Source of the DNA: Lachnospiraceae bacterium
GTDB taxonomy: Bacteria; Bacillota; Clostridia; Lachnospirales; Lachnospiraceae
Reading direction: 5' to 3'
NCBI GenBank assembly: GCA_029008875.1
Contig: JAQXJP010000012.1
Location: forward strand, 1-64,000
DNA: 64,000 nt
The notes under the pieces: model-generated
Databases searched by the model: none
What the model was told of the DNA's origin: nothing
Seen by the model: the letters and a program-made list of their open reading frames with translations, nothing else
Shown: in pieces, positions 1 to 64,000 of the stretch
Position numbering within the stretch: the stretch's first letter is position 1
How the letters are laid out: every line of letters begins with the position of its first letter
Program-made: the position numbers and the translations under genes

Positions 1-1
1 C

Positions 2-295
2 TGCTCCTATCTGGATAAAGCAGGTCTTCTCCCCTATTTTGATAAGGTGATATCCGCGGCTATGGTGCCAAAAGGAAAGCCTGCCCCGGACGTATACCTG
101 TACGCCTGTGAGCAGTTGGGGGAACACCCCCGGGATTGCTACGCGGTGGAGGATGCGCCCAATGGGGTGAAGAGCGCCTACGCCGCAGGCTGCAAGGTAA
201 TCATGGTGCCGGATCAGACACCGCCGGATGCAGAGCTCGAGGGCATGCTCTTCGCCTGCGTCGACAACCTGTCTGCCATAGGACCGCTTCTTTGA
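2..295 (+). CDS. HAD-family hydrolase, C-terminal part (gene runs off left edge)
   Basis: The frame is open from base 2, so the start lies outside the window; about 97 C-terminal residues are seen. Two conserved HAD motifs are visible: the motif III lysine in 'KGKPAPDVY' and the motif IV acidic pair in 'AVEDAPNGVKSA', followed by the usual 'AAGCKVIMVPDQTPP' strand. This spacing is typical of the beta-phosphoglucomutase / phosphatase (subfamily I) branch, cytosolic enzymes that act on small phosphorylated metabolites. The nucleophile Asp of motif I is outside the window, so activity and substrate cannot be judged. Family call is secure; beta-phosphoglucomutase versus a generic sugar-phosphate phosphatase is open. 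Confidence 0.85.
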   Translation, partial: CSYLDKAGLLPYFDKVISAAMVPKGKPAPDVYLYACEQLGEHPRDCYAVEDAPNGVKSAYAAGCKVIMVPDQTPPDAELEGMLFACVDNLSAIGPLL

Positions 296-338
296 AAAAG
301 AATAATAACAATAAAAATATATTTTATGGGAGAAATGT

Positions 339-794
339 ATGAGGCATAGAAGCATGGCATTTGTTGTCAGAGGCAATAAAATACTTATGGAAAAGATATA
401 CTATGATAATCGATATTTTTATACTATTCCAGGAGGCGGAATCGAAGAAAACGAAACTCCGGAAGAAGCTGCTATTAGGGAATTAAAAGAAGAATGCGGT
501 CTTGATGGCACAATAGTTAAAAAAGTAGCAGTGTCTTATGGAAGAGGCGATGGATCTGAGGAACATGTTTATGAAGTTGATGTTCCATATGATCAAGAGC
601 CGATTACGGGATATGATCCCGAGGAACCTCTAGATAATCAGCCTATAAAAAAGGTTTGTTGGATGAGACTGGATGAGTTGAGTGAAAAGGACAGGGCTTT
701 TTTATGGTCATATGGACTTATGGCTGTAGAAGGTTACTACGAGGAAATAGTTAGCTGGGGAGATGAAATAAGCTACCCAACAAAGAACAGATAA
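339..794 (+). CDS. NUDIX hydrolase
   Basis: A 151-residue single-domain NUDIX protein. The NUDIX box is complete, running from the glycine in 'GGGIEENE' to 'REL..EECGL' at about residues 31-53, so the metal-binding glutamates are all present. NUDIX enzymes cleave nucleoside diphosphates linked to another group; the substrate cannot be read from sequence. The gene starts 43 bases after the HAD stop. Its base composition is visibly more AT-rich than the flanking genes (many AAA, GAA, ATA and TTT codons), which suggests recent acquisition. Upstream 'gggagaaatgt' gives only a modest ribosome-binding site. Confidence 0.85.
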   Translation: MRHRSMAFVVRGNKILMEKIYYDNRYFYTIPGGGIEENETPEEAAIRELKEECGLDGTIVKKVAVSYGRGDGSEEHVYEVDVPYDQEPITGYDPEEPLDNQPIKKVCWMRLDELSEKDRAFLWSYGLMAVEGYYEEIVSWGDEISYPTKNR

Positions 795-990
795 AACCCT
801 GTTGGCCGAGCTCTTTAGGGCGAGGGATGCTTCTTGTTCTCCGGACAAGTTGCGATAGAATTATATAGGTTGGATAGTGTCTAAAGTGAGAAAGTAAAAA
901 ACCGGAAGTTGTCGAGTTGTTTGGAACAAGAGGAGCTACTTGCCCGAGGGTAAGTAGCTAGCCGGGAGGTTGGGGCTTGATTATTTTGAG

Positions 991-1197
991 AATCTGTCCG
1001 TCTAAAATGAGGGCAAGTGCCAGAAAAGACTGACGGGAAAGCAGAATTTGGGCTGATTCAGAAGAATCTGTCAGTCTAAAATAAGGGCAAGTGCCAAAAG
1101 AGACTGACGGGAAAGCGGAATTTGGGCTGATTCAGAAGAATCTGTCAGTCTAAAATAAGGGCAAGTGCCAAAAAAGACTGACGGAAAAGCGGAAACT
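991..1197. repeat. 74-bp direct repeat, about 2.8 copies, each a hairpin
   Basis: Units begin at 991, 1065 and 1139 (period 74); the last is cut short near 1197. Each has an outer inverted repeat, 'CTGTCAGTCT' against 'AGACTGACGG', enclosing a smaller one, 'GGCAAGTGCC'. The same element recurs as two copies at 14742-14862, again with a 74-base period. It is non-coding as far as can be seen. The stretch 795-990 before it holds no gene I can support. Confidence 0.85.
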
Positions 1198-1240
1198 CAG
1201 GTGGAACTCTACATATTAAGGAACGACGGGAGCGCCTATC

Positions 1241-1596
1241 TCTACATATACATTCTGTATTTTTGCAAATATATAGCCGGGAGCATGCCTCTACGGATAC
1301 ATTCTGCATTTCTCGAAAAATAACCGTAGTCGGGAACTCATCCCTACGGATATATTCTGCATTTCTCGAAAAATAACCGTAGTCGGGAGCTCATCCCTAC
1401 GTATACATTCTGCATTTCTCGAAAAATAACCGTAGTCGGGAGCTCATCCCTACGGATATATTCTGCATTTTGGAAAAAATAGCCGTAACCTACACCCCGT
1501 CTCTACGTATACATTCTGCATTTCTCGAAATATAACCGTAACCTACGCCCCTTCCCTACGGTTACATTTTGCATTTCTCGAAATATAACCGTAATC
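1241..1596. repeat. 53-bp tandem repeat array, about 7 copies
   Basis: The core 'ATTCTGCATTTCTCGAAA' (with small variants) starts at 1252, 1301, 1354, 1407, 1460, 1513 and 1566. The period is 53 bases except the first step, which is 49. Every unit is bounded by 'CTACGG' and 'CCGTAG'-like arms, so each can fold. In the last copy the arms TACGGTTA (1557-1564) and TAACCGTA (1586-1593) are perfect. Units are near-identical with no unique spacers, so this is not CRISPR. No repeat-associated gene is visible nearby. Confidence 0.85.
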
Positions 1597-1654
1597 AGCC
1601 TGCTTAATACGATTAGCCAAACATCTCCACAACTTCCGATTTGTCCAATTCGTT

Positions 1655-1870
1655 TTATGCTTTTCTAATCGGATGCCTAATGACTGTTTTCCACTTTTCT
1701 GGAGCAACCTTTCTTGCATCAGACATATAAATCTCATCAAAAGGACCCAAATGCATAATTTGAACATACAGACCTTCATCAATCGTCATAAACTCCGCAG
1801 ATGAGCAATCCAATTTTTTATACCATTTCCAGTATAGAGCTCCAAAGAAACCTATACAATCGAAAAACAA
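1655..1870 (-). pseudogene. Remnant of a GyrI-like (effector-binding domain) protein
   Basis: The minus-strand reading gives 'AEFMTIDEGLYVQIMHLGPF' and then, after only one residue, 'EIYMSDARKVAPEKWKTVIR' and 'HPIRKA' before the stop. These match the start and the very end of GyrI-like small-molecule-binding proteins, but the roughly 30 residues that normally separate them (the 'DDEPAT...' region) are absent. The N-terminal half of a normal protein of about 200 residues is also missing. I read this as a gene broken by an internal deletion and 5' loss. A short functional protein is possible but unlikely. It lies just upstream of, and divergent from, an XRE regulator whose C-terminal domain is of the same broad kind. 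Confidence 0.6.
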
Positions 1871-2038
1871 ATCTCCAACACTTCTTATACCCGCTTCTCA
1901 TATGTAAACTTCCGCGTGACATACTTTTTTCAAAAAGTGTTTCCAAGGTGGTGTATTTTCCCCTCCACCTATGCAATAATGAATCCACAACGGAGGAGCG
2001 CTAATTCGTCATCATTTGATTGTAAAAAGGAGAATGGA

Positions 2039-2776
2039 ATGAGTTTAGGAAAAAATATTCAATACCTGCGAAAGCAGAAGAAAATCACCCAAGAGCAGTT
2101 GGCGGAAATGATGTCCGTGTCCCGTCAGACCATATCCAGATGGGAAGCAGATGAGATTGTCCCGGAGCTGAACAAGCTTGTGGCATTGAGTGATATGTTT
2201 TCCTGCAAATTGGATGCCCTGATCAAGGAAGATATGGCCGCCTGTGATGAGATTTATTCTGATATTATCATAAGGCATGTGGATGGTTTTCGCATGGCCC
2301 GATACGTCATGGTTACCCCCAACCCGGAAGATGATGTAAATGCATACATGGATCAATGGGCAACCCGGTCCGGTCTTCTCGAGGTTCAGCAAAACGTTAT
2401 GAAAATCGGATGGGATTTTCCCTTTGTATCCCAGGAGCTGCAAAACCGTTTCGGTCTCCGGGGATATGTGTCGGCATACATTTTGCCTCGGGGATTTGAA
2501 ACCGATTGCCCCGGTGTGGAATACGCTAATCAGGAGGCGGCTGATTATGCAGTGATCACAGTATACAATCCCTTTGTAGCGGCCTTCGAGCGAATCCCCA
2601 ACGCCTACAAGCGGATTCTTGAGTATCTGCAGGCAAACGGGTTCCGGGAAAAAACGAGGGAAAATGTATTGTCCTGCTTTGAGCATGTGTATGAAAAAAA
2701 CGGAATTACCTGCATGGATGTGTACATTCACGTGGACAGCGTGTCAAAAGCAGATAGTTTCACCACCTTTTCATAA
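2039..2776 (+). CDS. XRE-family regulator with C-terminal GyrI-like effector domain
   Basis: A 245-residue protein. Residues 1-65 form an XRE helix-turn-helix ('LGKNIQYLRKQKKITQEQLA', 'SVSRQTISRWEADE'). Residues of about 80-235 resemble the GyrI/AraC-type effector-binding domain, with '..IPNAYKRILEYLQANGF...' and the late 'CMDVYIHVDSVSKA' strand. It probably binds DNA as a dimer and senses a small ligand. An upstream ATG at 1916 is in frame, but 'AAAAAGGAG' just before 2039 and the start of the HTH domain favour 2039. An inverted repeat, ACTTTTT-TC-AAAAAGT (1923-1938), lies upstream and could be its operator. The target is unknown. Confidence 0.85.
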   Translation: MSLGKNIQYLRKQKKITQEQLAEMMSVSRQTISRWEADEIVPELNKLVALSDMFSCKLDALIKEDMAACDEIYSDIIIRHVDGFRMARYVMVTPNPEDDVNAYMDQWATRSGLLEVQQNVMKIGWDFPFVSQELQNRFGLRGYVSAYILPRGFETDCPGVEYANQEAADYAVITVYNPFVAAFERIPNAYKRILEYLQANGFREKTRENVLSCFEHVYEKNGITCMDVYIHVDSVSKADSFTTFS

Positions 2777-2815
2777 AAAAGTAATTTTTCATGCATAAAA
2801 TCTGACTGATTCTAC

Positions 2816-2881
2816 GAAAAAGGCGGCCGATTGCTCCTCCCCGTTCTACGCAACCGGGGTAAAGCAGCAGGCCGCCTTTTA
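2816..2881. terminator. Bidirectional rho-independent terminator
   Basis: A long stem, AAAAAGGCGGCC paired with GGCCGCCTTTTT, contains an inner CCCCG/CGGGG hairpin. It sits between the convergent XRE gene and the zinc-ribbon gene and has A/T tracts on both sides. Confidence 0.9.
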
Positions 2882-2891
2882 CTATGTTTCA

Positions 2892-3125
2892 TTATCTATT
2901 CAAGTTGTCAAACTGGCTCTTGGACAGTTCACACTCCATGCCGCAAACCGGGCATACCACAACACGCCTCTTGGTGCGCATAAAAATCGGAATATAGAAG
3001 ATATGAGCCTTGAATTTTTCCTGTGCCAAGGTCTTTTCCGTGGTAAAGCCGCAATTGGAGCACACATTTGTGCCAATCGTTTTTCCAACCTTGAGATATT
3101 TCTGGTATCCGTACACGATTATCAC
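2892..3125 (-). CDS. Small zinc-ribbon protein
   Basis: 77 residues with two CxxC knuckles, 'CSNCGF' near residue 22 and 'CPVCGM' near residue 58, separated by a hydrophobic 'AHIFYIPIFM' strand. This is the layout of the small zinc-ribbon family that begins with a 'VYGYQKYLKVG'-like strand. Translation most likely starts at a GTG that overlaps the stop of the preceding membrane-protein gene (GTGA), with GGAGG ten bases upstream, so the two are co-translated. No enzymatic function can be assigned; a role in protein or nucleic-acid binding is only inference. Confidence 0.75.
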   Translation of the reverse strand: MIIVYGYQKYLKVGKTIGTNVCSNCGFTTEKTLAQEKFKAHIFYIPIFMRTKRRVVVCPVCGMECELSKSQFDNLNR

Positions 3126-3649
3126 AATGTCTGCCCTCCTACCGGTGTATTAATCAGGCGAAGCGCCTCTGTAAATTCACTCTGATTTCCTTCTCTGCTT
3201 GCGCATCCCACAGAAAACAGAGTTCCGTTTATAAGGTATAACGCGATGAACTGATTATCCATATCATACTTGTTGTCCACCATGTTGGAACGGAACGCGC
3301 GCTGTACATCCGCTCTGGGAACCACTGCAAAATTCTTGCCGTTATCCACGATATTGGCAGGTGTTATAACCAGATTTAATTTCTCAAACACTCTCGCCGC
3401 TCCCACGGACAGGGCGTAATCCACCTCGGACAGTCTGCCGGACTGGCGCATGATGTTAATCTCCTCCATCCGTTTCTTATACGCCTTATTGTCAGTGGCA
3501 ACCACTGCCACGGTAATAATCAAAAACATTGCTCCGAGAATGGCAAAAATAATGAAGGCATCCCCGCCGGCTAAAAGTCCTATCAAGAAAAATACCAAGC
3601 AAAATACCAGCCAGACAATCCATGATTTTTTCTTCTTTGCTTCTAACAT
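3122..3649 (-). CDS. Membrane protein of unknown function
   Basis: 175 residues. A basic N-terminus (MLEAKKKK) precedes two adjacent hydrophobic helices at about residues 10-28 and 30-52, then a cytosolic domain of about 120 residues with no motif I recognise. It forms a two-gene operon with the overlapping zinc-ribbon protein. The start is preceded by 'AGGAGGACT'. It is divergent from the amylase gene. Confidence 0.7.
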   Translation of the reverse strand: MLEAKKKKSWIVWLVFCLVFFLIGLLAGGDAFIIFAILGAMFLIITVAVVATDNKAYKKRMEEINIMRQSGRLSEVDYALSVGAARVFEKLNLVITPANIVDNGKNFAVVPRADVQRAFRSNMVDNKYDMDNQFIALYLINGTLFSVGCASREGNQSEFTEALRLINTPVGGQTL

Positions 3650-3789
3650 AGTCCTCCTCTTTTACAAAAATTCCCTTTTATAATTATCCCGCTCCATCTT
3701 ATGACATTTTTTGATTTCTTCAATAGGAAAAGAGGACTATTGGAAAATTATGTGTTATAATGGAACAAGCAAATTTAGGAGGCATAATT

Positions 3790-5100
3790 ATGTGGGCTTA
3801 TGAAAGTGTTTTTTACCAAATTTATCCTTTAGGGTTCACCGGAGCGCCTTTCGAGAACGATGGCAAATTGGAGCATCGCATCACCAAGGTGACAGACTGG
3901 ATTCCTCATATCCGGAAGGTAGGCGCCAACGCCATCTATTTCTCTCCGGTGTTTGAATCGGACACCCACGGATACAATACCAGAGACTATACCAAAATCG
4001 ATACACGCCTGGGCACCAACGAAGATTTTGCCATGGTGTGCCAAAAGCTGCATGAGCAGGATATCAAGGTCGTGCTGGACGGGGTCTTCAACCATGTGGG
4101 AAGAGGCTTTTGGGCATTTCAGGATGTGTTGAAAAATCGGGAGGCATCCCCCTATGTAAGCTGGTTTGGCCGAATCGCTTTTGACGGCAATTCCAACTAC
4201 AACGATGGCTTGTGGTATGAGGGCTGGGAAGGTAATTACGATCTGGTAAAATTGAATCTTCGCAACGAGGATGTGATTCAGCATATTTTTTCCGCCATAC
4301 GCGGCTGGGTCGAGGAATTCGATATCGATGGTCTGCGCCTGGACGTGGCATATTGTCTGGACCATGACTTTTTGCGCAGGCTTCGTGAGTTCTGCGACAG
4401 CTTGAAACCGGACTTTTTCCTGGTGGGGGAAACCCTCCATGGCGACTATAATCAGATTATGAATGATTCCATGCTCCACTCTGTGACAAACTACGAGTGT
4501 TACAAGGGACTTTATTCCAGCTTCAACTCCATGAACATGTTTGAGATTAACCATTCCCTGCTGCGCCAGTTTGGACCGGAGCAGTGGACCTTGTATAAGG
4601 GCAAGCACCTGCTGTCCTTCGTGGACAATCACGATGTCACCCGAGTTGCCAGCATTTTGAGCAACCCAAATCATCTTCCTCTGATCTACGCATTGGCTTT
4701 CGGCATGCCCGGAATTCCATGTGTGTACTACGGAAGTGAGTGGGGTGCCACTGCCCGCAAGGAGGAGGGGGATCCGGCCCTTCGGGCATGCTTTGAGGAA
4801 CCGATTTCCAATGAGCTGACCGAGTGGATTGGAAAACTGTCCGCTGCGAAACGCGCTTCCAAGGCGTTGCAATACGGTGATTTCCGCTCCGTGGTACTCA
4901 CCAATCACCAATGCATTTTCTCCCGCGAGTGGGAGGGCGAACGTGTCTACGTGGCAATCAATGCAAACGAGGCACCTTTCTTCGCCGGATTCGATGCAGG
5001 CTGCGACAAGGCGGTAGATCTCATCACCGGCGAGAAGATGAATTTCAACGGCGGCTATGAATTGCCGGGATACAGCGCATATTTCTGGAAGCTGGGATAA
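3790..5100 (+). CDS. GH13 alpha-amylase family glycosyl hydrolase
   Basis: 436 residues, no signal peptide, so cytosolic. All four GH13 regions are present: 'DGVFNHVG' (97-104), 'GLRLDVAY' with the nucleophile Asp185, 'LVGE' with the acid/base Glu214, and 'FVDNHD' ending near 282. It lacks the long N-domain of neopullulanases. It probably hydrolyses imported malto-oligosaccharides, but linkage specificity is not readable. An in-frame ATG exists at 3760, but AGGAGG at about 3778-3783 fixes 3790, and a TATAAT at 3756-3761 lies upstream as a likely -10. The gene is monocistronic and ends at a strong terminator. Confidence 0.92.
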   Translation: MWAYESVFYQIYPLGFTGAPFENDGKLEHRITKVTDWIPHIRKVGANAIYFSPVFESDTHGYNTRDYTKIDTRLGTNEDFAMVCQKLHEQDIKVVLDGVFNHVGRGFWAFQDVLKNREASPYVSWFGRIAFDGNSNYNDGLWYEGWEGNYDLVKLNLRNEDVIQHIFSAIRGWVEEFDIDGLRLDVAYCLDHDFLRRLREFCDSLKPDFFLVGETLHGDYNQIMNDSMLHSVTNYECYKGLYSSFNSMNMFEINHSLLRQFGPEQWTLYKGKHLLSFVDNHDVTRVASILSNPNHLPLIYALAFGMPGIPCVYYGSEWGATARKEEGDPALRACFEEPISNELTEWIGKLSAAKRASKALQYGDFRSVVLTNHQCIFSREWEGERVYVAINANEAPFFAGFDAGCDKAVDLITGEKMNFNGGYELPGYSAYFWKLG

Positions 5101-5144
5101 TTGGCAAGCTTCGAACTCCGGTAATCATATTAACACGGGTTGCA

Positions 5145-5190
5145 CAAAAAAGCAGGGGGTTACGAAAAAAGTAACCCTCCTGCTTTTTTA
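5145..5190. terminator. Bidirectional rho-independent terminator
   Basis: AAAAAAGCAGGGGGTTAC and GTAACCCTCCTGCTTTTTT form a long stem around an A-rich loop. It separates the convergent amylase gene and the membrane-protein gene that ends at 5204. Confidence 0.93.
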
Positions 5191-5203
5191 CTATATCACG
5201 CCA

Positions 5204-6037
5204 CTATCCATTTCCGATCCCTGCATCCCCTCTTTTTCCCACTTTACGCATCTTGCGGAGTTCAAAGTTTGCCTGAATAATCATGGAACAGGCAATCACG
5301 AAGATAAAGAAGCCCACCACCGATCCTGTGATAGAATTCACCAGTCTGCTAAGCAAAAAATCCTTGGGAACACCATACTTTGCCACCCATGCACTCTCCA
5401 GAGAAAATCCGGATACCAGTGCAGTCACCAAGCTGACACGCTTTGCCGCAGTCAGGATTGGATTGTGTATCTTGAAAAAACGTATGGAGTTCATAATTGC
5501 CACAAACAAGTTGTACACGGCATAGATCACAAGTGCTACCATCAGGAAGTTGGAATATTCCCGGTTGGGATTCTGATAGATCATGGGAATTCCCATTCCG
5601 AGAAGCAGCCAGTTCAGGACAAACACCAGTATTCCGCAAAACCGATAGCTTTTGATATCGTAGATGCGATGCTCCGTCGCATTCTCCTTGTAGGTACTTC
5701 TCCACTCCCGAAACAGGAGCATAAAACGGATTCCGCTTAAGAGCAAGTAGTAAATTCCAATGGAAATCAGCCATCCGGAGGCATATATCACGCCAAACAC
5801 CATCTTCAAAATGGACATGAACAGATTGATTCCGAACCCTGTGGTCAGGGAGACGTAATCCCCCACCTCCCGAACGGACAGGTGATCCGCAGCATGGGGA
5901 TTCTTAAACACATGCTTGCAAAACCACCTTTTCCCTTGATTCACATATTCAGTTACCCGCTCTTTATATCTCTTCAAATCAGCCATGACGCCATGATACC
6001 ACAATCCCTTTGTTTTGTCATGCGTTACAACTCGCAA
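5204..6037 (-). CDS. Polytopic membrane protein of unknown function
   Basis: Up to 277 residues. A soluble basic N-terminal stretch of about 60 residues is followed by hydrophobic helices near 65-95, 130-150, 165-185 and 240-262. 'DYVSLTTGFGINLFMSILKM' begins the first membrane segment. I do not recognise the family. The start is uncertain: ATG at 6037, ten bases after the galactanase stop, or ATG at 5986 ('MADLKRY'); neither has a good ribosome-binding site. The position suggests co-transcription with the galactanase, but that does not define a role. Confidence 0.65.
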   Translation of the reverse strand: MRVVTHDKTKGLWYHGVMADLKRYKERVTEYVNQGKRWFCKHVFKNPHAADHLSVREVGDYVSLTTGFGINLFMSILKMVFGVIYASGWLISIGIYYLLLSGIRFMLLFREWRSTYKENATEHRIYDIKSYRFCGILVFVLNWLLLGMGIPMIYQNPNREYSNFLMVALVIYAVYNLFVAIMNSIRFFKIHNPILTAAKRVSLVTALVSGFSLESAWVAKYGVPKDFLLSRLVNSITGSVVGFFIFVIACSMIIQANFELRKMRKVGKRGDAGIGNG

Positions 6038-6046
6038 AACGCCAAG

Positions 6047-8014
6047 CTACTGCTGTGCGTAGAATTCCAGGTCATCCAGAGTGCCCCAGCCCTTGGCTGC
6101 GCACTTGAAGGAAACACCCACTACGACATCCAGCCCGTCAGCTACCGGAATGTCATTGATCACAGGAGTCTTCCACTTCTGCCATCCGTCCAGCACAACC
6201 GGATCCGAGGTATATACCTCATCGCCCACTTTCACATAGAGATAGATCTCGGCGTCGTTTCCCACATCTCCGCCCTGCAAATTTGCCACAGCGTTGTAGG
6301 TACCTGCCTGCAATCCGGAAATGGTCTGCTCCACCGCGAAATCCATATCCACTTCACTGTAAAAATGGAAGGCCTTATCCCCGCTGTATGCGTCTGCCGC
6401 CTTTTCCTGAATATCCGTGGGGTCCGCCTTCTCGGAGTTCACTACCCACATGGAGGTATCCGCATCCTCAAAGCCCGGATTCTTGACGTAGTTTACATTG
6501 CATACCTTTATGGATGCCACGATTTCTGTGCCGTTTTCGCACACGCCGGCAACGGTGTAGGTTCCGGCCACATTGGTGTCAATGGCAGCCATCTGATCCG
6601 CATCCCAGGTAACCGGAAGTAAATCCTTGCAGGAGGTATCGTTGTAGATTGCCTCCACGCTCTCCGGCAATACGAGGGGATCCCCGATGCCGATTTCCAC
6701 GTTGATGGACTTAACGCTGACCACTTCCAGGTCGCCGCCCACCGCGCCGTAGTTTACATATTTAAAGACATCCAGTGACGGGAGCACGTTTCCGTCAAAA
6801 TCGAAGAATGCCTGATTATCCCAGGAGCTTCCGCCGTAATACTGCCCCGCATCCTTGGGGTCATAGCCCGCCGCATAGCTGCTGGCCCATCCGGATCCTT
6901 TTTCCTCCCAGATTGCGGAGTTGGTGGTAAAATCACTTCCCACAGGGATCCATGCGCCTTCCCAGTAGAATACGCCCAGCGCACCAGCAGCGGAGGCATG
7001 CGCCATAACGTCACGGACACAATTTGCCTGCCCCTGAACAGATACCGGATACTCTTCCCACGCATCCGCCTCCGAGAGACTGTTGCCGGAAGCATCGCCG
7101 TCCCCTCCGGTGTACATGTATGAGGTCTCCATGACACAGGTGTCCACCCCGTAGGTATCGTGGATATCCGTGAGTACCTTGGTCATATTGTCCATAGTTC
7201 CATGCCAATAGCAGTAATAGGAAACGCCAAAAATGTCATAATCCAGTTCTGCTTCAGCGAGATTCTGTGCTATCTCCATAGTATGGGAGGGATCATCGAT
7301 AGAGGTATAGTGAACCGCAATCTTGATGTCCTGATTCTTGTCCTCGGAGACCTCTCGAACCGCCCGGCTTCCGGCCTTCAACAGTTCAATCACCTTGGAC
7401 ATGGACTTTTCTCCCGCCATACCATTGTTGATCTCATTTCCGATCTGAACCATTCCCACATCGGCGCCGGCCTTGATAATGGTATCCAGACTCTCCTTGG
7501 TATATTCATACAGTGCGTCTGATTTTTCCTCCAAGCCCATGCCTTCCCATGCTTTCGGAGAAAACTGCTTTGCCGGATCCGCCCAGAAATCCGAATAGTG
7601 AAAATCCACACAAGTCTTCATTCCGTACTCTGCAGCCCGCTTTCCCAGCTCTGCTGCCGTTTCCGCATTGCAGTTTCCGCCGCCGTATCCGTTCCCGTCC
7701 TCATCGAAGGGGTCGTTCCATACACGGACGCGGATATAATTCACTCCTGCATCCGCCAACAGCTTCATCAGGTCCGTCTCTTCCCCGTTCTCATCATAAT
7801 ACTTTACGCCGCTGGCCTCCTCCACCAGCAGACTGGAGATATCCATTCCCTTGATAAAATCCTGGGATAAACCATCGATCTTCTCCACATAAATTTCGGC
7901 CTGTTCTTGTCCTGTCGGAAGAACCGGCGCGTAGGCCTCCTGCTTCCCACATCCCGCCAAGGATGTCAGGCTCAACACTGTTGCCAAAAAAACACTAACA
8001 ATTCTCTTTTTCAT
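6047..8014 (-). CDS. GH53 endo-beta-1,4-galactanase lipoprotein with Ig-like and CBM61-like domains
   Basis: 655 residues. The signal peptide ends in a lipobox 'SLAGC' (Cys22), so the enzyme is anchored outside the membrane. Residues of about 45-425 are a GH53 barrel, with acid/base Glu194 in 'VQIGNEINNG' and nucleophile Glu296 in 'CVMETSYMY'. Residues of about 435-510 look like a bacterial Ig-like domain. Residues of about 512-655 resemble the beta-1,4-galactan-binding CBM61 ('NPGFEDADTSMWVV' start). The reaction is cleavage of arabinogalactan I / pectic galactan side chains. The RBS is GGGAGG. A promoter with a palindrome in its spacer lies upstream (8064-8092), suggesting substrate-controlled expression. 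Confidence 0.93.
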   Translation of the reverse strand: MKKRIVSVFLATVLSLTSLAGCGKQEAYAPVLPTGQEQAEIYVEKIDGLSQDFIKGMDISSLLVEEASGVKYYDENGEETDLMKLLADAGVNYIRVRVWNDPFDEDGNGYGGGNCNAETAAELGKRAAEYGMKTCVDFHYSDFWADPAKQFSPKAWEGMGLEEKSDALYEYTKESLDTIIKAGADVGMVQIGNEINNGMAGEKSMSKVIELLKAGSRAVREVSEDKNQDIKIAVHYTSIDDPSHTMEIAQNLAEAELDYDIFGVSYYCYWHGTMDNMTKVLTDIHDTYGVDTCVMETSYMYTGGDGDASGNSLSEADAWEEYPVSVQGQANCVRDVMAHASAAGALGVFYWEGAWIPVGSDFTTNSAIWEEKGSGWASSYAAGYDPKDAGQYYGGSSWDNQAFFDFDGNVLPSLDVFKYVNYGAVGGDLEVVSVKSINVEIGIGDPLVLPESVEAIYNDTSCKDLLPVTWDADQMAAIDTNVAGTYTVAGVCENGTEIVASIKVCNVNYVKNPGFEDADTSMWVVNSEKADPTDIQEKAADAYSGDKAFHFYSEVDMDFAVEQTISGLQAGTYNAVANLQGGDVGNDAEIYLYVKVGDEVYTSDPVVLDGWQKWKTPVINDIPVADGLDVVVGVSFKCAAKGWGTLDDLEFYAQQ

Positions 8015-8063
8015 GCAAACCTCCCAATCCTATCCTTTGTAGTATATTTCGTTTCCATCTTCT

Positions 8064-8092
8064 ATTTTACATGCGCAACCGGTTGTTTGCAA
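8064..8092 (-). promoter_or_regulatory. Galactanase promoter with LacI-like palindrome in the spacer
   Basis: On the minus strand, -35 TTGCAA (8092-8087) and -10 TAAAAT (8069-8064) are exactly 17 bases apart. The spacer contains the perfect palindrome CAACCGGTTG (8076-8085). A dyad centred between -35 and -10 is a classic repressor position, and a central CCGG fits LacI-family sites. No LacI gene lies in the window. Confidence 0.65.
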
Positions 8093-8145
8093 GTAGAATT
8101 CCTGTTTTTCGTAATTTTTCTCCCTTTTTACCCAATTTTTTGCGA

Positions 8146-8174
8146 TTGTGAGTTGCGCAACAAAATGCTATAAT
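8146..8174 (+). promoter_or_regulatory. Promoter of the NUDIX-DUF2971 pair, with palindrome
   Basis: -35 TTGTGA (8146-8151), a 17-base spacer and -10 TATAAT (8169-8174). The palindrome GTTGCGCAAC (8152-8161) starts right after the -35. It shares GCGCAAC with the galactanase-side dyad 70 bases away on the opposite promoter. Confidence 0.6.
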
Positions 8175-8194
8175 TGGGGCAAAGGAGAATGATT

Positions 8195-8875
8195 ATGAAA
8201 CCGGAGATTAGACAAGAACATGTGGAGACACTTTTTGACTCCCGCTTTATCAAGGTGTTGGATTTACAATATGCCCCCGGAAAACACTACTATGATGCCA
8301 CCCGCCGCCCGGCGGAGGACATTATGGCGGTGAAGTCCACGGAGGATTTTAAAAAAGCATTGCCGGACGCCGTATCCTGTGTTGTCATTCTGTGCGACAA
8401 GGATGAACACGGAAACATAGCAGGGGAGCCAAAACTTCTGCTCACCCATGAGTTTCGCTATCCTGCGGGCCAGTTTCTGCTCAGCCCGCCTGCAGGGCTT
8501 ATCGATCCGGAGGATTGCCTTGCCCCGGCTCCCCTTCTCATCACCGCAGCCCGGGAGATTCGGGAAGAGACCGGGCTTGTCGCGGAGGATGGAGACCGGT
8601 TGTTTGTGGTGAATCCTTTTCTTTTTTCCACACCGGGAATGACGGATGAAAGCAATGCCATTGTCTGTGCGGTTTTGTATAATAAGGATTTGTCCGCCCT
8701 CTCCTCCACAGGTGCGGTGGGCAGTGAATGCTTTGACGGTTTTGAACTTGTGGATGAACCTGCCGCGCGGGAGATTCTCGAGACGGGAACCGACGCAAAC
8801 GGCATCTATTACTCGGTATACACCTGGGTGGTACTCATGTACTTTATCTCGGGATTGTGGCGAGAATCGAATTAA
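8195..8875 (+). CDS. NUDIX hydrolase, ADP-ribose pyrophosphatase-like
   Basis: 226 residues. The NUDIX box sits at about residues 98-127: 'SPPAGLID' then, after an insertion ('CLAPAPLL'), 'AAREIREETGL'. All box glutamates are present. The layout, with an N-terminal strand domain ('IKVLDLQYAPGK'), 'LLLTHEFRYPAGQ' and 'FLFSTPGMTDES', is that of ADP-ribose / nucleotide-sugar pyrophosphatases, which split ADP-ribose to AMP and ribose-5-phosphate. AAAGGAG seven bases upstream fixes ATG 8195 over the in-frame ATG at 8189. It is followed after 14 bases by a DUF2971 gene, so the two are probably one operon. Confidence 0.85.
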   Translation: MKPEIRQEHVETLFDSRFIKVLDLQYAPGKHYYDATRRPAEDIMAVKSTEDFKKALPDAVSCVVILCDKDEHGNIAGEPKLLLTHEFRYPAGQFLLSPPAGLIDPEDCLAPAPLLITAAREIREETGLVAEDGDRLFVVNPFLFSTPGMTDESNAIVCAVLYNKDLSALSSTGAVGSECFDGFELVDEPAAREILETGTDANGIYYSVYTWVVLMYFISGLWRESN

Positions 8876-8889
8876 GGAAGTGAACGATT

Positions 8890-9702
8890 ATGCTGTATCA
8901 TTACACAGATTTCTCCGCATTTGACGGAATTATCCGCTGCGCGGAGCTTCGACTCAACAATATCTTGAATATGAACGACACCGCGGAGATGCGCCTGTTT
9001 ATGAACGGAATCCGCCGTGCGGTGGTGGATCGTCTGGAGGAGGATCAGGACAAGGTTGCCATGGAAAACGCCGAGCTGTTTTTCCGCAAGGAGTTGGCCA
9101 AGGAGTTCCACTATTCCGCATATGCCGCATGCTTCTCCAAATACCGGGATGACGCCGCCCAGTGGGAGCGCTACGGCCATGTGGGACAGGGAGTTTGCAT
9201 TGCATTCCACGAAGAATTGTTGCGCAAGATGGTGGGTGGTGCAATATCTCTTCAGGAGGTGTATTACCAGGATGATATCAGCAATCATCCGCTTGTCAAC
9301 GAGTTCTACCACGCGTTCCACCAGGATGAGCCATTAAGCCGTCCTTTGCAGGACATTATGGAGGACGCTTGGACACAGTCCGCTGCCTTTAAGCATCCGT
9401 CCTTTGCCAGCGAGAAGGAATTTCGGCTGGTTGTGTCACCTTTCGTGTCCAATGATTTCGCCATCGAACCCAAGTATCAGGTGTCCATGGACCGCATCAA
9501 AAAATACTATCCCCTGGATTTGAATCGTATGTGCGGCAAGCTTTCCATGCACCTTGCGGATCTGGTGGGCGAGATTATCATCGGTCCCACATCTCCCCAG
9601 TCACTTCCCATTCTGGAGGACTATCTGGATGACTGCGGGCTCAATGTGCTGAAAGCCCGCATCAGTCTCTCGGATTGTCCGCTTCGGAAACCGACCAACT
9701 GA
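8890..9702 (+). CDS. DUF2971 family protein
   Basis: 270 residues, soluble. Family landmarks are the N-terminal 'MLYHYTDFSAFDGII', then 'LRLNNILNMNDTAEM', 'AACFSKYRDDAAQWERYG', 'GVCIAFHEELL' and 'KHPSFASEKEFRLVV'. The HYT motif near the start and the late conserved Glu in 'SEKEFR' resemble the His-Tyr...Glu layout of ADP-ribosyltransferase-like folds. That is inference from motif pattern, not an established activity. It follows the ADP-ribose-type NUDIX gene by 14 bases and faces a pnuC-like gene, giving an NAD/ADP-ribose neighbourhood. DUF2971 proteins have no agreed biochemical function that I know of. Confidence 0.75.
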   Translation: MLYHYTDFSAFDGIIRCAELRLNNILNMNDTAEMRLFMNGIRRAVVDRLEEDQDKVAMENAELFFRKELAKEFHYSAYAACFSKYRDDAAQWERYGHVGQGVCIAFHEELLRKMVGGAISLQEVYYQDDISNHPLVNEFYHAFHQDEPLSRPLQDIMEDAWTQSAAFKHPSFASEKEFRLVVSPFVSNDFAIEPKYQVSMDRIKKYYPLDLNRMCGKLSMHLADLVGEIIIGPTSPQSLPILEDYLDDCGLNVLKARISLSDCPLRKPTN

Positions 9703-9739
9703 CACGCATCCATAACCGCTGTGCCCCATTCTCCATATT

Positions 9740-10417
9740 TTACTGCAGGGATTCTCTTTTTTTCCAGCTGAAAAATCCGTACATATCGTTAAAAAAGAAA
9801 ATCAGGAAATTAACCACCACCGGAATGTATATGGGATTCTCCATGGAAGCTAAAATCCAAAGAATAATCAGCACAACGTCATTGGAAGCGTATCCCAATG
9901 CGTAATACGATGAGCGAAGCATCGTGAGTGATGCCGCCAAAAAGCTTGTGGAAATGGAAATCATACTCAATATGAGGTTGGGCGTGTCTAGTGCCTGCAA
10001 AACAAAATAGAATCCAGCCGTAACCACAACGGAGGAAAAACAAAGTCCTGCAATGTGTTTCTTATTTAGTTTTTGAATGGCAACCACGCTTTTGTTTTTC
10101 TCGGAGGGGTTCTTGAGCCATGTGATTGTCGACCATATGGCCATGGGCATCGTCATTCCCAGATAGGTAATCATCTCTCCCCAATACCGAAAACGCCAAG
10201 AAATAATGCCGTAGAGAATGGAAAACACAATCATGAGAATCTGTGCCCACACGTTCCCCTTTGCCGCAAAAATCAAAGAGGTAACACCTATCAAGGTGGC
10301 CAAAAAAGTCAACAAATCAAAATCGCTGAATGCTATGTTTGAAACTGCAACAACAAGCAATGAGCCTATCCAGATAGCCCATTCCTTTTTCGATAATTCT
10401 AAAATCGGATTATTCAT
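9740..10417 (-). CDS. pnuC: PnuC-family nicotinamide riboside/mononucleotide transporter
   Basis: 225 residues with about seven membrane helices. PnuC signatures are 'YWGEMITYLGMTMPMAIWS' in the middle and 'SSYYALGYASNDVVLIILW' near the end. PnuC proteins take up pyridine-nucleotide precursors by facilitated diffusion, driven by cytosolic phosphorylation. Related PnuT proteins carry thiamine, but no thiamine-riboswitch Thi-box is visible upstream. The start has 'TAGGAGAAAA'. It is convergent with the NUDIX-DUF2971 pair. Confidence 0.85.
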   Translation of the reverse strand: MNNPILELSKKEWAIWIGSLLVVAVSNIAFSDFDLLTFLATLIGVTSLIFAAKGNVWAQILMIVFSILYGIISWRFRYWGEMITYLGMTMPMAIWSTITWLKNPSEKNKSVVAIQKLNKKHIAGLCFSSVVVTAGFYFVLQALDTPNLILSMISISTSFLAASLTMLRSSYYALGYASNDVVLIILWILASMENPIYIPVVVNFLIFFFNDMYGFFSWKKRESLQ

Positions 10418-10755
10418 TTTTCTCCTAACATTCCTGTCATACTACTTTTGGCCTTGTTTCGCTTCATATCGGCACAAAATCCCCTTTGTTATCATATCCC
10501 CTCCGCTACATTCGTAAGGAATCCTTTTCCCCAGTATTTTTTCCCAAGATTATATGATATGTCCCAATTCGTACCGGACAAAATCTTGCGTCTTTGCTAT
10601 ATCACTGCTGGCTTTCCAGCACATATACCTAGACACTTCCTCATCCTGCATCCAACAGTCATACCCTTTCCCCCAACAAATGACCATTTATCATTGTTAT
10701 AGTAAACAGTGGATTGCATGTCAAGAAGGTTATTTTTTATGGAAGGCATCTTGAC
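10418..10755. other. Intergenic stretch with no supported gene
   Basis: The spacer between divergent pnuC and the small XRE operon is AT-rich. I see no convincing ORF with a ribosome-binding site, no riboswitch core and no repeat. It must contain the pnuC promoter, but I cannot place it with confidence. Confidence 0.5.
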
Positions 10756-10818
10756 GGAAAGTTTGCTTGACATTTCGAATAATTATGTTACAATACAATC
10801 ACGGAAAGCAAACTTTCC
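10756..10818 (+). promoter_or_regulatory. Promoter bracketed by an 11-bp inverted repeat (XRE operator candidate)
   Basis: -35 TTGACA (10767-10772) and -10 TACAAT (10789-10794) are 16 bases apart. GGAAAGTTTGC (10756-10766) abuts the -35, and its exact reverse complement GCAAACTTTCC (10808-10818) lies just past the expected transcription start. The second arm is itself part of GGAAAG-CAAA-CTTTCC. This geometry suggests autoregulation by the XRE protein encoded next. Confidence 0.7.
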
Positions 10819-10837
10819 ATTGCAAAAGGAGGTTCCG

Positions 10838-11041
10838 ATGAAAAATCGCTTGGAAGAGCTGCGCAAGCAACAGGGAATCAAACAAGAAGATTTGGCAAAC
10901 GCCTTGGAAGTATCACGGCAAACCATTGGGTCGCTGGAAAATGGCCGCTACAATCCCTCCATTCAATTAGCATTCAAAATAGCCCGCTACTTCCATATGA
11001 CAATTGAAGAAATATTTATTTATGAGGAGGAAGAAGAATGA
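10838..11041 (+). CDS. Small XRE-family transcriptional regulator
   Basis: 67 residues, essentially one helix-turn-helix domain ('KNRLEELRKQQGIKQEDLAN', 'EVSRQTIGSLENGRYNP') with an acidic tail 'YEEEEE'. It belongs to the short 'YozG/YgzD' type of regulators that pair with a downstream membrane protein. AAAAGGAGG seven bases upstream sets the start. The stop overlaps the start of the next gene (ATGA), so the two are translationally coupled. Autoregulation through the flanking inverted repeat is inferred. Confidence 0.9.
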   Translation: MKNRLEELRKQQGIKQEDLANALEVSRQTIGSLENGRYNPSIQLAFKIARYFHMTIEEIFIYEEEEE

Positions 11042-11469
11042 AATCGAAAATAGCAAAATACGCAACCATCTTTTTGGGACTGCTTCTTTTGGCAGGAGGT
11101 CTTTACCTGGTCAAAACAACCGGAACATCGCAGGGAATCCTGGCAACATTGCCCTATGTTTGTATCGGCATTGGTTGCGGCCTGTTTGGACATGGTATGG
11201 GCAATGTAATTTCAGAAAGAGCCATTCAAAACGACCCGGATTTGCAGAAAAGAATGGATATCGAGAAGAACGATGAACGTAACATTATGATTGCAAATAA
11301 AGCAAAGGGGAAAGCATTTGACAGGATGACCTACATTTTTGGTGCCTTGATGGTATCTTTTGCACTTATGGACGTGGATATGACCGCTGTACTTTTGCTT
11401 GTCTTTGCCTATCTTTTGGTTCACGGTTTTTCCATCTATTATCGCATGAAGTTTGATAAGGAAATGTAA
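11038..11469 (+). CDS. Membrane protein co-translated with XRE regulator
   Basis: 143 residues: helix 1 at about 6-27, helix 2 at about 36-55, a charged cytosolic segment of about 60-95 ('MDIEKNDERNIMIANKAKGK'), then two helices at about 97-132. The charged 'EKNDERN' stretch between paired helices is a hallmark of a small uncharacterised family that sits downstream of short XRE regulators in Firmicutes. The biochemical role is unknown. It ends at a strong terminator. Confidence 0.75.
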   Translation: MKSKIAKYATIFLGLLLLAGGLYLVKTTGTSQGILATLPYVCIGIGCGLFGHGMGNVISERAIQNDPDLQKRMDIEKNDERNIMIANKAKGKAFDRMTYIFGALMVSFALMDVDMTAVLLLVFAYLLVHGFSIYYRMKFDKEM

Positions 11470-11510
11470 CAAAACCGCCGATTATGGTAAACTCCATATC
11501 GGCGGTTTTG
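11470..11510. terminator. Rho-independent terminator
   Basis: CAAAACCGCCGAT...ATCGGCGGTTTTG, with an inner ATGG/CCAT pairing, directly follows the XRE operon stop and has A/T tracts on both sides. The following 11511-11627 shows nothing further. Confidence 0.9.
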
Positions 11511-11627
11511 CTGCTATATCAATACTATTTTGCTATTCATATGGTCAGGTTAGCCTTCTTCAGAGAGTATTATCAGCTTATGTATTACCACCTCTCGACA
11601 TTATGCAAATATCACGATTCACCTAAT

Positions 11628-12431
11628 TCAGAGCGAATCAGCTTTTTTATAGCATAATAGTTTTCCTCTGTCAGAAATGGATATTTTGTTAACACGCTCA
11701 AAAATGTATTCTGTATTTGATGACAAGTTTGGTCTATATACATATCCAAGTCTATCAAATTGCTTTAGCTCTTCCGCATCTTCGATTCCCTTTTCGGCCA
11801 TATAGCGCACCATTTCCCCACGCGCCATCTTAGCGTAGGTTCCTTTGGTTACCAGCTTACCGTTTACTGATTCACAAAATGTAACCGTAATATAAGTATC
11901 CTCCAAAGAAAGATAAGTTTCGATGCATTTTGCATATTCTTTTGAAGCCAGGTTAATAATGATTCCACTTTCATCTCTTACTGCATGATACAACCGGTCT
12001 CCCCAGTAATCGTATAGATTCTTTGTGTTTCCGATTGCAGCCTTGGCTTGCATTTCTAATCGATACGGTGTCACTCCGTCCATTGGTTTTAAGACGCCGT
12101 AAAATGCTGACAGAATTCGCAAATGCTCTTGCACATATTCAAATTGCCTTTCTTCAAATACCACCGGAGCCATATACTGATAGGCAATTCCTTCATAAGC
12201 CAAGATTGCAGGTGTGAGCTGTTGATACAAATCCATCTTCTCCAAACGCTCACAGTTTTGCTTTGCAATTTTTTCATTGCACTTCCAAAGTGCCCTAAGA
12301 TCCTCATCGGACTTGCTTTTCAACCACGCTGCTATCTGTGCTGTCTGATTTAGAAATGCCGGTAATCCTTTTGGCTCTATCCCGTCCGTATTTATTACCA
12401 TCTTTTTTGCAGGAGATAAGATTATCTTCAT
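11628..12431 (-). CDS. yaaA: Peroxide stress protein YaaA
   Basis: 267 residues covering the whole YaaA (UPF0246) family. It starts with the diagnostic 'MKIILSPAKKM' and includes 'FYGVLKPMDGVTPYRLEMQ' and 'CESVNGKLVTKGTYAKMARG'. In E. coli YaaA limits damage by lowering free iron during hydrogen peroxide stress and binds DNA. Its start overlaps the bcp stop by four bases (ATGA), and it is the last gene of the operon starting with tetR at 14605. The pairing with a peroxiredoxin supports a peroxide-defence role. Confidence 0.95.
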   Translation of the reverse strand: MKIILSPAKKMVINTDGIEPKGLPAFLNQTAQIAAWLKSKSDEDLRALWKCNEKIAKQNCERLEKMDLYQQLTPAILAYEGIAYQYMAPVVFEERQFEYVQEHLRILSAFYGVLKPMDGVTPYRLEMQAKAAIGNTKNLYDYWGDRLYHAVRDESGIIINLASKEYAKCIETYLSLEDTYITVTFCESVNGKLVTKGTYAKMARGEMVRYMAEKGIEDAEELKQFDRLGYVYRPNLSSNTEYIFERVNKISISDRGKLLCYKKADSL

Positions 12432-12886
12432 TCGCTTAACACCTGCAACATATTCTCAGGGTCCTCTGCTGCTTTCACCTTATCATTCGCTTTCACAATA
12501 ACTCCCTGCTCGTCAATGAGGTATGTTGTTCTTACAACTCCCATAGAAATCTTTCCATAATTCTTCTTTTCTTTCCATACATCATATGCTTCAATGACAG
12601 TACGTTCCGGGTCCGCTAAAAGTGTGAAGGAAAGTCCGTACTTTTCCTCAAACTTTTTATGAGATGCTATGGTATCTTTGCTTACACCGAGAATAACTGC
12701 CCCTTTCTCCCAAAACATCGGATATCTTTCTGAATAGCCACACGCCTGCTTTGTACAGCCTGCGGTATTATCCTTGGGATAAAAGTATAAAATTACTTTC
12801 TTTCCAACATAATCGCTTAGTTTATGCATTTTCCCATTCTGATCCGGTAGTTCAAAATCAGGTGCCTTTGTTCCAACTTCTAACAT
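12428..12886 (-). CDS. bcp: Thioredoxin-dependent thiol peroxidase (Bcp/PrxQ)
   Basis: 152 residues, atypical 2-Cys peroxiredoxin. 'FYPKDNTAGCTKQACGYSER' holds the peroxidatic Cys and, five residues later, the resolving Cys. The usual Pro in 'TPGC' is Ala here. It reduces hydroperoxides using thioredoxin. 'AAGGAGGACGAAG' directly before 12886 and the family start 'MLEVGTKAPDF' fix the start; an in-frame ATG at 12934 would overlap the upstream gene but has a poor ribosome-binding site. It lies between the hydrolase and yaaA in one operon. Confidence 0.95.
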   Translation of the reverse strand: MLEVGTKAPDFELPDQNGKMHKLSDYVGKKVILYFYPKDNTAGCTKQACGYSERYPMFWEKGAVILGVSKDTIASHKKFEEKYGLSFTLLADPERTVIEAYDVWKEKKNYGKISMGVVRTTYLIDEQGVIVKANDKVKAAEDPENMLQVLSE

Positions 12887-12930
12887 ATCTTCGTCCTCCT
12901 TATTGTCATCGATCAATTTTTTGATCCAAA

Positions 12931-13941
12931 TCATATGCTCTGCAAAAAATCCAAACAGTCCGCATTTAATCTTTTCAACAGTTCACTTGGTTCGACCTCG
13001 CTCTTTGCTTGGTCAAGCAATCCCGCCAGAATCGGGGATGCAAGGGATAAGTCACATAATCCCATGTGGCCGGCTCCTTCATAGTAGATATTCTCGTAAT
13101 TTTCGTTTTCGCTTTCGAGAAATTTCACATTATTACGATACTGCTTCCATTCATACAGGTGGGAATAACTTGCGTCCGAGTAAATATTAAGAACGGGCAT
13201 CTCATAATCGGAATCATCCATGATATAATCCCCATTCTCTACCCCTTTGATATCATACATACAAGGGGACTCTAAGGCAATGACTCCGACTACATCCGTT
13301 CGGATTCTCGCCATTCCCAAAGCAGTCGAACCACCCGCCGAATGCCCTATGGCAACAAAGCGGCTTGTGTCTGCACTTTTATATCTGTCCGGTTCCTGTA
13401 TCACTTTTTCTACGAAATCATCCATCACTACGGAAAGATCTGTCATTCTCAGTTCCATCCATTCTGCAAAAAGTGCCGCAGCCTCCTTAGGCTTTTCTTG
13501 CGGATTCATCCCGCTCATTTCCTTTAAGTAATCCATGCTAACCGATTGCTTTTTCCCATTCGAATGGAGGGTATCAAACGCATGTCCGGGATGGCTGACC
13601 GCTAAGACAACATATCCATGACTGGTAAATTCCCTGTATAAGCTTCGATTATTGTCTATGGTTCCACAGGATCCGTGAGAAGCGATTACCACAGGCAATT
13701 TCGTATCCGGATTGTCATAATTCTGGGGATACCAGACACGAACCTGTACCTCCCGGGGGCTTCCATCCTTCAAAAAAGGATCTTCCTTATCCTCTGTCAC
13801 CCAGTAATCTTCACAACCGATTTCATATTTTCCTGTGACTTCTATTTCCTCATACCGTGGAAAAAGAATTCTCTTTCCCACCACGATAAGAATTACAACG
13901 ATTAATAAAATAATAATTAGTATTTTCATAAATTTCCTCAT
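12931..13941 (-). CDS. Membrane-anchored alpha/beta hydrolase (PAF-acetylhydrolase-like)
   Basis: 336 residues: one N-terminal membrane helix at about 5-24, then an extracytoplasmic alpha/beta-hydrolase domain. The nucleophile elbow is 'GHSAGG', with an oxyanion-type 'SHGSCG' upstream and a late 'EGAGHMGLCD' supplying the catalytic His. The layout with 'REVQVRVWYP' and 'SHGYVVLAVSHPGH' resembles platelet-activating-factor acetylhydrolase / dienelactone-hydrolase relatives, esterases for short acyl chains. The substrate is unknown. The start at 13941 is preferred (GAGG seven bases upstream) over ATG 13959. It is the second gene of the TetR operon. Confidence 0.85.
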   Translation of the reverse strand: MRKFMKILIIILLIVVILIVVGKRILFPRYEEIEVTGKYEIGCEDYWVTEDKEDPFLKDGSPREVQVRVWYPQNYDNPDTKLPVVIASHGSCGTIDNNRSLYREFTSHGYVVLAVSHPGHAFDTLHSNGKKQSVSMDYLKEMSGMNPQEKPKEAAALFAEWMELRMTDLSVVMDDFVEKVIQEPDRYKSADTSRFVAIGHSAGGSTALGMARIRTDVVGVIALESPCMYDIKGVENGDYIMDDSDYEMPVLNIYSDASYSHLYEWKQYRNNVKFLESENENYENIYYEGAGHMGLCDLSLASPILAGLLDQAKSEVEPSELLKRLNADCLDFLQSI

Positions 13942-13999
13942 TTTACAACCTCGTTTCACTCCACTCCGTCCTCATCTGTCCATGTATCCGTTCCGCATT

Positions 14000-14605
14000 T
14001 CAATTCTCAATGCCGTATACTTTAATAAAGTGCGCCAGATGTTCCTCCATCTGTGTCAACATCTCATTTGTCCTCTGGGGTTCCCTGTCTGCAATCCCCA
14101 ACAGAAGCGTCACCGGAGATATCAGTTCCAAAGCGAGCAATTTTGCATCATATCTTCGGATAAGCCCCTTATCCATCATTTTTTCCAATAGGAAAGCATA
14201 TATTTCCCGGTTTCCGGTCAACTGATGCTTTGATGTAAGCGCAGCAATCTTTTCATCCCTGTATTGCTCTTTGGCACAAAACCTTCGAATCTTTTTTATC
14301 TGAGTATCCTTCATTACGAATTCAATGTGTCTTAAGCAGTCTTCTCTGAACTCATCCAGCGATTCCGGTATCTTATCCGAACTCATAATACTGCCAAAAT
14401 TCTCATCATATTTTTGTTCCATCATGGCAATCAATGAATTAAGAATATCTTCTTTTCCCTTATAATGTGCATATATGGATGGTCCTTTGATTCCCACGGC
14501 CTCTGCAATCAAATCGATGGACGCCTCATCATATCCTCTCTCGGAAAACAAATCCAGTGCTGCCAAAAGAATTTTGTCCCTTGTTTTCATCTGATTCATT
14601 TCCAT
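14000..14605 (-). CDS. TetR/AcrR-family regulator
   Basis: 201 residues. The N-terminal TetR DNA-binding domain spans about 6-55: 'TRDKILLAALDLFSERGYDE' then 'IAEAVGIKGPSIYAHYKGKE'. The C-terminal ligand-binding domain is helical and unassigned. ATG 14605 or 14599 could be used; neither has a strong ribosome-binding site. Two matching 16-bp palindromes at its own promoter point to autorepression and control of the downstream hydrolase, bcp and yaaA. The inducing ligand is unknown; a lipid or an oxidised product would fit the operon but is inference. Confidence 0.92.
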   Translation of the reverse strand: MEMNQMKTRDKILLAALDLFSERGYDEASIDLIAEAVGIKGPSIYAHYKGKEDILNSLIAMMEQKYDENFGSIMSSDKIPESLDEFREDCLRHIEFVMKDTQIKKIRRFCAKEQYRDEKIAALTSKHQLTGNREIYAFLLEKMMDKGLIRRYDAKLLALELISPVTLLLGIADREPQRTNEMLTQMEEHLAHFIKVYGIEN

Positions 14606-14635
14606 TCCCCAAGTCCACTCTCCAATTCATATTAT

Positions 14636-14683
14636 CCTAATAGACGTTAGGTATATTTTACCTAACTATCGTTAGGATGTCAA
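14636..14683 (-). promoter_or_regulatory. tetR operon promoter with twin TetR operators
   Basis: On the minus strand, -35 TTGACA (14683-14678) and -10 TAAAAT (14660-14655) are 17 bases apart. CCTAACTATCGTTAGG (14661-14676) fills the spacer, and CCTAATAGACGTTAGG (14636-14651) covers the expected transcription start. Both are CCTAAY-N4-GTTAGG palindromes, 25 bases apart. Confidence 0.85.
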
Positions 14684-14741
14684 GAGATTTACAAAAAATC
14701 GGGATGTTTATAAAAAATCGGGATTTGGCTTGATATTGAAG

Positions 14742-14862
14742 AATCTGTCCGTCCAAAATGAGTGGAAGTTCCAAAATGGACTGACAGAATAGCGAAATAT
14801 AGGCCGATTTCGATGAATCGGTAGGGCGAAAACGAGGGAAAGTCCCAAAATGGACTGACGCT
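14742..14862. repeat. Second locus of the 74-bp hairpin repeat (about 1.6 copies)
   Basis: Units start at 14742 and 14816, the same 74-base period as at 991-1197. Copy 1 has CTGTCCGTCC against GGACTGACAG around GGAAGTTCC. Copy 2 is degenerate outside but keeps GGGAAAGTCCC. The remaining intergenic bases (14684-14741 and 14863-15000) show nothing else I can name. Confidence 0.8.
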
Positions 14863-15000
14863 GCACCCTAACAAAGGAGTCGGAACCATCTCCCTTCCAT
14901 GTAGCAAATATTGCAATAATAAATAAAAGTAGCTAGTGCTTCATATCCTTTCAAATATCACTGTACCTGCGGTTTACATGATTCATTGACTACAAATTAC

Positions 15001-15032
15001 TAAAAAACCGGGACTGCATACGCAGTCCCGGT
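15001..15032 (-). terminator. Rho-independent terminator of the OB-fold lipoprotein gene
   Basis: ACCGGGACTGC and GCAGTCCCGGT form a perfect stem around a 4-base loop. Read on the minus strand it is followed by a T-run. It lies 28 bases after the lipoprotein stop. Confidence 0.92.
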
Positions 15033-15059
15033 CCAACGATTCTTCCATATTCTGTTTGA

Positions 15060-15857
15060 TTACTTTACAGCCACAGAAGTGATGTGCGGATTAACACCCT
15101 CATACCAGTAAAGGAAACCTTCCATATCAACGGTATCGCCAATGTTCAAGCCCTTAACTGCCTCATATACATCAGTTCCTGCTCCGCAAAGGTAAGACTC
15201 AACGGTGAATGTATAGGTCTGTCCGTTTGCAGATACATTGAAGTACAAATCGTTTCCATCCTCGCCGGATCCATCCCAGTTGTACAGGAAAGCAACCTCG
15301 TTGCCATCTGCATCGGTGGAAGCCTCAACGGTCATTCCAGTGAAGGATACGAACTGGTTCTGGCTGTCGATGAGTTCATCGGTTCCGAGAAGAGAAGTTA
15401 CATCCTTAACCGGTGCAACGTAGTTTCCATCCTCGATCTCGAAGGTAGCATCCACAATCTCCACTTCTCCTGACCACTCTGACTTGTATCCGGTAACTTT
15501 GATCTTGGTTCCCGGAGTCAGTTTCTCATAGTCTTCCTCGGAGCAAGCCATGTTGTAAAGGAAGTAAGCGCCATCCTGATCCTGTGTGTAAACAGTTGCC
15601 TTGTCTTCCCACCATGACTGCTTTGCCTGAACGTAAGTCTCAACAACAACCTCGGTGTCCAAATCAGCTGCAACATACTCTGCGTATGTCATAACGCCTT
15701 CAGACTTTGTAAAGTCCTCTACGCTCTCCTCTGTGTCAACAACTACTTCTGTGCTAACCTCTGTATCCGGAGTCTCTACGGTAGTCTCTTTGGAACCGCA
15801 AGCCACACAAGATACGCCAAGTGCACAAACCATAAGTAAAACTGTAAGCTTCTTCAT
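15060..15857 (-). CDS. Lipoprotein with two OB-fold-like repeats, function unknown
   Basis: 265 residues. The signal peptide ends in 'CVAC' (lipid Cys near 20), followed by a Thr/Val/Glu-rich linker to about residue 50, which suggests a surface lipoprotein. Two repeats follow, each starting with a 'TYAEYVAADL' or 'LIDSQNQFVSFTGM'-like strand and holding a 'D.DGAYFLYNM' or 'GNEVAFLYNWDG' strand and a 'PGTKIKVTGYKSEWSGE' or 'GDTVDMEGFLYWYEGVNPHI' strand. This is the pattern of bacterial OB-fold domains. No catalytic motif is seen. It is monocistronic with 'AAAAGGAG' upstream. Confidence 0.75.
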   Translation of the reverse strand: MKKLTVLLMVCALGVSCVACGSKETTVETPDTEVSTEVVVDTEESVEDFTKSEGVMTYAEYVAADLDTEVVVETYVQAKQSWWEDKATVYTQDQDGAYFLYNMACSEEDYEKLTPGTKIKVTGYKSEWSGEVEIVDATFEIEDGNYVAPVKDVTSLLGTDELIDSQNQFVSFTGMTVEASTDADGNEVAFLYNWDGSGEDGNDLYFNVSANGQTYTFTVESYLCGAGTDVYEAVKGLNIGDTVDMEGFLYWYEGVNPHITSVAVK

Positions 15858-15952
15858 AAATTTCTCCTTTTCATCCTCTTGCGAAAAAAGTTATTTATTA
15901 CACCTTGCATATTATAACCTTTACGAGCGAGAAATCAACCCTTTCGGACCTA

Positions 15953-17572
15953 TTATCTCTCTTTTTTCCTACTTTTTACATATCCTGCCAGCACATAGAT
16001 GCCGATTCCGAGCCACACAAGAACCAGCACGGACAGCAGCGCCACCGAAGTTTTAGGGAGTGGACCCAGATCCTCTCTGGCATCCCCGATGCCGGAACCC
16101 GTTCCCAACTGGTCCAAGCGATACAGAGCGGTGATATCCTCGTACAGCGTGGCGATGTAAGCGTCATCCACGGTTTGCTTTCTGCGCACGGATTTCACGG
16201 TGTTTTCAATCAACTGACCCGCCGCGTCACGCACGGAAGCGGACCCCACAAACACCGGAGTCACAAAGGTATTGTCCACATTGTCCAGAAGCAGCCGGGT
16301 CGCCTTGATTTTTACATCGTAATGCTCCTTATTGTCATTGCCGCTCTTGGCCAGATAATCCAGATACTCTTCGGACTGCTGCGCCTTGGACGTCACCGGA
16401 ACATACCCCTCCGTCTCGGCGTAGGCAATCTGCACATCGTTGGTGAGCAGATACTGGACAAAAAGCCATGATGCCAGCACTTCCTGGGAATCGGCCTTGT
16501 TGAACACGCACACGGAAGGTCCCTGGGAGATCATCTGGGGATTCTCCGGGTCAAACTGGGGAATCGGCATAACCGCCGTCTCAAATTCCACAATCTTGTC
16601 CTCCGCAATATCGGAGAGAGGCGCGTCGGTGCCCATCCATGTAGCACCCGCGGTGGAATCGATGGCAAAGATGCACTGTCCCGCATTCAGGAAGTTTGCC
16701 GGGTAGCTGGATATCTTGAAGGTGGAAAAAGCCCCGCTCTTTCCGTGCTCCGCGATTTCCAGCAAAAGCTCCGCCGTGGTGTCATTGAACAGCTCAATAT
16801 CCCCCTCCTCGGTGGAATAACCCGCGCCCTTTTGCCTCAGCATCTGAATCATCATGTTGTCCGTAGATTTGTAGATAAAGGGAATCAGCACATTCTGCCC
16901 GTTCACCAGATAATTTCCATCCTCATCCTGGGCCATTGCCGCCTCGGAAACCTCCCAGATAAAATCCCAGGTCAGGGTTTCGGGGAGTTCATATCCCAAT
17001 TTCTCCACGTAGGTCTTGTTGATATAGCAAGCCTCCGTGGAGCGCATGTAGGGAACCGCGTAATAGTGGTCATTAAACCGACACTCCTCCAAAAACTGAG
17101 GGATAATCTCATCCACGGAAGGGGAGTCAAACAGCACCTCGCTGCCCCCCAGTCCGTATTTCTCATGGGTCAGAAGGTCATCCAGGGGGACCACCTGATT
17201 GCTTCCGGTCAGATAGGTCGCAATGTGATCCGGATAGGTGATACACACATTGGGTGTGGTGTTGGTGGCAATATTGGTGATGACATCGTTATATATTTTC
17301 CCGTAATCCGTGTACAGGCGAAGATTCACTGTAACATTGGGATATAAATCCTCAAATTCCTCAATCGCCTGCTCATAAATTGCGGTCTGTGACTTGTTGG
17401 TATCATTTTTCGCCCAGAACGTAATCTCATAATTTTTGCTTGTATCAAGTTCCTCCGGAATGGAAAATTTCTTCATTCCCTTGGAGCCGTGGCACCCGGT
17501 AAGCCCCAGTGTGGCACCGGCCATGACAAGCGCCAGCACAAGCGCTTTGCCTCGTTTTCTCATCCTTTTCAT
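15953..17572 (-). CDS. Sugar ABC transporter substrate-binding lipoprotein with extra C-terminal membrane helix
   Basis: 539 residues, family 1 extracellular solute-binding protein. Lipobox 'GLTGC' sits near Cys27, followed by 'YEITFWAKNDTNKSQTAIYE', typical of UgpB/MalE-like proteins for oligosaccharides or glycerol phosphodiesters. Unusually, the C-terminus adds a hydrophobic helix of about 505-530 ('VLVLVWLGIGIYVLAGYV') followed by 'KSRKKER', a cytosolic-type positive end. The protein thus appears anchored at both ends. It is the last gene of the importer operon; its start shares one base with the permease stop. The substrate is not readable. Confidence 0.88.
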   Translation of the reverse strand: MKRMRKRGKALVLALVMAGATLGLTGCHGSKGMKKFSIPEELDTSKNYEITFWAKNDTNKSQTAIYEQAIEEFEDLYPNVTVNLRLYTDYGKIYNDVITNIATNTTPNVCITYPDHIATYLTGSNQVVPLDDLLTHEKYGLGGSEVLFDSPSVDEIIPQFLEECRFNDHYYAVPYMRSTEACYINKTYVEKLGYELPETLTWDFIWEVSEAAMAQDEDGNYLVNGQNVLIPFIYKSTDNMMIQMLRQKGAGYSTEEGDIELFNDTTAELLLEIAEHGKSGAFSTFKISSYPANFLNAGQCIFAIDSTAGATWMGTDAPLSDIAEDKIVEFETAVMPIPQFDPENPQMISQGPSVCVFNKADSQEVLASWLFVQYLLTNDVQIAYAETEGYVPVTSKAQQSEEYLDYLAKSGNDNKEHYDVKIKATRLLLDNVDNTFVTPVFVGSASVRDAAGQLIENTVKSVRRKQTVDDAYIATLYEDITALYRLDQLGTGSGIGDAREDLGPLPKTSVALLSVLVLVWLGIGIYVLAGYVKSRKKER

Positions 17573-18447
17573 CAGCCCTTTGTACCTCCCTGTGACACTC
17601 CTGCCATAACCTTATCCCGGAAAATCAAGAACAGCACAATGAGCGGAACCGAAATCACCACAACCGCAGCCATCATTGCCGGAATGTTCTCCCGGCCGAA
17701 GCCGTTTTCCCGAATCTCCTGGATTCCGTTGGACACCAGAAAATAATTCTGATCGTCCGTAATCAAGCGAGGCCATACATAGGAATTCCAGCACTCAATC
17801 ACCTTGAGAATGGTGATGGTAATCAATGTGGGCCTTGCGATCGGAATCATCACCTTCAGCAGATACTTGAGGTCGCTGGTTCCGTCCACCTTCGCCGCAT
17901 AGTACAGGCTGTCCGGAATTTGCTCAAAGTTCTCCTTCAACAGGTAGATGTAGAACACGGAGGTGATGGAAGGAAGAATCAGTCCCGCAAAGGAATTCCT
18001 CATATTCCAGTTGGTGACGGTCACAAAATTTGTGATGATTACCAGCTCGTTGGGAATCATCATCAGGGAAAGAAAAATCAAAAAGGCGATATTTTTCCCT
18101 TTGAACTCCAGTCTCGCGAAGGCAAAGGCCGCCAGGGTAATCACCACCAGCATAATCGCCGTGGTCACCACCGTAAAAATCAAGGTGTTGGTAAAGTACC
18201 GGGCCAGGGGCACCGCCGTAAACGCGTCCTTGTAGTTCTGCAAAGTGGGCGAAAGGGTGTAGAACTTCGGGATGTATTCCGAATTGTAGGAGCTGTAGCT
18301 CTTCACCGAAGTCAAGATCATCCAGTAAAAAGGAAACAGCACAACTATCGCCCAGAATGCAAGCAGCGTGTAGGTGATGGTATTGCCCACGCCTTTTCGC
18401 ACCTTGGCTCTTTTTTCAATTCTTGTATAATCTGTATTTCTTGCCAT
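17572..18447 (-). CDS. Carbohydrate ABC transporter permease (MalG/UgpE type)
   Basis: 291 residues with six predicted helices. 'FPFYWMILTSVKSYS' near the start and the EAA loop 'YYAAKVDGTSDLKYLLKVMI' with 'PIARPTLITI' mark the MalG/UgpE (CUT1) permease subunit. It forms the inner-membrane channel with the adjacent MalF-type subunit, powered by the ATPase encoded first in the operon. It overlaps the binding-protein start by one base (TGATG). Confidence 0.95.
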   Translation of the reverse strand: MARNTDYTRIEKRAKVRKGVGNTITYTLLAFWAIVVLFPFYWMILTSVKSYSSYNSEYIPKFYTLSPTLQNYKDAFTAVPLARYFTNTLIFTVVTTAIMLVVITLAAFAFARLEFKGKNIAFLIFLSLMMIPNELVIITNFVTVTNWNMRNSFAGLILPSITSVFYIYLLKENFEQIPDSLYYAAKVDGTSDLKYLLKVMIPIARPTLITITILKVIECWNSYVWPRLITDDQNYFLVSNGIQEIRENGFGRENIPAMMAAVVVISVPLIVLFLIFRDKVMAGVSQGGTKG

Positions 18448-18459
18448 GACTCTGCCCTC

Positions 18460-19362
18460 TTAATAATGCACGTTCTTCCTGCCCACCAGCAGGTTGATGC
18501 AGGTGATCGTGAGAATAATCCAAAACAGAATAATCGCCGCAGCGGAAGCGTAGGAAGGGTATCCTCCACTGTTTCCGTAGAGCATATCGTACACATAACC
18601 CACGATGGTATTCATCTCCGCCGCATTCAAATTGGTGCCGAACAGCGCCACCGCATCGCTGTATGCCTTAAATGCACCGATAAATCCGGTGATAACCAGG
18701 TAAAAAACCATGGGTGAAATCATGGGCAACGTAATTCGCATAAAGGTGCGAAACTTCGAGGTTCCATCCACCTTGGCGGCGTTGTAATAGTCCTGATTCA
18801 CCGACGCCAGCGCGCTGGTAAGAATCAAAATCTTGAAGGGCAGTACAATCCAGATGGTGTAAAAACACAGCACGAACATCTTGGCCCAGTAAGGTCCGTC
18901 GATAAAATCCACGGAATTGCCGCCAAACAGATGAATCAGCAGATTGATCATTCCATCGGAGTATGCGGTCTTCTTGAACAAAATCATAAACACCAGTCCC
19001 ACGGCCAGGGTGTTGGTCACGTAGGGCAGAAAATAGATGGTCTGGAACAGTTCCCGCAACTTGGTGATGGAATTGAGTCCAAAGGAAATCAAAAGTGCCA
19101 GAAGCGTGGACAAAGGAACCGTAATGGCTACCAGAATCAATGTGTTTTTCACCGCCTGCAAAAAGTAAGGATCATGCAGGACGTAGGAATAATTGTACAA
19201 TCCCACCCCGAAGTAGGTCTGGGAAGCGGAATTGTATCCCTCCTCAAAGGAGTACACAAAAACGTCGATCAGCGGGTACACCATAAAGATGCCCAGAAAC
19301 AGCACCGCCGGCAATAGATACAGCCATGCTTTCGCCCCGCTGTTTTGTATAAATTTTCTCAT
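18460..19362 (-). CDS. Carbohydrate ABC transporter permease (MalF/UgpA type)
   Basis: 300 residues with six predicted helices. 'WLYLLPAVLFLGIFMVYPLI' opens the protein, and the EAA loop is 'YYNAAKVDGTSKFRTFMRIT' with 'LPMISPMVFY', as in CUT1 MalF/UgpA subunits. It lies 12 bases upstream of the MalG-type gene and three bases after the ATPase stop, so the four genes are clearly one operon. Confidence 0.95.
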   Translation of the reverse strand: MRKFIQNSGAKAWLYLLPAVLFLGIFMVYPLIDVFVYSFEEGYNSASQTYFGVGLYNYSYVLHDPYFLQAVKNTLILVAITVPLSTLLALLISFGLNSITKLRELFQTIYFLPYVTNTLAVGLVFMILFKKTAYSDGMINLLIHLFGGNSVDFIDGPYWAKMFVLCFYTIWIVLPFKILILTSALASVNQDYYNAAKVDGTSKFRTFMRITLPMISPMVFYLVITGFIGAFKAYSDAVALFGTNLNAAEMNTIVGYVYDMLYGNSGGYPSYASAAAIILFWIILTITCINLLVGRKNVHY

Positions 19363-19365
19363 ATT

Positions 19366-20487
19366 CTATGCCTCAAACGAAATTCTATCCTCAGTCTCTT
19401 TGTGGAACAAAAATACCTTGTGTGCCGCAACCCCGAAACGCACCTGGGTCCCGGAGATATCCACCTTGTTGGCGGTGCTGATGATGGAGCGGATGGTGGT
19501 ATTCTGGCAGGAAGGATTCGTGGACACCACGCTGATATCCCTTCCCATCACCTCCACCCGGTTCAACTTGCAGCAAAGGGGGCCGTCCTCCGACAGCAAA
19601 AAGCCCTCGGGGCGAATTCCCACGGTAACCTCCTGCTCCACGCCGGAAGCATCCTTGCCATCCAGGCTCTTCAGCTCCAGGATGCGGTCCTCCCCGATGT
19701 AGATTGCGCCGTCCTTCACCTTCCCGTCAAACACATTGATGGGCGGAGTTCCCAGAAATTTTGCCACGAAAAGATTCGCCGGGTTGTCGTACACATCCTG
19801 GGGTTTTCCGATCTGGTGCACCACCCCGTCCTTCATGACCACAATGATATCCGAGATGCTCATGGCCTCCTCCTGATCATGGGTTACGAAAATGGTGGTA
19901 ATCCCTGTCTCCTGCTGGATTCTGCGGATTTCCTCCCTGGTCTGAAGACGCAGGCGTGCGTCCAGATTGGACAGAGGCTCGTCCAACAGCAGAACCTTCG
20001 GCATCTTCACCAGCGCCCGGGCAATGGCCACGCGCTGCTGCTGTCCGCCGGACAACTCCTTGGGCTTGCGCTCCATCAACTCCTCAATCTGCACCAGTCT
20101 CGCCGCCTCAAGGGCCTTCTCCTCCATCTGCTCCTTGGTCAGTTTGTCCTTTCCCTTCAGGTTCTGAAGGGGAAAAAGAATATTCTGGCGCACCGTCAGA
20201 TGAGGGTACAGGGCGTAATTCTGGAACACCAGACCGATTCCCCTGTTCTCCGGCGGAAGCTCCGTCACATCGTCCTCCCCGAAGAAAATTCTTCCCTCGG
20301 TGGGCTTCTGCAGCCCGCTGATCAGATTCAGTGTGGTGCTCTTTCCACAGCCGGATGGTCCCAACAGGCCCACCAGCATTCCGTCCGGAATCGTGAAATC
20401 AAAATTGTTGACTGCAATGACATCCTCGCGGTTTTTCTTGTCCCTGCTCGGAAATCTCTTGGTCAGATTCTGCAATACAACTTCCAT
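19366..20487 (-). CDS. Sugar ABC transporter ATPase (MsmK/UgpC type)
   Basis: 373 residues. Walker A 'GPSGCGKST', signature 'LSGGQQQR', Walker B 'VLLLDEP' and the switch His in 'IFVTHDQEEA' are all intact. The C-terminal part of about 245-373 is the regulatory TOBE/MalK-like domain ('VTVGIRPEGF'). The RBS is 'AGGAGGACGGC'. It is the first gene of the importer operon, preceded by a promoter overlapping a possible CcpA site. Many Lachnospiraceae share one MsmK-type ATPase among importers; this one may instead be dedicated, given its place in the operon. Confidence 0.95.
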   Translation of the reverse strand: MEVVLQNLTKRFPSRDKKNREDVIAVNNFDFTIPDGMLVGLLGPSGCGKSTTLNLISGLQKPTEGRIFFGEDDVTELPPENRGIGLVFQNYALYPHLTVRQNILFPLQNLKGKDKLTKEQMEEKALEAARLVQIEELMERKPKELSGGQQQRVAIARALVKMPKVLLLDEPLSNLDARLRLQTREEIRRIQQETGITTIFVTHDQEEAMSISDIIVVMKDGVVHQIGKPQDVYDNPANLFVAKFLGTPPINVFDGKVKDGAIYIGEDRILELKSLDGKDASGVEQEVTVGIRPEGFLLSEDGPLCCKLNRVEVMGRDISVVSTNPSCQNTTIRSIISTANKVDISGTQVRFGVAAHKVFLFHKETEDRISFEA

Positions 20488-20546
20488 GCCGTCCTCCTAA
20501 AAAATATCTGTAAGTGATTCTCAATTTTTTCCATATCTAATTAAGG

Positions 20547-20575
20547 ATTTTACCGCTTTCCACCGGGCGAATCAA
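20547..20575 (-). promoter_or_regulatory. Sugar importer promoter with cre-like site
   Basis: On the minus strand, -35 TTGATT (20575-20570) and -10 TAAAAT (20552-20547) are 17 bases apart. GGAAAGCGGTAAAA (20561-20548), covering the spacer end and -10, matches 8 of the 10 fixed positions of the CcpA cre consensus TGWAANCGNTNWCA. Catabolite repression is therefore plausible. Confidence 0.5.
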
Positions 20576-20604
20576 CAATTTCCTGCCCCTTCTTGTCCTT
20601 TATT

Positions 20605-20634
20605 TTGAGAAATGGTAGTATGAAAATGTATTAT
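20605..20634 (+). promoter_or_regulatory. Promoter of the CPBP protease gene
   Basis: -35 TTGAGA (20605-20610), an 18-base spacer and -10 TATTAT (20629-20634), followed by CGGAGG seven bases before the ATG at 20667. It is divergent from the sugar importer promoter. Confidence 0.5.
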
Positions 20635-20666
20635 ATTGAAGCTTCAAAAAGTTCGGAGGCTTTCCT

Positions 20667-21461
20667 ATGAAAAAGAAATCAATCCCAATTGTCATAATCT
20701 ATCTGATCTTGTGCCTGGGAATATCCAATCTGCTGTGGGTGCTGGCCTACTCCAATCCCGAAGCGGATAGCAGTATGATTTATACCATTCTGGCATCCTT
20801 TTTTCCCATGCTCCTCGCCCTGGTTATGGCAAAAATCACCGGCGAAGGCTGGAATCATCTGGGAATCGCATTCCATTTCCGGAAATGGCGCTACTATCTC
20901 ATCGCTGTTCTAGGCACCATATTGTTGGTATACGGAAGCAATCCGCTGATGCTCCTCCTCTTTCCGGCGGAGGTGAGCAGCCGCTTTTCCCTAGGCCGAA
21001 TCGGCGAGATACTGCTCATGGTTCTGCTGGGAATCCTGTGTTTTATCGAATGTCTCGGGGAAGAGCTGGGCTGGATCGGATACCTTTTTCCAAAGTTGGA
21101 AGAACTGGCAGGCACGACCGGCAGCATTGTGCTGTTGGGCCTCATTCGGGGCTGTTACCATATCGGGCTCCTGTCTTTCATGGACTACCCCGTACAAGGT
21201 TTTGTGGAGTTGACCATATCCAACATTTTATTACAATCCTTTATGATATACTTGTACAAGCAGAGCGGTTCCCTGTTCCCCTGTACCATCATGCACAGGA
21301 TATCGAACCTTCTTCCGATTCTGCTGGTATATGACAACAGCTGGTACTATCACAGTTTTTTTGCCATGGCTGTCAACATGGTTCCGGCAGCGGTTATCGG
21401 AATCGCATGCTACCTCATTATGAAGAAAAAGGAGTTTTTATGCAAAAGGACTTACTCTTAA
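20667..21461 (+). CDS. CPBP-family intramembrane metalloprotease
   Basis: 264 residues with about seven to eight helices. The CPBP (Abi/CAAX protease) motif 1 is 'ECLGEELGWIGYLFP' (Glu132, Glu133), and a second-motif His lies in 'GLIRGCYHIG' (His165). The usual third motif (HxxxN/B) is represented by 'IMHRISNL'. Bacterial CPBP proteins are membrane-embedded proteases linked to peptide maturation and bacteriocin immunity; the substrate here is unknown. It overlaps the downstream isochorismatase gene by 22 bases, so the two are coupled. Confidence 0.85.
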   Translation: MKKKSIPIVIIYLILCLGISNLLWVLAYSNPEADSSMIYTILASFFPMLLALVMAKITGEGWNHLGIAFHFRKWRYYLIAVLGTILLVYGSNPLMLLLFPAEVSSRFSLGRIGEILLMVLLGILCFIECLGEELGWIGYLFPKLEELAGTTGSIVLLGLIRGCYHIGLLSFMDYPVQGFVELTISNILLQSFMIYLYKQSGSLFPCTIMHRISNLLPILLVYDNSWYYHSFFAMAVNMVPAAVIGIACYLIMKKKEFLCKRTYS

Positions 21462-21988
21462 TCATTGATATGCAAAATATATACACCACCGGGCAGGAAT
21501 GGGCGTGCCTTGACGCGGAAGGTGCGGCGGACCGCCTGAACCGGATTATTGATTCCGGAAAATGCGAAAACGTCATCTTTACCCGATTCCTGGCTGCCAA
21601 GGAGCCGGAAGGTGTCTGGAAAGATTACAATGTGAAGTATGCGAATATCAACGCTGATACCTGGGGAAATGAGATGATGTCCCAGTTTTCCGAGGCTTTG
21701 AAAAAATACCCACTCTACACCAAGAGTGTCTACTCCTCCCTCACCATCCCGGAAGTGCTGGAAGCCTGCAAAAAGGCAGACCGGGTCATCGTGGGCGGAG
21801 TTGTGGCGGAATGCTGTGTCATCGCCACCGTATGGGCATTGATTGACGCAGGCATCAAGACCGTCTATCTCACCGACGGAGTATCCGGCTTCGACCGCGC
21901 CAAGGAGGATGCCACAGAGCTTACCCTATCCGGGCTTTGCCCACTCCATGTGGAGATGATGACGGTGGAGGATTATTTGGGGGAGTAA
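21440..21988 (+). CDS. Isochorismatase-family cysteine hydrolase
   Basis: 182 residues. The catalytic Asp is in 'LLIIDMQNIY' and the nucleophile Cys in 'VVAECCVIATVWALIDAG', followed by 'VYLTDGVSGF'. This family includes nicotinamidase and ureidoacrylate or isochorismate hydrolases; the exact reaction cannot be read, and a nicotinamidase role is possible. AAGGAG seven bases upstream sets the start at 21440, inside the end of the CPBP gene; a further ATG at 21407 is unsupported. Confidence 0.85.
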   Translation: MQKDLLLIIDMQNIYTTGQEWACLDAEGAADRLNRIIDSGKCENVIFTRFLAAKEPEGVWKDYNVKYANINADTWGNEMMSQFSEALKKYPLYTKSVYSSLTIPEVLEACKKADRVIVGGVVAECCVIATVWALIDAGIKTVYLTDGVSGFDRAKEDATELTLSGLCPLHVEMMTVEDYLGE

Positions 21989-21991
21989 AAG

Positions 21992-22315
21992 CGCTCCCCT
22001 GTCTCCAGACACATACCCTTCCACGCCCTTTTCAAAAAAGCTTCCCATCTCCATGTTACCCATTAAGTGCTCCTCGAAAGATATGGATGGCGCCATCGGA
22101 TCCGTAGTCATGGCATGCCCCATGCAATACCTTACTCCATTCACCTCCACTTCCGCTTGCAACGACAATGTCTTGATTTCCTCCGCAATATGGAGAATAT
22201 CTGCCTCCGTGAGGCGCTGAATCAATAACTCAAAAGAATTGTAGGTATAGGGTTCCGCTTTCCTTCGCTTGCGAGGCGGAAGTGCGTAGTATCTCTCTAT
22301 GTATTGGGCAAGGTT
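21992..22315 (-). pseudogene. Internal fragment of a metallophosphoesterase-like gene
   Basis: An open stretch of about 105 codons with no start codon of its own begins directly after the Uma2-gene stop, in the same frame. It reads 'QYIERYYALPPRKRRKAEPY', then 'AEVEVNGVRYCMGHAMTTDP' and 'GSFFEKGVEGYVS', and then runs into the 3' flank of the isochorismatase gene. The central part resembles the 'L...VEVNGKRYLLVHA' segment of Ser/Thr-phosphatase-like metallophosphoesterases of this group. The N-terminal metal-binding motifs and the C-terminus are both missing. The assignment to that family is tentative; that this is a broken fragment is more certain. Confidence 0.5.
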
Positions 22316-23155
22316 CTAAATATATAGCGATTCTCCCTCCTCAATAATCCCCCTGATCTCGTCCAAATCAATCACCAATTCCCCCTGGGAAATCGCCACC
22401 GGCATGCTTCCGCACAATTCATGCACAATTGGCAGATAATCCTCATCCTCAAAGCGATGAATAATCAGCGTTCTTCTATCCGGATCAATAATCCAATATT
22501 CCCGCACTCCTGCTTCCATGTATTTTGCCAGTTTCACAGACATATCCTTTTTTCTGGTAGCGGCAGACAGCACCTCCAACACAAAATCCGGGGCTCCATA
22601 GATTCCAAATCTGCGCAGCTTGTTCCTGTTACACACCACCAGCAGATCCGGCTCCACCATATTGCGATCATCACAGCAGATTTGCACGTCCGTTGGAGCT
22701 TCAAGCACTTTACAGAGCTTTTTCTCCTCTCGAATATAGTGATAGAAGCACATATGCATATGAGCCACTATATCTTGATGGATAAGTGACGGCGCAAGCA
22801 TTTCATAAAAACTGCCGTCTATCAATTCCACCCTTCTATCATCGGGCATACGATAATAATCATCCAAAGTATACTCCCCCTGGCGCTTTTCCACCGGAAT
22901 TCCCGCCACTTCTTCTCTCAACGTAGAAGCGAATTCACTTCCATTGGTCGAGTATGTATATGCCTTTCCCCGGTACATGCACTCATCGGCGGTAAGCACT
23001 TTCTCGATAGCATCCAAAGTAGCTTTCCTCGGCTTCTTCGTCTTTCCGGAAAAAATCTTCTGCAGTGTAACCGCCGGAACCCCACAATACTGGGAAAGCA
23101 TTTGAAAACTATATCCACGCTCCTCCTTAATATGGTTCATTTCCTCTCGCGTCAT
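22316..23155 (-). CDS. HTH-Uma2 fusion, putative nuclease
   Basis: 279 residues. Residues 1-60 form an XRE-like helix-turn-helix ('RGYSFQMLSQYCGVPAVTLQ', 'KIFSGKTKKP'). Residues of about 95-275 are a Uma2 (DUF820) domain, a PD-(D/E)XK-like fold: 'DDRRVELIDGSFYEM', 'MVEPDLLVVC', 'DFVLEVLSAATRKKD', 'KLAKYMEAGVREYWIIDPDR'. The acidic and Lys residues expected for metal-dependent cleavage are present, but nuclease activity is known only by fold for most of the family. AGGGAGGT seven bases upstream sets 23155; an ATG at 23173 overlaps that site. The function of the DNA-binding arm is unknown. Confidence 0.85.
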   Translation of the reverse strand: MTREEMNHIKEERGYSFQMLSQYCGVPAVTLQKIFSGKTKKPRKATLDAIEKVLTADECMYRGKAYTYSTNGSEFASTLREEVAGIPVEKRQGEYTLDDYYRMPDDRRVELIDGSFYEMLAPSLIHQDIVAHMHMCFYHYIREEKKLCKVLEAPTDVQICCDDRNMVEPDLLVVCNRNKLRRFGIYGAPDFVLEVLSAATRKKDMSVKLAKYMEAGVREYWIIDPDRRTLIIHRFEDEDYLPIVHELCGSMPVAISQGELVIDLDEIRGIIEEGESLYI

Positions 23156-23238
23156 AAAAAACACCTCCCTCATCTGTCATTTTCACAATAACACATCCGG
23201 GAGGTATCCTCAATATAATTATATATTTTAATGTACTT

Positions 23239-24147
23239 TTATTTCCTTTTATCTCCTCTAATGTCAATCCGAAAATACGCCAAAGCCGCCTTGTACCGAT
23301 CCTGCGCCGTCAGGCAAGTGTCCATCAAATATCCCTTTTCCTGCTCCCACTCCTTCAAACCGCGATAATAGAAATATTTCAGATCATCCTCGATGATGAA
23401 AGGAACGATTTGATATTTCAGACACTCCTTAAACATAAGTAATCTGCCCACACGGCCGTTACCGTCCTGAAAAGGGTGTATCCGCTCGAACTTTACATGA
23501 AAATCCAAGAGATCCTCCAAATCCTTTTCCTCTTTGGCGTTGTATTCTTCCAGCAACGCCCTCATTTGAGTTCCCACCTCCTCCGGAAGTGCTGTCTCTA
23601 TCCCTCCGACCTCGTTTGGCAACTTTTTGTATTCTCCCACCGCAAACCACTCTTTCCGGGAGTCGCTGGTTCCGCTCTTCAGCATCAAATGCAGCTCTTT
23701 TATGAATTTCTCGGTTATGGCAGACATCCCCTGATCAATAATCATATCAATGCAGCGAAAATGATTGACGGTTTCCATCACATCATCCACGCTTACTGCT
23801 TCATCCTGCATCCCGATGGTATTGGTTTCAAAAATATATCTTGTCTGATCGTGGGTCAATCGGCTGCCTTCCATGTGATTGGAATTGTAAGTCAGGTCAA
23901 TCTGCGTCTTGTGATAGATGCCGCCGGAATATTTGCGTTTCTTCTCGTCCTGCAGAATGTCCAACAAGGTAACCGGCCTTTCTTTCTTTTTGTTTGACCG
24001 CTCCGGCTTATTTGCATTCTCCGGAATATTCCACGTCTTTCCGGTCAAAAAAGCCCCCGGCACACGCCCCCTCGCGCAGTAATTTCTCACACTGCGTTCA
24101 GAGATATTCCATTTTTCTGCAATTTCTGCCACGGAAAGGTATTGCAT
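23239..24147 (-). CDS. HTH-Fic protein (AMP transferase), class II inhibition motif
   Basis: 302 residues. Residues 1-45 resemble a MerR/helix_17-type DNA-binding segment ('YLSVAEIAEKWNISERSVRN', 'VPGAFLTGKTWNIP'). The Fic domain holds the active-site loop HPFQDGNGR (224-232), complete with catalytic His. An inhibitory helix motif SxxxEG (Ser89-Gly94, 'SNHMEG') lies before it, so the protein is probably auto-inhibited. Fic enzymes transfer AMP (rarely other groups) to Ser/Thr/Tyr hydroxyls. 'ATAGGAGGAGAGCAA' sets the start at 24147; no separate antitoxin gene is adjacent, which fits internal inhibition. Confidence 0.92.
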   Translation of the reverse strand: MQYLSVAEIAEKWNISERSVRNYCARGRVPGAFLTGKTWNIPENANKPERSNKKKERPVTLLDILQDEKKRKYSGGIYHKTQIDLTYNSNHMEGSRLTHDQTRYIFETNTIGMQDEAVSVDDVMETVNHFRCIDMIIDQGMSAITEKFIKELHLMLKSGTSDSRKEWFAVGEYKKLPNEVGGIETALPEEVGTQMRALLEEYNAKEEKDLEDLLDFHVKFERIHPFQDGNGRVGRLLMFKECLKYQIVPFIIEDDLKYFYYRGLKEWEQEKGYLMDTCLTAQDRYKAALAYFRIDIRGDKRK

Positions 24148-24262
24148 TTGCTCTCCTCCTATATAACGAATACAATGACTGCTTGTAATGTAGTATACCA
24201 CATTATCGGCAAAAAATCCATCACACCGCCACGCATCCTTCGTCTTTTTTGCCGATAACAGC

Positions 24263-24299
24263 AAAAAAAGCCGAATCCCACGCAAAGTGAAATTCGGCT
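24263..24299 (-). terminator. Rho-independent terminator of the EAL gene
   Basis: On the minus strand AGCCGAAT and ATTCGGCT pair around a 15-base loop and are followed by seven T residues. It lies between the EAL gene stop (24362) and the Fic gene start. Confidence 0.85.
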
Positions 24300-24361
24300 C
24301 CCATTACACTCCTATGTTCCTCCGGGCTTACAATCCCCATCCCGGACTCTATCCTATCATC

Positions 24362-26008
24362 CTACTCCCCCATCAACCCCAGCAGCTTCTCCGCAGAAAT
24401 CGGCTTGGAATAGTGATACCCCTGGAACCAGGTAGCGGAATACTGCCGCAGGAAGTCCTGCAACGGCTCGTCCTCCACACCCTCGATGCAGGAATAAATT
24501 CCCGCCTCCGTGGCAAAGGCCAGTATGTTTTTCACCAGGGCCTGCTGCTTGGGATTGCCCATAATCCCCTGCACAAAGCTCATATCCAACTTGATCTCAT
24601 CGATGGGTAGGCTCAATACTCTGGCCGCGGACGCGCTGCCTGTGCCGTAGTCGTCCAGCGCCACACGGATTCCCCGCTCCCGAAAGAATTCGATATCCTC
24701 CAACAGCAAATCCATGGGAATATCCTTGCATCGCTCCGTCAACTCCAGACACAGATTTCTTGGATCAAACCGGTATTTTTCCAATATATGTACCACATCA
24801 TCCTTGAATTCCCTGCGTTCCAACTGCTTGCAGGACACATTCACATTGACAAAAAACTTCGGGTTTCTCGCCACAAAATCCAAGGAATCCCGGACCGCCG
24901 TCTCCAGTACAAAATTCCCCAACAGATACATGGTGGGATTGTTCTCCATCCAGCCAATGAACAGTCCCGGCGGAACCACTCCATATGGCTCCTTTTTCCA
25001 GCGAACCAGCGTCTCCGCCCCCACGATGTTTCCCTTCTGGGCATCTACTATGGGCTGATATTCCACGTAGAAGCCATCACAGTCACGCCTCACCGCCCGG
25101 TGAATCATGCGGATGATTTCCAGATTGCTGGTCTGATTAAACTGCACAATGTCATTGAAGAACACCAACTGGCCGCGATACTTCTCCTGGGACAGGTTCA
25201 GCATATATTCCAGCTTACCCTGAATGGCATTGGCATTCAAATCCATGCTGCCGTCCACCATCAGTCCGCTCATATTGCACATGATCACCAGCTTGCGCTC
25301 CTGGAATATCAACTCCGTCTGCAGAATCTCTCGAATCTGCTGCGCAAATTGTTCGGTTTGTTCCCGCGTGTAATTTTTGAGCACGAATACAAAGCCGGAA
25401 TCATTGACACGATACACCGCCGTATCCCCGCTCATGAGGTAGATGAATCGAAGCGCCAGCATGTGGTAGACAAAATCCACATTTTTCTGCCCATAGAGCA
25501 TGTTGAATTCATCCATGTGCTTGAGTCCCACCATCAAAAGTGCCATAGGCTGCTTCTTTTCGATGTTGTAGGCCACATCCTCCAAAAAGCGGCTGATTCC
25601 GTACAGGTCCGTCACATAGTCCAACTCCGGCCCCACATTGTTGTTGCGAAGGACCACAACCAGGTAAAGCGTCCCCTCCTGCTCCACGGTATCCGCCAAT
25701 ATGTTGCACGAACAATACCGGTCCTCATGAAGAAAACGAATACATAACTCTATACCCACATCCTCCAGAGACAACTTCTTGGCCATCCCCTCCAGGTACT
25801 CTTCCTGATCCCTCGGGTGAACGCGCTTCACAAAGTTTTGATAGAAATCCTTCTGCTCCCGCTCCTCAATTCCGAAAAACTCCGCCGCATTCTCCGGGAT
25901 CCATGTGATACCCGTGCTCATGTTGGTGAGAAACACAAAGGAATTGCGCGACAGTCCCCCGATGGAATTCAATATTCTCTTTAACGTTTCATCCTTGAAT
26001 GAATGCAT
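24362..26008 (-). CDS. PAS - degenerate GGDEF - EAL protein, probable c-di-GMP phosphodiesterase
   Basis: 548 residues, no membrane segment. Residues of about 15-125 look like a PAS sensor; 130-290 a GGDEF fold whose signature is degraded ('RVNDSGFVF' instead of GGDEF), so cyclase activity is unlikely; 300-545 an EAL domain. EAL catalytic residues appear intact: Glu in 'GAETLVRW' (ETL for EAL), Asn in 'NVNVSCKQL', Glu in 'LELTER', the Asp pair in 'LDDYGTGSAS', Lys in 'EIKLDMSF', 'EGVED' and 'QGYHYSKP'. It likely hydrolyses cyclic di-GMP to pGpG, with the GGDEF part as a regulator. It appears monocistronic. Confidence 0.92.
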   Translation of the reverse strand: MHSFKDETLKRILNSIGGLSRNSFVFLTNMSTGITWIPENAAEFFGIEEREQKDFYQNFVKRVHPRDQEEYLEGMAKKLSLEDVGIELCIRFLHEDRYCSCNILADTVEQEGTLYLVVVLRNNNVGPELDYVTDLYGISRFLEDVAYNIEKKQPMALLMVGLKHMDEFNMLYGQKNVDFVYHMLALRFIYLMSGDTAVYRVNDSGFVFVLKNYTREQTEQFAQQIREILQTELIFQERKLVIMCNMSGLMVDGSMDLNANAIQGKLEYMLNLSQEKYRGQLVFFNDIVQFNQTSNLEIIRMIHRAVRRDCDGFYVEYQPIVDAQKGNIVGAETLVRWKKEPYGVVPPGLFIGWMENNPTMYLLGNFVLETAVRDSLDFVARNPKFFVNVNVSCKQLERREFKDDVVHILEKYRFDPRNLCLELTERCKDIPMDLLLEDIEFFRERGIRVALDDYGTGSASAARVLSLPIDEIKLDMSFVQGIMGNPKQQALVKNILAFATEAGIYSCIEGVEDEPLQDFLRQYSATWFQGYHYSKPISAEKLLGLMGE

Positions 26009-26162
26009 AATGTAAACTCCGTGTCAAAAGATATTGTTCCCCTATACTATATCACACAATTTGCACAAAAGAAAGAGCACTTTCGCCCAAAAAGTGGGAA
26101 ATATACACAAATCAGCATTCCCACCCGATGTAGCCCGCGCTTCTCCCACAGTTCCCCATACA

Positions 26163-26192
26163 CAAAAAAGAGGCCGCATACTGCGACCTCTT
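26163..26192 (-). terminator. Rho-independent terminator of serS
   Basis: AAGAGGTCGCAG and its partner around TAT, then CCTCTTTTTTG on the minus strand. It lies 12 bases beyond the serS stop. Confidence 0.88.
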
Positions 26193-26204
26193 ACGAAATA
26201 CTTA

Positions 26205-27494
26205 TCAGTGCTTCGGAATCAACTTCTCGGTTCCACCCATATAAGGCTGAAGTGCCTTCGGGATGTTCACGGAACCGTCCGCATTCAGATTGTTCTCCAG
26301 GAATGCAATCAGCATACGGGGAGGAGCAACTACGGTGTTGTTCAGGGTGTGCGCAAAATACTTCTGTCCGTCTGCGCCCTTGACGCGAATCTTCAGGCGT
26401 CTCGCCTGGGCATCTCCCAGGTTGGAGCAGCTTCCCACCTCAAAGTACTTCTGCTGACGCGGGGACCATGCCTCCACATCGCAGGACTTCACCTTAAGGT
26501 CCGCCAGATCTCCGGAGCAGCACTCCAGGGTGCGAACCGGCACATCAAGGCTGCGGAACAGTTCTACCGTATACTGCCACATCTTCTCATACCAATCCTT
26601 GGACTCTTCCGGCTTACATACCACAATCATCTCCTGCTTCTCAAACTGGTGGATGCGGTACACACCGCGCTCCTCGATGCCGTGGGCTCCCTTTTCCTTA
26701 CGGAAACATGGAGAGTAGCTGGTCAAGGTGTACGGAAGCTTCTCTTCCTCATTGATGGTGTCGATGAATTTTCCGATCATGGAGTGCTCGGAGGTTCCGA
26801 TCAGGTAGAGATCCTCTCCCTCGATCTTGTACATCATGGCATCCATCTCCTCAAAACTCATAACGCCGGTCACCACGTTGGAGCGAATCATGAAAGGTGG
26901 AATGCAGTATGTGAATCCCTTGCCAATCATGAAGTCTCTCGCATAGGCAGTCATAGCGGAATGCAGTCTTGCGATGTCTCCCATGAGGTAGTAGAAACCG
27001 TTTCCTGCCACCTTGCCTGCGGCATCCAGATCGATGCCGTCAAAGCGCTCCATAATATCCGTGTGATATGGAATCTCAAAATCCGGTGTCACCGGCTCTC
27101 CAAACTTCTCAATCTCCACATTGCAGCTGTCATCCTTGCCGATGGGAACGGATGGATCGATGATGTTGGGAATCTTCATCATGATCTCGGTGACCTTGGC
27201 GGAGTACTCTGCCTCCAGGGGCTCCAGTTCTGCCAGTCTCTTGGAGATCTCCGCGACTTCCGCCTTTACGGCTTCCGCCTCCTCCTTCTTGCCCTGTCCC
27301 ATCAGTTTTCCGATTTCCTTGGAAATCTGATTCTTCTTGGCGCGAAGGTCATCCGCCTCCTGCTGCGCAGCTCTGGCCTTGGAATCAAGTTCTATCACTT
27401 CGTCCACCAACGGGAGCTTGTGGTCCTGAAATTTCTTTTTGATGTTTTCCTTGACGAGTTCAGGATTCTCGCGCAAAAACTTTAAATCTATCAT
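26205..27494 (-). CDS. serS: Seryl-tRNA synthetase
   Basis: 429 residues. The N-terminal long coiled-coil arm (about 30-110, rich in Lys/Glu/Ala) is the tRNA-binding part. Class II motif 2 'CFRKEKGAHGIEERGVYRIH' and the motif 3 region 'VVAPPRMLIAFLENN' follow, and the end 'YMGGTEKLIPK' is typical. It charges tRNA-Ser and tRNA-Sec with serine. It lies 14 bases downstream of glyA, so one operon links serine charging with serine-glycine conversion. No T-box is visible before glyA. Confidence 0.97.
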   Translation of the reverse strand: MIDLKFLRENPELVKENIKKKFQDHKLPLVDEVIELDSKARAAQQEADDLRAKKNQISKEIGKLMGQGKKEEAEAVKAEVAEISKRLAELEPLEAEYSAKVTEIMMKIPNIIDPSVPIGKDDSCNVEIEKFGEPVTPDFEIPYHTDIMERFDGIDLDAAGKVAGNGFYYLMGDIARLHSAMTAYARDFMIGKGFTYCIPPFMIRSNVVTGVMSFEEMDAMMYKIEGEDLYLIGTSEHSMIGKFIDTINEEEKLPYTLTSYSPCFRKEKGAHGIEERGVYRIHQFEKQEMIVVCKPEESKDWYEKMWQYTVELFRSLDVPVRTLECCSGDLADLKVKSCDVEAWSPRQQKYFEVGSCSNLGDAQARRLKIRVKGADGQKYFAHTLNNTVVAPPRMLIAFLENNLNADGSVNIPKALQPYMGGTEKLIPKH

Positions 27495-27508
27495 ATTGCC
27501 TCCAACAT

Positions 27509-28750
27509 TTAAAACTGTAACGGATATTTTTCGGTAAGTGACTTCACAATCGCTCTTGCGTCCTCGATGGCCGATTCACCGTTCTTGATAATCATGGCAA
27601 TTGCCTCCGCAACCTGGTCGAAGTCTTCTTCCTTGAGACCTCTTGAGGTAGCTGCCGGTGTGCCGAGACGGATTCCACTGGTGACAAAGGCACTCTTCGG
27701 ATCGTTTGGAATGGTGTTCTTGTTGGCGGTGATATGTGCCTCATCCAGCCATTTTTCCACTTCCTTGCCGGTCAGCTCGAACGGTGTCAAATCCACCAGC
27801 ATCAGATGATTGTCTGTTCCGTCGGACACGATCTTGATTCCACGGTTCTGAAGGCCTGTGCAAAGTGCCTGTGCGTTCTTCACAATCTGTGTCTGGTATT
27901 CCTTGAACTCCGGCTGCAATGCCTCCTTGAAGCAGATTGCCTTGGCCGCAATCACATGCATCAGAGGTCCTCCCTGAGTTCCCGGGAAGATGGATTTGTT
28001 GAGCTTATATTTGTCTGCGAACTCTTGGCTGCTAAGGATCATGCCGCCGCGAGGTCCCCGGAGTGTCTTGTGGGTTGTGGTGGTAACCACGTCCGCATAA
28101 GGAATCGGGCTTGGATGAAGGCCTGCCGCAACAAGACCTGCAATGTGAGCCATGTCCACCATGAGGACAGCTCCCACCTGGTCTGCAATCTCGCGGAAAC
28201 GCTTGAAGTCGATGGTTCTGGCATATGCGGAAGCACCGGCGATGATCATCTTGGGCTTGCATTCCTTGGCGATTCTCTCCACCTCATCGTAATCGATGAA
28301 GCCGGTATCGTTCACTCCGTACGGAACAATGTTGAAGTAGGTTCCGGAGAAGTTGGCCGGTGAACCGTGTGTCAAATGTCCGCCGTGATCCAGGTTCATA
28401 CCCATCAGGGTGTCCCCCGGCTGAAGCACAGCAAACTCCACTGCCATATTTGCCTGAGCTCCGGAATGTGGCTGAACGTTCACATACTCGCATCCGAACA
28501 GTTCCTTGGCACGCTCCCTTGCCAGTTCCTCCACCACATCAACGCAGGAACAGCCGCCATAGTATCTGTGAGCCGGATAACCTTCTGCGTATTTGTTGGT
28601 GAGGATGCTTCCCATGGCCGACATAACGGCGGGGCTTACCCAGTTCTCTGAGGCGATGAGCTCAATGTGACTGTTTTGTCTGTCAAACTCATCGGTAATT
28701 GCCTGTGCAATCTCCGGATCAACATTCTTGATATCGTCTAATGTGTACAT
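27509..28750 (-). CDS. glyA: Serine hydroxymethyltransferase
   Basis: 413 residues. The PLP lysine is in '[19 protein letters not shown]', with 'SENWVSPAV', '[14 protein letters not shown]' and '[12 protein letters not shown]' in the N-terminal half. It converts serine and tetrahydrofolate to glycine and methylene-tetrahydrofolate. AAAAGGAG precedes ATG 28750; the in-frame ATG at 28771 overlaps that site and is rejected. It is the first gene of the glyA-serS operon and is divergent from the large gene at 28891. Confidence 0.97.
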
Positions 28751-28890
28751 TCCGAAATCTCCTTTTCTCAATCATTTTTATAAAAGTATTCCAATTAGAA
28801 TCCATTATAATAGACATTGTTTCTTATTTCAATGATTCAATTGACGCTTTTTGGAAAAAGAAATATACTTATCCTGGAGGGTTGGGGTTT

Positions 28891-31131
28891 ATGAATACGA
28901 TTAGAGTCAAAAAGGGCGATCCTGTTGTCAAAAAACAGGATAAAGTCATCGAATGGTACCTGATTCAAGAGGGTTCTGTCACACGTAATTATCGCATGGC
29001 GGAGATTATACTGGATGCCAATTCCATCATCGGAATTCTAGAGTCGGAATGGTTCTCCTGCGACTATATTGCCCGGGAGGATACCACATTGATTGTGATT
29101 CCCTGCAACAATGCAGAGAGTCTGTTTTCTATGCTTAGTGCCCACGAGAACTTCCGCCCCATTTTCCTAAAGACCGCTCTGGAGCAACGTCACAAAACCC
29201 TCTGCCTCTACGCGCGGCTGCAGAAGAAATGTACCCTTTTGCACCGTTCCGTGGAGGAGTTTTTCCAGGATTATCAATCCCTCTGCGCCCGGTTTCTAAC
29301 CCGGGAGCGCGAGTTTGTCCGCATTCAGAATTTCGCGACCCTCACCATGGCTCACAAGGCAGAAAATTGGGAAATTAACAACAGCAACAGCCTGATTGGC
29401 AACTATCTCAAAGAGTACATGCAGCTGATGATTAAGGACGGAGGCATGTGCGTGGGGGCCATCATGGAAGCGTCCGCCCAGATGCGCCGCGTCACCCAGG
29501 GTATTTCCGAGATGGTCACCTATCTCCTCGTCAACCGGGAGATGCTTGCCAACGATTTGGACGATGATATCCTGCACCTTTTTTCTTCTCTTGCGGCCGA
29601 CCAGGCCAACAATCCTGAGAATGTGGCCTGCTGTCGAGACAAAATGCAGGAAATTCTAGACGCCATGGAACAGTTGGACATTTTTGATCCCATGGTTATG
29701 GAGGAGAGCCGCACCCTCTGCAACAGCAGTTCCTTCGGGGACAGCAGCGATATCCGCATCAACCTGCAGACCGAGGATTGCGTCTCCGCCATACTCTCCT
29801 ATGCGGATTATGACAAGCAGCAGATTCGGACCTTCAAGAACAATCTGGCACAGTGGAAGTCGCTCCCGGATCTCTCCTCCGCCGACGATGAGGCGAGACG
29901 GCTGCGCAAGGCATTGTCCGCCGATTTTTACGATATCTATGAAAAGGCTTTTTTCAAGTCCATGATAACCCCGGAACGGCCATCCCCCATTCTGTTGATG
30001 TTCTTCAACTTCGGTTTTATGGACACGGAATTGGTGGGATTGCAAAACGCCAATTTGTTGATGAAGCTGGTGGATTCCATGGAGTTGTTCCACTCCGAAC
30101 ATATCTTTACCGTCTACGAATGGCTTTGCAATATCTACTGGGGGAAGGTGGAGCCCTCCCGCAATGAATTTGATATGGATTTCAAGGCTTACCTCATGGA
30201 TCAACGGCGTCTGGGAGAAATCACCGCGGAGGAGTTTGAGTACTACCAAAACGATCTGCGCATGAAGGTAAAATTTGAAATCAGCAATATGTTCCGCTCC
30301 GGACATCGCATCTCCTACGGCCGGGTTACCAGCTTCTGCCCGATTCTGACCTCCGGCGAGATGATTCAATCCCTGGAGAAAATGGCTTTGACTGCGGAGA
30401 AAATCGAGACAGCCATGAACGTCATCCGCAATATCGATTACTCCATCTTCTACCGGGAACTCAGTTTTTCCGATTCCGAGCGCGGAATCAATCAGGAATG
30501 GATTATGAGGGAGATTCTGCCGGATGTGATTCTCATGCCCACGGTAGGCTCCAAAGGCATGATGTGGCAGGAGACCGCCAGCGTAAAAAATGATACCCCG
30601 GCACGTTTTCTGTTTCCGCTTTTTATGACCGGCAATTTTGAAGATCAGCTCATGGAGGTGTGCGGTCGTTACCGCTGGGAAATCTGCCGCAAGCTTCACG
30701 GTGTCTACTGGAACGATTTCCGGGAGAAATCCCTGACCTCCGAGTACTGTGACTATCTCCAGTTCTATCGCAAGAACAAGGAACTCTCCGGCGATGCCAA
30801 GGAAAAACTCCAAATGACTCTGCAGCGCTGCCGTAACAACTACCGGGAAGTCTTTGTGTGCGATTATCTCATGTGGATGAAATACGAATCCAACGGAAGC
30901 TTCCGTCTCAACAAACTGACCAGAGGCTTTTTGATTTCCTATTGCCCTTTTTCCAAATCCATTCGGGAGGAATTGTCCGGAAATCCGCTTTATCAGAATG
31001 CCTTCCACCGTCTGGAGATTGAGAACGAAAAGAAAGTGTCCCGCCTGAATGCCCTGTATGCCAAGTACGAGGCCGCCGGTGGCGAGATAACTCCGGAGTT
31101 GAAGGAAAATCTCCGGTTCTATCAGATGTGA
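28891..31131 (+). CDS. Large protein with cyclic-nucleotide-binding-like N-terminus, unrecognised
   Basis: 746 residues, soluble, no signal peptide. Residues of about 1-110 follow the strand pattern of a Crp-type sensor ('VVKKQDKVIEWYLIQEGSVT', 'IGILESEWFSCDYIAREDTT'), but the phosphate-binding cassette (GExxL...RxA) is not recognisable. The rest is mostly helical and Met/Asp/Glu-rich, with Cys scattered throughout. I recognise no enzymatic or DNA-binding motif. The reading frame extends to 28741, but TGGAGGG ten bases before 28891 and the domain start favour 28891. It stands alone between divergent glyA and a convergent DUF1294 gene. A signalling or surface-complex role is only a guess. Confidence 0.75.
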   Translation: MNTIRVKKGDPVVKKQDKVIEWYLIQEGSVTRNYRMAEIILDANSIIGILESEWFSCDYIAREDTTLIVIPCNNAESLFSMLSAHENFRPIFLKTALEQRHKTLCLYARLQKKCTLLHRSVEEFFQDYQSLCARFLTREREFVRIQNFATLTMAHKAENWEINNSNSLIGNYLKEYMQLMIKDGGMCVGAIMEASAQMRRVTQGISEMVTYLLVNREMLANDLDDDILHLFSSLAADQANNPENVACCRDKMQEILDAMEQLDIFDPMVMEESRTLCNSSSFGDSSDIRINLQTEDCVSAILSYADYDKQQIRTFKNNLAQWKSLPDLSSADDEARRLRKALSADFYDIYEKAFFKSMITPERPSPILLMFFNFGFMDTELVGLQNANLLMKLVDSMELFHSEHIFTVYEWLCNIYWGKVEPSRNEFDMDFKAYLMDQRRLGEITAEEFEYYQNDLRMKVKFEISNMFRSGHRISYGRVTSFCPILTSGEMIQSLEKMALTAEKIETAMNVIRNIDYSIFYRELSFSDSERGINQEWIMREILPDVILMPTVGSKGMMWQETASVKNDTPARFLFPLFMTGNFEDQLMEVCGRYRWEICRKLHGVYWNDFREKSLTSEYCDYLQFYRKNKELSGDAKEKLQMTLQRCRNNYREVFVCDYLMWMKYESNGSFRLNKLTRGFLISYCPFSKSIREELSGNPLYQNAFHRLEIENEKKVSRLNALYAKYEAAGGEITPELKENLRFYQM

Positions 31132-31137
31132 TGGTGT

Positions 31138-31410
31138 TTACCTTAACAGGCCATAGAGCAATGCCGCCTGCACGAAAAAGATGAGGGGCATCCCTATCAC
31201 AAAATACCAATGCTTGGTCTTGTGTCGGAACAGGTACATTCCCGCCCAGGTTCCGGCACTTCCCCCAAGCAGGCTCACCCCGAAGAGCACCTTCTCCGGG
31301 ATTCTCCAGGCATGTCTTTTGGCTCTGCTCTTGTCCATTCCCATCACAAGAATTCCCAACAGATTCATCCCAATCAGATAAAACATCCCGACTTGCTGCA
31401 GTAATTCCAT
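31138..31410 (-). CDS. DUF1294 family membrane protein
   Basis: 90 residues, three helices. The family signature is clear: 'MGMDKSRAKRHAWRIPE', 'LLGGSAGTWAGMYLFRHKTK' and 'HWYFVIGMPLI'. DUF1294 proteins are small inner-membrane proteins of unknown function. GGAAGG six bases upstream points to ATG 31410 rather than the GTG at 31413. Its stop is only six bases from the convergent large gene. Confidence 0.9.
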   Translation of the reverse strand: MELLQQVGMFYLIGMNLLGILVMGMDKSRAKRHAWRIPEKVLFGVSLLGGSAGTWAGMYLFRHKTKHWYFVIGMPLIFFVQAALLYGLLR

Positions 31411-31443
31411 CACTTACCTTCCTTTACTCCCATTTCCAAACGT

Positions 31444-31475
31444 AAAAGAACCGCCCTGTCGAAGCAAAGCGGTTC
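31444..31475 (-). terminator. Terminator after secDF
   Basis: GAACCGC and GCGGTTC pair around a 14-base loop and are followed by a short T-run on the minus strand, 13 bases after the secDF stop. The T-run is weak. Confidence 0.65.
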
Positions 31476-31487
31476 CGTGTCACTCAA

Positions 31488-33767
31488 TTATTTCTTGCAG
31501 ATACGATCCTTGCCCAGATGCATCTTCATCTCATACCACAACTCGGTGGCGATGAAGATGGATGAGTAAGAACCGCAAATCAAACCAACCAACAGCGGAA
31601 TTGCGAATTCCCGGATGGAACTTACGCCAAGGATAATCAGCATCAGTACCATGATAATGGTGGTGATGGAAGTGTTGATACTTCTTGCCAACGTCTGGGT
31701 AAGAGACTTGTTGGCAACCTCCGCCAACTCTTCCTTGGTATGCTTTGCAACCCCGTGAAGGTTCTCACGGATACGGTCGAAGATAACGATGGTGTCGTTG
31801 ACGGAATATCCCACGATGGTGAGCATACATGCAATGAATGTGTTGCCCACGGAGATACGAACCAGCGCATAGGCGGCCAGAACGATTAACACATCATGTA
31901 CCAGTGCTGCGATGGCACTTGTTGCAAAACGGATATCCTTGAATCGGAACCAGATATATAACAGCATGAATACGCAGGCCACTACCACTGCCCAGATTGC
32001 GCTTGTACGCATCTCACTGCTAATGGTAGAGCTGATGCTCTGTGATTCGATGGTGGACTCGTCAACACCGAATTTCTCCACCAGCATACTGTTCACAGCC
32101 TGTCTCTCATCCAGATCCAAGGTTCTTGTCTTGAGGGTAATCCGTGTGGTACCGGACACTGCGGTTGCCTGGATAGCGTTGTCACCGATGACATCCGCAA
32201 CTTCCGGAACGATGGTTCCCTCAATCTCTTCAATGGTGTATTCCTGTCCGAAGTCCGCTGTGGTGGAAGTTCCGCCCACAAACTCCAGACTGTAGTTCAG
32301 GATGCCTTTTCCGTTGGCATTGTATGCCACCATTCCCACAATTCCAGCAATGATTACCGCAAGGGAAATGCAGAAGTAGAGGATTCTGTGCTTCATAAAG
32401 TTGAAAGGCTTGCGCTCCTTGGCTCTTCCGTAGAACTTCTCGGACTTAAGACCAACCGCATATGCCCCCTGCATCAGCAGTCTCGCAATCGCGAGGGAAG
32501 TAAACAGGGACAGAATAATGGAGATCATCAAGGTGTATGCAAAGCCCTTAACGGTTCCGGAACCCAAAAGCATCAGCACAAGCGCTGCGATAAAGGTGGT
32601 AACCTGTCCGTCGAGAATTGCCGACATCGCCTTCTTGTATCCTTCCTTGATTGCCACCGCAACGGTCTTGCCTGCGGCAATCTCCTCGCGGATACGGGCG
32701 AAGATGATAACATTGGCATCCACGGCCATACCGATACCCAGGATAATACCTGCGATACCCGGAAGGGTAAGTGTAATCTCAAACCAGTAGATAAACTCTA
32801 CAACGAGCACACTGTAAAGCGCCAGGGCAACAGAGGCAGCCACACCGGATACCCCATACATTACAATCATAAATAACATTACCAGTGCAAGGCCGATGAT
32901 TGCAGCCTTCAGGGATGTGACAAGAGCCTGTCCTCCCAGCTGAGCTCCAACCACGTTGGACTCCAGCTCCTCCAGCTGCAGCTTCATGGCGCCAACACGA
33001 ATGAAGGTGGCCAACTGCTGTGCATCCTCGAAGCTGCTCATGTTGTTGATAACACAGTCTCCGCTTAAAATTGCATTCTTTACTGTCGGTACGCTGATGA
33101 AATGGTCATCGTAGTAGATACCGATGGACTGTCCGCTTGCGTATGCATTGGTGGTCGCTTCCCCGAAGATATCAGCGGCGTCATCGTTGAACTGAAGCTG
33201 TACCACAGGCTCCTGGGTTCCAAGGGTCTGATCGGTCTCATAGGCAGCCTCCGCAGACTTCACGTCGTCACCGCTCAGGATTACGGATCCGTTTGCAGTC
33301 AACGTCTCCAGATCATAGTTCAGAGCGTAATCTCCGGTCGCGGAATTCCAGCTGTAATTCTGGTTTCCGTCCGCATCCGTCTGTGTGATAAAATACAGAG
33401 ATCCCGGGCTTCCCAGATCTTCCAACACCTGATTGGCATCGTACACACCGGGAATCTCCACGGTGATACGGTCCCCGCCCACTGCGTATACAGAATACTC
33501 GGTAGTGTAGGTCTCCGCACGCTCCTCCAACTTGGCGATGGTATCATTAATGTCTTCCTGTGAAGGATTCTCATCCTTGATGCGATAGGTGATGGACACA
33601 CCACCTGACAAGTCAAGACCTAGCTTAATTCCTTCGGATGAAGACGATCCGTCAGCGCTTCCCTGACTCTTTCCTGTTGCGGTGATAGTTCCGACTGCGA
33701 GGTATCCCAGCAAGATCAAAAATGCCAGAATCACTGTCAGCACTATCCAGCCTTTGCTTTTCTTCAT
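31488..33767 (-). CDS. secDF: SecDF fused protein-export membrane protein
   Basis: 759 residues, SecD and SecF fused in one chain, about 12 helices. The SecD half has 'IKLGLDLSGGVSITYRI' near the N-terminus, a large external domain, and 'GIAGIILGIGMAVDANVIIF' in its helix 4 region. The SecF half starts near 465 with 'FMKHRILYFCISLAVI' and carries 'VGYSVNDTIVIFDRIREN'. SecDF uses the proton motive force to help SecYEG release exported proteins. It lies 20 bases downstream of scfB, the frequent clostridial order scfA-scfB-secDF. Confidence 0.97.
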   Translation of the reverse strand: MKKSKGWIVLTVILAFLILLGYLAVGTITATGKSQGSADGSSSSEGIKLGLDLSGGVSITYRIKDENPSQEDINDTIAKLEERAETYTTEYSVYAVGGDRITVEIPGVYDANQVLEDLGSPGSLYFITQTDADGNQNYSWNSATGDYALNYDLETLTANGSVILSGDDVKSAEAAYETDQTLGTQEPVVQLQFNDDAADIFGEATTNAYASGQSIGIYYDDHFISVPTVKNAILSGDCVINNMSSFEDAQQLATFIRVGAMKLQLEELESNVVGAQLGGQALVTSLKAAIIGLALVMLFMIVMYGVSGVAASVALALYSVLVVEFIYWFEITLTLPGIAGIILGIGMAVDANVIIFARIREEIAAGKTVAVAIKEGYKKAMSAILDGQVTTFIAALVLMLLGSGTVKGFAYTLMISIILSLFTSLAIARLLMQGAYAVGLKSEKFYGRAKERKPFNFMKHRILYFCISLAVIIAGIVGMVAYNANGKGILNYSLEFVGGTSTTADFGQEYTIEEIEGTIVPEVADVIGDNAIQATAVSGTTRITLKTRTLDLDERQAVNSMLVEKFGVDESTIESQSISSTISSEMRTSAIWAVVVACVFMLLYIWFRFKDIRFATSAIAALVHDVLIVLAAYALVRISVGNTFIACMLTIVGYSVNDTIVIFDRIRENLHGVAKHTKEELAEVANKSLTQTLARSINTSITTIIMVLMLIILGVSSIREFAIPLLVGLICGSYSSIFIATELWYEMKMHLGKDRICKK

Positions 33768-33787
33768 TGTTCTTTCCTTCCTCTTTG

Positions 33788-35146
33788 TTATTCGTTATCA
33801 GCCTCTGCGGCTTTTATCATAATCGCGCATTCAATCCGCTTCTTCTGGAGTTCACATCCCAAATCATAGGCATCGGTAATGGTTCCGTGGAAATTGTATG
33901 AGTTGGCTGCGCATCCGCCGCTGCAATAAAATCTTGCGAAGCAGTTGCGGCATTTTTCCTTGGCATATACGTTGCAACACTTGAACTCGTCCCGAATCTC
34001 TGTGTTGGTCACTCCATCCCAGACGTTGCCCATGAGGAAATCCTCATTGCCCACAAACTGGTGGCAGGGATATAAATCTCCCCAGGGCGTAACCGCCAGA
34101 TATTCCGTTCCGGATCCGCATCCTGAGAGGCGCTTGTACACGCAGGGCCCGCCCTCCAGGTCTATCATGAAGTGGAAAAAATTGAATCCGTTGCCTTCCT
34201 TTTTGCGGCGAACCATCTCCGCGGCCAGCGCATCGTACTCCTCAAACAATTTCGGAAGATCCGACTCCTGCAATGCATACTCGTCGGTGGGTTGTGCCAC
34301 CACCGGCTCCACGGAGATCTGCTTGAATCCCAAGTCCGCCAGATGAAGCACGTCCTTGGAAAAATCTGTATTGAAATGGGTGAAGGTGCCGCGCACATAG
34401 TATCTGTCCTGATTGCGGCTCTCCGCCAACTTCCGGAACTTGGGAACAATCAATTCGTAGCTTCCGGCACCCTTGCGGAAGGGGCGCATGCGGTCGTGAA
34501 CCTCCTGCCGCCCGTCGATGCTCAATACCACATTGTCCATTTCCTTGTTGGCGAACTCCATAATGTCGTCATTCAAAAGTACCCCGTTGGTGGTAAGCGT
34601 GAAACGGAAATGCTTGTCATGCAGTTTTTCCTGCTCTCTTCCGTATGCCACCAGCTGTTTCACCACCTCAAAATTCATGAGGGGTTCCCCGCCGAAGAAA
34701 TCCACTTCCAGATTCCTGCGGCTGCCGGAGTTGGCGATCAAAAAGTCCAGCGCCTGTCTTCCGGTCTCATAATCCATGAGCGCCCGTCTTCCGTGATACT
34801 CTCCCTCCTCCGCAAAGCAATATTTGCAGGCCAGGTTACAATCATGGGCGATATGTAGGCAAAGAGCTTTTACCACAGTTTGGCGCTTTTTGAAATCAAC
34901 GATATGGGTCTCGTAAACGTCCTCTGTAAAAAGTTCCTCCTGATCCTTCAGGACCTGCACTTCCTCCAGGGCCTCTCGGATGTCATCCTCGCGGTAGGTA
35001 CCTTTAAGCGCAGCGACAATCTCATCGGTTGAGTGCTCTTCAAACATGGAGATTACATCATACATCACATCATCCACAACATGAATTGCACCACTGTTTA
35101 CATCCAGGACAATATCATAGCCGTTGTTCTTAAACTGATGAACCAC
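33788..35146 (-). CDS. scfB: SCIFF radical SAM maturase (thioether-forming)
   Basis: 452 residues. The radical SAM cluster motif CxxxCxxC is 'CNLACKYC' near residue 100. The C-terminal SPASM region binds auxiliary iron-sulfur clusters ('GCGSGTEYLAVTPWGDLYPC', 'CNVYAKEKCRNCFARFYCSG'). An N-terminal RRE-like segment ('GYDIVLDVNSGAIHVVDD') recognises the precursor. By homology with CteB it forms a Cys-Thr thioether bridge in the SCIFF peptide encoded upstream. Translation starts at GTG with AGAGG nine bases before. A hairpin separates it from scfA. Confidence 0.96.
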   Translation of the reverse strand: MVHQFKNNGYDIVLDVNSGAIHVVDDVMYDVISMFEEHSTDEIVAALKGTYREDDIREALEEVQVLKDQEELFTEDVYETHIVDFKKRQTVVKALCLHIAHDCNLACKYCFAEEGEYHGRRALMDYETGRQALDFLIANSGSRRNLEVDFFGGEPLMNFEVVKQLVAYGREQEKLHDKHFRFTLTTNGVLLNDDIMEFANKEMDNVVLSIDGRQEVHDRMRPFRKGAGSYELIVPKFRKLAESRNQDRYYVRGTFTHFNTDFSKDVLHLADLGFKQISVEPVVAQPTDEYALQESDLPKLFEEYDALAAEMVRRKKEGNGFNFFHFMIDLEGGPCVYKRLSGCGSGTEYLAVTPWGDLYPCHQFVGNEDFLMGNVWDGVTNTEIRDEFKCCNVYAKEKCRNCFARFYCSGGCAANSYNFHGTITDAYDLGCELQKKRIECAIMIKAAEADNE

Positions 35147-35197
35147 TATAATATTCCTCTCTTTCTAACATATAATTACTCTCTGATTTTTGCGAAC

Positions 35198-35230
35198 AAA
35201 ACGACCGTTCGCGATGCGTGCGGTCGTTTT
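35198..35230 (-). terminator. Hairpin terminator/attenuator between scfA and scfB
   Basis: AAAACGACCG and CGGTCGTTTT form a perfect 10-bp stem around a 13-base loop, 28 bases after the scfA stop. Partial termination here would give much more precursor than maturase transcript, as is common for peptide-maturase pairs. Confidence 0.85.
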
Positions 35231-35258
35231 ATCAGCATAAATATTCAGTTTCCAAAAA

Positions 35259-35402
35259 TTACTTGTACTGCTCGCAGGTCTGATTGCCTACGGTGCAAGA
35301 GGTCTTGCAAGCTGACTGGCAAGAGGTCTGACACTCGCCGCAGCCACCCTTCTTAATGGTGTTCTGTAACTTTCTTGTATTTAATGTCTTTACGTGCTTC
35401 AT
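35259..35402 (-). CDS. scfA: SCIFF ribosomal peptide precursor
   Basis: 47 residues, the 'six cysteines in forty-five' peptide: leader 'MKHVKTLNTRKLQNTIKKGG', then a core with Cys at 21, 24, 28, 32, 36 and 43. Cys32 and Thr37 occupy the positions joined by the thioether bridge in CteA. AAAGGAG upstream sets 35402; the frame stays open further upstream but has no support. SCIFF is nearly universal in Clostridia, yet its role is unknown; proximity to secDF hints at export or membrane-related work. Confidence 0.97.
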   Translation of the reverse strand: MKHVKTLNTRKLQNTIKKGGCGECQTSCQSACKTSCTVGNQTCEQYK

Positions 35403-35474
35403 ACGATTCACTCCTTTACATTCATTGGGCATACAAAACCCACTTATCTTTGACATTATAGCACAGGAAAAGGC

Positions 35475-35864
35475 CTATGAAAAGCCTTTTTTTATCGGAA
35501 AATGCAACAGACTGCCGATAACCGGGGAACACACACACAGAACAAAAAGGATCAACACTTCTTCCACATCCCGGATTTGCCAATTCCATCCCATCATGCG
35601 CATCACAAGCATTGTAGCAAAATAGATTGCCCCCACCGCAATTCCCCAGCAAATCCGATTCCTGGGGCACATGATTCCGATCACAAGTCCCCCGATGATT
35701 CCCACCATCACCCGAAGTCCCACCATGATTCCTCTCGCCGCCGCCACGGTGAGGCTCGTATTCCACAACAGTTTGGCAAGCCCCCACAACAGAAAAAAGG
35801 TGGCTCCAATCATTACCACAAATGTAATCAGCAGGCAAATAAGCCCTTTGATTCCCTTTCGCAT
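35475..35864 (-). CDS. TIGR04086 family membrane protein
   Basis: 129 residues, four helices (about 8-28, 38-62, 66-84, 98-120). Family landmarks are 'IGGLVIGIMCPRNRICWGIA' and the short charged ends. TIGR04086 proteins were defined as neighbours of the SCIFF peptide; function unknown. ATG 35864 has GGAGG seven bases upstream, but that GGAGG lies inside the right arm of the asnS terminator stem (35868-35917). The neighbouring TTG at 35867 is not needed. Confidence 0.88.
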   Translation of the reverse strand: MRKGIKGLICLLITFVVMIGATFFLLWGLAKLLWNTSLTVAAARGIMVGLRVMVGIIGGLVIGIMCPRNRICWGIAVGAIYFATMLVMRMMGWNWQIRDVEEVLILFVLCVCSPVIGSLLHFPIKKGFS

Positions 35865-35867
35865 CAA

Positions 35868-35917
35868 AAAACCTCCGACCCCGATTGTAATTTATACAAC
35901 CTTATGCCGGAGGTTTT
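35868..35917 (-). terminator. asnS terminator whose stem contains the next gene's ribosome-binding site
   Basis: AAAACCTCCG (35868-35877) pairs with CGGAGGTTTT (35908-35917). Read on the minus strand, the second arm plus six T residues directly precede the TIGR04086 start codon, so the GGAGG is base-paired whenever the hairpin forms. Confidence 0.85.
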
Positions 35918-35935
35918 CCTCTTATTCTTGAAAAA

Positions 35936-37327
35936 CTATAATTCGCAGTTATTTACGGTTCTCGGGAACGGAATAACGTCACGGATATTCGCCATACCGG
36001 TCAGATACATGACGCAGCGCTCAAAGCCCAGGCCAAATCCCGCGTGGCGGGCGGAACCGTATTTTCTAAGGTCTAGATAGAACTTGTAGTCCTCCTCCTT
36101 AAGCCCCAGCTCACGAATTCTTGTGAGAAGCTTGTCGTAGTCATCCTCACGCTGGCTTCCGCCGATGATTTCCCCGATTCCCGGAACCAGGCAATCCACA
36201 GCGGCAACGGTCTTGCCGTCCTCGTTCAGCTTCATGTAAAAAGCTTTGATCTCCTTGGGATAATCGGTGACGAAAACCGGTCTCTTAAATACTTCCTCCG
36301 TCAGATAGCGCTCGTGCTCCGTCTGAAGGTCACATCCCCAGGACACCTTGTAATCGAACTTGTCGTTGTTCTTGGAGAGGATGTCGATGGCCTCGGTGTA
36401 TGTCACCCGTGCAAAATCGTTGTTCACCACGTTGTGCAATCTCTCCAAGAGCCCCTGATCCACGAAACTGTTGAAAAACGCCATCTCCTCCGGCGCATTC
36501 TCAAGGACGTAGTTAATCACATACTTGAGCATGCTCTCCGCCAGCATCATGTCATCCTCCAGATCCGCGAACGCGATCTCCGGTTCAATCATCCAAAACT
36601 CTGCCGCATGGCGGGTTGTGTTGGAATTCTCCGCCCGGAAAGTGGGTCCGAATGTGTAGATATTCTTGAACGCCATGGCGTAGGTCTCACCGTTGAGCTG
36701 GCCGGACACGGTAAGGTTGGTAGGCTTGTTGAAAAAGTCCTGGGAAAAATCAACCTTGCCATCCTCCGTCATAGGGAGGTTGTTCAAATCCAGCGTGGTA
36801 ACCTGGAACATCTCTCCTGCGCCCTCACAGTCGCTTCCCGTGATGAGCGGTGTGTGAACGTACACGAAATCCCGCTCCTGGAAAAAGCGATGGATGGCGT
36901 AAGCGCAGAGGGAGCGAACCCGAAATACCGCCTCAAAGGTGTTGGTGCGCGGTCTAAGGTGTGAGATTGTTCTCAAATATTCGAAGGTGTGGCGCTTTTT
37001 CTGAAGAGGATAATCCGGTGTGGAAGCCCCTTCAATCATCACTTCCTCCGCCTGAATCTCAAAGGGCTGCTTGGCATCCGGCGTGGGAACCAGCTGGCCC
37101 CGAACGATCACTGCCGCGCCCACATTGATTTTGCCGATCTCCTCATAGTTCTCCAGACCGTTTCCGTATACCACCTGAATCGGTTCAAAAAAGGTTCCGT
37201 CATTCACCACGATAAAGCCGAAGTTCTTGGAATTCCGGTTGCTCCTGACCCATCCTCCGATGGTGATTTCCGTGTTCACATAGTTGTCACGGTTGCGAAA
37301 AATCTCTCTCACGCTTACTAAATCCAT
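35936..37327 (-). CDS. asnS: Asparaginyl-tRNA synthetase
   Basis: 463 residues, the usual length. The N-terminal OB-fold anticodon-binding domain ('[20 protein letters not shown]') is followed by the class II catalytic core: motif 2 '[20 protein letters not shown]' and motif 3 '[20 protein letters not shown]'. The 'SNTTRH' variant rather than 'S.D.RH' marks AsnRS over AspRS. It charges tRNA-Asn. AAGGGG upstream of 37327 decides against the in-frame ATG at 37345. It lies 66 bases downstream of the trigger-factor-like lipoprotein gene. Confidence 0.97.
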
Positions 37328-37393
37328 AATCTGTCCCCTTCCCAAATTTTATTTATCAAAATATCATTTTCCAAAATTTATATCCAGAATACT

Positions 37394-38539
37394 TTATTTA
37401 TTCAGAGTTGCATTTTCGATAATGAACGCCAACGCCTGATTGCGAAGGTATGTGCCGTGCATATATTCTTCCCCGTTCTGGGCATCTCCGTATCCCATTG
37501 CGGAATACAGCTCCTCCTCTGAACTGTAGGATCCGCCATTCTCCTGCAGATAGGAGTCTACCATCTGTGAGTACTCCTCCTCATCCACCTCCATGTTCTC
37601 AAGCTGTGCGATGTAGAGGAACAGCAATTCCGAGCCAATCTGCGTATTCAGCTGCGCTCTCCACTGTTCACGCACTTCCTCCAGCGAGGTTCCGCTCATC
37701 TCCATGTACATAACCATGGTATCTTTATCCCCGTAGGATGCTGCATAGTAATCCTCCAACTGTGACAGGCGGAATTCCATATAATCTTCCGGAATGACAT
37801 ACTCGCTGTTGTTCAGCACATAATCCTGAACAAACTGGGCAATATTCTGGCTCTCCACATAATCGCGAACAAATGCCACCAGTTCTTCCTTGGTGGATAC
37901 CTGGAAGGTTTCCTGCATATATTCCGCAACCATATCGTCGGTCAAGGTCTCCACGGTAACCGGCTGATAGATTCCCTTAACCACGAATTCAAAGGTGGCA
38001 ACCTCACCTGCCAATTCCTCATTTTGGTAACCCTCCGGGAAGGTCACATCGCTGGACACGGTGGATCCCACCTCTGCGCCCAGAACGCCAGCGGTAAAGT
38101 TATCGATGTAGGTCATGCCATCCACGGAACAGTTGTTGGATACATCCAGCATCTGGTCCGTTGCGGCTCCGCCTTCGAAGGCAACCCCATTGTGATACCC
38201 GGTGTAGTCCACATTGACATAGTCCCCCTCCTGGACGGTGGTTCTGTCCGTAACCTCAACCGCGTCGAGTCCCATATTCACAAGGAGAGACTCCAGTATG
38301 GAATTCACATACTCATCGCTCACCGCATAATCTCCGGTGAGGGAAATCTCTATTCCTTTGTAATCACAAATCTTGGTGACACAATCCGCCGGATCCGGGT
38401 CCGGAACGACCTCTGTCTGTGTATCTTCTGTAGTTGCAACCTCTGTCGCCACCTCTGTATCCGCATTCTTACTGCCGCATGCGGTCATGGATAACGCCAG
38501 CGCCGCGCAAAGGGATGCAGCAATCAATCTCTTCTTCAT
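37394..38539 (-). CDS. Trigger-factor-like lipoprotein, FKBP-type peptidyl-prolyl isomerase
   Basis: 381 residues. Lipobox 'SMTAC' near Cys21, then an acidic Thr-rich linker, so it sits outside the membrane. Residues of about 105-200 are an FKBP domain as in trigger factor ('GDYVNVDYTGYHNGVAFEGG', 'VTFPEGY', 'EVATFEFVVKGI'). The remainder resembles the helical C-terminal chaperone arms of trigger factor. It probably folds exported proteins at proline bonds. ATG 38539 with AAAGGATAG upstream is chosen over 38557. It is clearly distinct from the cytosolic tig at 53632. Confidence 0.88.
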   Translation of the reverse strand: MKKRLIAASLCAALALSMTACGSKNADTEVATEVATTEDTQTEVVPDPDPADCVTKICDYKGIEISLTGDYAVSDEYVNSILESLLVNMGLDAVEVTDRTTVQEGDYVNVDYTGYHNGVAFEGGAATDQMLDVSNNCSVDGMTYIDNFTAGVLGAEVGSTVSSDVTFPEGYQNEELAGEVATFEFVVKGIYQPVTVETLTDDMVAEYMQETFQVSTKEELVAFVRDYVESQNIAQFVQDYVLNNSEYVIPEDYMEFRLSQLEDYYAASYGDKDTMVMYMEMSGTSLEEVREQWRAQLNTQIGSELLFLYIAQLENMEVDEEEYSQMVDSYLQENGGSYSSEEELYSAMGYGDAQNGEEYMHGTYLRNQALAFIIENATLNK

Positions 38540-38637
38540 AATACTATCCTTTCTCACTCATTACTTCCGCTGAAAAGTCAGCTTTGAATACAATACCACA
38601 AATCTCGCAAAAATACAAACCATGTATGCACATTCAC

Positions 38638-38667
38638 ATTGATTTTTGTGAAAATCAATGATAGAAT
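38638..38667 (+). promoter_or_regulatory. Promoter with 9-bp palindrome over the -35
   Basis: -35 TTGATT (38639-38644), 17-base spacer, -10 TAGAAT (38662-38667). ATTGATTTT (38638-38646) and AAAATCAAT (38651-38659) are perfect inverted arms four bases apart, so a bound dimer would cover the -35 and spacer. Confidence 0.65.
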
Positions 38668-38699
38668 AACTTTCAGTAATTTACAAGGAGGAAAATTTT

Positions 38700-39188
38700 G
38701 TGAACGGATGGCAGATAGCATTATTGGTTATTTTAATTGTCATGCTTGTAGCAATCGTTGTTCTGTATTTTCTGGGCAAGAAAGCGCAGAAGAGAAAAGA
38801 GGAACAGGATGCACAGCTGGCAGCATCAGCACAAACTATCAGCATGCTTATCATAGACAAAAAGCGAATGCGATTGAAGGATGCCGGACTTCCCCAGGCG
38901 GTGATTGACCAGACTCCGAAGCTTATGCGTCGCTCAAAGCTTCCGATTGTCAAGGCCAAGGTTGGTCCCAAGGTAATGTCCCTCATCGCAGATGAAGCTA
39001 TTTTTGCGGAGATTCCTGTGAAGAAAGAGGTGAAGGCTACCGTCAGCGGACTTTACATCACAGGTGTAAAGGGGCTTCGCGGACCGATTGAGAAGCCGCA
39101 GAAGATGGGCTTCCGCGCCAAGCTGCAGGCTAAGTACAACAAACTCAATTCCGAGGCGCAGGCGGAAAAAGCTTCCAAGAAAAAGTAA
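38700..39188 (+). CDS. Conserved membrane-anchored hypothetical protein
   Basis: 162 residues with one N-terminal helix (about 4-25, 'IALLVILIVMLVAIVVLYFL'), then a basic cytosolic domain. 'MLIIDKKRMRLKDAGLPQAV' and 'LPIVKAKVGPKVMSLIADEA' are its most distinctive stretches; the tail is Lys-rich. I recall similar single-helix proteins in Lachnospiraceae but no assigned function. Translation starts at GTG with AAGGAGG nine bases upstream. It is monocistronic, between a promoter with a palindrome and a terminator. Confidence 0.8.
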   Translation: MNGWQIALLVILIVMLVAIVVLYFLGKKAQKRKEEQDAQLAASAQTISMLIIDKKRMRLKDAGLPQAVIDQTPKLMRRSKLPIVKAKVGPKVMSLIADEAIFAEIPVKKEVKATVSGLYITGVKGLRGPIEKPQKMGFRAKLQAKYNKLNSEAQAEKASKKK

Positions 39189-39201
39189 ATTTACACTGCA
39201 T

Positions 39202-39230
39202 AAAAGAGGCTGCAAGAGCAGCCTCTTTTT
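39202..39230. terminator. Bidirectional rho-independent terminator
   Basis: AAAAGAGGCTGC-AAGA-GCAGCCTCTTTT, between two convergent genes; its end overlaps the DUF1934 stop codon. Confidence 0.93.
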
Positions 39231-39678
39231 ATTGGATCAGGCGGAAACTGTCCCCTCCCTTGGGTTTCACCTTGATGCAGATGTCGCAGTCCGCCAGATG
39301 CTCATAGTTCACGTCCAGCGTGTACTCCACCTTCACGCACATATCCTCCCCCTGCTCCTCAATCTCCACCTTCCCGGCATCAATCCCAATCAACAGACTG
39401 CCGAAGGGAGTGTGGTAGTAGGTCACGTTCTTCTTGTTTTTCTCAAAAACCATATGTACGTTGGTGACTCCCTTTTTGGTGAGCTCCATGTAATCGTCGC
39501 AAAACTTAATCACATTGTGTGTGGTTTCCGCAAAGCCCTCCATGACCTCATCATAGATTAGATAGTGCTTGCCGTTGCGGAAATAATACTCCCCCGCCGT
39601 AATCACCTCCACGGTGTCTTCCTCCTCACCCGGCGTCATCTGAAGGCCGGTAATGGACAGTAAAACTTCTTTTGTCAT
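39229..39678 (-). CDS. DUF1934 (YwiB-like) protein
   Basis: 149 residues, a single beta-barrel-like domain. The family pattern is clear: 'TAGEYYFRNGKHYLIYDE', 'TTHNVIKFCDDYMELTKKGV' and 'THVF..TYYHTPFGSLLIG'-like strands ('YYHTPFGSLLIGIDAGKVEI'). Function unknown; structural relatives are lipocalin-like. Located 39 bases after spoIIR and in the same direction, so possibly co-transcribed. 'GGAGAAGGA' precedes the start. Confidence 0.9.
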   Translation of the reverse strand: MTKEVLLSITGLQMTPGEEEDTVEVITAGEYYFRNGKHYLIYDEVMEGFAETTHNVIKFCDDYMELTKKGVTNVHMVFEKNKKNVTYYHTPFGSLLIGIDAGKVEIEEQGEDMCVKVEYTLDVNYEHLADCDICIKVKPKGGDSFRLIQ

Positions 39679-39717
39679 ATCCTTCTCCTTGGCGTTAATA
39701 AGGGTATCATACTCGCT

Positions 39718-40368
39718 TTAGCGGAAATATTCAAGAAATTTCAAGCGCACCTCGTAATTGCCTTCCCTTAGGATTGCCTCATATTCCTCCTCCGAGAGCA
39801 CCTCCCGCAGGGATTCCTTGGCATCTTCCTCCACCACCTCGTACACACTTCCTCGAAAACACATGTTGGGGTACAGCACACACCACCAGTTGTGGCCCCG
39901 GGATTCTCCCAGATTCACCTTCAGCGCCAAATACTCCCCCTCCGGGAAGGTGTACTGCCCATATGTTTTTGTAGGAAAATACGTCATCTCCACCGAAGCG
40001 TCGGCCCGGTAGGAAAAGCCATTCTCCTGCAGGACTTCGCCCGCTATCTGCACCACCTCATCCAGGTGCTCCTCCACAATTTCCACGGTTTCCTCACGAT
40101 CTTTTGCCCCTTCCAGCAGAGGCTCCATATAACTTCCCACCGCGTCCCGAACCATAAGCTTTACCGCCTGGTCCTCCTCGCTGTCGCTGTTGGCCACAAC
40201 ATGGAACCGCAGAATTTTATCCGCCAGTTCCTGCTGCAGCCCGGATTCATCCATGTTCTCCCGCCGGATTGCCCCGTAATAGTTTCCGATTCCCAGAATC
40301 AGGGAGCAGAAAAACACCACCGCTCCCGCCATTTTTTTGTATTTGTTTCTCTTACTTTTTCCAGCCAT
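39718..40368 (-). CDS. spoIIR: Stage II sporulation protein R
   Basis: 216 residues with one N-terminal membrane helix (about 13-31). The family core is 'ILRFHVVANSDSEEDQAVKL', followed by 'GHNWWCVLYPNMCF'. SpoIIR is made in the forespore under sigma-F, secreted into the intermembrane space, and triggers SpoIIGA to process pro-sigma-E in the mother cell. A 21-bp perfect hairpin sits ten bases before the ATG, and no good ribosome-binding site is visible. It lies downstream of the germination genes on the same strand. Confidence 0.95.
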   Translation of the reverse strand: MAGKSKRNKYKKMAGAVVFFCSLILGIGNYYGAIRRENMDESGLQQELADKILRFHVVANSDSEEDQAVKLMVRDAVGSYMEPLLEGAKDREETVEIVEEHLDEVVQIAGEVLQENGFSYRADASVEMTYFPTKTYGQYTFPEGEYLALKVNLGESRGHNWWCVLYPNMCFRGSVYEVVEEDAKESLREVLSEEEYEAILREGNYEVRLKFLEYFR

Positions 40369-40377
40369 ATTTTTTCT

Positions 40378-40398
40378 CGCGGGAAAACTTTTCCCGCG
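40378..40398. promoter_or_regulatory. 21-bp perfect inverted repeat before spoIIR
   Basis: CGCGGGAAAA-C-TTTTCCCGCG lies between the gerAB-AC stop and the spoIIR start. On the minus strand it is followed by A residues, not T, so it is not an intrinsic terminator for the germination operon. It could be an RNA hairpin controlling spoIIR translation or a protein site. Confidence 0.55.
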
Positions 40399-40403
40399 TC
40401 CTT

Positions 40404-42056
40404 TCAGAAGGAAGTATTGACGGAAAGTTTGGAATTATTCACTCGGATTTTTGCCACGTCAAATTCCAGGGTATGATTCACCTGCTCATCCATCAGCTTC
40501 CCCACAGTAAACCAGGTGATGTCCTCCTCCTTTGCCTTTTTCTCAATCATCTCCTCCATATAGGTTCCCATGTCCGTAGATAGGGATTCCCCCAGTTCCA
40601 ACACTTCCTCCACATCCTTGGCGACGCAGATGTAGGTGTTCCGCGGAAATTCCGATTCCTGCCTCAGATAATCCACCAGATCCCCCATGCTCTCGGTATC
40701 CTCCCAAAAAGCTTCGGACACCAAAACCACCTTGAGGTGATTAAAATCGGCGATTTTTTCCATCTCATCCTGACAGGCCATCATCGCCCCGCCGAAATCC
40801 GCTTTCCACACCATCCCCGTTTCCGGCTCGCCGGCCACCGAGGCAGCGTCCGGTTCACTGCGGAGAATGGGCATGACATAGGACACCCCCACATAGGTCT
40901 TCCCCGCAATGTCCCCCGGTTTTTCATCCACGGCCACAAGCAGCGGAAAGCTCCTGGCCTCCAGCTCGGTGGCGCCGCACCCCACTAGGCACAGCACCGG
41001 TATCAGAATCATGAGGGGGCCCACCGCATACCAGAAAAAGCCCTGTATTATCCTCTTAAATGTCTCCATATTCGCAATCAGCATAGCCGTTCCAAAGATA
41101 TTTGCCAGAAGAAATATGGTGGCCTCTAGGGCCAGTTTTTTCTCCCCAATCCGCAACCTGACGGGCAACTCTTTCAAACCGGCAAGCAGCATCTCCCTTC
41201 CCCAGAATAAATTCAAATTGAGCATGGCATATAATGTGAAAAACCAGATGGCCACCATAAAGGCATCCAGACGCTTCACAAACCCTCCGGTAAACTGGAT
41301 GTTTTCCAAGAGCACCACCGCAGGATAATCCATGGTTCCAAGCATCCTGCCGCCGAAGCTTCCCACCAGCACCAGATACAGGGCCAAAAGTATGCCAATC
41401 CCTGTGAGGATGGCCCAGAACACGCAGCCGCACATCCGTTTCCTGTGCATCACATGCCCCCGGAAAAAGGGCAGATACGCCACCGCCCCAAAGGTCAAAA
41501 AGGTCAAATATGCCCCCTGCAGCACTTTCCCCACGGAGGGTAATTCTGCAATCTCATAATACTGATACTGGATATCCCCCAGAGCCAAAAACATGGCTGC
41601 GAATAAACAAACTAACACCGGCCAAAACAGAATCTCGTAGGTTCTTGCCCTGCTCTCGATACTCCCCAGAACACTGTATCCGGAAGGAATCAGTAGCAAA
41701 AACAAAACCTGCCAGTATGCAGCCTCCTTGATGAGCATCTTGCACATCAGCTCCGCAAACAGGTATGCCACATACCCTGCGGTTGTGGTGGCAACCGTGC
41801 CGTAAACCACCCGGACCAGAATGGAAATCCATCTGCACCTGCAGCGGTTCCCCATGCTGTCCATGGCTTTTTTCATCAGCAGGTAGTATAGGAAAATCAG
41901 CACTGCCCCAAGCAGAATGGCGCACACTCCCACCGGCCCTGCCTCCCCCGCCACGAAGGATGGCACCAAGAGGGTGCTTACGCCGATGAGGTCAAACAAG
42001 AACAGGCGATAGGTTTGTCGATAGGATATGCGGTTATTGTCTACGATTTGGTTCAC
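40404..42056 (-). CDS. GerAB permease fused to the first domain of GerAC
   Basis: 550 residues. Residues of about 1-355 are a GerAB-type APC-superfamily permease with ten helices ('TLLVPSFVAGEAGPVGV' start, 'YPAVVLLENIQFTGGFVKRL' and 'DAFMVAIWFF' in helix 8). The last helix ends in 'LIPVLCLVGCGATELEARSF', which reads like a GerAC signal peptide and lipobox, and the following 190 residues match only the N-terminal domain of GerAC ('HLKVVLVSEAFWE'). The other two GerAC domains are missing. The start is GTG, 23 bases inside gerAA, with GGAGGAAG upstream. It forms a germinant receptor with GerAA. Confidence 0.85.
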   Translation of the reverse strand: MNQIVDNNRISYRQTYRLFLFDLIGVSTLLVPSFVAGEAGPVGVCAILLGAVLIFLYYLLMKKAMDSMGNRCRCRWISILVRVVYGTVATTTAGYVAYLFAELMCKMLIKEAAYWQVLFLLLIPSGYSVLGSIESRARTYEILFWPVLVCLFAAMFLALGDIQYQYYEIAELPSVGKVLQGAYLTFLTFGAVAYLPFFRGHVMHRKRMCGCVFWAILTGIGILLALYLVLVGSFGGRMLGTMDYPAVVLLENIQFTGGFVKRLDAFMVAIWFFTLYAMLNLNLFWGREMLLAGLKELPVRLRIGEKKLALEATIFLLANIFGTAMLIANMETFKRIIQGFFWYAVGPLMILIPVLCLVGCGATELEARSFPLLVAVDEKPGDIAGKTYVGVSYVMPILRSEPDAASVAGEPETGMVWKADFGGAMMACQDEMEKIADFNHLKVVLVSEAFWEDTESMGDLVDYLRQESEFPRNTYICVAKDVEEVLELGESLSTDMGTYMEEMIEKKAKEEDITWFTVGKLMDEQVNHTLEFDVAKIRVNNSKLSVNTSF

Positions 42057-43563
42057 TTTTTTCTTCTTCCTCCCCGGAAAATCTCAATTTGCGGCGCTGG
42101 TCCCTCCTTGCATTGAAGGTTCTCCATTTCAGTTTCCGGATGGGGAACCGCACCATGGCATCCCGTAAATCCCGATAATGATTCAGCTCCGCTCCCACGA
42201 AGGGCATCAGGTAGGCCATACCGAAGCTCTCCAGCCTCGTAAGGTGGATGAGCACCACAATCAGCCCAATCAAAAAGCCATAGAATCCCATCCACGCCGC
42301 CATCAGGATGAAAAAGAATTTCAGAATGCGGAAAGAAAAGGCAAATTCCTCATTGGGGATAGCGAAGGAACAGAGCGCGGTAAACGCCACCAGTATGACC
42401 ACCATGGGGCTTACGATGTTGGCATCCACCGCCGCCTGACCGATAATCAGGCCCCCCACAATCCCGATGGTATTGCCCATAGCCCCAGGGAGACGTACCC
42501 CCGCCTCCCGGAGCAATTCAAAGGAAATCTCCATCAGAAGGACCTCCAGTGCCGCCGGAAAGGGAACCCCGATGCGAGCCTCCTGAAAGGATAAAAGCAG
42601 TGTGGTTGGCAATATCTGTGTATGGTAATTGGTCACCGCCAGGTATAATCCCGGCAACGTCATAGAGAAAAATACCGCGATATAACGCAGCATTCTCGCG
42701 AAGGTCACCGTCTCCATCCGGTTGTAATAATCATCCGCAGTGCGCAAAAAGGAATTGAAATCCGCCGGGCAGATCAGTGCAACCGGCGAATTGTCACACA
42801 GGATTACCACCCGCCCCTCCAGAAGGGACATGACAGCCCTGTCCGGCCTCTGGGTGGTCTGATACTGGGGAAAGGGAGAGTACCATTTTTTCTCCATCAG
42901 CTGCTCGATGACGCCGCTGTCCAGCACCCCATCAATGGTAAAATCCTCCAGCTTTTTTTCGATTTTTCCCACAATATCCGGCCTGACAATCCCATCCATG
43001 TACATGATATTGATCAGCGACCGGGTTCTGGTTCCCGTCTTAATCTCCTTGTTTTTCAATCGTGTTGAGCGCAGCCGCTTGCGGATTAGTGCGGTGTTGG
43101 TCTTGACTGAGTCGGAAAATCCCTCATTGGAGCCCCGCACTACCTTTTCGGATTCGGCCTCCTCCACGCCCATTCCCGGATATCCCTTATCCGCTATTTT
43201 CAGCGCCTTTTCGTATCCCTCCACCAGAAGTATCGCATCCCCGGTGAGCATGGCTTCCGCCGCTTCCTCCAAAAATGCATAATATCCGATGTCTGCAATC
43301 CCCATGGCATTGTTGTCCAGCATCCGATTCCGCTCTGTCACGGATTGATCCGCCCAACTCCCCAGCTGTTTGAACATCTGCCCCAGGGCGGTATCCCTCA
43401 CCATAGTGTTGTTCAGAGACACCTCAATGTATGCCACAAAGCATGTGCATTTTCCCATGAGGCCCTGCAGCTCCATGCGTTGCATCTTCACATCCGCGCA
43501 ATCCCCGTACACCTGCCTGAAAAACGCAATATTCTCATTAATCTGCTGCGAAACTCCTGTCAT
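42034..43563 (-). CDS. gerAA: Spore germination receptor subunit GerAA
   Basis: 509 residues. A soluble N-terminal half of two subdomains ('VAYIEVSLNNTMVRDTALGQ', 'VVRGSNEGFSDSVKTNTALI', 'RKRLRSTRLKNKEIKTGTRT') is followed by a membrane half of about 290-470 with 'RIGVPFPAALEVLLMEISFE' and 'LPGAMGNTIGIVGGLIIGQA'. GerA-type receptors sit in the spore inner membrane and open an ion path when they bind germinants; the ligand is not readable. AAGGAGGAAGT precedes ATG 43563. It is the first gene of the gerAA-gerAB/AC operon, directly downstream of a large palindromic element. Confidence 0.97.
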   Translation of the reverse strand: MTGVSQQINENIAFFRQVYGDCADVKMQRMELQGLMGKCTCFVAYIEVSLNNTMVRDTALGQMFKQLGSWADQSVTERNRMLDNNAMGIADIGYYAFLEEAAEAMLTGDAILLVEGYEKALKIADKGYPGMGVEEAESEKVVRGSNEGFSDSVKTNTALIRKRLRSTRLKNKEIKTGTRTRSLINIMYMDGIVRPDIVGKIEKKLEDFTIDGVLDSGVIEQLMEKKWYSPFPQYQTTQRPDRAVMSLLEGRVVILCDNSPVALICPADFNSFLRTADDYYNRMETVTFARMLRYIAVFFSMTLPGLYLAVTNYHTQILPTTLLLSFQEARIGVPFPAALEVLLMEISFELLREAGVRLPGAMGNTIGIVGGLIIGQAAVDANIVSPMVVILVAFTALCSFAIPNEEFAFSFRILKFFFILMAAWMGFYGFLIGLIVVLIHLTRLESFGMAYLMPFVGAELNHYRDLRDAMVRFPIRKLKWRTFNARRDQRRKLRFSGEEEEKSEPNRRQ

Positions 43564-43589
43564 ACTTCCTCCTTCATGGACCTGTCCTC

Positions 43590-44108
43590 ATTTTTCCTGT
43601 GCCCCAGCCTCCGGGGTTCCGCTTCCCCCCTGCACGCACGCCCCGCCTGTCGCCCCCTCCTCTGCAGCCTTTTTGAACATCTTGTTTTCTGACAGCTTGT
43701 CGGCACTTCTTTCTATACTTACCGTTCGCCAAGATGTGGACACCCGGGGGCTGCCTGTTCGGCTATGACGGAGTATTTCTGCAGAATGCTTAGTGACTCT
43801 TGACGTGCCCGGACACTGATACCACCGCGGCGAGAACCTGTTTGACCGAAGGGAGTTCCACAGCCGCGGTTATTTCCATAAAAGAAGTGGACGGGCACGT
43901 CTTAGAGTCAGTTAGTGTTCGAAGCCTTACTCCGCCATAGTCGGACAGGAAGCCCCCGGGTGTTCACAGGTTGTCGTACGGCAAGGAGAAGCGCCGACTT
44001 CGCCTAGAAAACTACGATGTTCAAAGCGCTCTCAGAGGAGGGGGCGGCAGGCAGGGCGGGCACGCTGGGGGAAGCGGAACCCCGGGGACGGACGCGGGCA
44101 AAAAAATA
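43590..44108. repeat. About 520-bp imperfect palindrome (foldback element) upstream of gerAA
   Basis: The stretch folds back on itself over almost its whole length. The left arm is about 43590-43831 and the right arm about 43863-44108, with a loop of about 31 bases closed by CCGCGGC/GCCGCGG. Perfectly complementary blocks include CCGGGGTTCCGCTTCCCCC (43611-43629 with its partner near 44069-44087), CGCCCCCTCCTCTG, ACACCCGGGGGCT and GACGTGCCCG. Overall match is roughly three quarters by eye, with an offset or two. Mismatches do not favour G-U pairs on one strand. No gene of normal length is supported inside; it fills the 596-base gap between gntR and gerAA and is more GC-rich than its surroundings. 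Confidence 0.85.
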
Positions 44109-44131
44109 GAGACAGGTCCTTGCCTGTCTCT
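44100..44131 (-). terminator. Rho-independent terminator of gntR
   Basis: AGAGACAGG-CAAGGA-CCTGTCTCT followed by a T-run on the minus strand, 28 bases after the gntR stop. It abuts, and slightly overlaps, the outer end of the palindromic element. Confidence 0.9.
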
Positions 44132-44159
44132 AGTATGTGCATTGTTTCGCAACATATTC

Positions 44160-44849
44160 TTAATTGTGTTTTTCTTCGTCCTGGTTCTGGATGACGGCCT
44201 TCACTGCCACCGCCTGATTCTCCACATGCTCGTGCATAGCGTGGGTGGCGCGCTCCTTATCCCGGGCCATCAGCCCCTCCCAGATTTTCTCGTGCTCCCG
44301 GATGAGGATTGGATAATTCTCCGGATTCTTTACATACTCCACCCGGTAGCGGTAGACCTGCTCGCGGAGATTGCTTAAGATGCTGACCAGCTTGGGGTTG
44401 TCTGCGGCCTCGTAGATGACATCATGGAAGTTCACATCCGCCTCCGCGATTTTCTTCACATCCTTGCCTTTGGTGCACAGCTCAAACTCATCTTTCACTC
44501 TGCGGAGTTTTTCCAACTGCTCGTCGGTGATCTTCTCGCAGGCGATTTGAACTGCAAGTTCATCCAAAGCCTCCCGAACCTCCAGGACATCCTCCATATC
44601 CTTCAATGTCATCTTGGCAACCTCGGCACCCTTGCGGGGGATCGTCACTGCCAGCCCCTCCTGTTCCAGCATGCGGATTGCCTCCCGGATGGGGGTTCTG
44701 CTGACGCCCAGCTTCGAAGCCAGCTGCAGCTCCATCAGCCGCTCCCCGGGCTTTAAATCGCCCCTTAGAATTGCCTCCCGCAATGTCTTGAACACAACAT
44801 CGCGAAGGGGTAGATATTCATTCATGTCCAATTTCAGATTATCTGTCAT
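44160..44849 (-). CDS. GntR-family regulator, FadR (FCD) subfamily
   Basis: 229 residues. The winged helix is at about 12-75 ('VFKTLREAILRGDLKPGERL', 'LGVSRTPIREAIRMLEQEGL'). The C-terminal FCD ligand domain spans about 85-220, with 'EADVNFHDVIYEAADNPKL' and 'EHEKIWEGLMARDKERATHA', keeping the Asp/His residues that bind metal and a carboxylate ligand. It lies 22 bases after ispE in one operon. Two TTGTATACAA-type sites at the ispE promoter match FadR-subfamily operators (TNGT..ACNA), so autoregulation is likely. The ligand is unknown. Confidence 0.93.
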   Translation of the reverse strand: MTDNLKLDMNEYLPLRDVVFKTLREAILRGDLKPGERLMELQLASKLGVSRTPIREAIRMLEQEGLAVTIPRKGAEVAKMTLKDMEDVLEVREALDELAVQIACEKITDEQLEKLRRVKDEFELCTKGKDVKKIAEADVNFHDVIYEAADNPKLVSILSNLREQVYRYRVEYVKNPENYPILIREHEKIWEGLMARDKERATHAMHEHVENQAVAVKAVIQNQDEEKHN

Positions 44850-44871
44850 TTCCTCGCCTCTTTCTTTCCCG

Positions 44872-45747
44872 CTACTCTCTCCGATTATTGTAGATAGAGG
44901 TCAGGTACACCTGCTTTGCCAAACCGCTGCGCTGCATATCCTCGTATGCCCTCTGCGCCGTCTCGTCGTCGGCAAAAAGTCCAAACACGGTGGGGCCACT
45001 CCCGCTCATCATGGCGTTCACAGCACCGGATTTTCTCATCAGCTCCTTAATCTCCGCGATGATTGGATAATTGGGAATCGTTACCGACTCCAACACATTC
45101 CCCATATGTCCCGCAATCGCCTGCAAATCCTTGTTCTCGATATCTCGGATCAGCCGGTCGATATCCGGATGCAGTGTATTTTCATCCAGTTTCAGATTCT
45201 CATATACAAACTTGGTGGACACGGAAATCTGCGGTTTTGCAATCAACACCGGGCATTTCACCATGGGCGACAGTGCTGTGAGTTTCTCCCCGATGCCTTC
45301 CGCCAGGGCGGTTCCCCGCAGGATGCAGTAAGGCACATCGGCACCGATTTTCACCCCCCGCTCCATAAGATCGCTGCGCTTTAATTTTAACTCAAAAAGT
45401 TCATTCATTCCGTACAGCATGGCGGCCGCATCCGTGCTTCCGCCGGCCATTCCCGCCGCAACCGGAATCCGCTTATTCAGCTTCACCATCACACCGGAGT
45501 CAATTCCGAACTCATCCATTAACATTTTTCCCGCTTTGTAAATGAGATTATTCTCATTTACGGGCAAAAAAGATAAATTGGAGGTAATGTGAATTCCGGG
45601 CTCCGGACATTTGGCAATGTCCAGTCGGTCGTACAGGTGAATGGTCTGCATAATCATACGAACCTCATGGTAGCCGTCCTCCCGGCGCCTCACCACGTCC
45701 AGGCCCAGATTAATTTTTGCTAGTGCTTTTAATGAAATCTCGTCCAT
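44872..45747 (-). CDS. ispE: 4-diphosphocytidyl-2-C-methyl-D-erythritol kinase
   Basis: 291 residues. GHMP kinase motifs are all present: 'AKINLGLDVVRRREDGYHEV' at the N-terminus, the ATP loop 'PVAAGMAGGSTDAAAML', and the C-terminal 'AVNAMMSGSGPTVFGLF'. It phosphorylates CDP-ME in the MEP route to isoprenoids, in the cytosol. AGAGGGAAAG precedes ATG 45747; an ATG at 45774 would lie inside the operator and is rejected. First gene of the ispE-gntR operon. Confidence 0.96.
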   Translation of the reverse strand: MDEISLKALAKINLGLDVVRRREDGYHEVRMIMQTIHLYDRLDIAKCPEPGIHITSNLSFLPVNENNLIYKAGKMLMDEFGIDSGVMVKLNKRIPVAAGMAGGSTDAAAMLYGMNELFELKLKRSDLMERGVKIGADVPYCILRGTALAEGIGEKLTALSPMVKCPVLIAKPQISVSTKFVYENLKLDENTLHPDIDRLIRDIENKDLQAIAGHMGNVLESVTIPNYPIIAEIKELMRKSGAVNAMMSGSGPTVFGLFADDETAQRAYEDMQRSGLAKQVYLTSIYNNRRE

Positions 45748-45764
45748 GTCTTTCCCTCTGTATT

Positions 45765-45808
45765 TTGTATACAATATCTATTGTATACAGTACACCGGAA
45801 AAAGTCAA
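45765..45808 (-). promoter_or_regulatory. ispE-gntR promoter with two GntR operators
   Basis: On the minus strand, -35 TTGACT (45808-45803) and -10 TACAAT (45785-45780) are 17 bases apart. TTGTATACAG (45781-45790) overlaps the -10 and the perfect palindrome TTGTATACAA (45765-45774) lies just downstream; centres are 16 bases apart. Both fit the FadR-subfamily pattern TNGT-N2-ACNA. Confidence 0.85.
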
Positions 45809-45815
45809 ATTTCTG

Positions 45816-46631
45816 CTATTTTCCGGCTTTGCGGTTGTAAAGGAAGGTCAAAAAGTAAATGATGGATGCCAAAATCACAATCATGGGGCCCGTCGCCACG
45901 TTGGCGTAGAAGGACACAATCAACCCCACAATCCCTGAAAACATAGAAAAAATCACTGCGAACAAATGATACTCCCTCATATTGGAAGCAATGTTGCGGC
46001 TGGAGGCTGCCGGCAAAATCAGAAGGGCATTGATGATCAGTATGCCCACCCATTTGATGGAGAGCATGACAATCAGCGCAATCAGCACTGCAAACAAATT
46101 CTCGATGAGCTTCACCGGGATTCCCTTGCTCTTGGCCAGAGTCTTGTGAATACTGATGGCATTGAGCATGTTGAAGGCCACTCCCCAGAAGAGGAAGGTC
46201 ACCGCAAAAATCACCACCAAAAGCCAGATTTCCCCTGGTGTGATGCTGAGCACATCCCCCACCAGAATACCGGAATACTTGCTGAAGTTTCCTCCCCGGG
46301 ACAAGATGGCCAGTCCGATGGCCACCGCGCAGGAAGAAAATACGGAGATAATCGTGTCGGTGGATGCCGTATTCATGCTGCTGATCTTGTTCAAAAGCAG
46401 CGCGAAGACAATGGCAAAAATCACCATGGATAGGGTGGTATCCGTCACTCCCAGAATAACTCCCACCGCGATTCCCGTGAGCGCGGAATGGCCCAGAGCA
46501 TCGGAGAAATAAGCCATCTTTTTGTTCACAATCATAGTTCCCAACACACCGAACAGCGGCGTGATAATCAGTATCGCAATCAGTGCATTGCGCATAAATC
46601 CATAGTCTAACCAGGAAGTCAAATTAATCAT
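45816..46631 (-). CDS. znuB: Zinc (metal) ABC transporter permease
   Basis: 271 residues with eight or nine helices. It is an ABC-3 family permease: 'KKMAYFSDALGHSALTGIAV', 'STDTIISVFSSCAVAIGLAI' and 'WVGILIINALLILPAASSRN'. It forms the membrane channel for metal uptake. The start at 46631 overlaps the ATPase gene by eight bases, with GGGGAGGG upstream. The ORF is open to 46703, but that would place it deep inside znuC. Zinc is preferred over manganese because of the His-rich binding protein. Confidence 0.92.
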   Translation of the reverse strand: MINLTSWLDYGFMRNALIAILIITPLFGVLGTMIVNKKMAYFSDALGHSALTGIAVGVILGVTDTTLSMVIFAIVFALLLNKISSMNTASTDTIISVFSSCAVAIGLAILSRGGNFSKYSGILVGDVLSITPGEIWLLVVIFAVTFLFWGVAFNMLNAISIHKTLAKSKGIPVKLIENLFAVLIALIVMLSIKWVGILIINALLILPAASSRNIASNMREYHLFAVIFSMFSGIVGLIVSFYANVATGPMIVILASIIYFLTFLYNRKAGK

Positions 46632-47397
46632 TCTCTTTGCCCTCCCCCATCCAGTTTTCCAAATTCTGGGCCGCAAATGTCTTGGCAAATTCCGGGCTGT
46701 CATATACCTCCCGCACCGTCCCCTGACGGATTACGGTAGAATCCAGCAGAATCACTTTGTCCGCATATTTTGCCACATAGTCCAGGTCATGGGAAATCAA
46801 GATAATCGCCAGGTCATAATGGCGTTTCAGATAATCCATGGTCTTAAAGAACAACTCCATACCGTTTTGGTCGATTCCGGATACCGGCTCGTCCAAAAGT
46901 AGCAAGTTTGGTTCATCCATAATGGCCATGGAGAGCAGCACTCTCTGCAATTCTCCGCCGGACAGATTGCACACCTGCTTGTCGATCAGTTCCTCCGCGT
47001 CGAACACGCTGAGGGCCTTTTTCACCTTCTCGTAGGTCTTTTTCCTTTTCGCCAAAAACACCGGAAACTTCGATTCATAGCTGGCAATCAGGTCGAACAC
47101 ACTCACCGGAGTATTTTTCTCGATGTTGATGGACTGGGGTACATAGCCGATCTTGAGCTTGGCCATTCTTCCGTCCTTGGTATCCTTAAATTCAATCTCG
47201 CCGGTGTGCGCAATGTCATCCAACATGGCACGAATCAGCGTGGACTTTCCGGCACCGTTTTTTCCGATGATGGCATTCAGGGTACCGCAGTGAATGTGGA
47301 GATTCACATCCTCCAGTACCACCTGCTCCCCAAAACGGACGCCAAGATGATTCACTTTTATACAATGAAAGCCACATGGCTCGATAATTTTTCTCAT
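46624..47397 (-). CDS. znuC: Zinc (metal) ABC transporter ATPase
   Basis: 257 residues. Walker A 'GKNGAGKST', signature 'LSGGELQR', Walker B 'LLLLDEP' and the switch His in 'ILISHDLDYV' are intact. 'IGYVPQSINIEKNTPVSVFD' is typical of metal-importer ATPases. Starts three bases after the znuA stop, with AGAGGA seven bases upstream, and overlaps znuB, so the three are tightly coupled. Confidence 0.93.
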   Translation of the reverse strand: MRKIIEPCGFHCIKVNHLGVRFGEQVVLEDVNLHIHCGTLNAIIGKNGAGKSTLIRAMLDDIAHTGEIEFKDTKDGRMAKLKIGYVPQSINIEKNTPVSVFDLIASYESKFPVFLAKRKKTYEKVKKALSVFDAEELIDKQVCNLSGGELQRVLLSMAIMDEPNLLLLDEPVSGIDQNGMELFFKTMDYLKRHYDLAIILISHDLDYVAKYADKVILLDSTVIRQGTVREVYDSPEFAKTFAAQNLENWMGEGKEND

Positions 47398-47400
47398 GGT

Positions 47401-48396
47401 CTAATCCTCTGTCTCTGCAAGCTGACGCATCAATTCCAAATTATGATGCATTCCGGTGAGGTAGCTGTCGGGATCGTAGTCCCCCCGATTCAGGGTATCC
47501 AGGTACAGCACCCGGATATCCGCACTCTTTTGAACTGTCTGGGCCATTTTCTGCCCATACAGTTCCTCCGCCAAAATGCAGGTTACCCCATGCTCATCAA
47601 TCTCTTCAAGTACCTGAGCGACCTCCCCCGCGCTCACCTGGCGCTCCTCGTCCAAATCCATCACCAAGGCCACATTCAGTCCGTAATCACCGGCCACATA
47701 CTCATATGCCTCGTGGAACAAAATCACGGATTGCCCGGAAACCATGGAGGCGATTTCTTCCTGCTCACTCTGCAGCTCTGCCAGCTTGACATCGTACTGT
47801 GCAGCGTGGTCCAGATAGCTCTGCTCATGCTCCGGATCCAGCTCCGCCAGTCCCTGTGCGATGGCCTGAACCTGTCCCCGGTACATCTCAACACTCATCC
47901 ATGCGTGTGCGTTCACATCCCCGTGATCATGAACGTGCTCCCCGCTTTCCGGCTCCTCACCATGATCATGCTCCTCGTGGGTTTCCTCATCCTCATGCTC
48001 CTCATCTTCCGTCAGAAGGTCCAGATGCTCTGACGCGTTGATGATGACAAGGTTCGGATATGCACTGGCCACATCCTCCATGAAGGACTCCACTCCGCCA
48101 CCGTTGATGATGAACGCATCCGCTTCGGAGAGCAACTGCATATCCGCCGGCGTCAGTTGGAAATCATGGAGACACCCGGTCTGGGGCTCACTCAGATTGG
48201 TGAGCTCCACATTCTCCGTATCCCCGACCACATTCATGGCTGCGATATACATGGGGTAGAAGGATGTCACAATATGCAATTTCTCATCTTCCTGCGGCTG
48301 CTGTGTGCTGCCCACATAAATTGTGGTCAGCCCCAGGCTAGCCACCAGCAGGCCCACGAGCATGACCAATACAAACACATACTTATTCTTCATCAT
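47401..48396 (-). CDS. znuA: Zinc ABC transporter substrate-binding protein with His-rich loop
   Basis: About 331 residues. An N-terminal hydrophobic segment has no lipobox Cys, so the protein is secreted or held by an uncleaved helix, which is unusual for a Gram-positive importer. Cluster A-I fold: 'IVTSFYPMYIAAMNVVGD' and 'GCLHDFQLTPADMQLLSEAD', with the metal His in 'LHDF', and 'FHEAYEYVAGDYGLNV' holding a second His. A loop of about 125-165 is rich in His, Glu and Asp ('EEHDHGEEPESGEHVHDHGD'), typical of zinc capture. The ribosome-binding site is weak; ATG 48396 or 48393, or TTG 48405, could be used. Confidence 0.9.
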   Translation of the reverse strand: MMKNKYVFVLVMLVGLLVASLGLTTIYVGSTQQPQEDEKLHIVTSFYPMYIAAMNVVGDTENVELTNLSEPQTGCLHDFQLTPADMQLLSEADAFIINGGGVESFMEDVASAYPNLVIINASEHLDLLTEDEEHEDEETHEEHDHGEEPESGEHVHDHGDVNAHAWMSVEMYRGQVQAIAQGLAELDPEHEQSYLDHAAQYDVKLAELQSEQEEIASMVSGQSVILFHEAYEYVAGDYGLNVALVMDLDEERQVSAGEVAQVLEEIDEHGVTCILAEELYGQKMAQTVQKSADIRVLYLDTLNRGDYDPDSYLTGMHHNLELMRQLAETED

Positions 48397-48411
48397 ATTT
48401 CTCAAATAATT

Positions 48412-49266
48412 CTAATTTACTTTCTTTGTTGCAGGTTTTCGCTTTCCGCCCTTGGGAGCCGCCTTTCGCTTGTGCTCCTGCACCCACTTCTCTTTTCTTC
48501 TCTTATCTGCCGCCTCTTTCGCCAGGGTCTTTTTGGCGGCATTTTTCTTCTGGGTCTTCTTGGCAACCGGTTTGTCCGTAGCCTTCCAACGCTGCTTGCG
48601 CCTCGGCTCCTGTGTCTCCTTCGCCCCGGAGCCATCACCCCAGGCCATGGGCTCTCCTGCCAGCTCCATCCGCTGCTCCTCGGTCAGCACCAGTTCATCC
48701 ACCAGATCCCAGATTTCTTCCCTTCCCTGTTTGGTCTCCGCCGAAAAAGGAATGATCACCGTATCCGGTTCCACCTGAAGTCCCTCCTCAATGGCGCGGA
48801 TGTGGGCGGGAATTTGTGACCGCTTGAGTTTGTCCGCCTTCGTTGCGATGATAATCGGCGCAAATCCCTGATTCACCATCCATTCGTACATGAGCTGATC
48901 GTTTTCTGAAGGGTCATGCCGAATGTCAATAAGCAAAAATACTGCCTTCAGCTGCTTGGACACATGCAGATAATTCTCGATCATCTGCCCCCATTTCGCC
49001 TTAATCTCCACACTTGCATTGGCGTATCCGTAACCGGGAAGATCCACCAGATACATCCTGTCATTGACATTGTAGAAATTGATGGTCTGGGTCTTGCCCG
49101 GCTGTGAGGAGGTTCTCGCCAGAGATTTCCTGTTTAATAGCGCATTGATCAGGGAAGATTTTCCTACATTGGATTTTCCCGCAAAAGCCACCTCCCCCAG
49201 GAGGTTCTCCGGAATTGTGCTGGTCACGCCGCACACAGTTTCCAATTCCACGCTCTTAATTACCAT
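48412..49266 (-). CDS. engB: Ribosome biogenesis GTPase YihA/YsxC with basic tail
   Basis: 284 residues. G1 'GKSNVGKSS', G2 around 'PGKTQTINFY', G3 'DLPGYGYA', G4 'TKAD' and G5 'SAE' are all present within the first 200 residues, the normal length of this GTPase, which acts in 50S subunit assembly. The last 80 residues are an added Lys/Arg/Ala-rich tail ('KKTQKKNAAKKTLAKEAADK'), probably disordered and RNA-binding. 'AAAAGGAGTGACAGC' precedes the start. It follows lon by 15 bases and precedes znuA by about 15, in one long transcription unit. Confidence 0.93.
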   Translation of the reverse strand: MVIKSVELETVCGVTSTIPENLLGEVAFAGKSNVGKSSLINALLNRKSLARTSSQPGKTQTINFYNVNDRMYLVDLPGYGYANASVEIKAKWGQMIENYLHVSKQLKAVFLLIDIRHDPSENDQLMYEWMVNQGFAPIIIATKADKLKRSQIPAHIRAIEEGLQVEPDTVIIPFSAETKQGREEIWDLVDELVLTEEQRMELAGEPMAWGDGSGAKETQEPRRKQRWKATDKPVAKKTQKKNAAKKTLAKEAADKRRKEKWVQEHKRKAAPKGGKRKPATKKVN

Positions 49267-49281
49267 GCTGTCACTCCTTTT

Positions 49282-51594
49282 CTATACGAGAGCCACCTCA
49301 AGCACCTGTTCCATCTTCTCCACGGGTATGATGGTGAGCCCTTCCAGAATCTCCTTCGATATATCTTCCAAATCCCGCTCGTTTTCCATGGGGACACATA
49401 CGGTGTGAATGTCGGAATTCTTTGCGGCCAGGAGCTTTTCCTTCAGGCCGCCGATGGGAAGAACTCGCCCGCGGAGGGTCACCTCTCCGGTCATAGCCAC
49501 ATCTGCGCGCACTTGCCGTCCGCATACCGCGGACAGAATTGCCGTTGCCATTGTTATTCCGGCGGAGGGTCCGTCCTTGGGCACGGCTCCCTCCGGAATA
49601 TGGATATGAATATCATGTTTCTGGAAATAATCCGGTTTGATTCCGTACTGTCCACTGACGGACCGCACATAACTGACAGCGGCCTGAGCGGATTCCTTCA
49701 TGACATCCCCCATCTTGCCGGTCAGCCGGAATTCACCCTTCCCCGGCATCACGGAGACTTCCACATCCAGGGTCACTCCCCCCACGCTGGTCCAGGCCAA
49801 CCCGCACACCAGACCGACCTGTGGTTCCTTCTCCCGAATATCTTTCCGATACTTCTCTCTCCCCAGGTATTTTTCCAAATTCTGAGCAGTCACACGGGCT
49901 GACTTCATCTTCCCCCGGTAAATATCTGCGGCAACCTTGCGACAAATCTCACCGATTTTGCGCTCCAGCCCTCGCACTCCGGCCTCCTTGGTGTAGGATG
50001 TGATGATGTTTCGCAACGCGCTGTCGCTGATTGCTATCTGCCCCTGCACCAACCCGTTTTTCTCCATCTGTTTTGCAATCAGATGTTCTCTGGCGATGTG
50101 AAACTTCTCGTTTTCCGTGTAACTGTTGATCTCGATGATTTCCATGCGATCCAGAAGGGGCTTAGGGATATCCTGCACCGAATTCGCCGTGGCCAGAAAC
50201 AGCACATCCGACAAATCCACGGGGAGTTCCACATAATGATCCCGGAACTTGCTGTTCTGCTCGGAATCCAGCACCTCCAGCAATGCTGCCGAAGTGTCCC
50301 CCTTATAATCGCTGCTGACTTTATCAATCTCATCCAGGAGCATCAGTGGGTTGCTTACCCCTGCGCTCCTAAGCCCGTTAATAATTCGACCCGGCATTGC
50401 GCCCACGTAGGTCTTGCGGTGTCCGCGTATCTCCGCTTCGTCCCGCACTCCTCCGAGGCAGATCCGAACATACTCTTTGTTCAGCGCTCTTGCCACGGAG
50501 CGGGCAATGCTTGTCTTCCCGGTCCCGGGAGGTCCCACAAGGCATACGATGGGGCTGTCCCCCTTGCCGGTCAGATTCCGCACCGCCAGGAATTCAATCA
50601 CCCGCTTCTTCACGTCGTTCAGTCCGTAATGCTCGTCATCCAGCACTCTCTGGGCGTGATCGATATCCCTGTTATCCTTGGACTTGCGATTCCAAGGCAA
50701 CTCCAACAGGGTCTCAATATATCCGCGGGTCACCGCACTCTCCGAGGAACTTCCGCTGACTTGGCGAAAATGGTCAATCTCCTTCCGGATGCGCTCCTTA
50801 ATCTCCTTGGGTGCCTTGAGTTTCTGCAGAGATTTCTCGTATTCGTCCGCCTCCGACTCTGAATTCTCGCCCAGTTCCTCACGGATCAATCCCATTTGCT
50901 CCCGCAGAATGTATTCCTTCTGATGCTTATCCACGCGCTCCCGCACTTTTTTCTGAAATTCCTGCTTAATCCCGTTTACCTCGATTTCCCGAAAGAGAAG
51001 AGTAAGCAGGGCCTCATAGCGCTCCGTCAGCGTTTCCGCCTCCAGAATCTTTTGTTTTTCCACATAATGTACCGGAAGATTGTTGGACACATAATCCATC
51101 AAACTCTCCAGGTCCGTCATGCTCTGTACCTGGCGCAGGACATCCTGCCCCAGCTTTCCGTTCACCTTGCCATAGCGCTCAAAATTCTCGCGAATGCTGA
51201 CGACCATCGCCTCTTTGGCCTCCGGGATCAGCCCTTCCTCCACATCCGCATCCAAAAAGGCAATCTCTGCCTCCAGGTACTCCTGTTCGTCGGTGAATGC
51301 CACAAGTTTGGCCCTTTTTTTGCCCTCCACCAAAACGCGGACGATATCCTTCTGCAGTTTAATGACTTGTCTGACCTCGGCGAAAATGCCGATTGCAAAC
51401 AAGTCATTCACAGTTGGAAGTTCCTGCTCCGTAACCTTTTGCGTAACCAGAAAAATCTCCTGATTCTCGCCCATCGCCCGCTCCACCGCCATGATGGATC
51501 TGGGGCGACTGATATCAAAATGAGCAATCATTCCCGGCAATATAGTCATCCCGCGAAGTGCAACCGCAGGTATTCTCATTGCTGTATTATCCAA
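49282..51594 (-). CDS. lon: ATP-dependent protease La (Lon)
   Basis: 770 residues: N-terminal substrate domain (about 5-195), coiled coil, AAA module with Walker A 'GPPGTGKTS' and 'LLDEIDKV', and C-terminal protease with the Ser in '[12 protein letters not shown]' and the Lys in '[13 protein letters not shown]'. It degrades misfolded and regulatory proteins in the cytosol. The start is probably TTG 51594, with GGGAGAGG upstream; ATG 51579 is in frame but lacks such a site. It follows clpX by 15 bases. Confidence 0.97.
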
Positions 51595-51609
51595 AATTCC
51601 TCTCCCACT

Positions 51610-52899
51610 TTAGGAGGCCATTTCCTCCTTGTTATCCGGCTTCATCTCAATCATAGCGGCAGTTTCCCCGTCAATGGCCAGGTTTTCATCCACCATGTTT
51701 TTCGTGATTACCAACTTGCTGATTGATTCGTCTGAAGGCACACGATACATGTAATCCAGCATTACGCTCTCCATAATCGCCCGAAGTCCTCGCGCTCCGG
51801 TATTGCGCTCCAACGCTTTGTCCGCGATGGCCTCAATCGCACTCTCCTCGAAGGACAATCCCACTCCGTCCAACTCGAACAACTTCTCATACTGCTTTAC
51901 CAGAGAATTTTTCGGCTCCCGCAAAATGCGAATCAGCGCCTCCCTGTCCAAAGAATCCAGAGAGACCGTAATCGGAACACGGCCGATGAACTCCGGAATC
52001 AACCCAAACTTGACAAAATCCTGGGGCAGAGCATGCTTAAATACCTCCCCCACATTCATCTCGTTTTTGGACTTTACCTCGGAATTGAATCCGATGGACT
52101 TGGTGTCCCTGCGGCTCTCGATGATCTTCTCCAGGCCATCGAAGGCACCGCCGCAGATAAACAGAATGTTGGTAGTATCGATGGGGATCAACTCCTGCTG
52201 TGGATGCTTTCTCCCTCCCTGAGGCGGCACGGATGCAACCGTACCCTCAAGAATCTTGAGGAGTGCCTGCTGAACCCCCTCACCGGATACATCACGGGTG
52301 ATGGACACGTTCTCCGACTTCTTGGAAATCTTGTCAATCTCATCGATATATACGATTCCGTGCTCCGCGCGATCGATATCATAATCAGCGGCCTGAATCA
52401 GTTTCAGCAGGATGTTTTCCACATCCTCGCCCACATATCCTGCCTCGGTTAATGTGGTGGCATCCGCAATGGCGAATGGCACATTGAGGATTCTGGCCAG
52501 AGTCTGGGCCAGGAGGGTCTTTCCGGAACCGGTGGGTCCCAACATCAACACGTTGCTCTTCTGGAGTTCCACTCCGCCCATGTCTCCACCTGCCAGGACT
52601 CTCTTGTAGTGGTTGTACACCGCAACGGACAGCACCTTTTTGGCCTGTTCCTGTCCGATGACATAATCATCCAAAAAGGCCTTTAATTCCTCAGGCTTCA
52701 AGAGGTTAATCTCCTCCTGCACCTCAGGTGCGCCACTCTCCAATTCCTCCTCGTCGATAATCTGCGCACAGATGTCCACGCAGCTATCGCAGATGTAGGC
52801 TCCGTTCGGTCCGGCGATCAGCCGACCTACCTGATTTTGCGTTTTACCGCAAAAAGAACATTTTACTTGATTGTCATTATTATTTGTTTTTCCTGCCAT
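51610..52899 (-). CDS. clpX: ClpXP protease ATP-binding subunit ClpX
   Basis: 429 residues. The N-terminal zinc finger '[18 protein letters not shown]' with 'YICDSC' binds adaptors; the AAA core has '[16 protein letters not shown]' and '[12 protein letters not shown]'. The pore loop 'GYVGEDVEN' and the ClpP-contacting 'IGF'-type region ('SIGFNSEV') are visible. It unfolds tagged proteins and feeds them to ClpP, encoded 69 bases upstream. RBS 'TTGGAGT'. Confidence 0.97.
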
Positions 52900-52968
52900 T
52901 TTTTACTCCAAAACAATCTCTATTTATATGCGCTTTGAGGGTATCCCTCATTGGGGTACCCTCCACAA

Positions 52969-53550
52969 TTATCTGCTTGTAATCACACTATCAACCAGAC
53001 CGTATTCTTTTGCTTCCTCCGCGGACATATAGTAATCTCTCTCCGTATCTGCGGCAACCACCTCATAGGGTTTTCCTGTGTTTGCAGCCAGAATCTCGTT
53101 CAAACGCTTCTTGGTTTTCAGAATATTCTCCGCTGCAATCTGAATCTCAGTTGCCTGTCCCTTGGCTCCGCCGGATGGCTGATGAATCATAATCTCCGCG
53201 TTGGGAAGTGCATATCTCTTGCCCTTAGCTCCGCCTGCCAGAAGAAATGCTCCCATGCTGGCAGCAAGTCCGATACAGATGGTTGACACATCACACTTGA
53301 TATACTGCATGGTATCGTAGATTGCCATACCCGCGGTTACCATTCCTCCCGGGGAGTTAATATACAGATGAATGTCTTTGTTGGGGTCTTCTGATTCCAA
53401 AAACAAAAGCTGGGCCACCACAAGACTTGCGGTTGTCTCGTTCACTTCCTCGCCGAGGAAGATAATACGGTCCTTCAAAAGGCGGGAATAGATGTCGTAA
53501 TTGCGCTCCCCGCGACCGGTCTGTTCAATGACGTAAGGTACTAAACTCAT
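52969..53550 (-). CDS. clpP: ATP-dependent Clp protease proteolytic subunit
   Basis: 193 residues. Catalytic Ser in '[11 protein letters not shown]', His in 'MIHQPSGG' and the following Asp near '[10 protein letters not shown]'. N-terminal '[20 protein letters not shown]' is typical. It forms the 14-mer chamber with ClpX. GGAGGCG precedes the ATG. Second gene of the tig-clpP-clpX-lon block. Confidence 0.97.
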
Positions 53551-53631
53551 GTGAAAACGCCTCCTATATAAAAGTTCAAAAGACCGGCTCAGATTATCTG
53601 AGCCAGTCTGTAAAATACACCTTACCAGGCT

Positions 53632-54960
53632 TTATTCTTCTGTTGCTTCAGCATCCTTCTTGGATTTTGCCTTTGCTCTCTCCTTGATATTTGCCATAAC
53701 AAGATCAACAGCCTTTGTGATTGCGAGCTCTCTCTTCATAGATTTCTTCTCGCCCTCACCCATGTATTCCTTCAACTTGTCAGCTTCCATTCCGTACATC
53801 TTTGCCATCTTCTCGATTTCTGCATCAATGTCCTCTTCGGTAACTTCAATATTCTCATCCTTTGCAATCTGCTCCAGAACAAGGCTTGACTGAATGCGGG
53901 ACAATGCTTCCGGACGAACCTGCTCCATGAGCTGATCTACGGTTGTTCCGGAGAACTGCATATACTGCTCCATGGAAAGACCGCTCTGGGCAAGTCTCTG
54001 TGCGAACTCCTCCACCATGGACTCGCACTGTGTTGTGATCATCGCTTCCGGAATATCCATCTCTGACTTGTCGATGATCTTCTGGATTGCCTCATCCTCT
54101 TTTGTCTTCTTGGCTTCCTCTTCCTTCTTCTCTGCAAGGCCCTTCTTAAGTTCATCCCTGTATGCTGCGAGGGTATCAACACCGCCAACTTCCTGTGCGA
54201 ACTCATCATCCAGTTCCGGAAGCTCGTTGCACTTAATCTCGTTCACTTTTACCTTGAACACTGCAGGCTTTCCTGCCAGTTCAGCAGCCTGATACTGCTC
54301 CGGGAAGGTTACGTTCACGTCGAACTCATCTCCAACGTTCTTGCCCACAATCTGATCCTCGAAGCCATCGATGAAGGAATGGGAGCCGATCTCAAGCGGA
54401 TGGTTCTCGCCCTTTCCGCCTTCAAATGCAACGCCGTCCATGAATCCTTCGAAGTCGATCACTGCGGTATCTCCGGTCTGAACGGCTCTGTCTGTCACGG
54501 TAACCATTCTTCCGTTCTTCTGGCGCTCCTGCTCCAATGCAGCATCCACTTCCTCATCGGAAACGGAGGTATCGATCTTGGTAACGGTCACACCCATGTA
54601 TTTTCCAAGCTTAACTTCCGGCTTCACAGCAACCTCCGCTGTGAAAATAAAAGCCTTGCCCTTCTCAATCTGCACAACGTCCACGGTAGGGCGGGAAACC
54701 ACGTCAACACCGCTCTCGTCCACTGCTGCACCGTAGTTCTGCTGCATCAATGTATTGGCTGCGTCCTCATAGAACATCTCAACACCGTACATCTTCTCGA
54801 TCATCGCTCTCGGAACCTTGCCCTTGCGGAATCCCGGAACACTGATTTTATTCTTCTGCTTCTGGTAAGCTGCCTCGATTGCTTTCTCCAACTCCTCCGC
54901 AGCAACCTCGATGGTCAGCTTCGCCATATTGTTTTCTAACTTCTCAACCTGTACGCTCAT
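53632..54960 (-). CDS. tig: Trigger factor
   Basis: 442 residues. N-terminal ribosome-binding domain with the signature near 'FRKGKVPRAMIEK', a central FKBP isomerase domain of about 150-245 ('GDTAVIDFEGFMDGVAFEGG'), and a long helical C-terminal chaperone domain. The acidic/basic Lys-Glu-rich tail is usual. It binds nascent chains at the ribosome exit. MSVQVEKLEN at 54960 with AAGGAGG upstream is chosen over ATG 55002. First gene of the quality-control block, preceded by an extended -10 promoter. Confidence 0.96.
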   Translation of the reverse strand: MSVQVEKLENNMAKLTIEVAAEELEKAIEAAYQKQKNKISVPGFRKGKVPRAMIEKMYGVEMFYEDAANTLMQQNYGAAVDESGVDVVSRPTVDVVQIEKGKAFIFTAEVAVKPEVKLGKYMGVTVTKIDTSVSDEEVDAALEQERQKNGRMVTVTDRAVQTGDTAVIDFEGFMDGVAFEGGKGENHPLEIGSHSFIDGFEDQIVGKNVGDEFDVNVTFPEQYQAAELAGKPAVFKVKVNEIKCNELPELDDEFAQEVGGVDTLAAYRDELKKGLAEKKEEEAKKTKEDEAIQKIIDKSEMDIPEAMITTQCESMVEEFAQRLAQSGLSMEQYMQFSGTTVDQLMEQVRPEALSRIQSSLVLEQIAKDENIEVTEEDIDAEIEKMAKMYGMEADKLKEYMGEGEKKSMKRELAITKAVDLVMANIKERAKAKSKKDAEATEE

Positions 54961-55056
54961 TCTGAATGAATCCTCCTTATTGTATATAAATGATAGGTAC
55001 ATCTAATCGGAAATGCCCGTAAATAGGCACACTTCGACCGTCACAGTCGCTATAGC

Positions 55057-55062
55057 ATTATA
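55057..55062 (-). promoter_or_regulatory. Extended -10 of the tig-clpP-clpX-lon operon
   Basis: On the minus strand TGC-TATAAT gives an extended -10. The -35 position holds only TAGCCA, a weak match. No CIRCE or CtsR heat-shock site is recognisable. Confidence 0.5.
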
Positions 55063-55123
55063 GCACAGGAAACACCCCTTGGCTAGTATTTTTTGCCCTG
55101 TTTTCAAGGATTTTCCTGAAAAA

Positions 55124-56410
55124 TTAGTGAATGGCCTTCAATGCCTGTGCCAAATCTGCAATCAGGTCTTCTTTGTCTTCCAATCCGCAGGAGATTCGAA
55201 TCAGTCCCGCCGGTACTCCGGCTTCCTTGAGCTGCTCGTCGGTCATCTGGCGATGTGTGGAGGTGGCCGGATTCAGACAACAGGTTCTGGCATCCGCAAC
55301 GTGAGTCTCAATGGCAGCCAATTTCAGGTTCTTCATAAACAGCTCCGCCGCGCTGCGGCCACCCTTCAGTTCAAAGGACACCACTCCGCAGCCTCCCTTT
55401 GGCAGATACTTCTGAGCAATCTCGTAATATTTGTTGGAGGGAAGCCCGGAATAATTGACGTAGGCAACCTCCGGCTGCTTCTCCAAAAATTCCGCAACTG
55501 CCTGTCCGTTTTCCACATGCTTCGGCATGCGAACATGCAGGGACTCCAGGCCCAGATTCAGGATGAATGCATGTTGGGGGGACTGAATACATCCAAAGTC
55601 CCTCATAAGCTGGGAAGTACACTTGGTGATAAAGGCTCCCTCTTTTCCAAACTTCTTTGCGTATGTCACCCCATGATAGGAATCATCCGGTGTGCAGAGC
55701 CCCGGGAACTTGTCTGCGTGGGCCATCCAGTCAAACTTGCCGGAATCCACGATGGCACCGCCCACTGCCGCTCCATGTCCATCCATGTACTTGGTGGTGG
55801 AATGGGTGACAATATCCGCGCCCCACTCGATGGGCCGACAGTTGACCGGAGTCGGGAAGGTGTTGTCCACAATGAGAGGCACTCCGTGGGCATGTGCTAC
55901 CTTCGCGAATTTTTCGATATCTAATACGGTGAGAGCCGGATTGGCGATGGTCTCGCCGAACATTGCTCTGGTATTCTCCCTGAAGGCGGCATTCAATTCT
56001 TCCTCGGTGGCATCCGGGGATACGAAGGTCGCCTCGATTCCCATCTTGGCCATGGTGACGGAAATCAAATTGAAAGTTCCGCCGTAAATGGAGGAGGAAG
56101 CGACGATGTGGCTTCCGCACTCGCAGATATTAAACAGGGCAAAGAAGTTTGCCGCCTGCCCGGAGGAGGTGAGCATCGCTGCCGTTCCTCCCTCAAGCTC
56201 CGCAATCTTTGCCGCCACATAATCGTTGGTAGGGTTCTGAAGTCTGGTGTAGAAATACCCGGAAGCCTCCAGATCAAACAGTTTTCCCATATCCTCACTG
56301 GTATCATATTTGAACGTGGTTGATTGAACAATGGGAATCTGTCTCGGCTCCCCGTTTCCCGGAGTATATCCTGCCTGTACACACTTTGTATCCAAAGAAT
56401 ACTCACTCAT
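55124..56410 (-). CDS. metY: O-acetylhomoserine sulfhydrylase (Cys/Met metabolism PLP enzyme)
   Basis: 428 residues. The PLP lysine is in 'THSTTKYMDGHGAAVGG'. N-terminal 'TKCVQAGYTPGNGEPRQIPI' and 'YFYTRLQNPTNDYVAAKIAE', plus late 'VADARTCCLNPATSTHRQM', are typical of MetY. It makes homocysteine from O-acetylhomoserine and sulfide, or methionine with methanethiol. RBS 'GAGGAAGAG'. The 84 bases to the ABC exporter gene upstream hold no SAM riboswitch or T-box that I can see. Confidence 0.94.
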   Translation of the reverse strand: MSEYSLDTKCVQAGYTPGNGEPRQIPIVQSTTFKYDTSEDMGKLFDLEASGYFYTRLQNPTNDYVAAKIAELEGGTAAMLTSSGQAANFFALFNICECGSHIVASSSIYGGTFNLISVTMAKMGIEATFVSPDATEEELNAAFRENTRAMFGETIANPALTVLDIEKFAKVAHAHGVPLIVDNTFPTPVNCRPIEWGADIVTHSTTKYMDGHGAAVGGAIVDSGKFDWMAHADKFPGLCTPDDSYHGVTYAKKFGKEGAFITKCTSQLMRDFGCIQSPQHAFILNLGLESLHVRMPKHVENGQAVAEFLEKQPEVAYVNYSGLPSNKYYEIAQKYLPKGGCGVVSFELKGGRSAAELFMKNLKLAAIETHVADARTCCLNPATSTHRQMTDEQLKEAGVPAGLIRISCGLEDKEDLIADLAQALKAIH

Positions 56411-56494
56411 TTTCTCTTCCTCCTCAAGGTTTTTTTCATCATTGGTTTTATTCTACAATAACAGGAGGAAAAAGAACACGAAAAATTTTATAAA

Positions 56495-58285
56495 TTATGC
56501 AATTTCCGCAAACTGCGCCATGTAGAGATTGTAGTACGCACCCTTTTTCTCCATCAATTCCGCCGGTGTCCCCTGCTCCATAATGCCTCCATCGCCGATC
56601 ACAAAGATGCGGTCCGCGTTCTGGATCGTGGAGAGGCGATGGGCGATTACGAAGCTGGTTCTCCCCTTGAGCAATGCCTCGATTCCCCTCTGCACCAAAA
56701 CCTCCGTGTGGGTGTCGATGCTGGAGGTAGCCTCGTCCAGGATCAGAATCTTGGGCATGGAAATCATGGTTCTGGCAAAAGCGATGAGCTGACGCTGCCC
56801 GATGGACAGGCCCCCTCCCCGCTCCTGCAGCTTGGTATCATACCCTTTCTCCATTTTCATGATGAAGTCATGGGCGTTCACAGCCTTGGCAGCGGTGATC
56901 ATCTCCTCCTCCGTGGCATCCGGCTTCCCGTACAGGATATTTTCCCGGATGGTTCCGCTGAAGATAAAGTTGTCCTGGGTCATAACCCCCATCTGCCGGC
57001 GCAGGCTCTCGATGGAGACCGCCTTCAAATCATAACCATCCACCAGAATCTTCCCTTTTTGTATGTCATAGAATCGACTGATCAGATTGACGATGGTTGT
57101 CTTGCCTGCCCCTGTTGGACCTACCAGCGCGATGGTCTCCCCCGGCTCTATCTCGAAGTTCACGTCCCGAAGCACCTGCTTTTCATTTTCCGTTCCCTCG
57201 TCGTAGGTGAAAGACACATGAGAAAAGGTAACCCTTCCTTCCACCTCCGGAAGTTCTCTCACATTCTCCGCGTCCCTGATATCCGGCTCCGTGTCCATGA
57301 TATCAAAAATCCGCTCTGCTGCAGACAGATTGGTAATCACCTGATTATAGAAATTGCTGAGGTTCATAATCGGATTCCAGAACATGTTTATGTATGTTCC
57401 GAACGCAACCAGAAGCCCCACAGACACCCTTGGTGCCCCGATGTATTTGACCCCCACCAGATAGAGCATCATGGCTCCGAAGCCCCAGCAGAAATCTACG
57501 GCGGGGCCAAACATATCGCTCCGAGCACAGGCGTGAATAAAACTCTTGCCGTGCTCGTCCGCCAGTTTCTCGAATACCTCCCTGGTCTCATCCTCCGCAG
57601 AAAAACTCTGCACCACATTCATTCCGGCAATATCCTCATGCACATACGCATTCAGATTCGAGGATTTTTTCCGGAACACCTGCCATCTCTTGTGGCCTGT
57701 GGACTGGATGAAAAAAATGGCAAGCACCATGAGAGGCAGGGTGCACAGAGCCGCCAGGGTCAACCTCCAATCCTTGCAAAACATGATAATCACAACACCC
57801 ACAACCGTGACAAAATCCGGAATCAGGGTGGTGACAGTATTGGTCAGCACCTCCTTCAGAGAATTCACATCCCCGATGATGCGGGCCAGGATTTTTCCGG
57901 TAGGTCTGCTGTCAAAAAAGGAAAAGGACAGTTTTTGAATGTGCTCGTAAAGCTCCTGCCGGATTTTTAACAAAATCTTGTTAGAAATCACACTCATGGC
58001 ATACATGCGCAACTTTACCAAAATAATGTAGAGGATGTTGATTCCGAGGGCGATAAGGCCCAGAATCAGCAGTCCACGCAAATCCTTGTTTGCAATATAT
58101 ACGTCGATGGCATCCTCGATCAGAAGCGGATTCACAAGCTTGATTGCCACAGCGATTCCCATGCACGCCAAAACCCCAATCACCGGTCCCAGGTATCGGA
58201 ACAGATATCCCATCAGGCGCACAATGATTCTGCCTTTCCCGACATTGTTCATCTGCTCGTCCTCTTTATATGAATTTACTGCCAT
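56495..58285 (-). CDS. ABC exporter half-transporter, second subunit
   Basis: 596 residues: six-helix exporter domain of about 20-315 followed by an ATPase with Walker A 'GPTGAGKTT', signature 'LSIGQRQL' (variant of LSGGQ), Walker B 'ILILDEATS' and His in 'VIAHRLST'. It pairs with the gene 14 bases upstream as a heterodimeric multidrug-type exporter. AGGAGGTGAGCAG precedes ATG 58285; a second ATG at 58252 is weaker. The variant signature is common in one half of such heterodimers. The substrate is unknown. Confidence 0.93.
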   Translation of the reverse strand: MAVNSYKEDEQMNNVGKGRIIVRLMGYLFRYLGPVIGVLACMGIAVAIKLVNPLLIEDAIDVYIANKDLRGLLILGLIALGINILYIILVKLRMYAMSVISNKILLKIRQELYEHIQKLSFSFFDSRPTGKILARIIGDVNSLKEVLTNTVTTLIPDFVTVVGVVIIMFCKDWRLTLAALCTLPLMVLAIFFIQSTGHKRWQVFRKKSSNLNAYVHEDIAGMNVVQSFSAEDETREVFEKLADEHGKSFIHACARSDMFGPAVDFCWGFGAMMLYLVGVKYIGAPRVSVGLLVAFGTYINMFWNPIMNLSNFYNQVITNLSAAERIFDIMDTEPDIRDAENVRELPEVEGRVTFSHVSFTYDEGTENEKQVLRDVNFEIEPGETIALVGPTGAGKTTIVNLISRFYDIQKGKILVDGYDLKAVSIESLRRQMGVMTQDNFIFSGTIRENILYGKPDATEEEMITAAKAVNAHDFIMKMEKGYDTKLQERGGGLSIGQRQLIAFARTMISMPKILILDEATSSIDTHTEVLVQRGIEALLKGRTSFVIAHRLSTIQNADRIFVIGDGGIMEQGTPAELMEKKGAYYNLYMAQFAEIA

Positions 58286-58299
58286 CTGCTCACCTCCTA

Positions 58300-60027
58300 T
58301 TATTCTGCCATAGCAAAGCTTGCCCCGTACTGTGCCATGTAAGTGTCATAGTACAGACCCCGCTTTGCAAGCAGTTCCTCATGGGTTCCACGTTCCGCCA
58401 CCCGCCCGTTTTCCAGATAGATAATCTCATCTGCGTGGCGCACCGCAGAGATGCGGTGGGCGATAATAATTTTTGTGGTTCCCTCCAGATCATACAATGT
58501 TTTTTGAATCTTTTTCTCCGTCTCCATATCCAGCGCCGATGTGGAATCGTCCAACACCAAAATCGGTGCATCCTTGGACAGGGCTCTCGCTATGCTGATG
58601 CGCTGCTTCTGTCCGCCGGACAGCCCGACCCCGCGCTCACCGATCACGGTCTCGTATTTGTCGTCCAGCCCCTCGATAAAGTCGCTGGCCTGGGCACGGC
58701 TCGCCGCACACTTTACCCTGCTCTCCGACAGGGTGTCCCGCATGCCCATCTTGATATTCTCCCCGATGGTATCCGAGAACAGGAACACGTCCTGCATCAC
58801 CACGGAGATATTCTCCCGAATTTGGCGAAGGGTCATATCCCTCACATCCGTGCCGTCAATCAGGACCTCCCCTTCACCGGCGTCGTAGAATCGCTGCAAC
58901 AGGTTGGTGATGGTGGTTTTTCCGGATCCGGTTGCCCCCATGATTCCCAGGGTTCCTCCCGCCTCCAGCACAAAGGAGACATCCCTCAATATCTCGGTAT
59001 CCTCAATGCCGAAGGAGACGTGAGAAAACTCCACCTTCCCGGAAATCTCCGGCAGCACAACCGGATCCTCCTTCACCTTCACCGAGGAAGTGGCCTCAAA
59101 AATTCTGCGAACCTTCTTCCTGGAAGCCATCGCGCTGGAGATGGAATTCGTAATCCACCCCAGAATCTCCATGGGCCAGGTACAGTTTCTGCTGTACTCC
59201 ACGAAGGCCACCAGGGAGCCGATGTCCATCTCCCCCTTCATCACCAAGACTCCTCCCAATACGGTGGTTGTAATCGGAAGCGCCACCGCCACGAAGGAGA
59301 AGATTGGATTGTACTTCACCATAATCTTTGCCTCCCTCATGTTGAGGTCATAATATTTTTTGTTGTGGGACAAGAACTTGGAGATCTCGAACTTCTCTCG
59401 GGCAAAAGCCTTTACGGTCCGGACTCCGGCCAGGTTCTCCTCCGCAATGGTGGTGAGCTGCGCATTTTCCTCGCTGATGTCCTCATATACCCGGTCCAGT
59501 TTCTTTTCCAAAACAATTGCATAAACCCCGCATATAACCATGAACACAACGGGCACCAGAGTAAGCTTCCAACTCAAATGGAACATGCAATACAAAATGC
59601 TGATCACGTGAACCACTACCTCCACGGACAGTGTCCCGATAAATCCAACCACCTGCCAGATATGGTCGATGTCATCCTTGACCCTGGCCATCAATTCCCC
59701 GGTATTGGTCCTGCCGAAAAAATCCAACGACAGGCTCTGAATGTGGGCAAACAATTCCTTGCGCATACCAACCCCGATATAAGCGCCGGTTTTATCCGCC
59801 GTAAATTCCTTGTAATATCCGAACACACTTCTTCCCACGCCAATCAACACAATTCCAACCAGCAGCCCGGGAAGTAACTCCATGCGGCCTCCCACAAAGA
59901 CCTGATTCACGATAATTTTTGTAATCTGCGGGTACAGCATGTCCAGGCCGATTGCCATGAGCATGCAAAACAATATCCACAGATATCGATACCAATTTTC
60001 CAAAATATATGTACTGACTTTTTTCAC
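58300..60027 (-). CDS. ABC exporter half-transporter, first subunit
   Basis: 575 residues. Six-helix exporter domain, then an ATPase with Walker A 'GATGSGKTT', signature 'LSGGQKQR', Walker B 'ILVLDDSTSA' (Asp in place of the catalytic Glu) and 'IIAHRIS'. The missing Glu means this half carries the degenerate catalytic site, as in known heterodimeric exporters such as BmrCD/TM287-288. GTG 60027 has AAGAAGGG five bases upstream; a TTG at 60057 has no site. Expression is probably controlled by the hairpin leader at 60055-60134. Confidence 0.92.
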   Translation of the reverse strand: MKKVSTYILENWYRYLWILFCMLMAIGLDMLYPQITKIIVNQVFVGGRMELLPGLLVGIVLIGVGRSVFGYYKEFTADKTGAYIGVGMRKELFAHIQSLSLDFFGRTNTGELMARVKDDIDHIWQVVGFIGTLSVEVVVHVISILYCMFHLSWKLTLVPVVFMVICGVYAIVLEKKLDRVYEDISEENAQLTTIAEENLAGVRTVKAFAREKFEISKFLSHNKKYYDLNMREAKIMVKYNPIFSFVAVALPITTTVLGGVLVMKGEMDIGSLVAFVEYSRNCTWPMEILGWITNSISSAMASRKKVRRIFEATSSVKVKEDPVVLPEISGKVEFSHVSFGIEDTEILRDVSFVLEAGGTLGIMGATGSGKTTITNLLQRFYDAGEGEVLIDGTDVRDMTLRQIRENISVVMQDVFLFSDTIGENIKMGMRDTLSESRVKCAASRAQASDFIEGLDDKYETVIGERGVGLSGGQKQRISIARALSKDAPILVLDDSTSALDMETEKKIQKTLYDLEGTTKIIIAHRISAVRHADEIIYLENGRVAERGTHEELLAKRGLYYDTYMAQYGASFAMAE

Positions 60028-60054
60028 AATTTCCCTTCTTTCTTCTCCCAAACG

Positions 60055-60134
60055 CAAAAAAAGCCCCGGCGTTTGCAGACTTCTCTCCCGCCGAAAAAGG
60101 CAAAAAAAGAAGCCACGGCAAAATCGCCAAGGCT
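60055..60134 (-). promoter_or_regulatory. Leader with two tandem terminator-like hairpins (attenuator candidate)
   Basis: Read on the minus strand just after the promoter: hairpin 1 (60134-60111, AGCCTTGGC...GCCGTGGCT) is followed by a T-rich run (60110-60102). Hairpin 2 (CGGCG 60093-60089 with CGCCG 60071-60067) is followed by GGGC and seven T residues. GCCTTGGCG (60133-60125), the 5' arm of hairpin 1, can instead pair over nine bases (two G-U) with CGCCGGGGC (60071-60063), the 3' arm of hairpin 2. That would open both terminators. The exporter start codon follows at 60027. Confidence 0.55.
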
Positions 60135-60141
60135 CACCAAA

Positions 60142-60170
60142 ATAACAGACACTTATCGAATATATGTCAA
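60142..60170 (-). promoter_or_regulatory. ABC exporter operon promoter
   Basis: -35 TTGACA (60170-60165) and -10 TGTTAT (60147-60142), 17 bases apart on the minus strand. Transcription would start near 60135, immediately before the first leader hairpin. The remaining 60171-60379 must hold the SASP promoter, but I see no clear sigma-G match. Confidence 0.6.
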
Positions 60171-60379
60171 ATTATCCTTCCGTCTCCACCGAGGCAAATT
60201 TGCGTTCTCTGTTCATATTCTCTACAGTTACAATTCTAAACATACTTTTTACCTCGCTTTCTTCGATATTTGTTAGAATCTTTATCCATTTAAACATTAC
60301 TGCCAATTATTGTCAACCCTGTTTTCTCATATTTTTTCTCTCCATGGGAATCATAAGGATTGTAAGGAGGTGAGTAATC

Positions 60380-60583
60380 ATGGCAAACACAAATTCAAAC
60401 TCAAATGCAGCCAAGAACTCTAACAAGGACGCAATGAAGCGTTTCAAGGAAGAGGTTGCCGGAGAAATCGGCGTACCACTTAAGGACGGTTATAACGGAG
60501 ACTTAACTTCTAAACAGGCCGGTTCAATCGGTGGCGAGATGGTTAAGCAGATGATCATGAAGCAGGAAGAGCAGATGCAGTAA
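60380..60583 (+). CDS. Small acid-soluble spore protein, alpha/beta type
   Basis: 67 residues. The SASP signatures are present: the protease cleavage region 'FKEEVAGEIGVPL' and the DNA-binding 'GYNGDLTSKQAGSIGGEMVK'. The N-terminal stretch is Asn/Ser-rich. These proteins coat and protect spore DNA and are degraded on germination. AAGGAGGTGAG precedes the ATG. It is monocistronic, with a strong terminator; expression in the forespore under sigma-G is expected from the family but the promoter was not located. Confidence 0.96.
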   Translation: MANTNSNSNAAKNSNKDAMKRFKEEVAGEIGVPLKDGYNGDLTSKQAGSIGGEMVKQMIMKQEEQMQ

Positions 60584-60617
60584 CAACTGCGATAGGAATA
60601 GAATATCTCTATCAAAA

Positions 60618-60654
60618 GAGCGTGGCTTAAGATAAGCCACGCTCCTGCTTTTTA
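60618..60654 (+). terminator. Rho-independent terminator of the SASP gene
   Basis: GAGCGTGGCTTA-AGA-TAAGCCACGCTC, a perfect 12-bp stem, then a T-rich run that overlaps the end of the convergent DJ-1 gene. Confidence 0.92.
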
Positions 60655-61209
60655 TCTGTATACAAGCCCCTTTTTCACCCGCTCCACCAGAGAGATGTCG
60701 GCAAAGTGATCTACGATGGCAAGTGCGAAGGGGATCGCCGTCCCCATGCCGCGGCTGGTGATAATATTGCCGTCGCAGACAACCTCCTCCTCCAGCCAGT
60801 TGGCACCCAGGAGCTTGTCCTCAAAGCCCGGATGACAGGTGGCATTCTTGCCCTCCAGAATATGGTTCATACCGAGAACGCTGGGAGCCGCACAGATTGC
60901 CGCAACCATCTTATTCTCTCGGGCAAAGTCCCGAATCACATGTAAAACCGTCTCATCCACGCTGAGATTTTCCGTTCCCTTCAGTCCTCCCGGGAGGACA
61001 ATTCCGTCCAATTCCTCATAGTCTACCTGGGATTTGTTGATGTCCGTCTCAAAATTGATCCCGTGGGAACCGCACACAATGTGATTCCCGCTAACGGAAA
61101 TCATGAGAACCTCAATCCCCGCTCTCCGTGCAATGTCCACAACGGTAAGTCCCTCAATTTCCTCACAACCGTCCGCCATAAACACACCGATTTTTGCCAA
61201 TTCGCTCAT
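60652..61209 (-). CDS. DJ-1/PfpI family protein
   Basis: 185 residues. The nucleophile elbow Cys is in 'MVAAICAAPSVLG', with the conserved Glu in 'GCEEIEGLTVVDIARRAGI' and 'GIVLPGGLKGTENL'. This is the DJ-1/YajL branch, reported as glyoxalase III or protein/nucleotide deglycase; the precise activity is disputed. RBS 'GGAGGTG'. It lies 15 bases downstream of the hybrid histidine kinase gene and is probably co-transcribed with it. Confidence 0.92.
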   Translation of the reverse strand: MSELAKIGVFMADGCEEIEGLTVVDIARRAGIEVLMISVSGNHIVCGSHGINFETDINKSQVDYEELDGIVLPGGLKGTENLSVDETVLHVIRDFARENKMVAAICAAPSVLGMNHILEGKNATCHPGFEDKLLGANWLEEEVVCDGNIITSRGMGTAIPFALAIVDHFADISLVERVKKGLVYR

Positions 61210-61224
61210 TCTACACCTCCACTT

Positions 61225-63117
61225 TTACTCTTCTTCCAAAAATTCTTTCGGCAGATATTTTTGTATCATTTTTTCCAGATCCGCACCGGTCACCGGCTTG
61301 GACAGATAATCATTGAAGCCCGCTTCCAAATACTGTTCCCGCACACCGGATATGGCGTTTGCGGTCAGTGCGATGACCGGAGTGTTTGCATTGATGCATT
61401 CCGGCAGATCCTTCAGTCTCTGCAGCGTCTCAACCCCATCCATTCCCGGCATCATATGATCCAGCAGAATCACCTGATATTGATTGGTCTCGCAGAGATT
61501 GATGCACTCTTCCCCGCAGTCCGCCGTGTCGATGCGGAGCTTTGTCTTTTTCAGGAGGTTGCGAATCACCTCCAGATTGATGGACACATCGTCCACCACC
61601 AGGATTCTTGCCTTGGGTGCCACGAAGGATTGGTGGTAGACGGTTTTGCTCACGCCCTTTACCTTTTCCTCGTAATCCCCGATGGGGTCCGGGGCCACAA
61701 TTTCCTGGGGAATTCTGACGTAGAACAGGGAACCCTTCCCCAGCTCACTGAAGACTCCGATCTCGCCGTCCATCAGTTCCACAAGCTGCTTCGTGATTGC
61801 AAGTCCCAGTCCCGTTCCCTCAATATGGCGGTTTTCTTCCTTGTCAAATCGCTCGAAGGAGCTGAACAGAGACGGAATATTTTCCTTTGCGATTCCCTTT
61901 CCGGTATCTTCCACGGAGAGGAGCAGCATCAGTTCCTTCTCGTTCTTTAGCTCCATTTTAACCCGAAATGTGATGGTTCCCACCTTCGTGTATTTTACCG
62001 CATTGGTGAGCAAATTATTGATAATCTCCTTGATTCGCACCTCGTCGCCCTTCAGGGCATTGGGGATTGACGGGTCACAAAATACCCGCACATCCAGATT
62101 CTTTTCCTTGGCGCGAAGGCTGACCATTTGGTGGCATTCCTCCATGACATCCCGGAGTTTGTACTCCACCGGGATAATCTCAAACTTTCCCGCCTCCATC
62201 TTGGAAAAATCCAGGATATCATTGATAAGGGATAGCATGGTGTCACCGGCGCTCTGAATCCGCTTGGCATAGGTGAGCACATTCTCCTCCGTGCTCTCCC
62301 GAAGAATCATCTCGTCCATTCCAAGCACCGCGTTGATTGGGGTGCGAATCTCGTGGGAGATGTTGGCCAGATATCTGCTCTTTGCCTCGTTGGCACTTTC
62401 CGCTCTCTTGTTTGCCTCCTGCAATTCCTCCATAGTATCCAAAAGCCTGTGGTACTCCGGAGTCTCCAGAGCAAACAGTACAATGGTGATTGCCAGGGAG
62501 ATGGAAAACACACTGAGCAGTACATCCGGGAACCAAAGCAGTTGAAGAATCGGTCCCACCGCTCCCACAACGACGTACAGAATGATGGAAATCCGTTGCC
62601 GTCTAGAAAAATGCCGGGCAGAGCGGAACATCAAAACCGCAACCGAGAAGAAGAACACATAGGGCATTGCAAATATCAAGATGTACACAGGTCCGTGCAC
62701 ATATTGCCCCTGCTCATTAAATTCAAAGACGAATCCGGTGGAAAGATTGATGGTCAACAGCCCTATGTAAATAATCAGAATGATCCACTCCACAATATTG
62801 TTGCTGGCCTCGTTGTTGAAACGCGTCCTATCCAGGGATCTGGTGTAGGCCAAAAAGCAGAAGCCAAGAGACATGTTGAGAATGCAATACAGGGTGTTTA
62901 ATATCATATTCACCCAAGGAGGTATCACACTTCCGTAACTGATTGTCACAGCGGTAATCACATCCGCCAGATTTGCCCCGATAACCAGTAAAAGCAAGCG
63001 AAGAAATAAGCGGTTCTTTTGAATTGTAAATTCAAACTGTTGACGCACATAAAGAGCAAGAAAAGCCAAAAACAGTGCCGCTGAAATCTCAAAGTCAATA
63101 TTGTACAGTAACTGCAT
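61225..63117 (-). CDS. Hybrid sensor histidine kinase with N-terminal 7TM sensor
   Basis: 630 residues. Seven membrane helices (about 8-215), a short coiled coil, the kinase core with phospho-His255 in 'ANISHEIRTPINAVLGMDEM', and the ATPase boxes 'NNLLTNAVKYT', 'VEDTGKGIA' and 'EGTGLGLAI'. The receiver domain (about 505-620) has its phospho-Asp in 'VILLDHMMPGMDGVE'. There is no DNA-binding output and no adjacent response regulator, so the phosphate must pass to an unlinked partner or act within the receiver. The signal is unknown; the 7TM part suggests a membrane-soluble or small external ligand. RBS 'AAGGAGGAG'. Confidence 0.95.
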   Translation of the reverse strand: MQLLYNIDFEISAALFLAFLALYVRQQFEFTIQKNRLFLRLLLLVIGANLADVITAVTISYGSVIPPWVNMILNTLYCILNMSLGFCFLAYTRSLDRTRFNNEASNNIVEWIILIIYIGLLTINLSTGFVFEFNEQGQYVHGPVYILIFAMPYVFFFSVAVLMFRSARHFSRRQRISIILYVVVGAVGPILQLLWFPDVLLSVFSISLAITIVLFALETPEYHRLLDTMEELQEANKRAESANEAKSRYLANISHEIRTPINAVLGMDEMILRESTEENVLTYAKRIQSAGDTMLSLINDILDFSKMEAGKFEIIPVEYKLRDVMEECHQMVSLRAKEKNLDVRVFCDPSIPNALKGDEVRIKEIINNLLTNAVKYTKVGTITFRVKMELKNEKELMLLLSVEDTGKGIAKENIPSLFSSFERFDKEENRHIEGTGLGLAITKQLVELMDGEIGVFSELGKGSLFYVRIPQEIVAPDPIGDYEEKVKGVSKTVYHQSFVAPKARILVVDDVSINLEVIRNLLKKTKLRIDTADCGEECINLCETNQYQVILLDHMMPGMDGVETLQRLKDLPECINANTPVIALTANAISGVREQYLEAGFNDYLSKPVTGADLEKMIQKYLPKEFLEEE

Positions 63118-63165
63118 GACATCTCCTCCTTACACAAAAAAGTTTCGTGCCGTCCACATATCTGC

Positions 63166-63171
63166 TATAAT
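63166..63171 (+). promoter_or_regulatory. Extended -10 of the CYTH gene
   Basis: TGC-TATAAT, 27 bases before the ATG at 63198, with only a poor -35 (TTTCGT, 63143-63148). A strong AAAGGAGG follows before the start. Confidence 0.55.
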
Positions 63172-63197
63172 AGGTTCAAACCCAAAGGAGGTACCCA

Positions 63198-63653
63198 ATG
63201 GAGATTGAACGCAAATTTCTCGTAAAAACCATGCCCGACAATCTGGATTCTTACCAGTCCAAACAGATTGCCCAGGGCTACCTGAACTACTCACCCGTAG
63301 TCCGCATCCGCAAATCGGATGATGAATACTATATGACCTACAAAGGCTCCGGTCTCATGGCGAGGGAGGAATACAATCTTCCCCTCACCCAGGAAGCCTT
63401 TGAACACATGCTGGCTAAAATTGATGGCCTGCTCATTGAAAAAACAAGATATCTGATTCCTCTGGAAAACGGATTGACCGCAGAACTGGACATTTTCCAC
63501 GGAACCCTGGCCCCTCTTCGCATGATTGAGGTGGAATTCCAATCCGTGGAGGAAGCGGATTCCTTCGTAGCCCCGGATTGGTTTGGCGATGATGTCACCC
63601 ACTCCGGCAAATACCACAACAGCTATCTGTCAGCCAACGGTTTATCCCAGTGA
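63198..63653 (+). CDS. CYTH-domain protein (triphosphate tunnel metalloenzyme)
   Basis: 151 residues, a single CYTH domain: the N-terminal EIERKF motif, 'GYLNYSPVVRIRKSDDEYYM', 'TYKGSGLMAREEYN', 'KTRYLIP' and 'AELDIFHGTL...LRMIEVEF', giving the alternating charged strands of the tunnel. Family members hydrolyse inorganic triphosphate or nucleoside triphosphates, or make cyclic AMP in the class IV cyclases; inorganic triphosphatase is the likeliest here given its short length. AAAGGAGG precedes the start. Convergent with the gene at the right edge. Confidence 0.92.
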   Translation: MEIERKFLVKTMPDNLDSYQSKQIAQGYLNYSPVVRIRKSDDEYYMTYKGSGLMAREEYNLPLTQEAFEHMLAKIDGLLIEKTRYLIPLENGLTAELDIFHGTLAPLRMIEVEFQSVEEADSFVAPDWFGDDVTHSGKYHNSYLSANGLSQ

Positions 63654-63656
63654 ATC

Positions 63657-63998
63657 CTAGCGGAGGCGGTTGGAGTATTCGTAGCGCTGCCTTGTGCGGA
63701 GCGCCTGCTTCAACGCCTCATAGCGTTCAAAAACATCCCCATCCTGAATCACCACGTCCAGAACAACCGCAATGTTGTCCACCAACTGATCCGTAATCTC
63801 ATCCCTCATGGATACCAGGATGTTGTACTTCTCATCAAAGCTTTCCGCATCCAGAAACTCCATCAATTTCACATTGACCCCATCCGTATCCCCGGAGGTT
63901 TTCTCCTTTCCTGTGGCAGACATTTCCTCCGAAGCACCTATCTCTCCTGCAGCCGATGACTCCCCGACAGCGGACGGTTTATCCGAGACAGATGTCCC
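63657..63998 (-). CDS. Conserved hypothetical protein, C-terminal part (gene runs off right edge)
   Basis: At least 113 residues, open to the window edge. The first part visible is low-complexity and Ser/Gly/Glu-rich; the last 70 residues look folded: '[20 protein letters not shown]', '[20 protein letters not shown]' and '[16 protein letters not shown]'. An internal ATG at 63923 has GGAGG only two bases before it, so it is unlikely to be the true start. I recall similar tails in Lachnospiraceae hypothetical proteins but no function. The stop lies three bases from the convergent CYTH stop. Confidence 0.6.
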
Positions 63999-64000
63999 GC

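Follow-up and report, generated by a model that had tools for sequence, protein, structure and literature searches.

Structure and Setting of the Palindrome

The 64,000-nt stretch of Lachnospiraceae DNA analysed here (the window) raises the question of what an imperfect palindrome of about 520 bp is doing in the gap between a gene for a GntR-type regulator and the germination gene gerAA, and whether it serves the genes that it adjoins. The palindrome had been placed at 43590-44108 in an earlier note, and both a direct arm search and folding bear this out: the segment 43560-44140 is predicted to form a single hairpin of -355 kcal/mol, compared with -211 ± 6 kcal/mol for 100 shuffled sequences (z -22), none of which equalled it. 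Paired arms span 43575-44122 in the arm search, and of the perfect blocks of up to 19 bp described previously one of 19 nt was recovered, 43611-43629 pairing with 44067-44085. The left outer arm (43611-43688, + strand, 78 nt) is C-rich and 72% complementary to a G-rich right outer arm (44009-44086), the left inner arm (43718-43775, 58 nt) is 83% complementary to its partner at 43928-43985, and an extra 21-nt arm pair (43575-43595 with 44102-44122, 81%) lies just beyond the limits of the palindrome. The apex is formed by a 41-nt block (43827-43867, + strand), which includes the tip motif TGTTTGA-CC-GAA-GG-GAGTT (43839-43857, + strand). Rfam gave no match at its gathering scores in the window and none at E≤5 over 43500-44200, and no sigma-70-type promoter was found around the palindrome.

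On one side, at a distance of 26 bp, lies gerAA (42034-43563, - strand; GerA family, Pfam PF03323), and on the other gntR (44160-44849, - strand), whose product combines the GntR (PF00392) and FCD (PF07729) domains. A terminator-like hairpin with a T run (44100-44132, - strand; a 10-pair stem and then seven T, reading from 44132) adjoins the element between gntR and the palindrome. Because this site separates the two, read-through from gntR across the palindrome is probably restricted, which qualifies the earlier statement that any gerAA transcript read from gntR must cross it.

The GntR protein was matched in 61 of 62 genomes of the genus, and the loci around the 11 best congener matches (L173-L183) were compared with the window. 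Downstream of gntR, gerAA was present in 10 of the 11, and in L180 there was no gerAA match within 1.4 kb up to the contig end. The giant-hairpin element was absent from all 10 congener gntR-gerAA gaps examined (approximately 70-330 nt), eight of which contain, on inspection, a hairpin followed by T; the closest congener, G016, has by the same inspection the same type of terminator behind gntR. Another palindrome, near-perfect and about 200 nt long, occupies that post-terminator spot in G016 (L173, approximately 2250-2460), and part of its repeat also adjoins the element in L185. Since the congener gaps are without the element and G016 has another palindrome there, the gap looks like a landing place and not like a conserved germination control element. 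Conservation of the position next to gerA was looked for and was not seen in these 10 gaps, which, together with the intervening terminator and the presence of other copies elsewhere, speaks against the earlier suggestion of a 5' leader for the germination genes. The insertion may have displaced the gerAA promoter, as 26 bp are left between palindrome and gene.

Copies within the Genome

With the element as query, the window's own genome (2.63 Mb in 43 contigs, 93% complete) returned 26 matches, which became 22 loci after pieces were merged and reverse matches set aside, a count in which six loci at or near contig ends are possibly halves of the same copies. A covariance model search added a weaker further copy at C35:110708. 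The check on copy number proposed earlier thus reveals a dispersed element: a non-coding giant-hairpin repeat with about twenty copies scattered over the genome, of which the palindrome (copy C12) is one, and whose palindromes span about 450-900 bp. The region common to most long matches corresponds to query positions 109-475, or roughly 43678-44028 of the window, with 77-86% identity; this core and the tip are common to all copies, and the outer arms are common only within subfamilies, the left outer arm of the window copy being mostly without any other match in its own genome at E≤0.001. With three mismatches allowed, the 41-nt tip block was found 17 times in the genome, 15 times exactly and twice with one mismatch (as in the window copy), and in none of 61 congeners. 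As many copies differ in flanks, internal loops and arm mismatches, an assembly artefact is a very unlikely source of the palindrome.

By blastn against 60 genomes including its own (best 10 candidates per genome), the element was found in its own genome only; the one congener match, 40 nt at query 539-578, is the gntR terminator region, and a distant blastn of phage and plasmid collections with the whole element gave no match. By a crude open-frame call the long genes of its own genome were free of copies, and the genes beside the copies look unrelated from their starts. Orientation looked mostly codirectional with the upstream gene, in small numbers and with crude gene calls. Copies favour sites behind terminators: a terminator points at the element end in 9 of 16 usable copies (six of the 22 loci were left out) versus 105 of 1260 random windows, a contrast inflated by the coding DNA that the random windows include. 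The earlier option of a foldback or MITE-type element stands insofar as the repeat is multicopy, non-coding, built of inverted-repeat arms, scattered over 22 loci and absent from the orthologous site in relatives (the 10 congener gaps). Visual inspection of C12 and of the G310 copies showed no target-site duplication, and changes on both sides of the stem keep pairing.

Pairing, Strand and Outer Arms

Alignment of 18 core copies (alignment A2; four partial loci were left out) yielded a predicted consensus of 111 pairs, 40 of which change on both sides with pairing kept. Pairing was observed in 97.5% of alignment cells versus 90.2% in shuffles, and both-sided change in 149 cells versus 46, values that none of 500 shuffles reached, where the cells count related sequences and not events. 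With the partners slid by 1-3 columns, 40-48% of cells paired in place of 97.5%. Among the five shuffle measures, that of further pair types was not unusual (49/500). Between the variable helices lie near-invariant mismatched blocks, such as GGAGTATTTCTGCAGAATACTTA opposite TTAGTGTTCGAAGCCTTACTCC. Both-sided change of this kind is not expected of an ordinary decaying MITE.

The earlier note had seen no preference for G-U pairs on one strand of the window copy. Over the 18 copies a preference does emerge, as variable pairs of the + strand hold 96 G.U against 20 A.C cells (21 and 13 sites), although the structure behind these counts came from the alignment itself, by way of a program that allows G.U but no A.C pairs and so favours the former. 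The bias is smaller in an arm alignment of 19 copies that does not depend on a fold, which gave 110 G.U to 54 A.C for the core and, for the outer arms, 61 to 44. Because G.U exceeds A.C on this strand, it is probably the + strand of the window that acts in folded form, as judged from these predicted pairings; such a bias fits RNA and, more weakly, single-stranded DNA.

The outer arms vary in sequence from one subfamily to another, yet those of any one copy pair with each other. Of 1771 pairs aligned up to 110 nt beyond the core, 1518 are Watson-Crick (19 loci, with three cut loci left out). Nine of the 19 loci have a left outer arm with 46-54% C, and such a C-rich arm would stay unfolded until its partner appears. 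Three copies bear signs of rewritten arms. C12 repeats one half of the gntR terminator, with its T tract, in inverted form on the gerAA side (43575-43595, + strand): 17 of 21 positions match, and none of 5000 mononucleotide shuffles did as well. In C24 the terminator loops were seen on inspection to be in inverse orientation on the two sides. Inspection of C35a (L021) revealed an apical part inverted relative to the outer arms, the arms having seemingly been exchanged. Over 16 copies, inverted similarity between flanks averaged 9.2 against 7.0 (permutation p 0.003), a difference driven by few copies and measured with some strict ends drawn short, so that only the C12 case is used here as evidence.

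The Tip in Other Genomes

The tip consists of TGTYTGA, a mini-stem of 2 bp closing a GAA loop, and GAGTT, and the hairpins that it caps in Lachnospirales, Bacteroidota, Variovorax and a Kaiserbacterium are otherwise different. In the window copy both NN positions are paired and the motif is central in the long palindrome. A covariance model (R1) built from 10 copies of the window's genome found members in at least 3 of 62 genomes of the genus (best 45 candidates per genome) and at least 5 of 392 genomes of the order (best 7 candidates per genome), its own included in both. The new elements, in G016 (E 1.6e-21), G073, G394 (two), G447 (two), G248 and G090, number eight, and on inspection each has either the tip itself or a form close to it: GCGAAGC with AAGTT in L185, GCGAAGC in L204, L205 and L208, CTGAAAG in L207, and the triloops GCA in L206 and GTA in L209. 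The model matched four of the eight on the strand that lacks the motif, as can happen when a model is palindromic. In L186 (G073) a longer hairpin replaces the mini-stem with TGTTTGA...GAGTTCCGCAG kept, which suggests that the tip is an internal-loop motif rather than a loop. A T-box leader (RF00230) lies close behind the G248 element (L206, 1821-2050); among 20 loci with relatives or motif matches, Rfam at gathering scores gave nothing else.

In a collection of species genomes the strict 22-nt tip occurs at four places in three genomes, none of them near the window's genome (two in a Bacteroidetes MAG, one in Sphingobacterium phlebotomi and one in a Kaiserbacteria MAG), and in all four it caps a hairpin with a different stem. 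The Kaiserbacteria copy (L051, 2139-2160, - strand) apparently sits in frame inside a recG-like reading frame, judging from the translation. Among six plasmid loci examined, with 19 other plasmid records left out, the motif caps hairpins in Variovorax, Butyrivibrio (L211, on plasmid pNP243 of B. fibrisolvens D1), Parabacteroides (two) and Aureibacter. No claim is made for the Fusobacteriota by way of Ilyobacter (L213), the motif being present there with no convincing flanking palindrome.

The pattern TGTYTGANNGAANNGAGTT was found in 45 of 392 genomes of the order, with 215 matches versus 3 for the reversed-pattern control (75 in G310, 27 in G090 and 18 in the window's genome), and in 22 of 201 genomes of the order of S. 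phlebotomi, with 77 matches versus 5; some of these tip matches are chance matches in genes. A flanking palindrome above the control level (300 random positions, 95% level 13.5, maximum 38.8) accompanies 33 of 47 instances in which both NN pairs are complementary, 4 of 5 with one pair (two of them with an N base) and none of 17 unpaired instances, a few overlapping loci being counted twice; 14 of the 47 paired instances are without such a palindrome. Once identical contexts were removed, 85 of 105 tip instances, copies of the window's genome included, were fully paired, 3 had one pair and 17 had none. Six Watson-Crick combinations are represented (GC/GC 39, CC/GG 22, AC/GT 13, GT/AC 7, CT/AG 2 and GG/CC 2), and the tip is subject to base-pair covariation across phyla. 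Its sharing may reflect descent or convergence on one binding partner; beyond the closest relatives little but the tip could be aligned.

Ten copies inspected in G310 (L277-L286) are palindromes of about 220-345 bp, four with the left end ACTTCGCACTTG and others with near variants. Behind the big hairpin of L212, L214, L215, L052, L082 and L210 (Bacteroidota, Variovorax and viral contigs) stands a second, T-rich hairpin, which in several of these loci is of the type CTTTTGGTTACTTTT...AAAAGTAAC. Complementary NN occur in two (L078 and L082) of 29 viral-contig loci with CTGTTTGANNGAANNGAGTT, and these same two have the best flanking stems. The 32-nt tip, used as a query against phages, yielded short matches only. 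Many viral contigs (L104-L162) contain a repeated AT-rich sequence with TTTGAGCGAAGCGAGTT; the 62 viral-contig loci with TTTGAGCGAAGCGAGTT are mostly this one sequence and were not used as support.

Relation to a Y1 Transposase

A Y1_Tnp gene at C10:62347 of the window's genome (Pfam E 1.1e-15) is flanked by GGGACGTTCC ends, and 9 of the 22 loci share these ends, six of them at both ends (C10b, C10c, C10d, C15, C19a and C19b) and three at the one visible end (C13a, C36 and C39). Furthermore, the end of the Y1 gene locus (L165) is identical over 42 nt to copy C10c. The window copy and the other 12 loci have no GGGACGTTCC ends in the available sequence, some being cut at contig ends. The genome has two Y1 genes, the second of which (L167, G000:C38:88354) has tandem GGGGACGTATCTTTTTCGC-type repeats to its left and right, inversely oriented.

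Elsewhere, Y1_Tnp was found in 9 of 17 motif-rich genomes (at least 4 matches) versus 11 of 19 motif-free genomes, all hand-picked from the tip-pattern results; in G310, G090 and G099 the ends of six Y1 loci do not recur in the palindrome loci examined (10, 7 and 2, respectively), and G086 has six Y1 matches while none was found in G087 and G088. Because Y1 genes do not track the motif in these genomes and no shared ends are seen in the loci compared, the Y1 transposase explains one subset of the copies only, and it is not supported as a general mover.

Discussion

On balance, we regard it as probable, with more confidence than doubt, that the palindrome beside gerAA is a copy of a dispersed, non-coding and non-autonomous structured foldback repeat whose tip is recognised in trans. 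Such a repeat would have multiplied in the window's genome and entered the gap behind the gntR terminator. The element would work as one folded strand (the + strand of the window), either RNA or single-stranded DNA, with a trans-acting factor recognising the tip together with the inner internal loops, and copies would spread by way of the folded strand with a preference for landing behind intrinsic terminators. The stems would be free in sequence provided that they remain paired, resulting in quick drift, and the outermost arms may be lengthened or replaced through copy-back of neighbouring DNA. The Y1 (TIRYT-like) transposase probably captured one subset of the copies by lending them its own terminal repeats.

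Among the alternatives, the copies could be host-useful non-coding RNA genes or 3'-UTR elements (in attenuation, as RNase III substrates or as a protein sponge) that were multiplied by duplication and are not selfish. Strong covariation with near-invariant internal loops, the G.U bias on one strand and the lack of copies in long genes, as far as a crude open-frame call can tell, are all consistent with such a role. The element is nonetheless missing from the 10 congener gaps, the model finds it in at least 3 of 62 genomes of the genus (its own included), the motif is uneven within the order (45 of 392 genomes), the neighbouring genes look unrelated and no sigma-70-type promoter was found around the window copy, and we consider this explanation unlikely.

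Less likely still is a MITE- or REPIN-like reading, in which the element would simply be a dimer of terminal inverted repeats and the Y1 (TIRYT-like) transposase at G000:C10 its mover. The nine loci with the GGGACGTTCC ends of the transposase locus would be accounted for, and for Y1 genes flanked by TIRs (TIRYT) the literature describes dispersed TIR families, dimers included (PMC3733652). What all copies have in common, however, is the core and tip and not the ends, which the window copy and 12 other loci do without (some of them cut at contig ends), and Y1 genes fail to track the motif in other genomes, G087 and G088 among them.

Template switching, in which the arms are rewritten from each other or from flanking DNA and pairing is kept without selection, could in principle produce outer arms that differ between subfamilies and pair within each copy, as well as the inverted half-terminator of C12, the inverse terminator loops of C24 and the inverted apical part of C35a. 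Rewriting would also erase mismatches, yet the mismatched internal-loop blocks are near-invariant in 18 copies, and one strand favours G.U over A.C; as a full account of the element we find this by-product reading improbable. The earlier note's option of a DNA hairpin that serves a nuclease or a replication factor may also hold, as the data do not separate RNA from single-stranded DNA. A structured 5' leader or riboswitch for gerAA, to which only the place 26 bp ahead of the gene would point, is scarcely credible and was rejected on account of the 22 loci in the genome and the 10 congener gaps empty of the element, with no Rfam match and a gntR terminator ahead of the palindrome.

The foldback repeat that we favour shares features with several known systems. 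Bacterial MITEs and foldback elements are likewise non-coding, located between genes and devoid of a transposase of their own, and differ from the present element, in which no target-site duplication was seen and both-sided change keeps pairing. Rickettsia palindromic elements are palindromic repeats able to sit in frame inside genes, and the apparent in-frame position of the L051 copy is reminiscent of them. Group IIC introns prefer sites behind intrinsic terminators; this element may resemble them in its preferred sites, and differs in being one long hairpin with no Rfam match at the window. The element is multicopy, hairpin-forming and intergenic in the manner of REP, BIME and REPIN sequences. 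Unlike REPs, which are 20-40 bp with GTAG or CGTC tags (PMC3733652), it measures about 520 bp, and its arms vary freely around a conserved tip. The TIRYT/TIRtron group (PMC3733652), linked to TnpAREP subclass 2.1 in another report (PMC6006769), is similar in having dispersed inverted-repeat families near Y1 transposases and GGGG-type ends, which are present on nine copies here and read GGGGACGT, one letter off the reported GGGGWSAS; it differs from the palindromes of about 450-900 bp described here, with their conserved internal loops and tip, and from the window copy, which is without such ends. The earlier remark that no named family has this form holds as far as tested, since the window matched no Rfam 15 family and a literature search with the motif strings returned no relevant paper, a search that would miss sequences given only in figures or otherwise spelled. 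Dispersed palindromes as such are a known kind; it is the giant hairpin with free paired stems and a multi-phylum tip that matched no Rfam 15 family at the window.

A broader proposal, which we put forward tentatively and would not call likely, is that these hairpins form a class of mobile structured nucleic acids, spanning phyla and not described before, in which a tip of about 19 nt is the sole universal part and is recognised by a factor, itself conserved or mobile, and in which the stems are renewed under a constraint of pairing only. If such a tip class is real, one machinery could carry endlessly different long double-stranded arms. A striking palindrome beside a gene, as the gntR-gerAA gap illustrates, need not regulate that gene. 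If our reading is right, many bacteria would harbour a hidden class of giant hairpins, with up to 75 tip-motif matches in a single genome (G310), that form long double-stranded RNA or single-stranded DNA structures whose pairing is under selection, and the tip could be used to fish out the factor that binds it.
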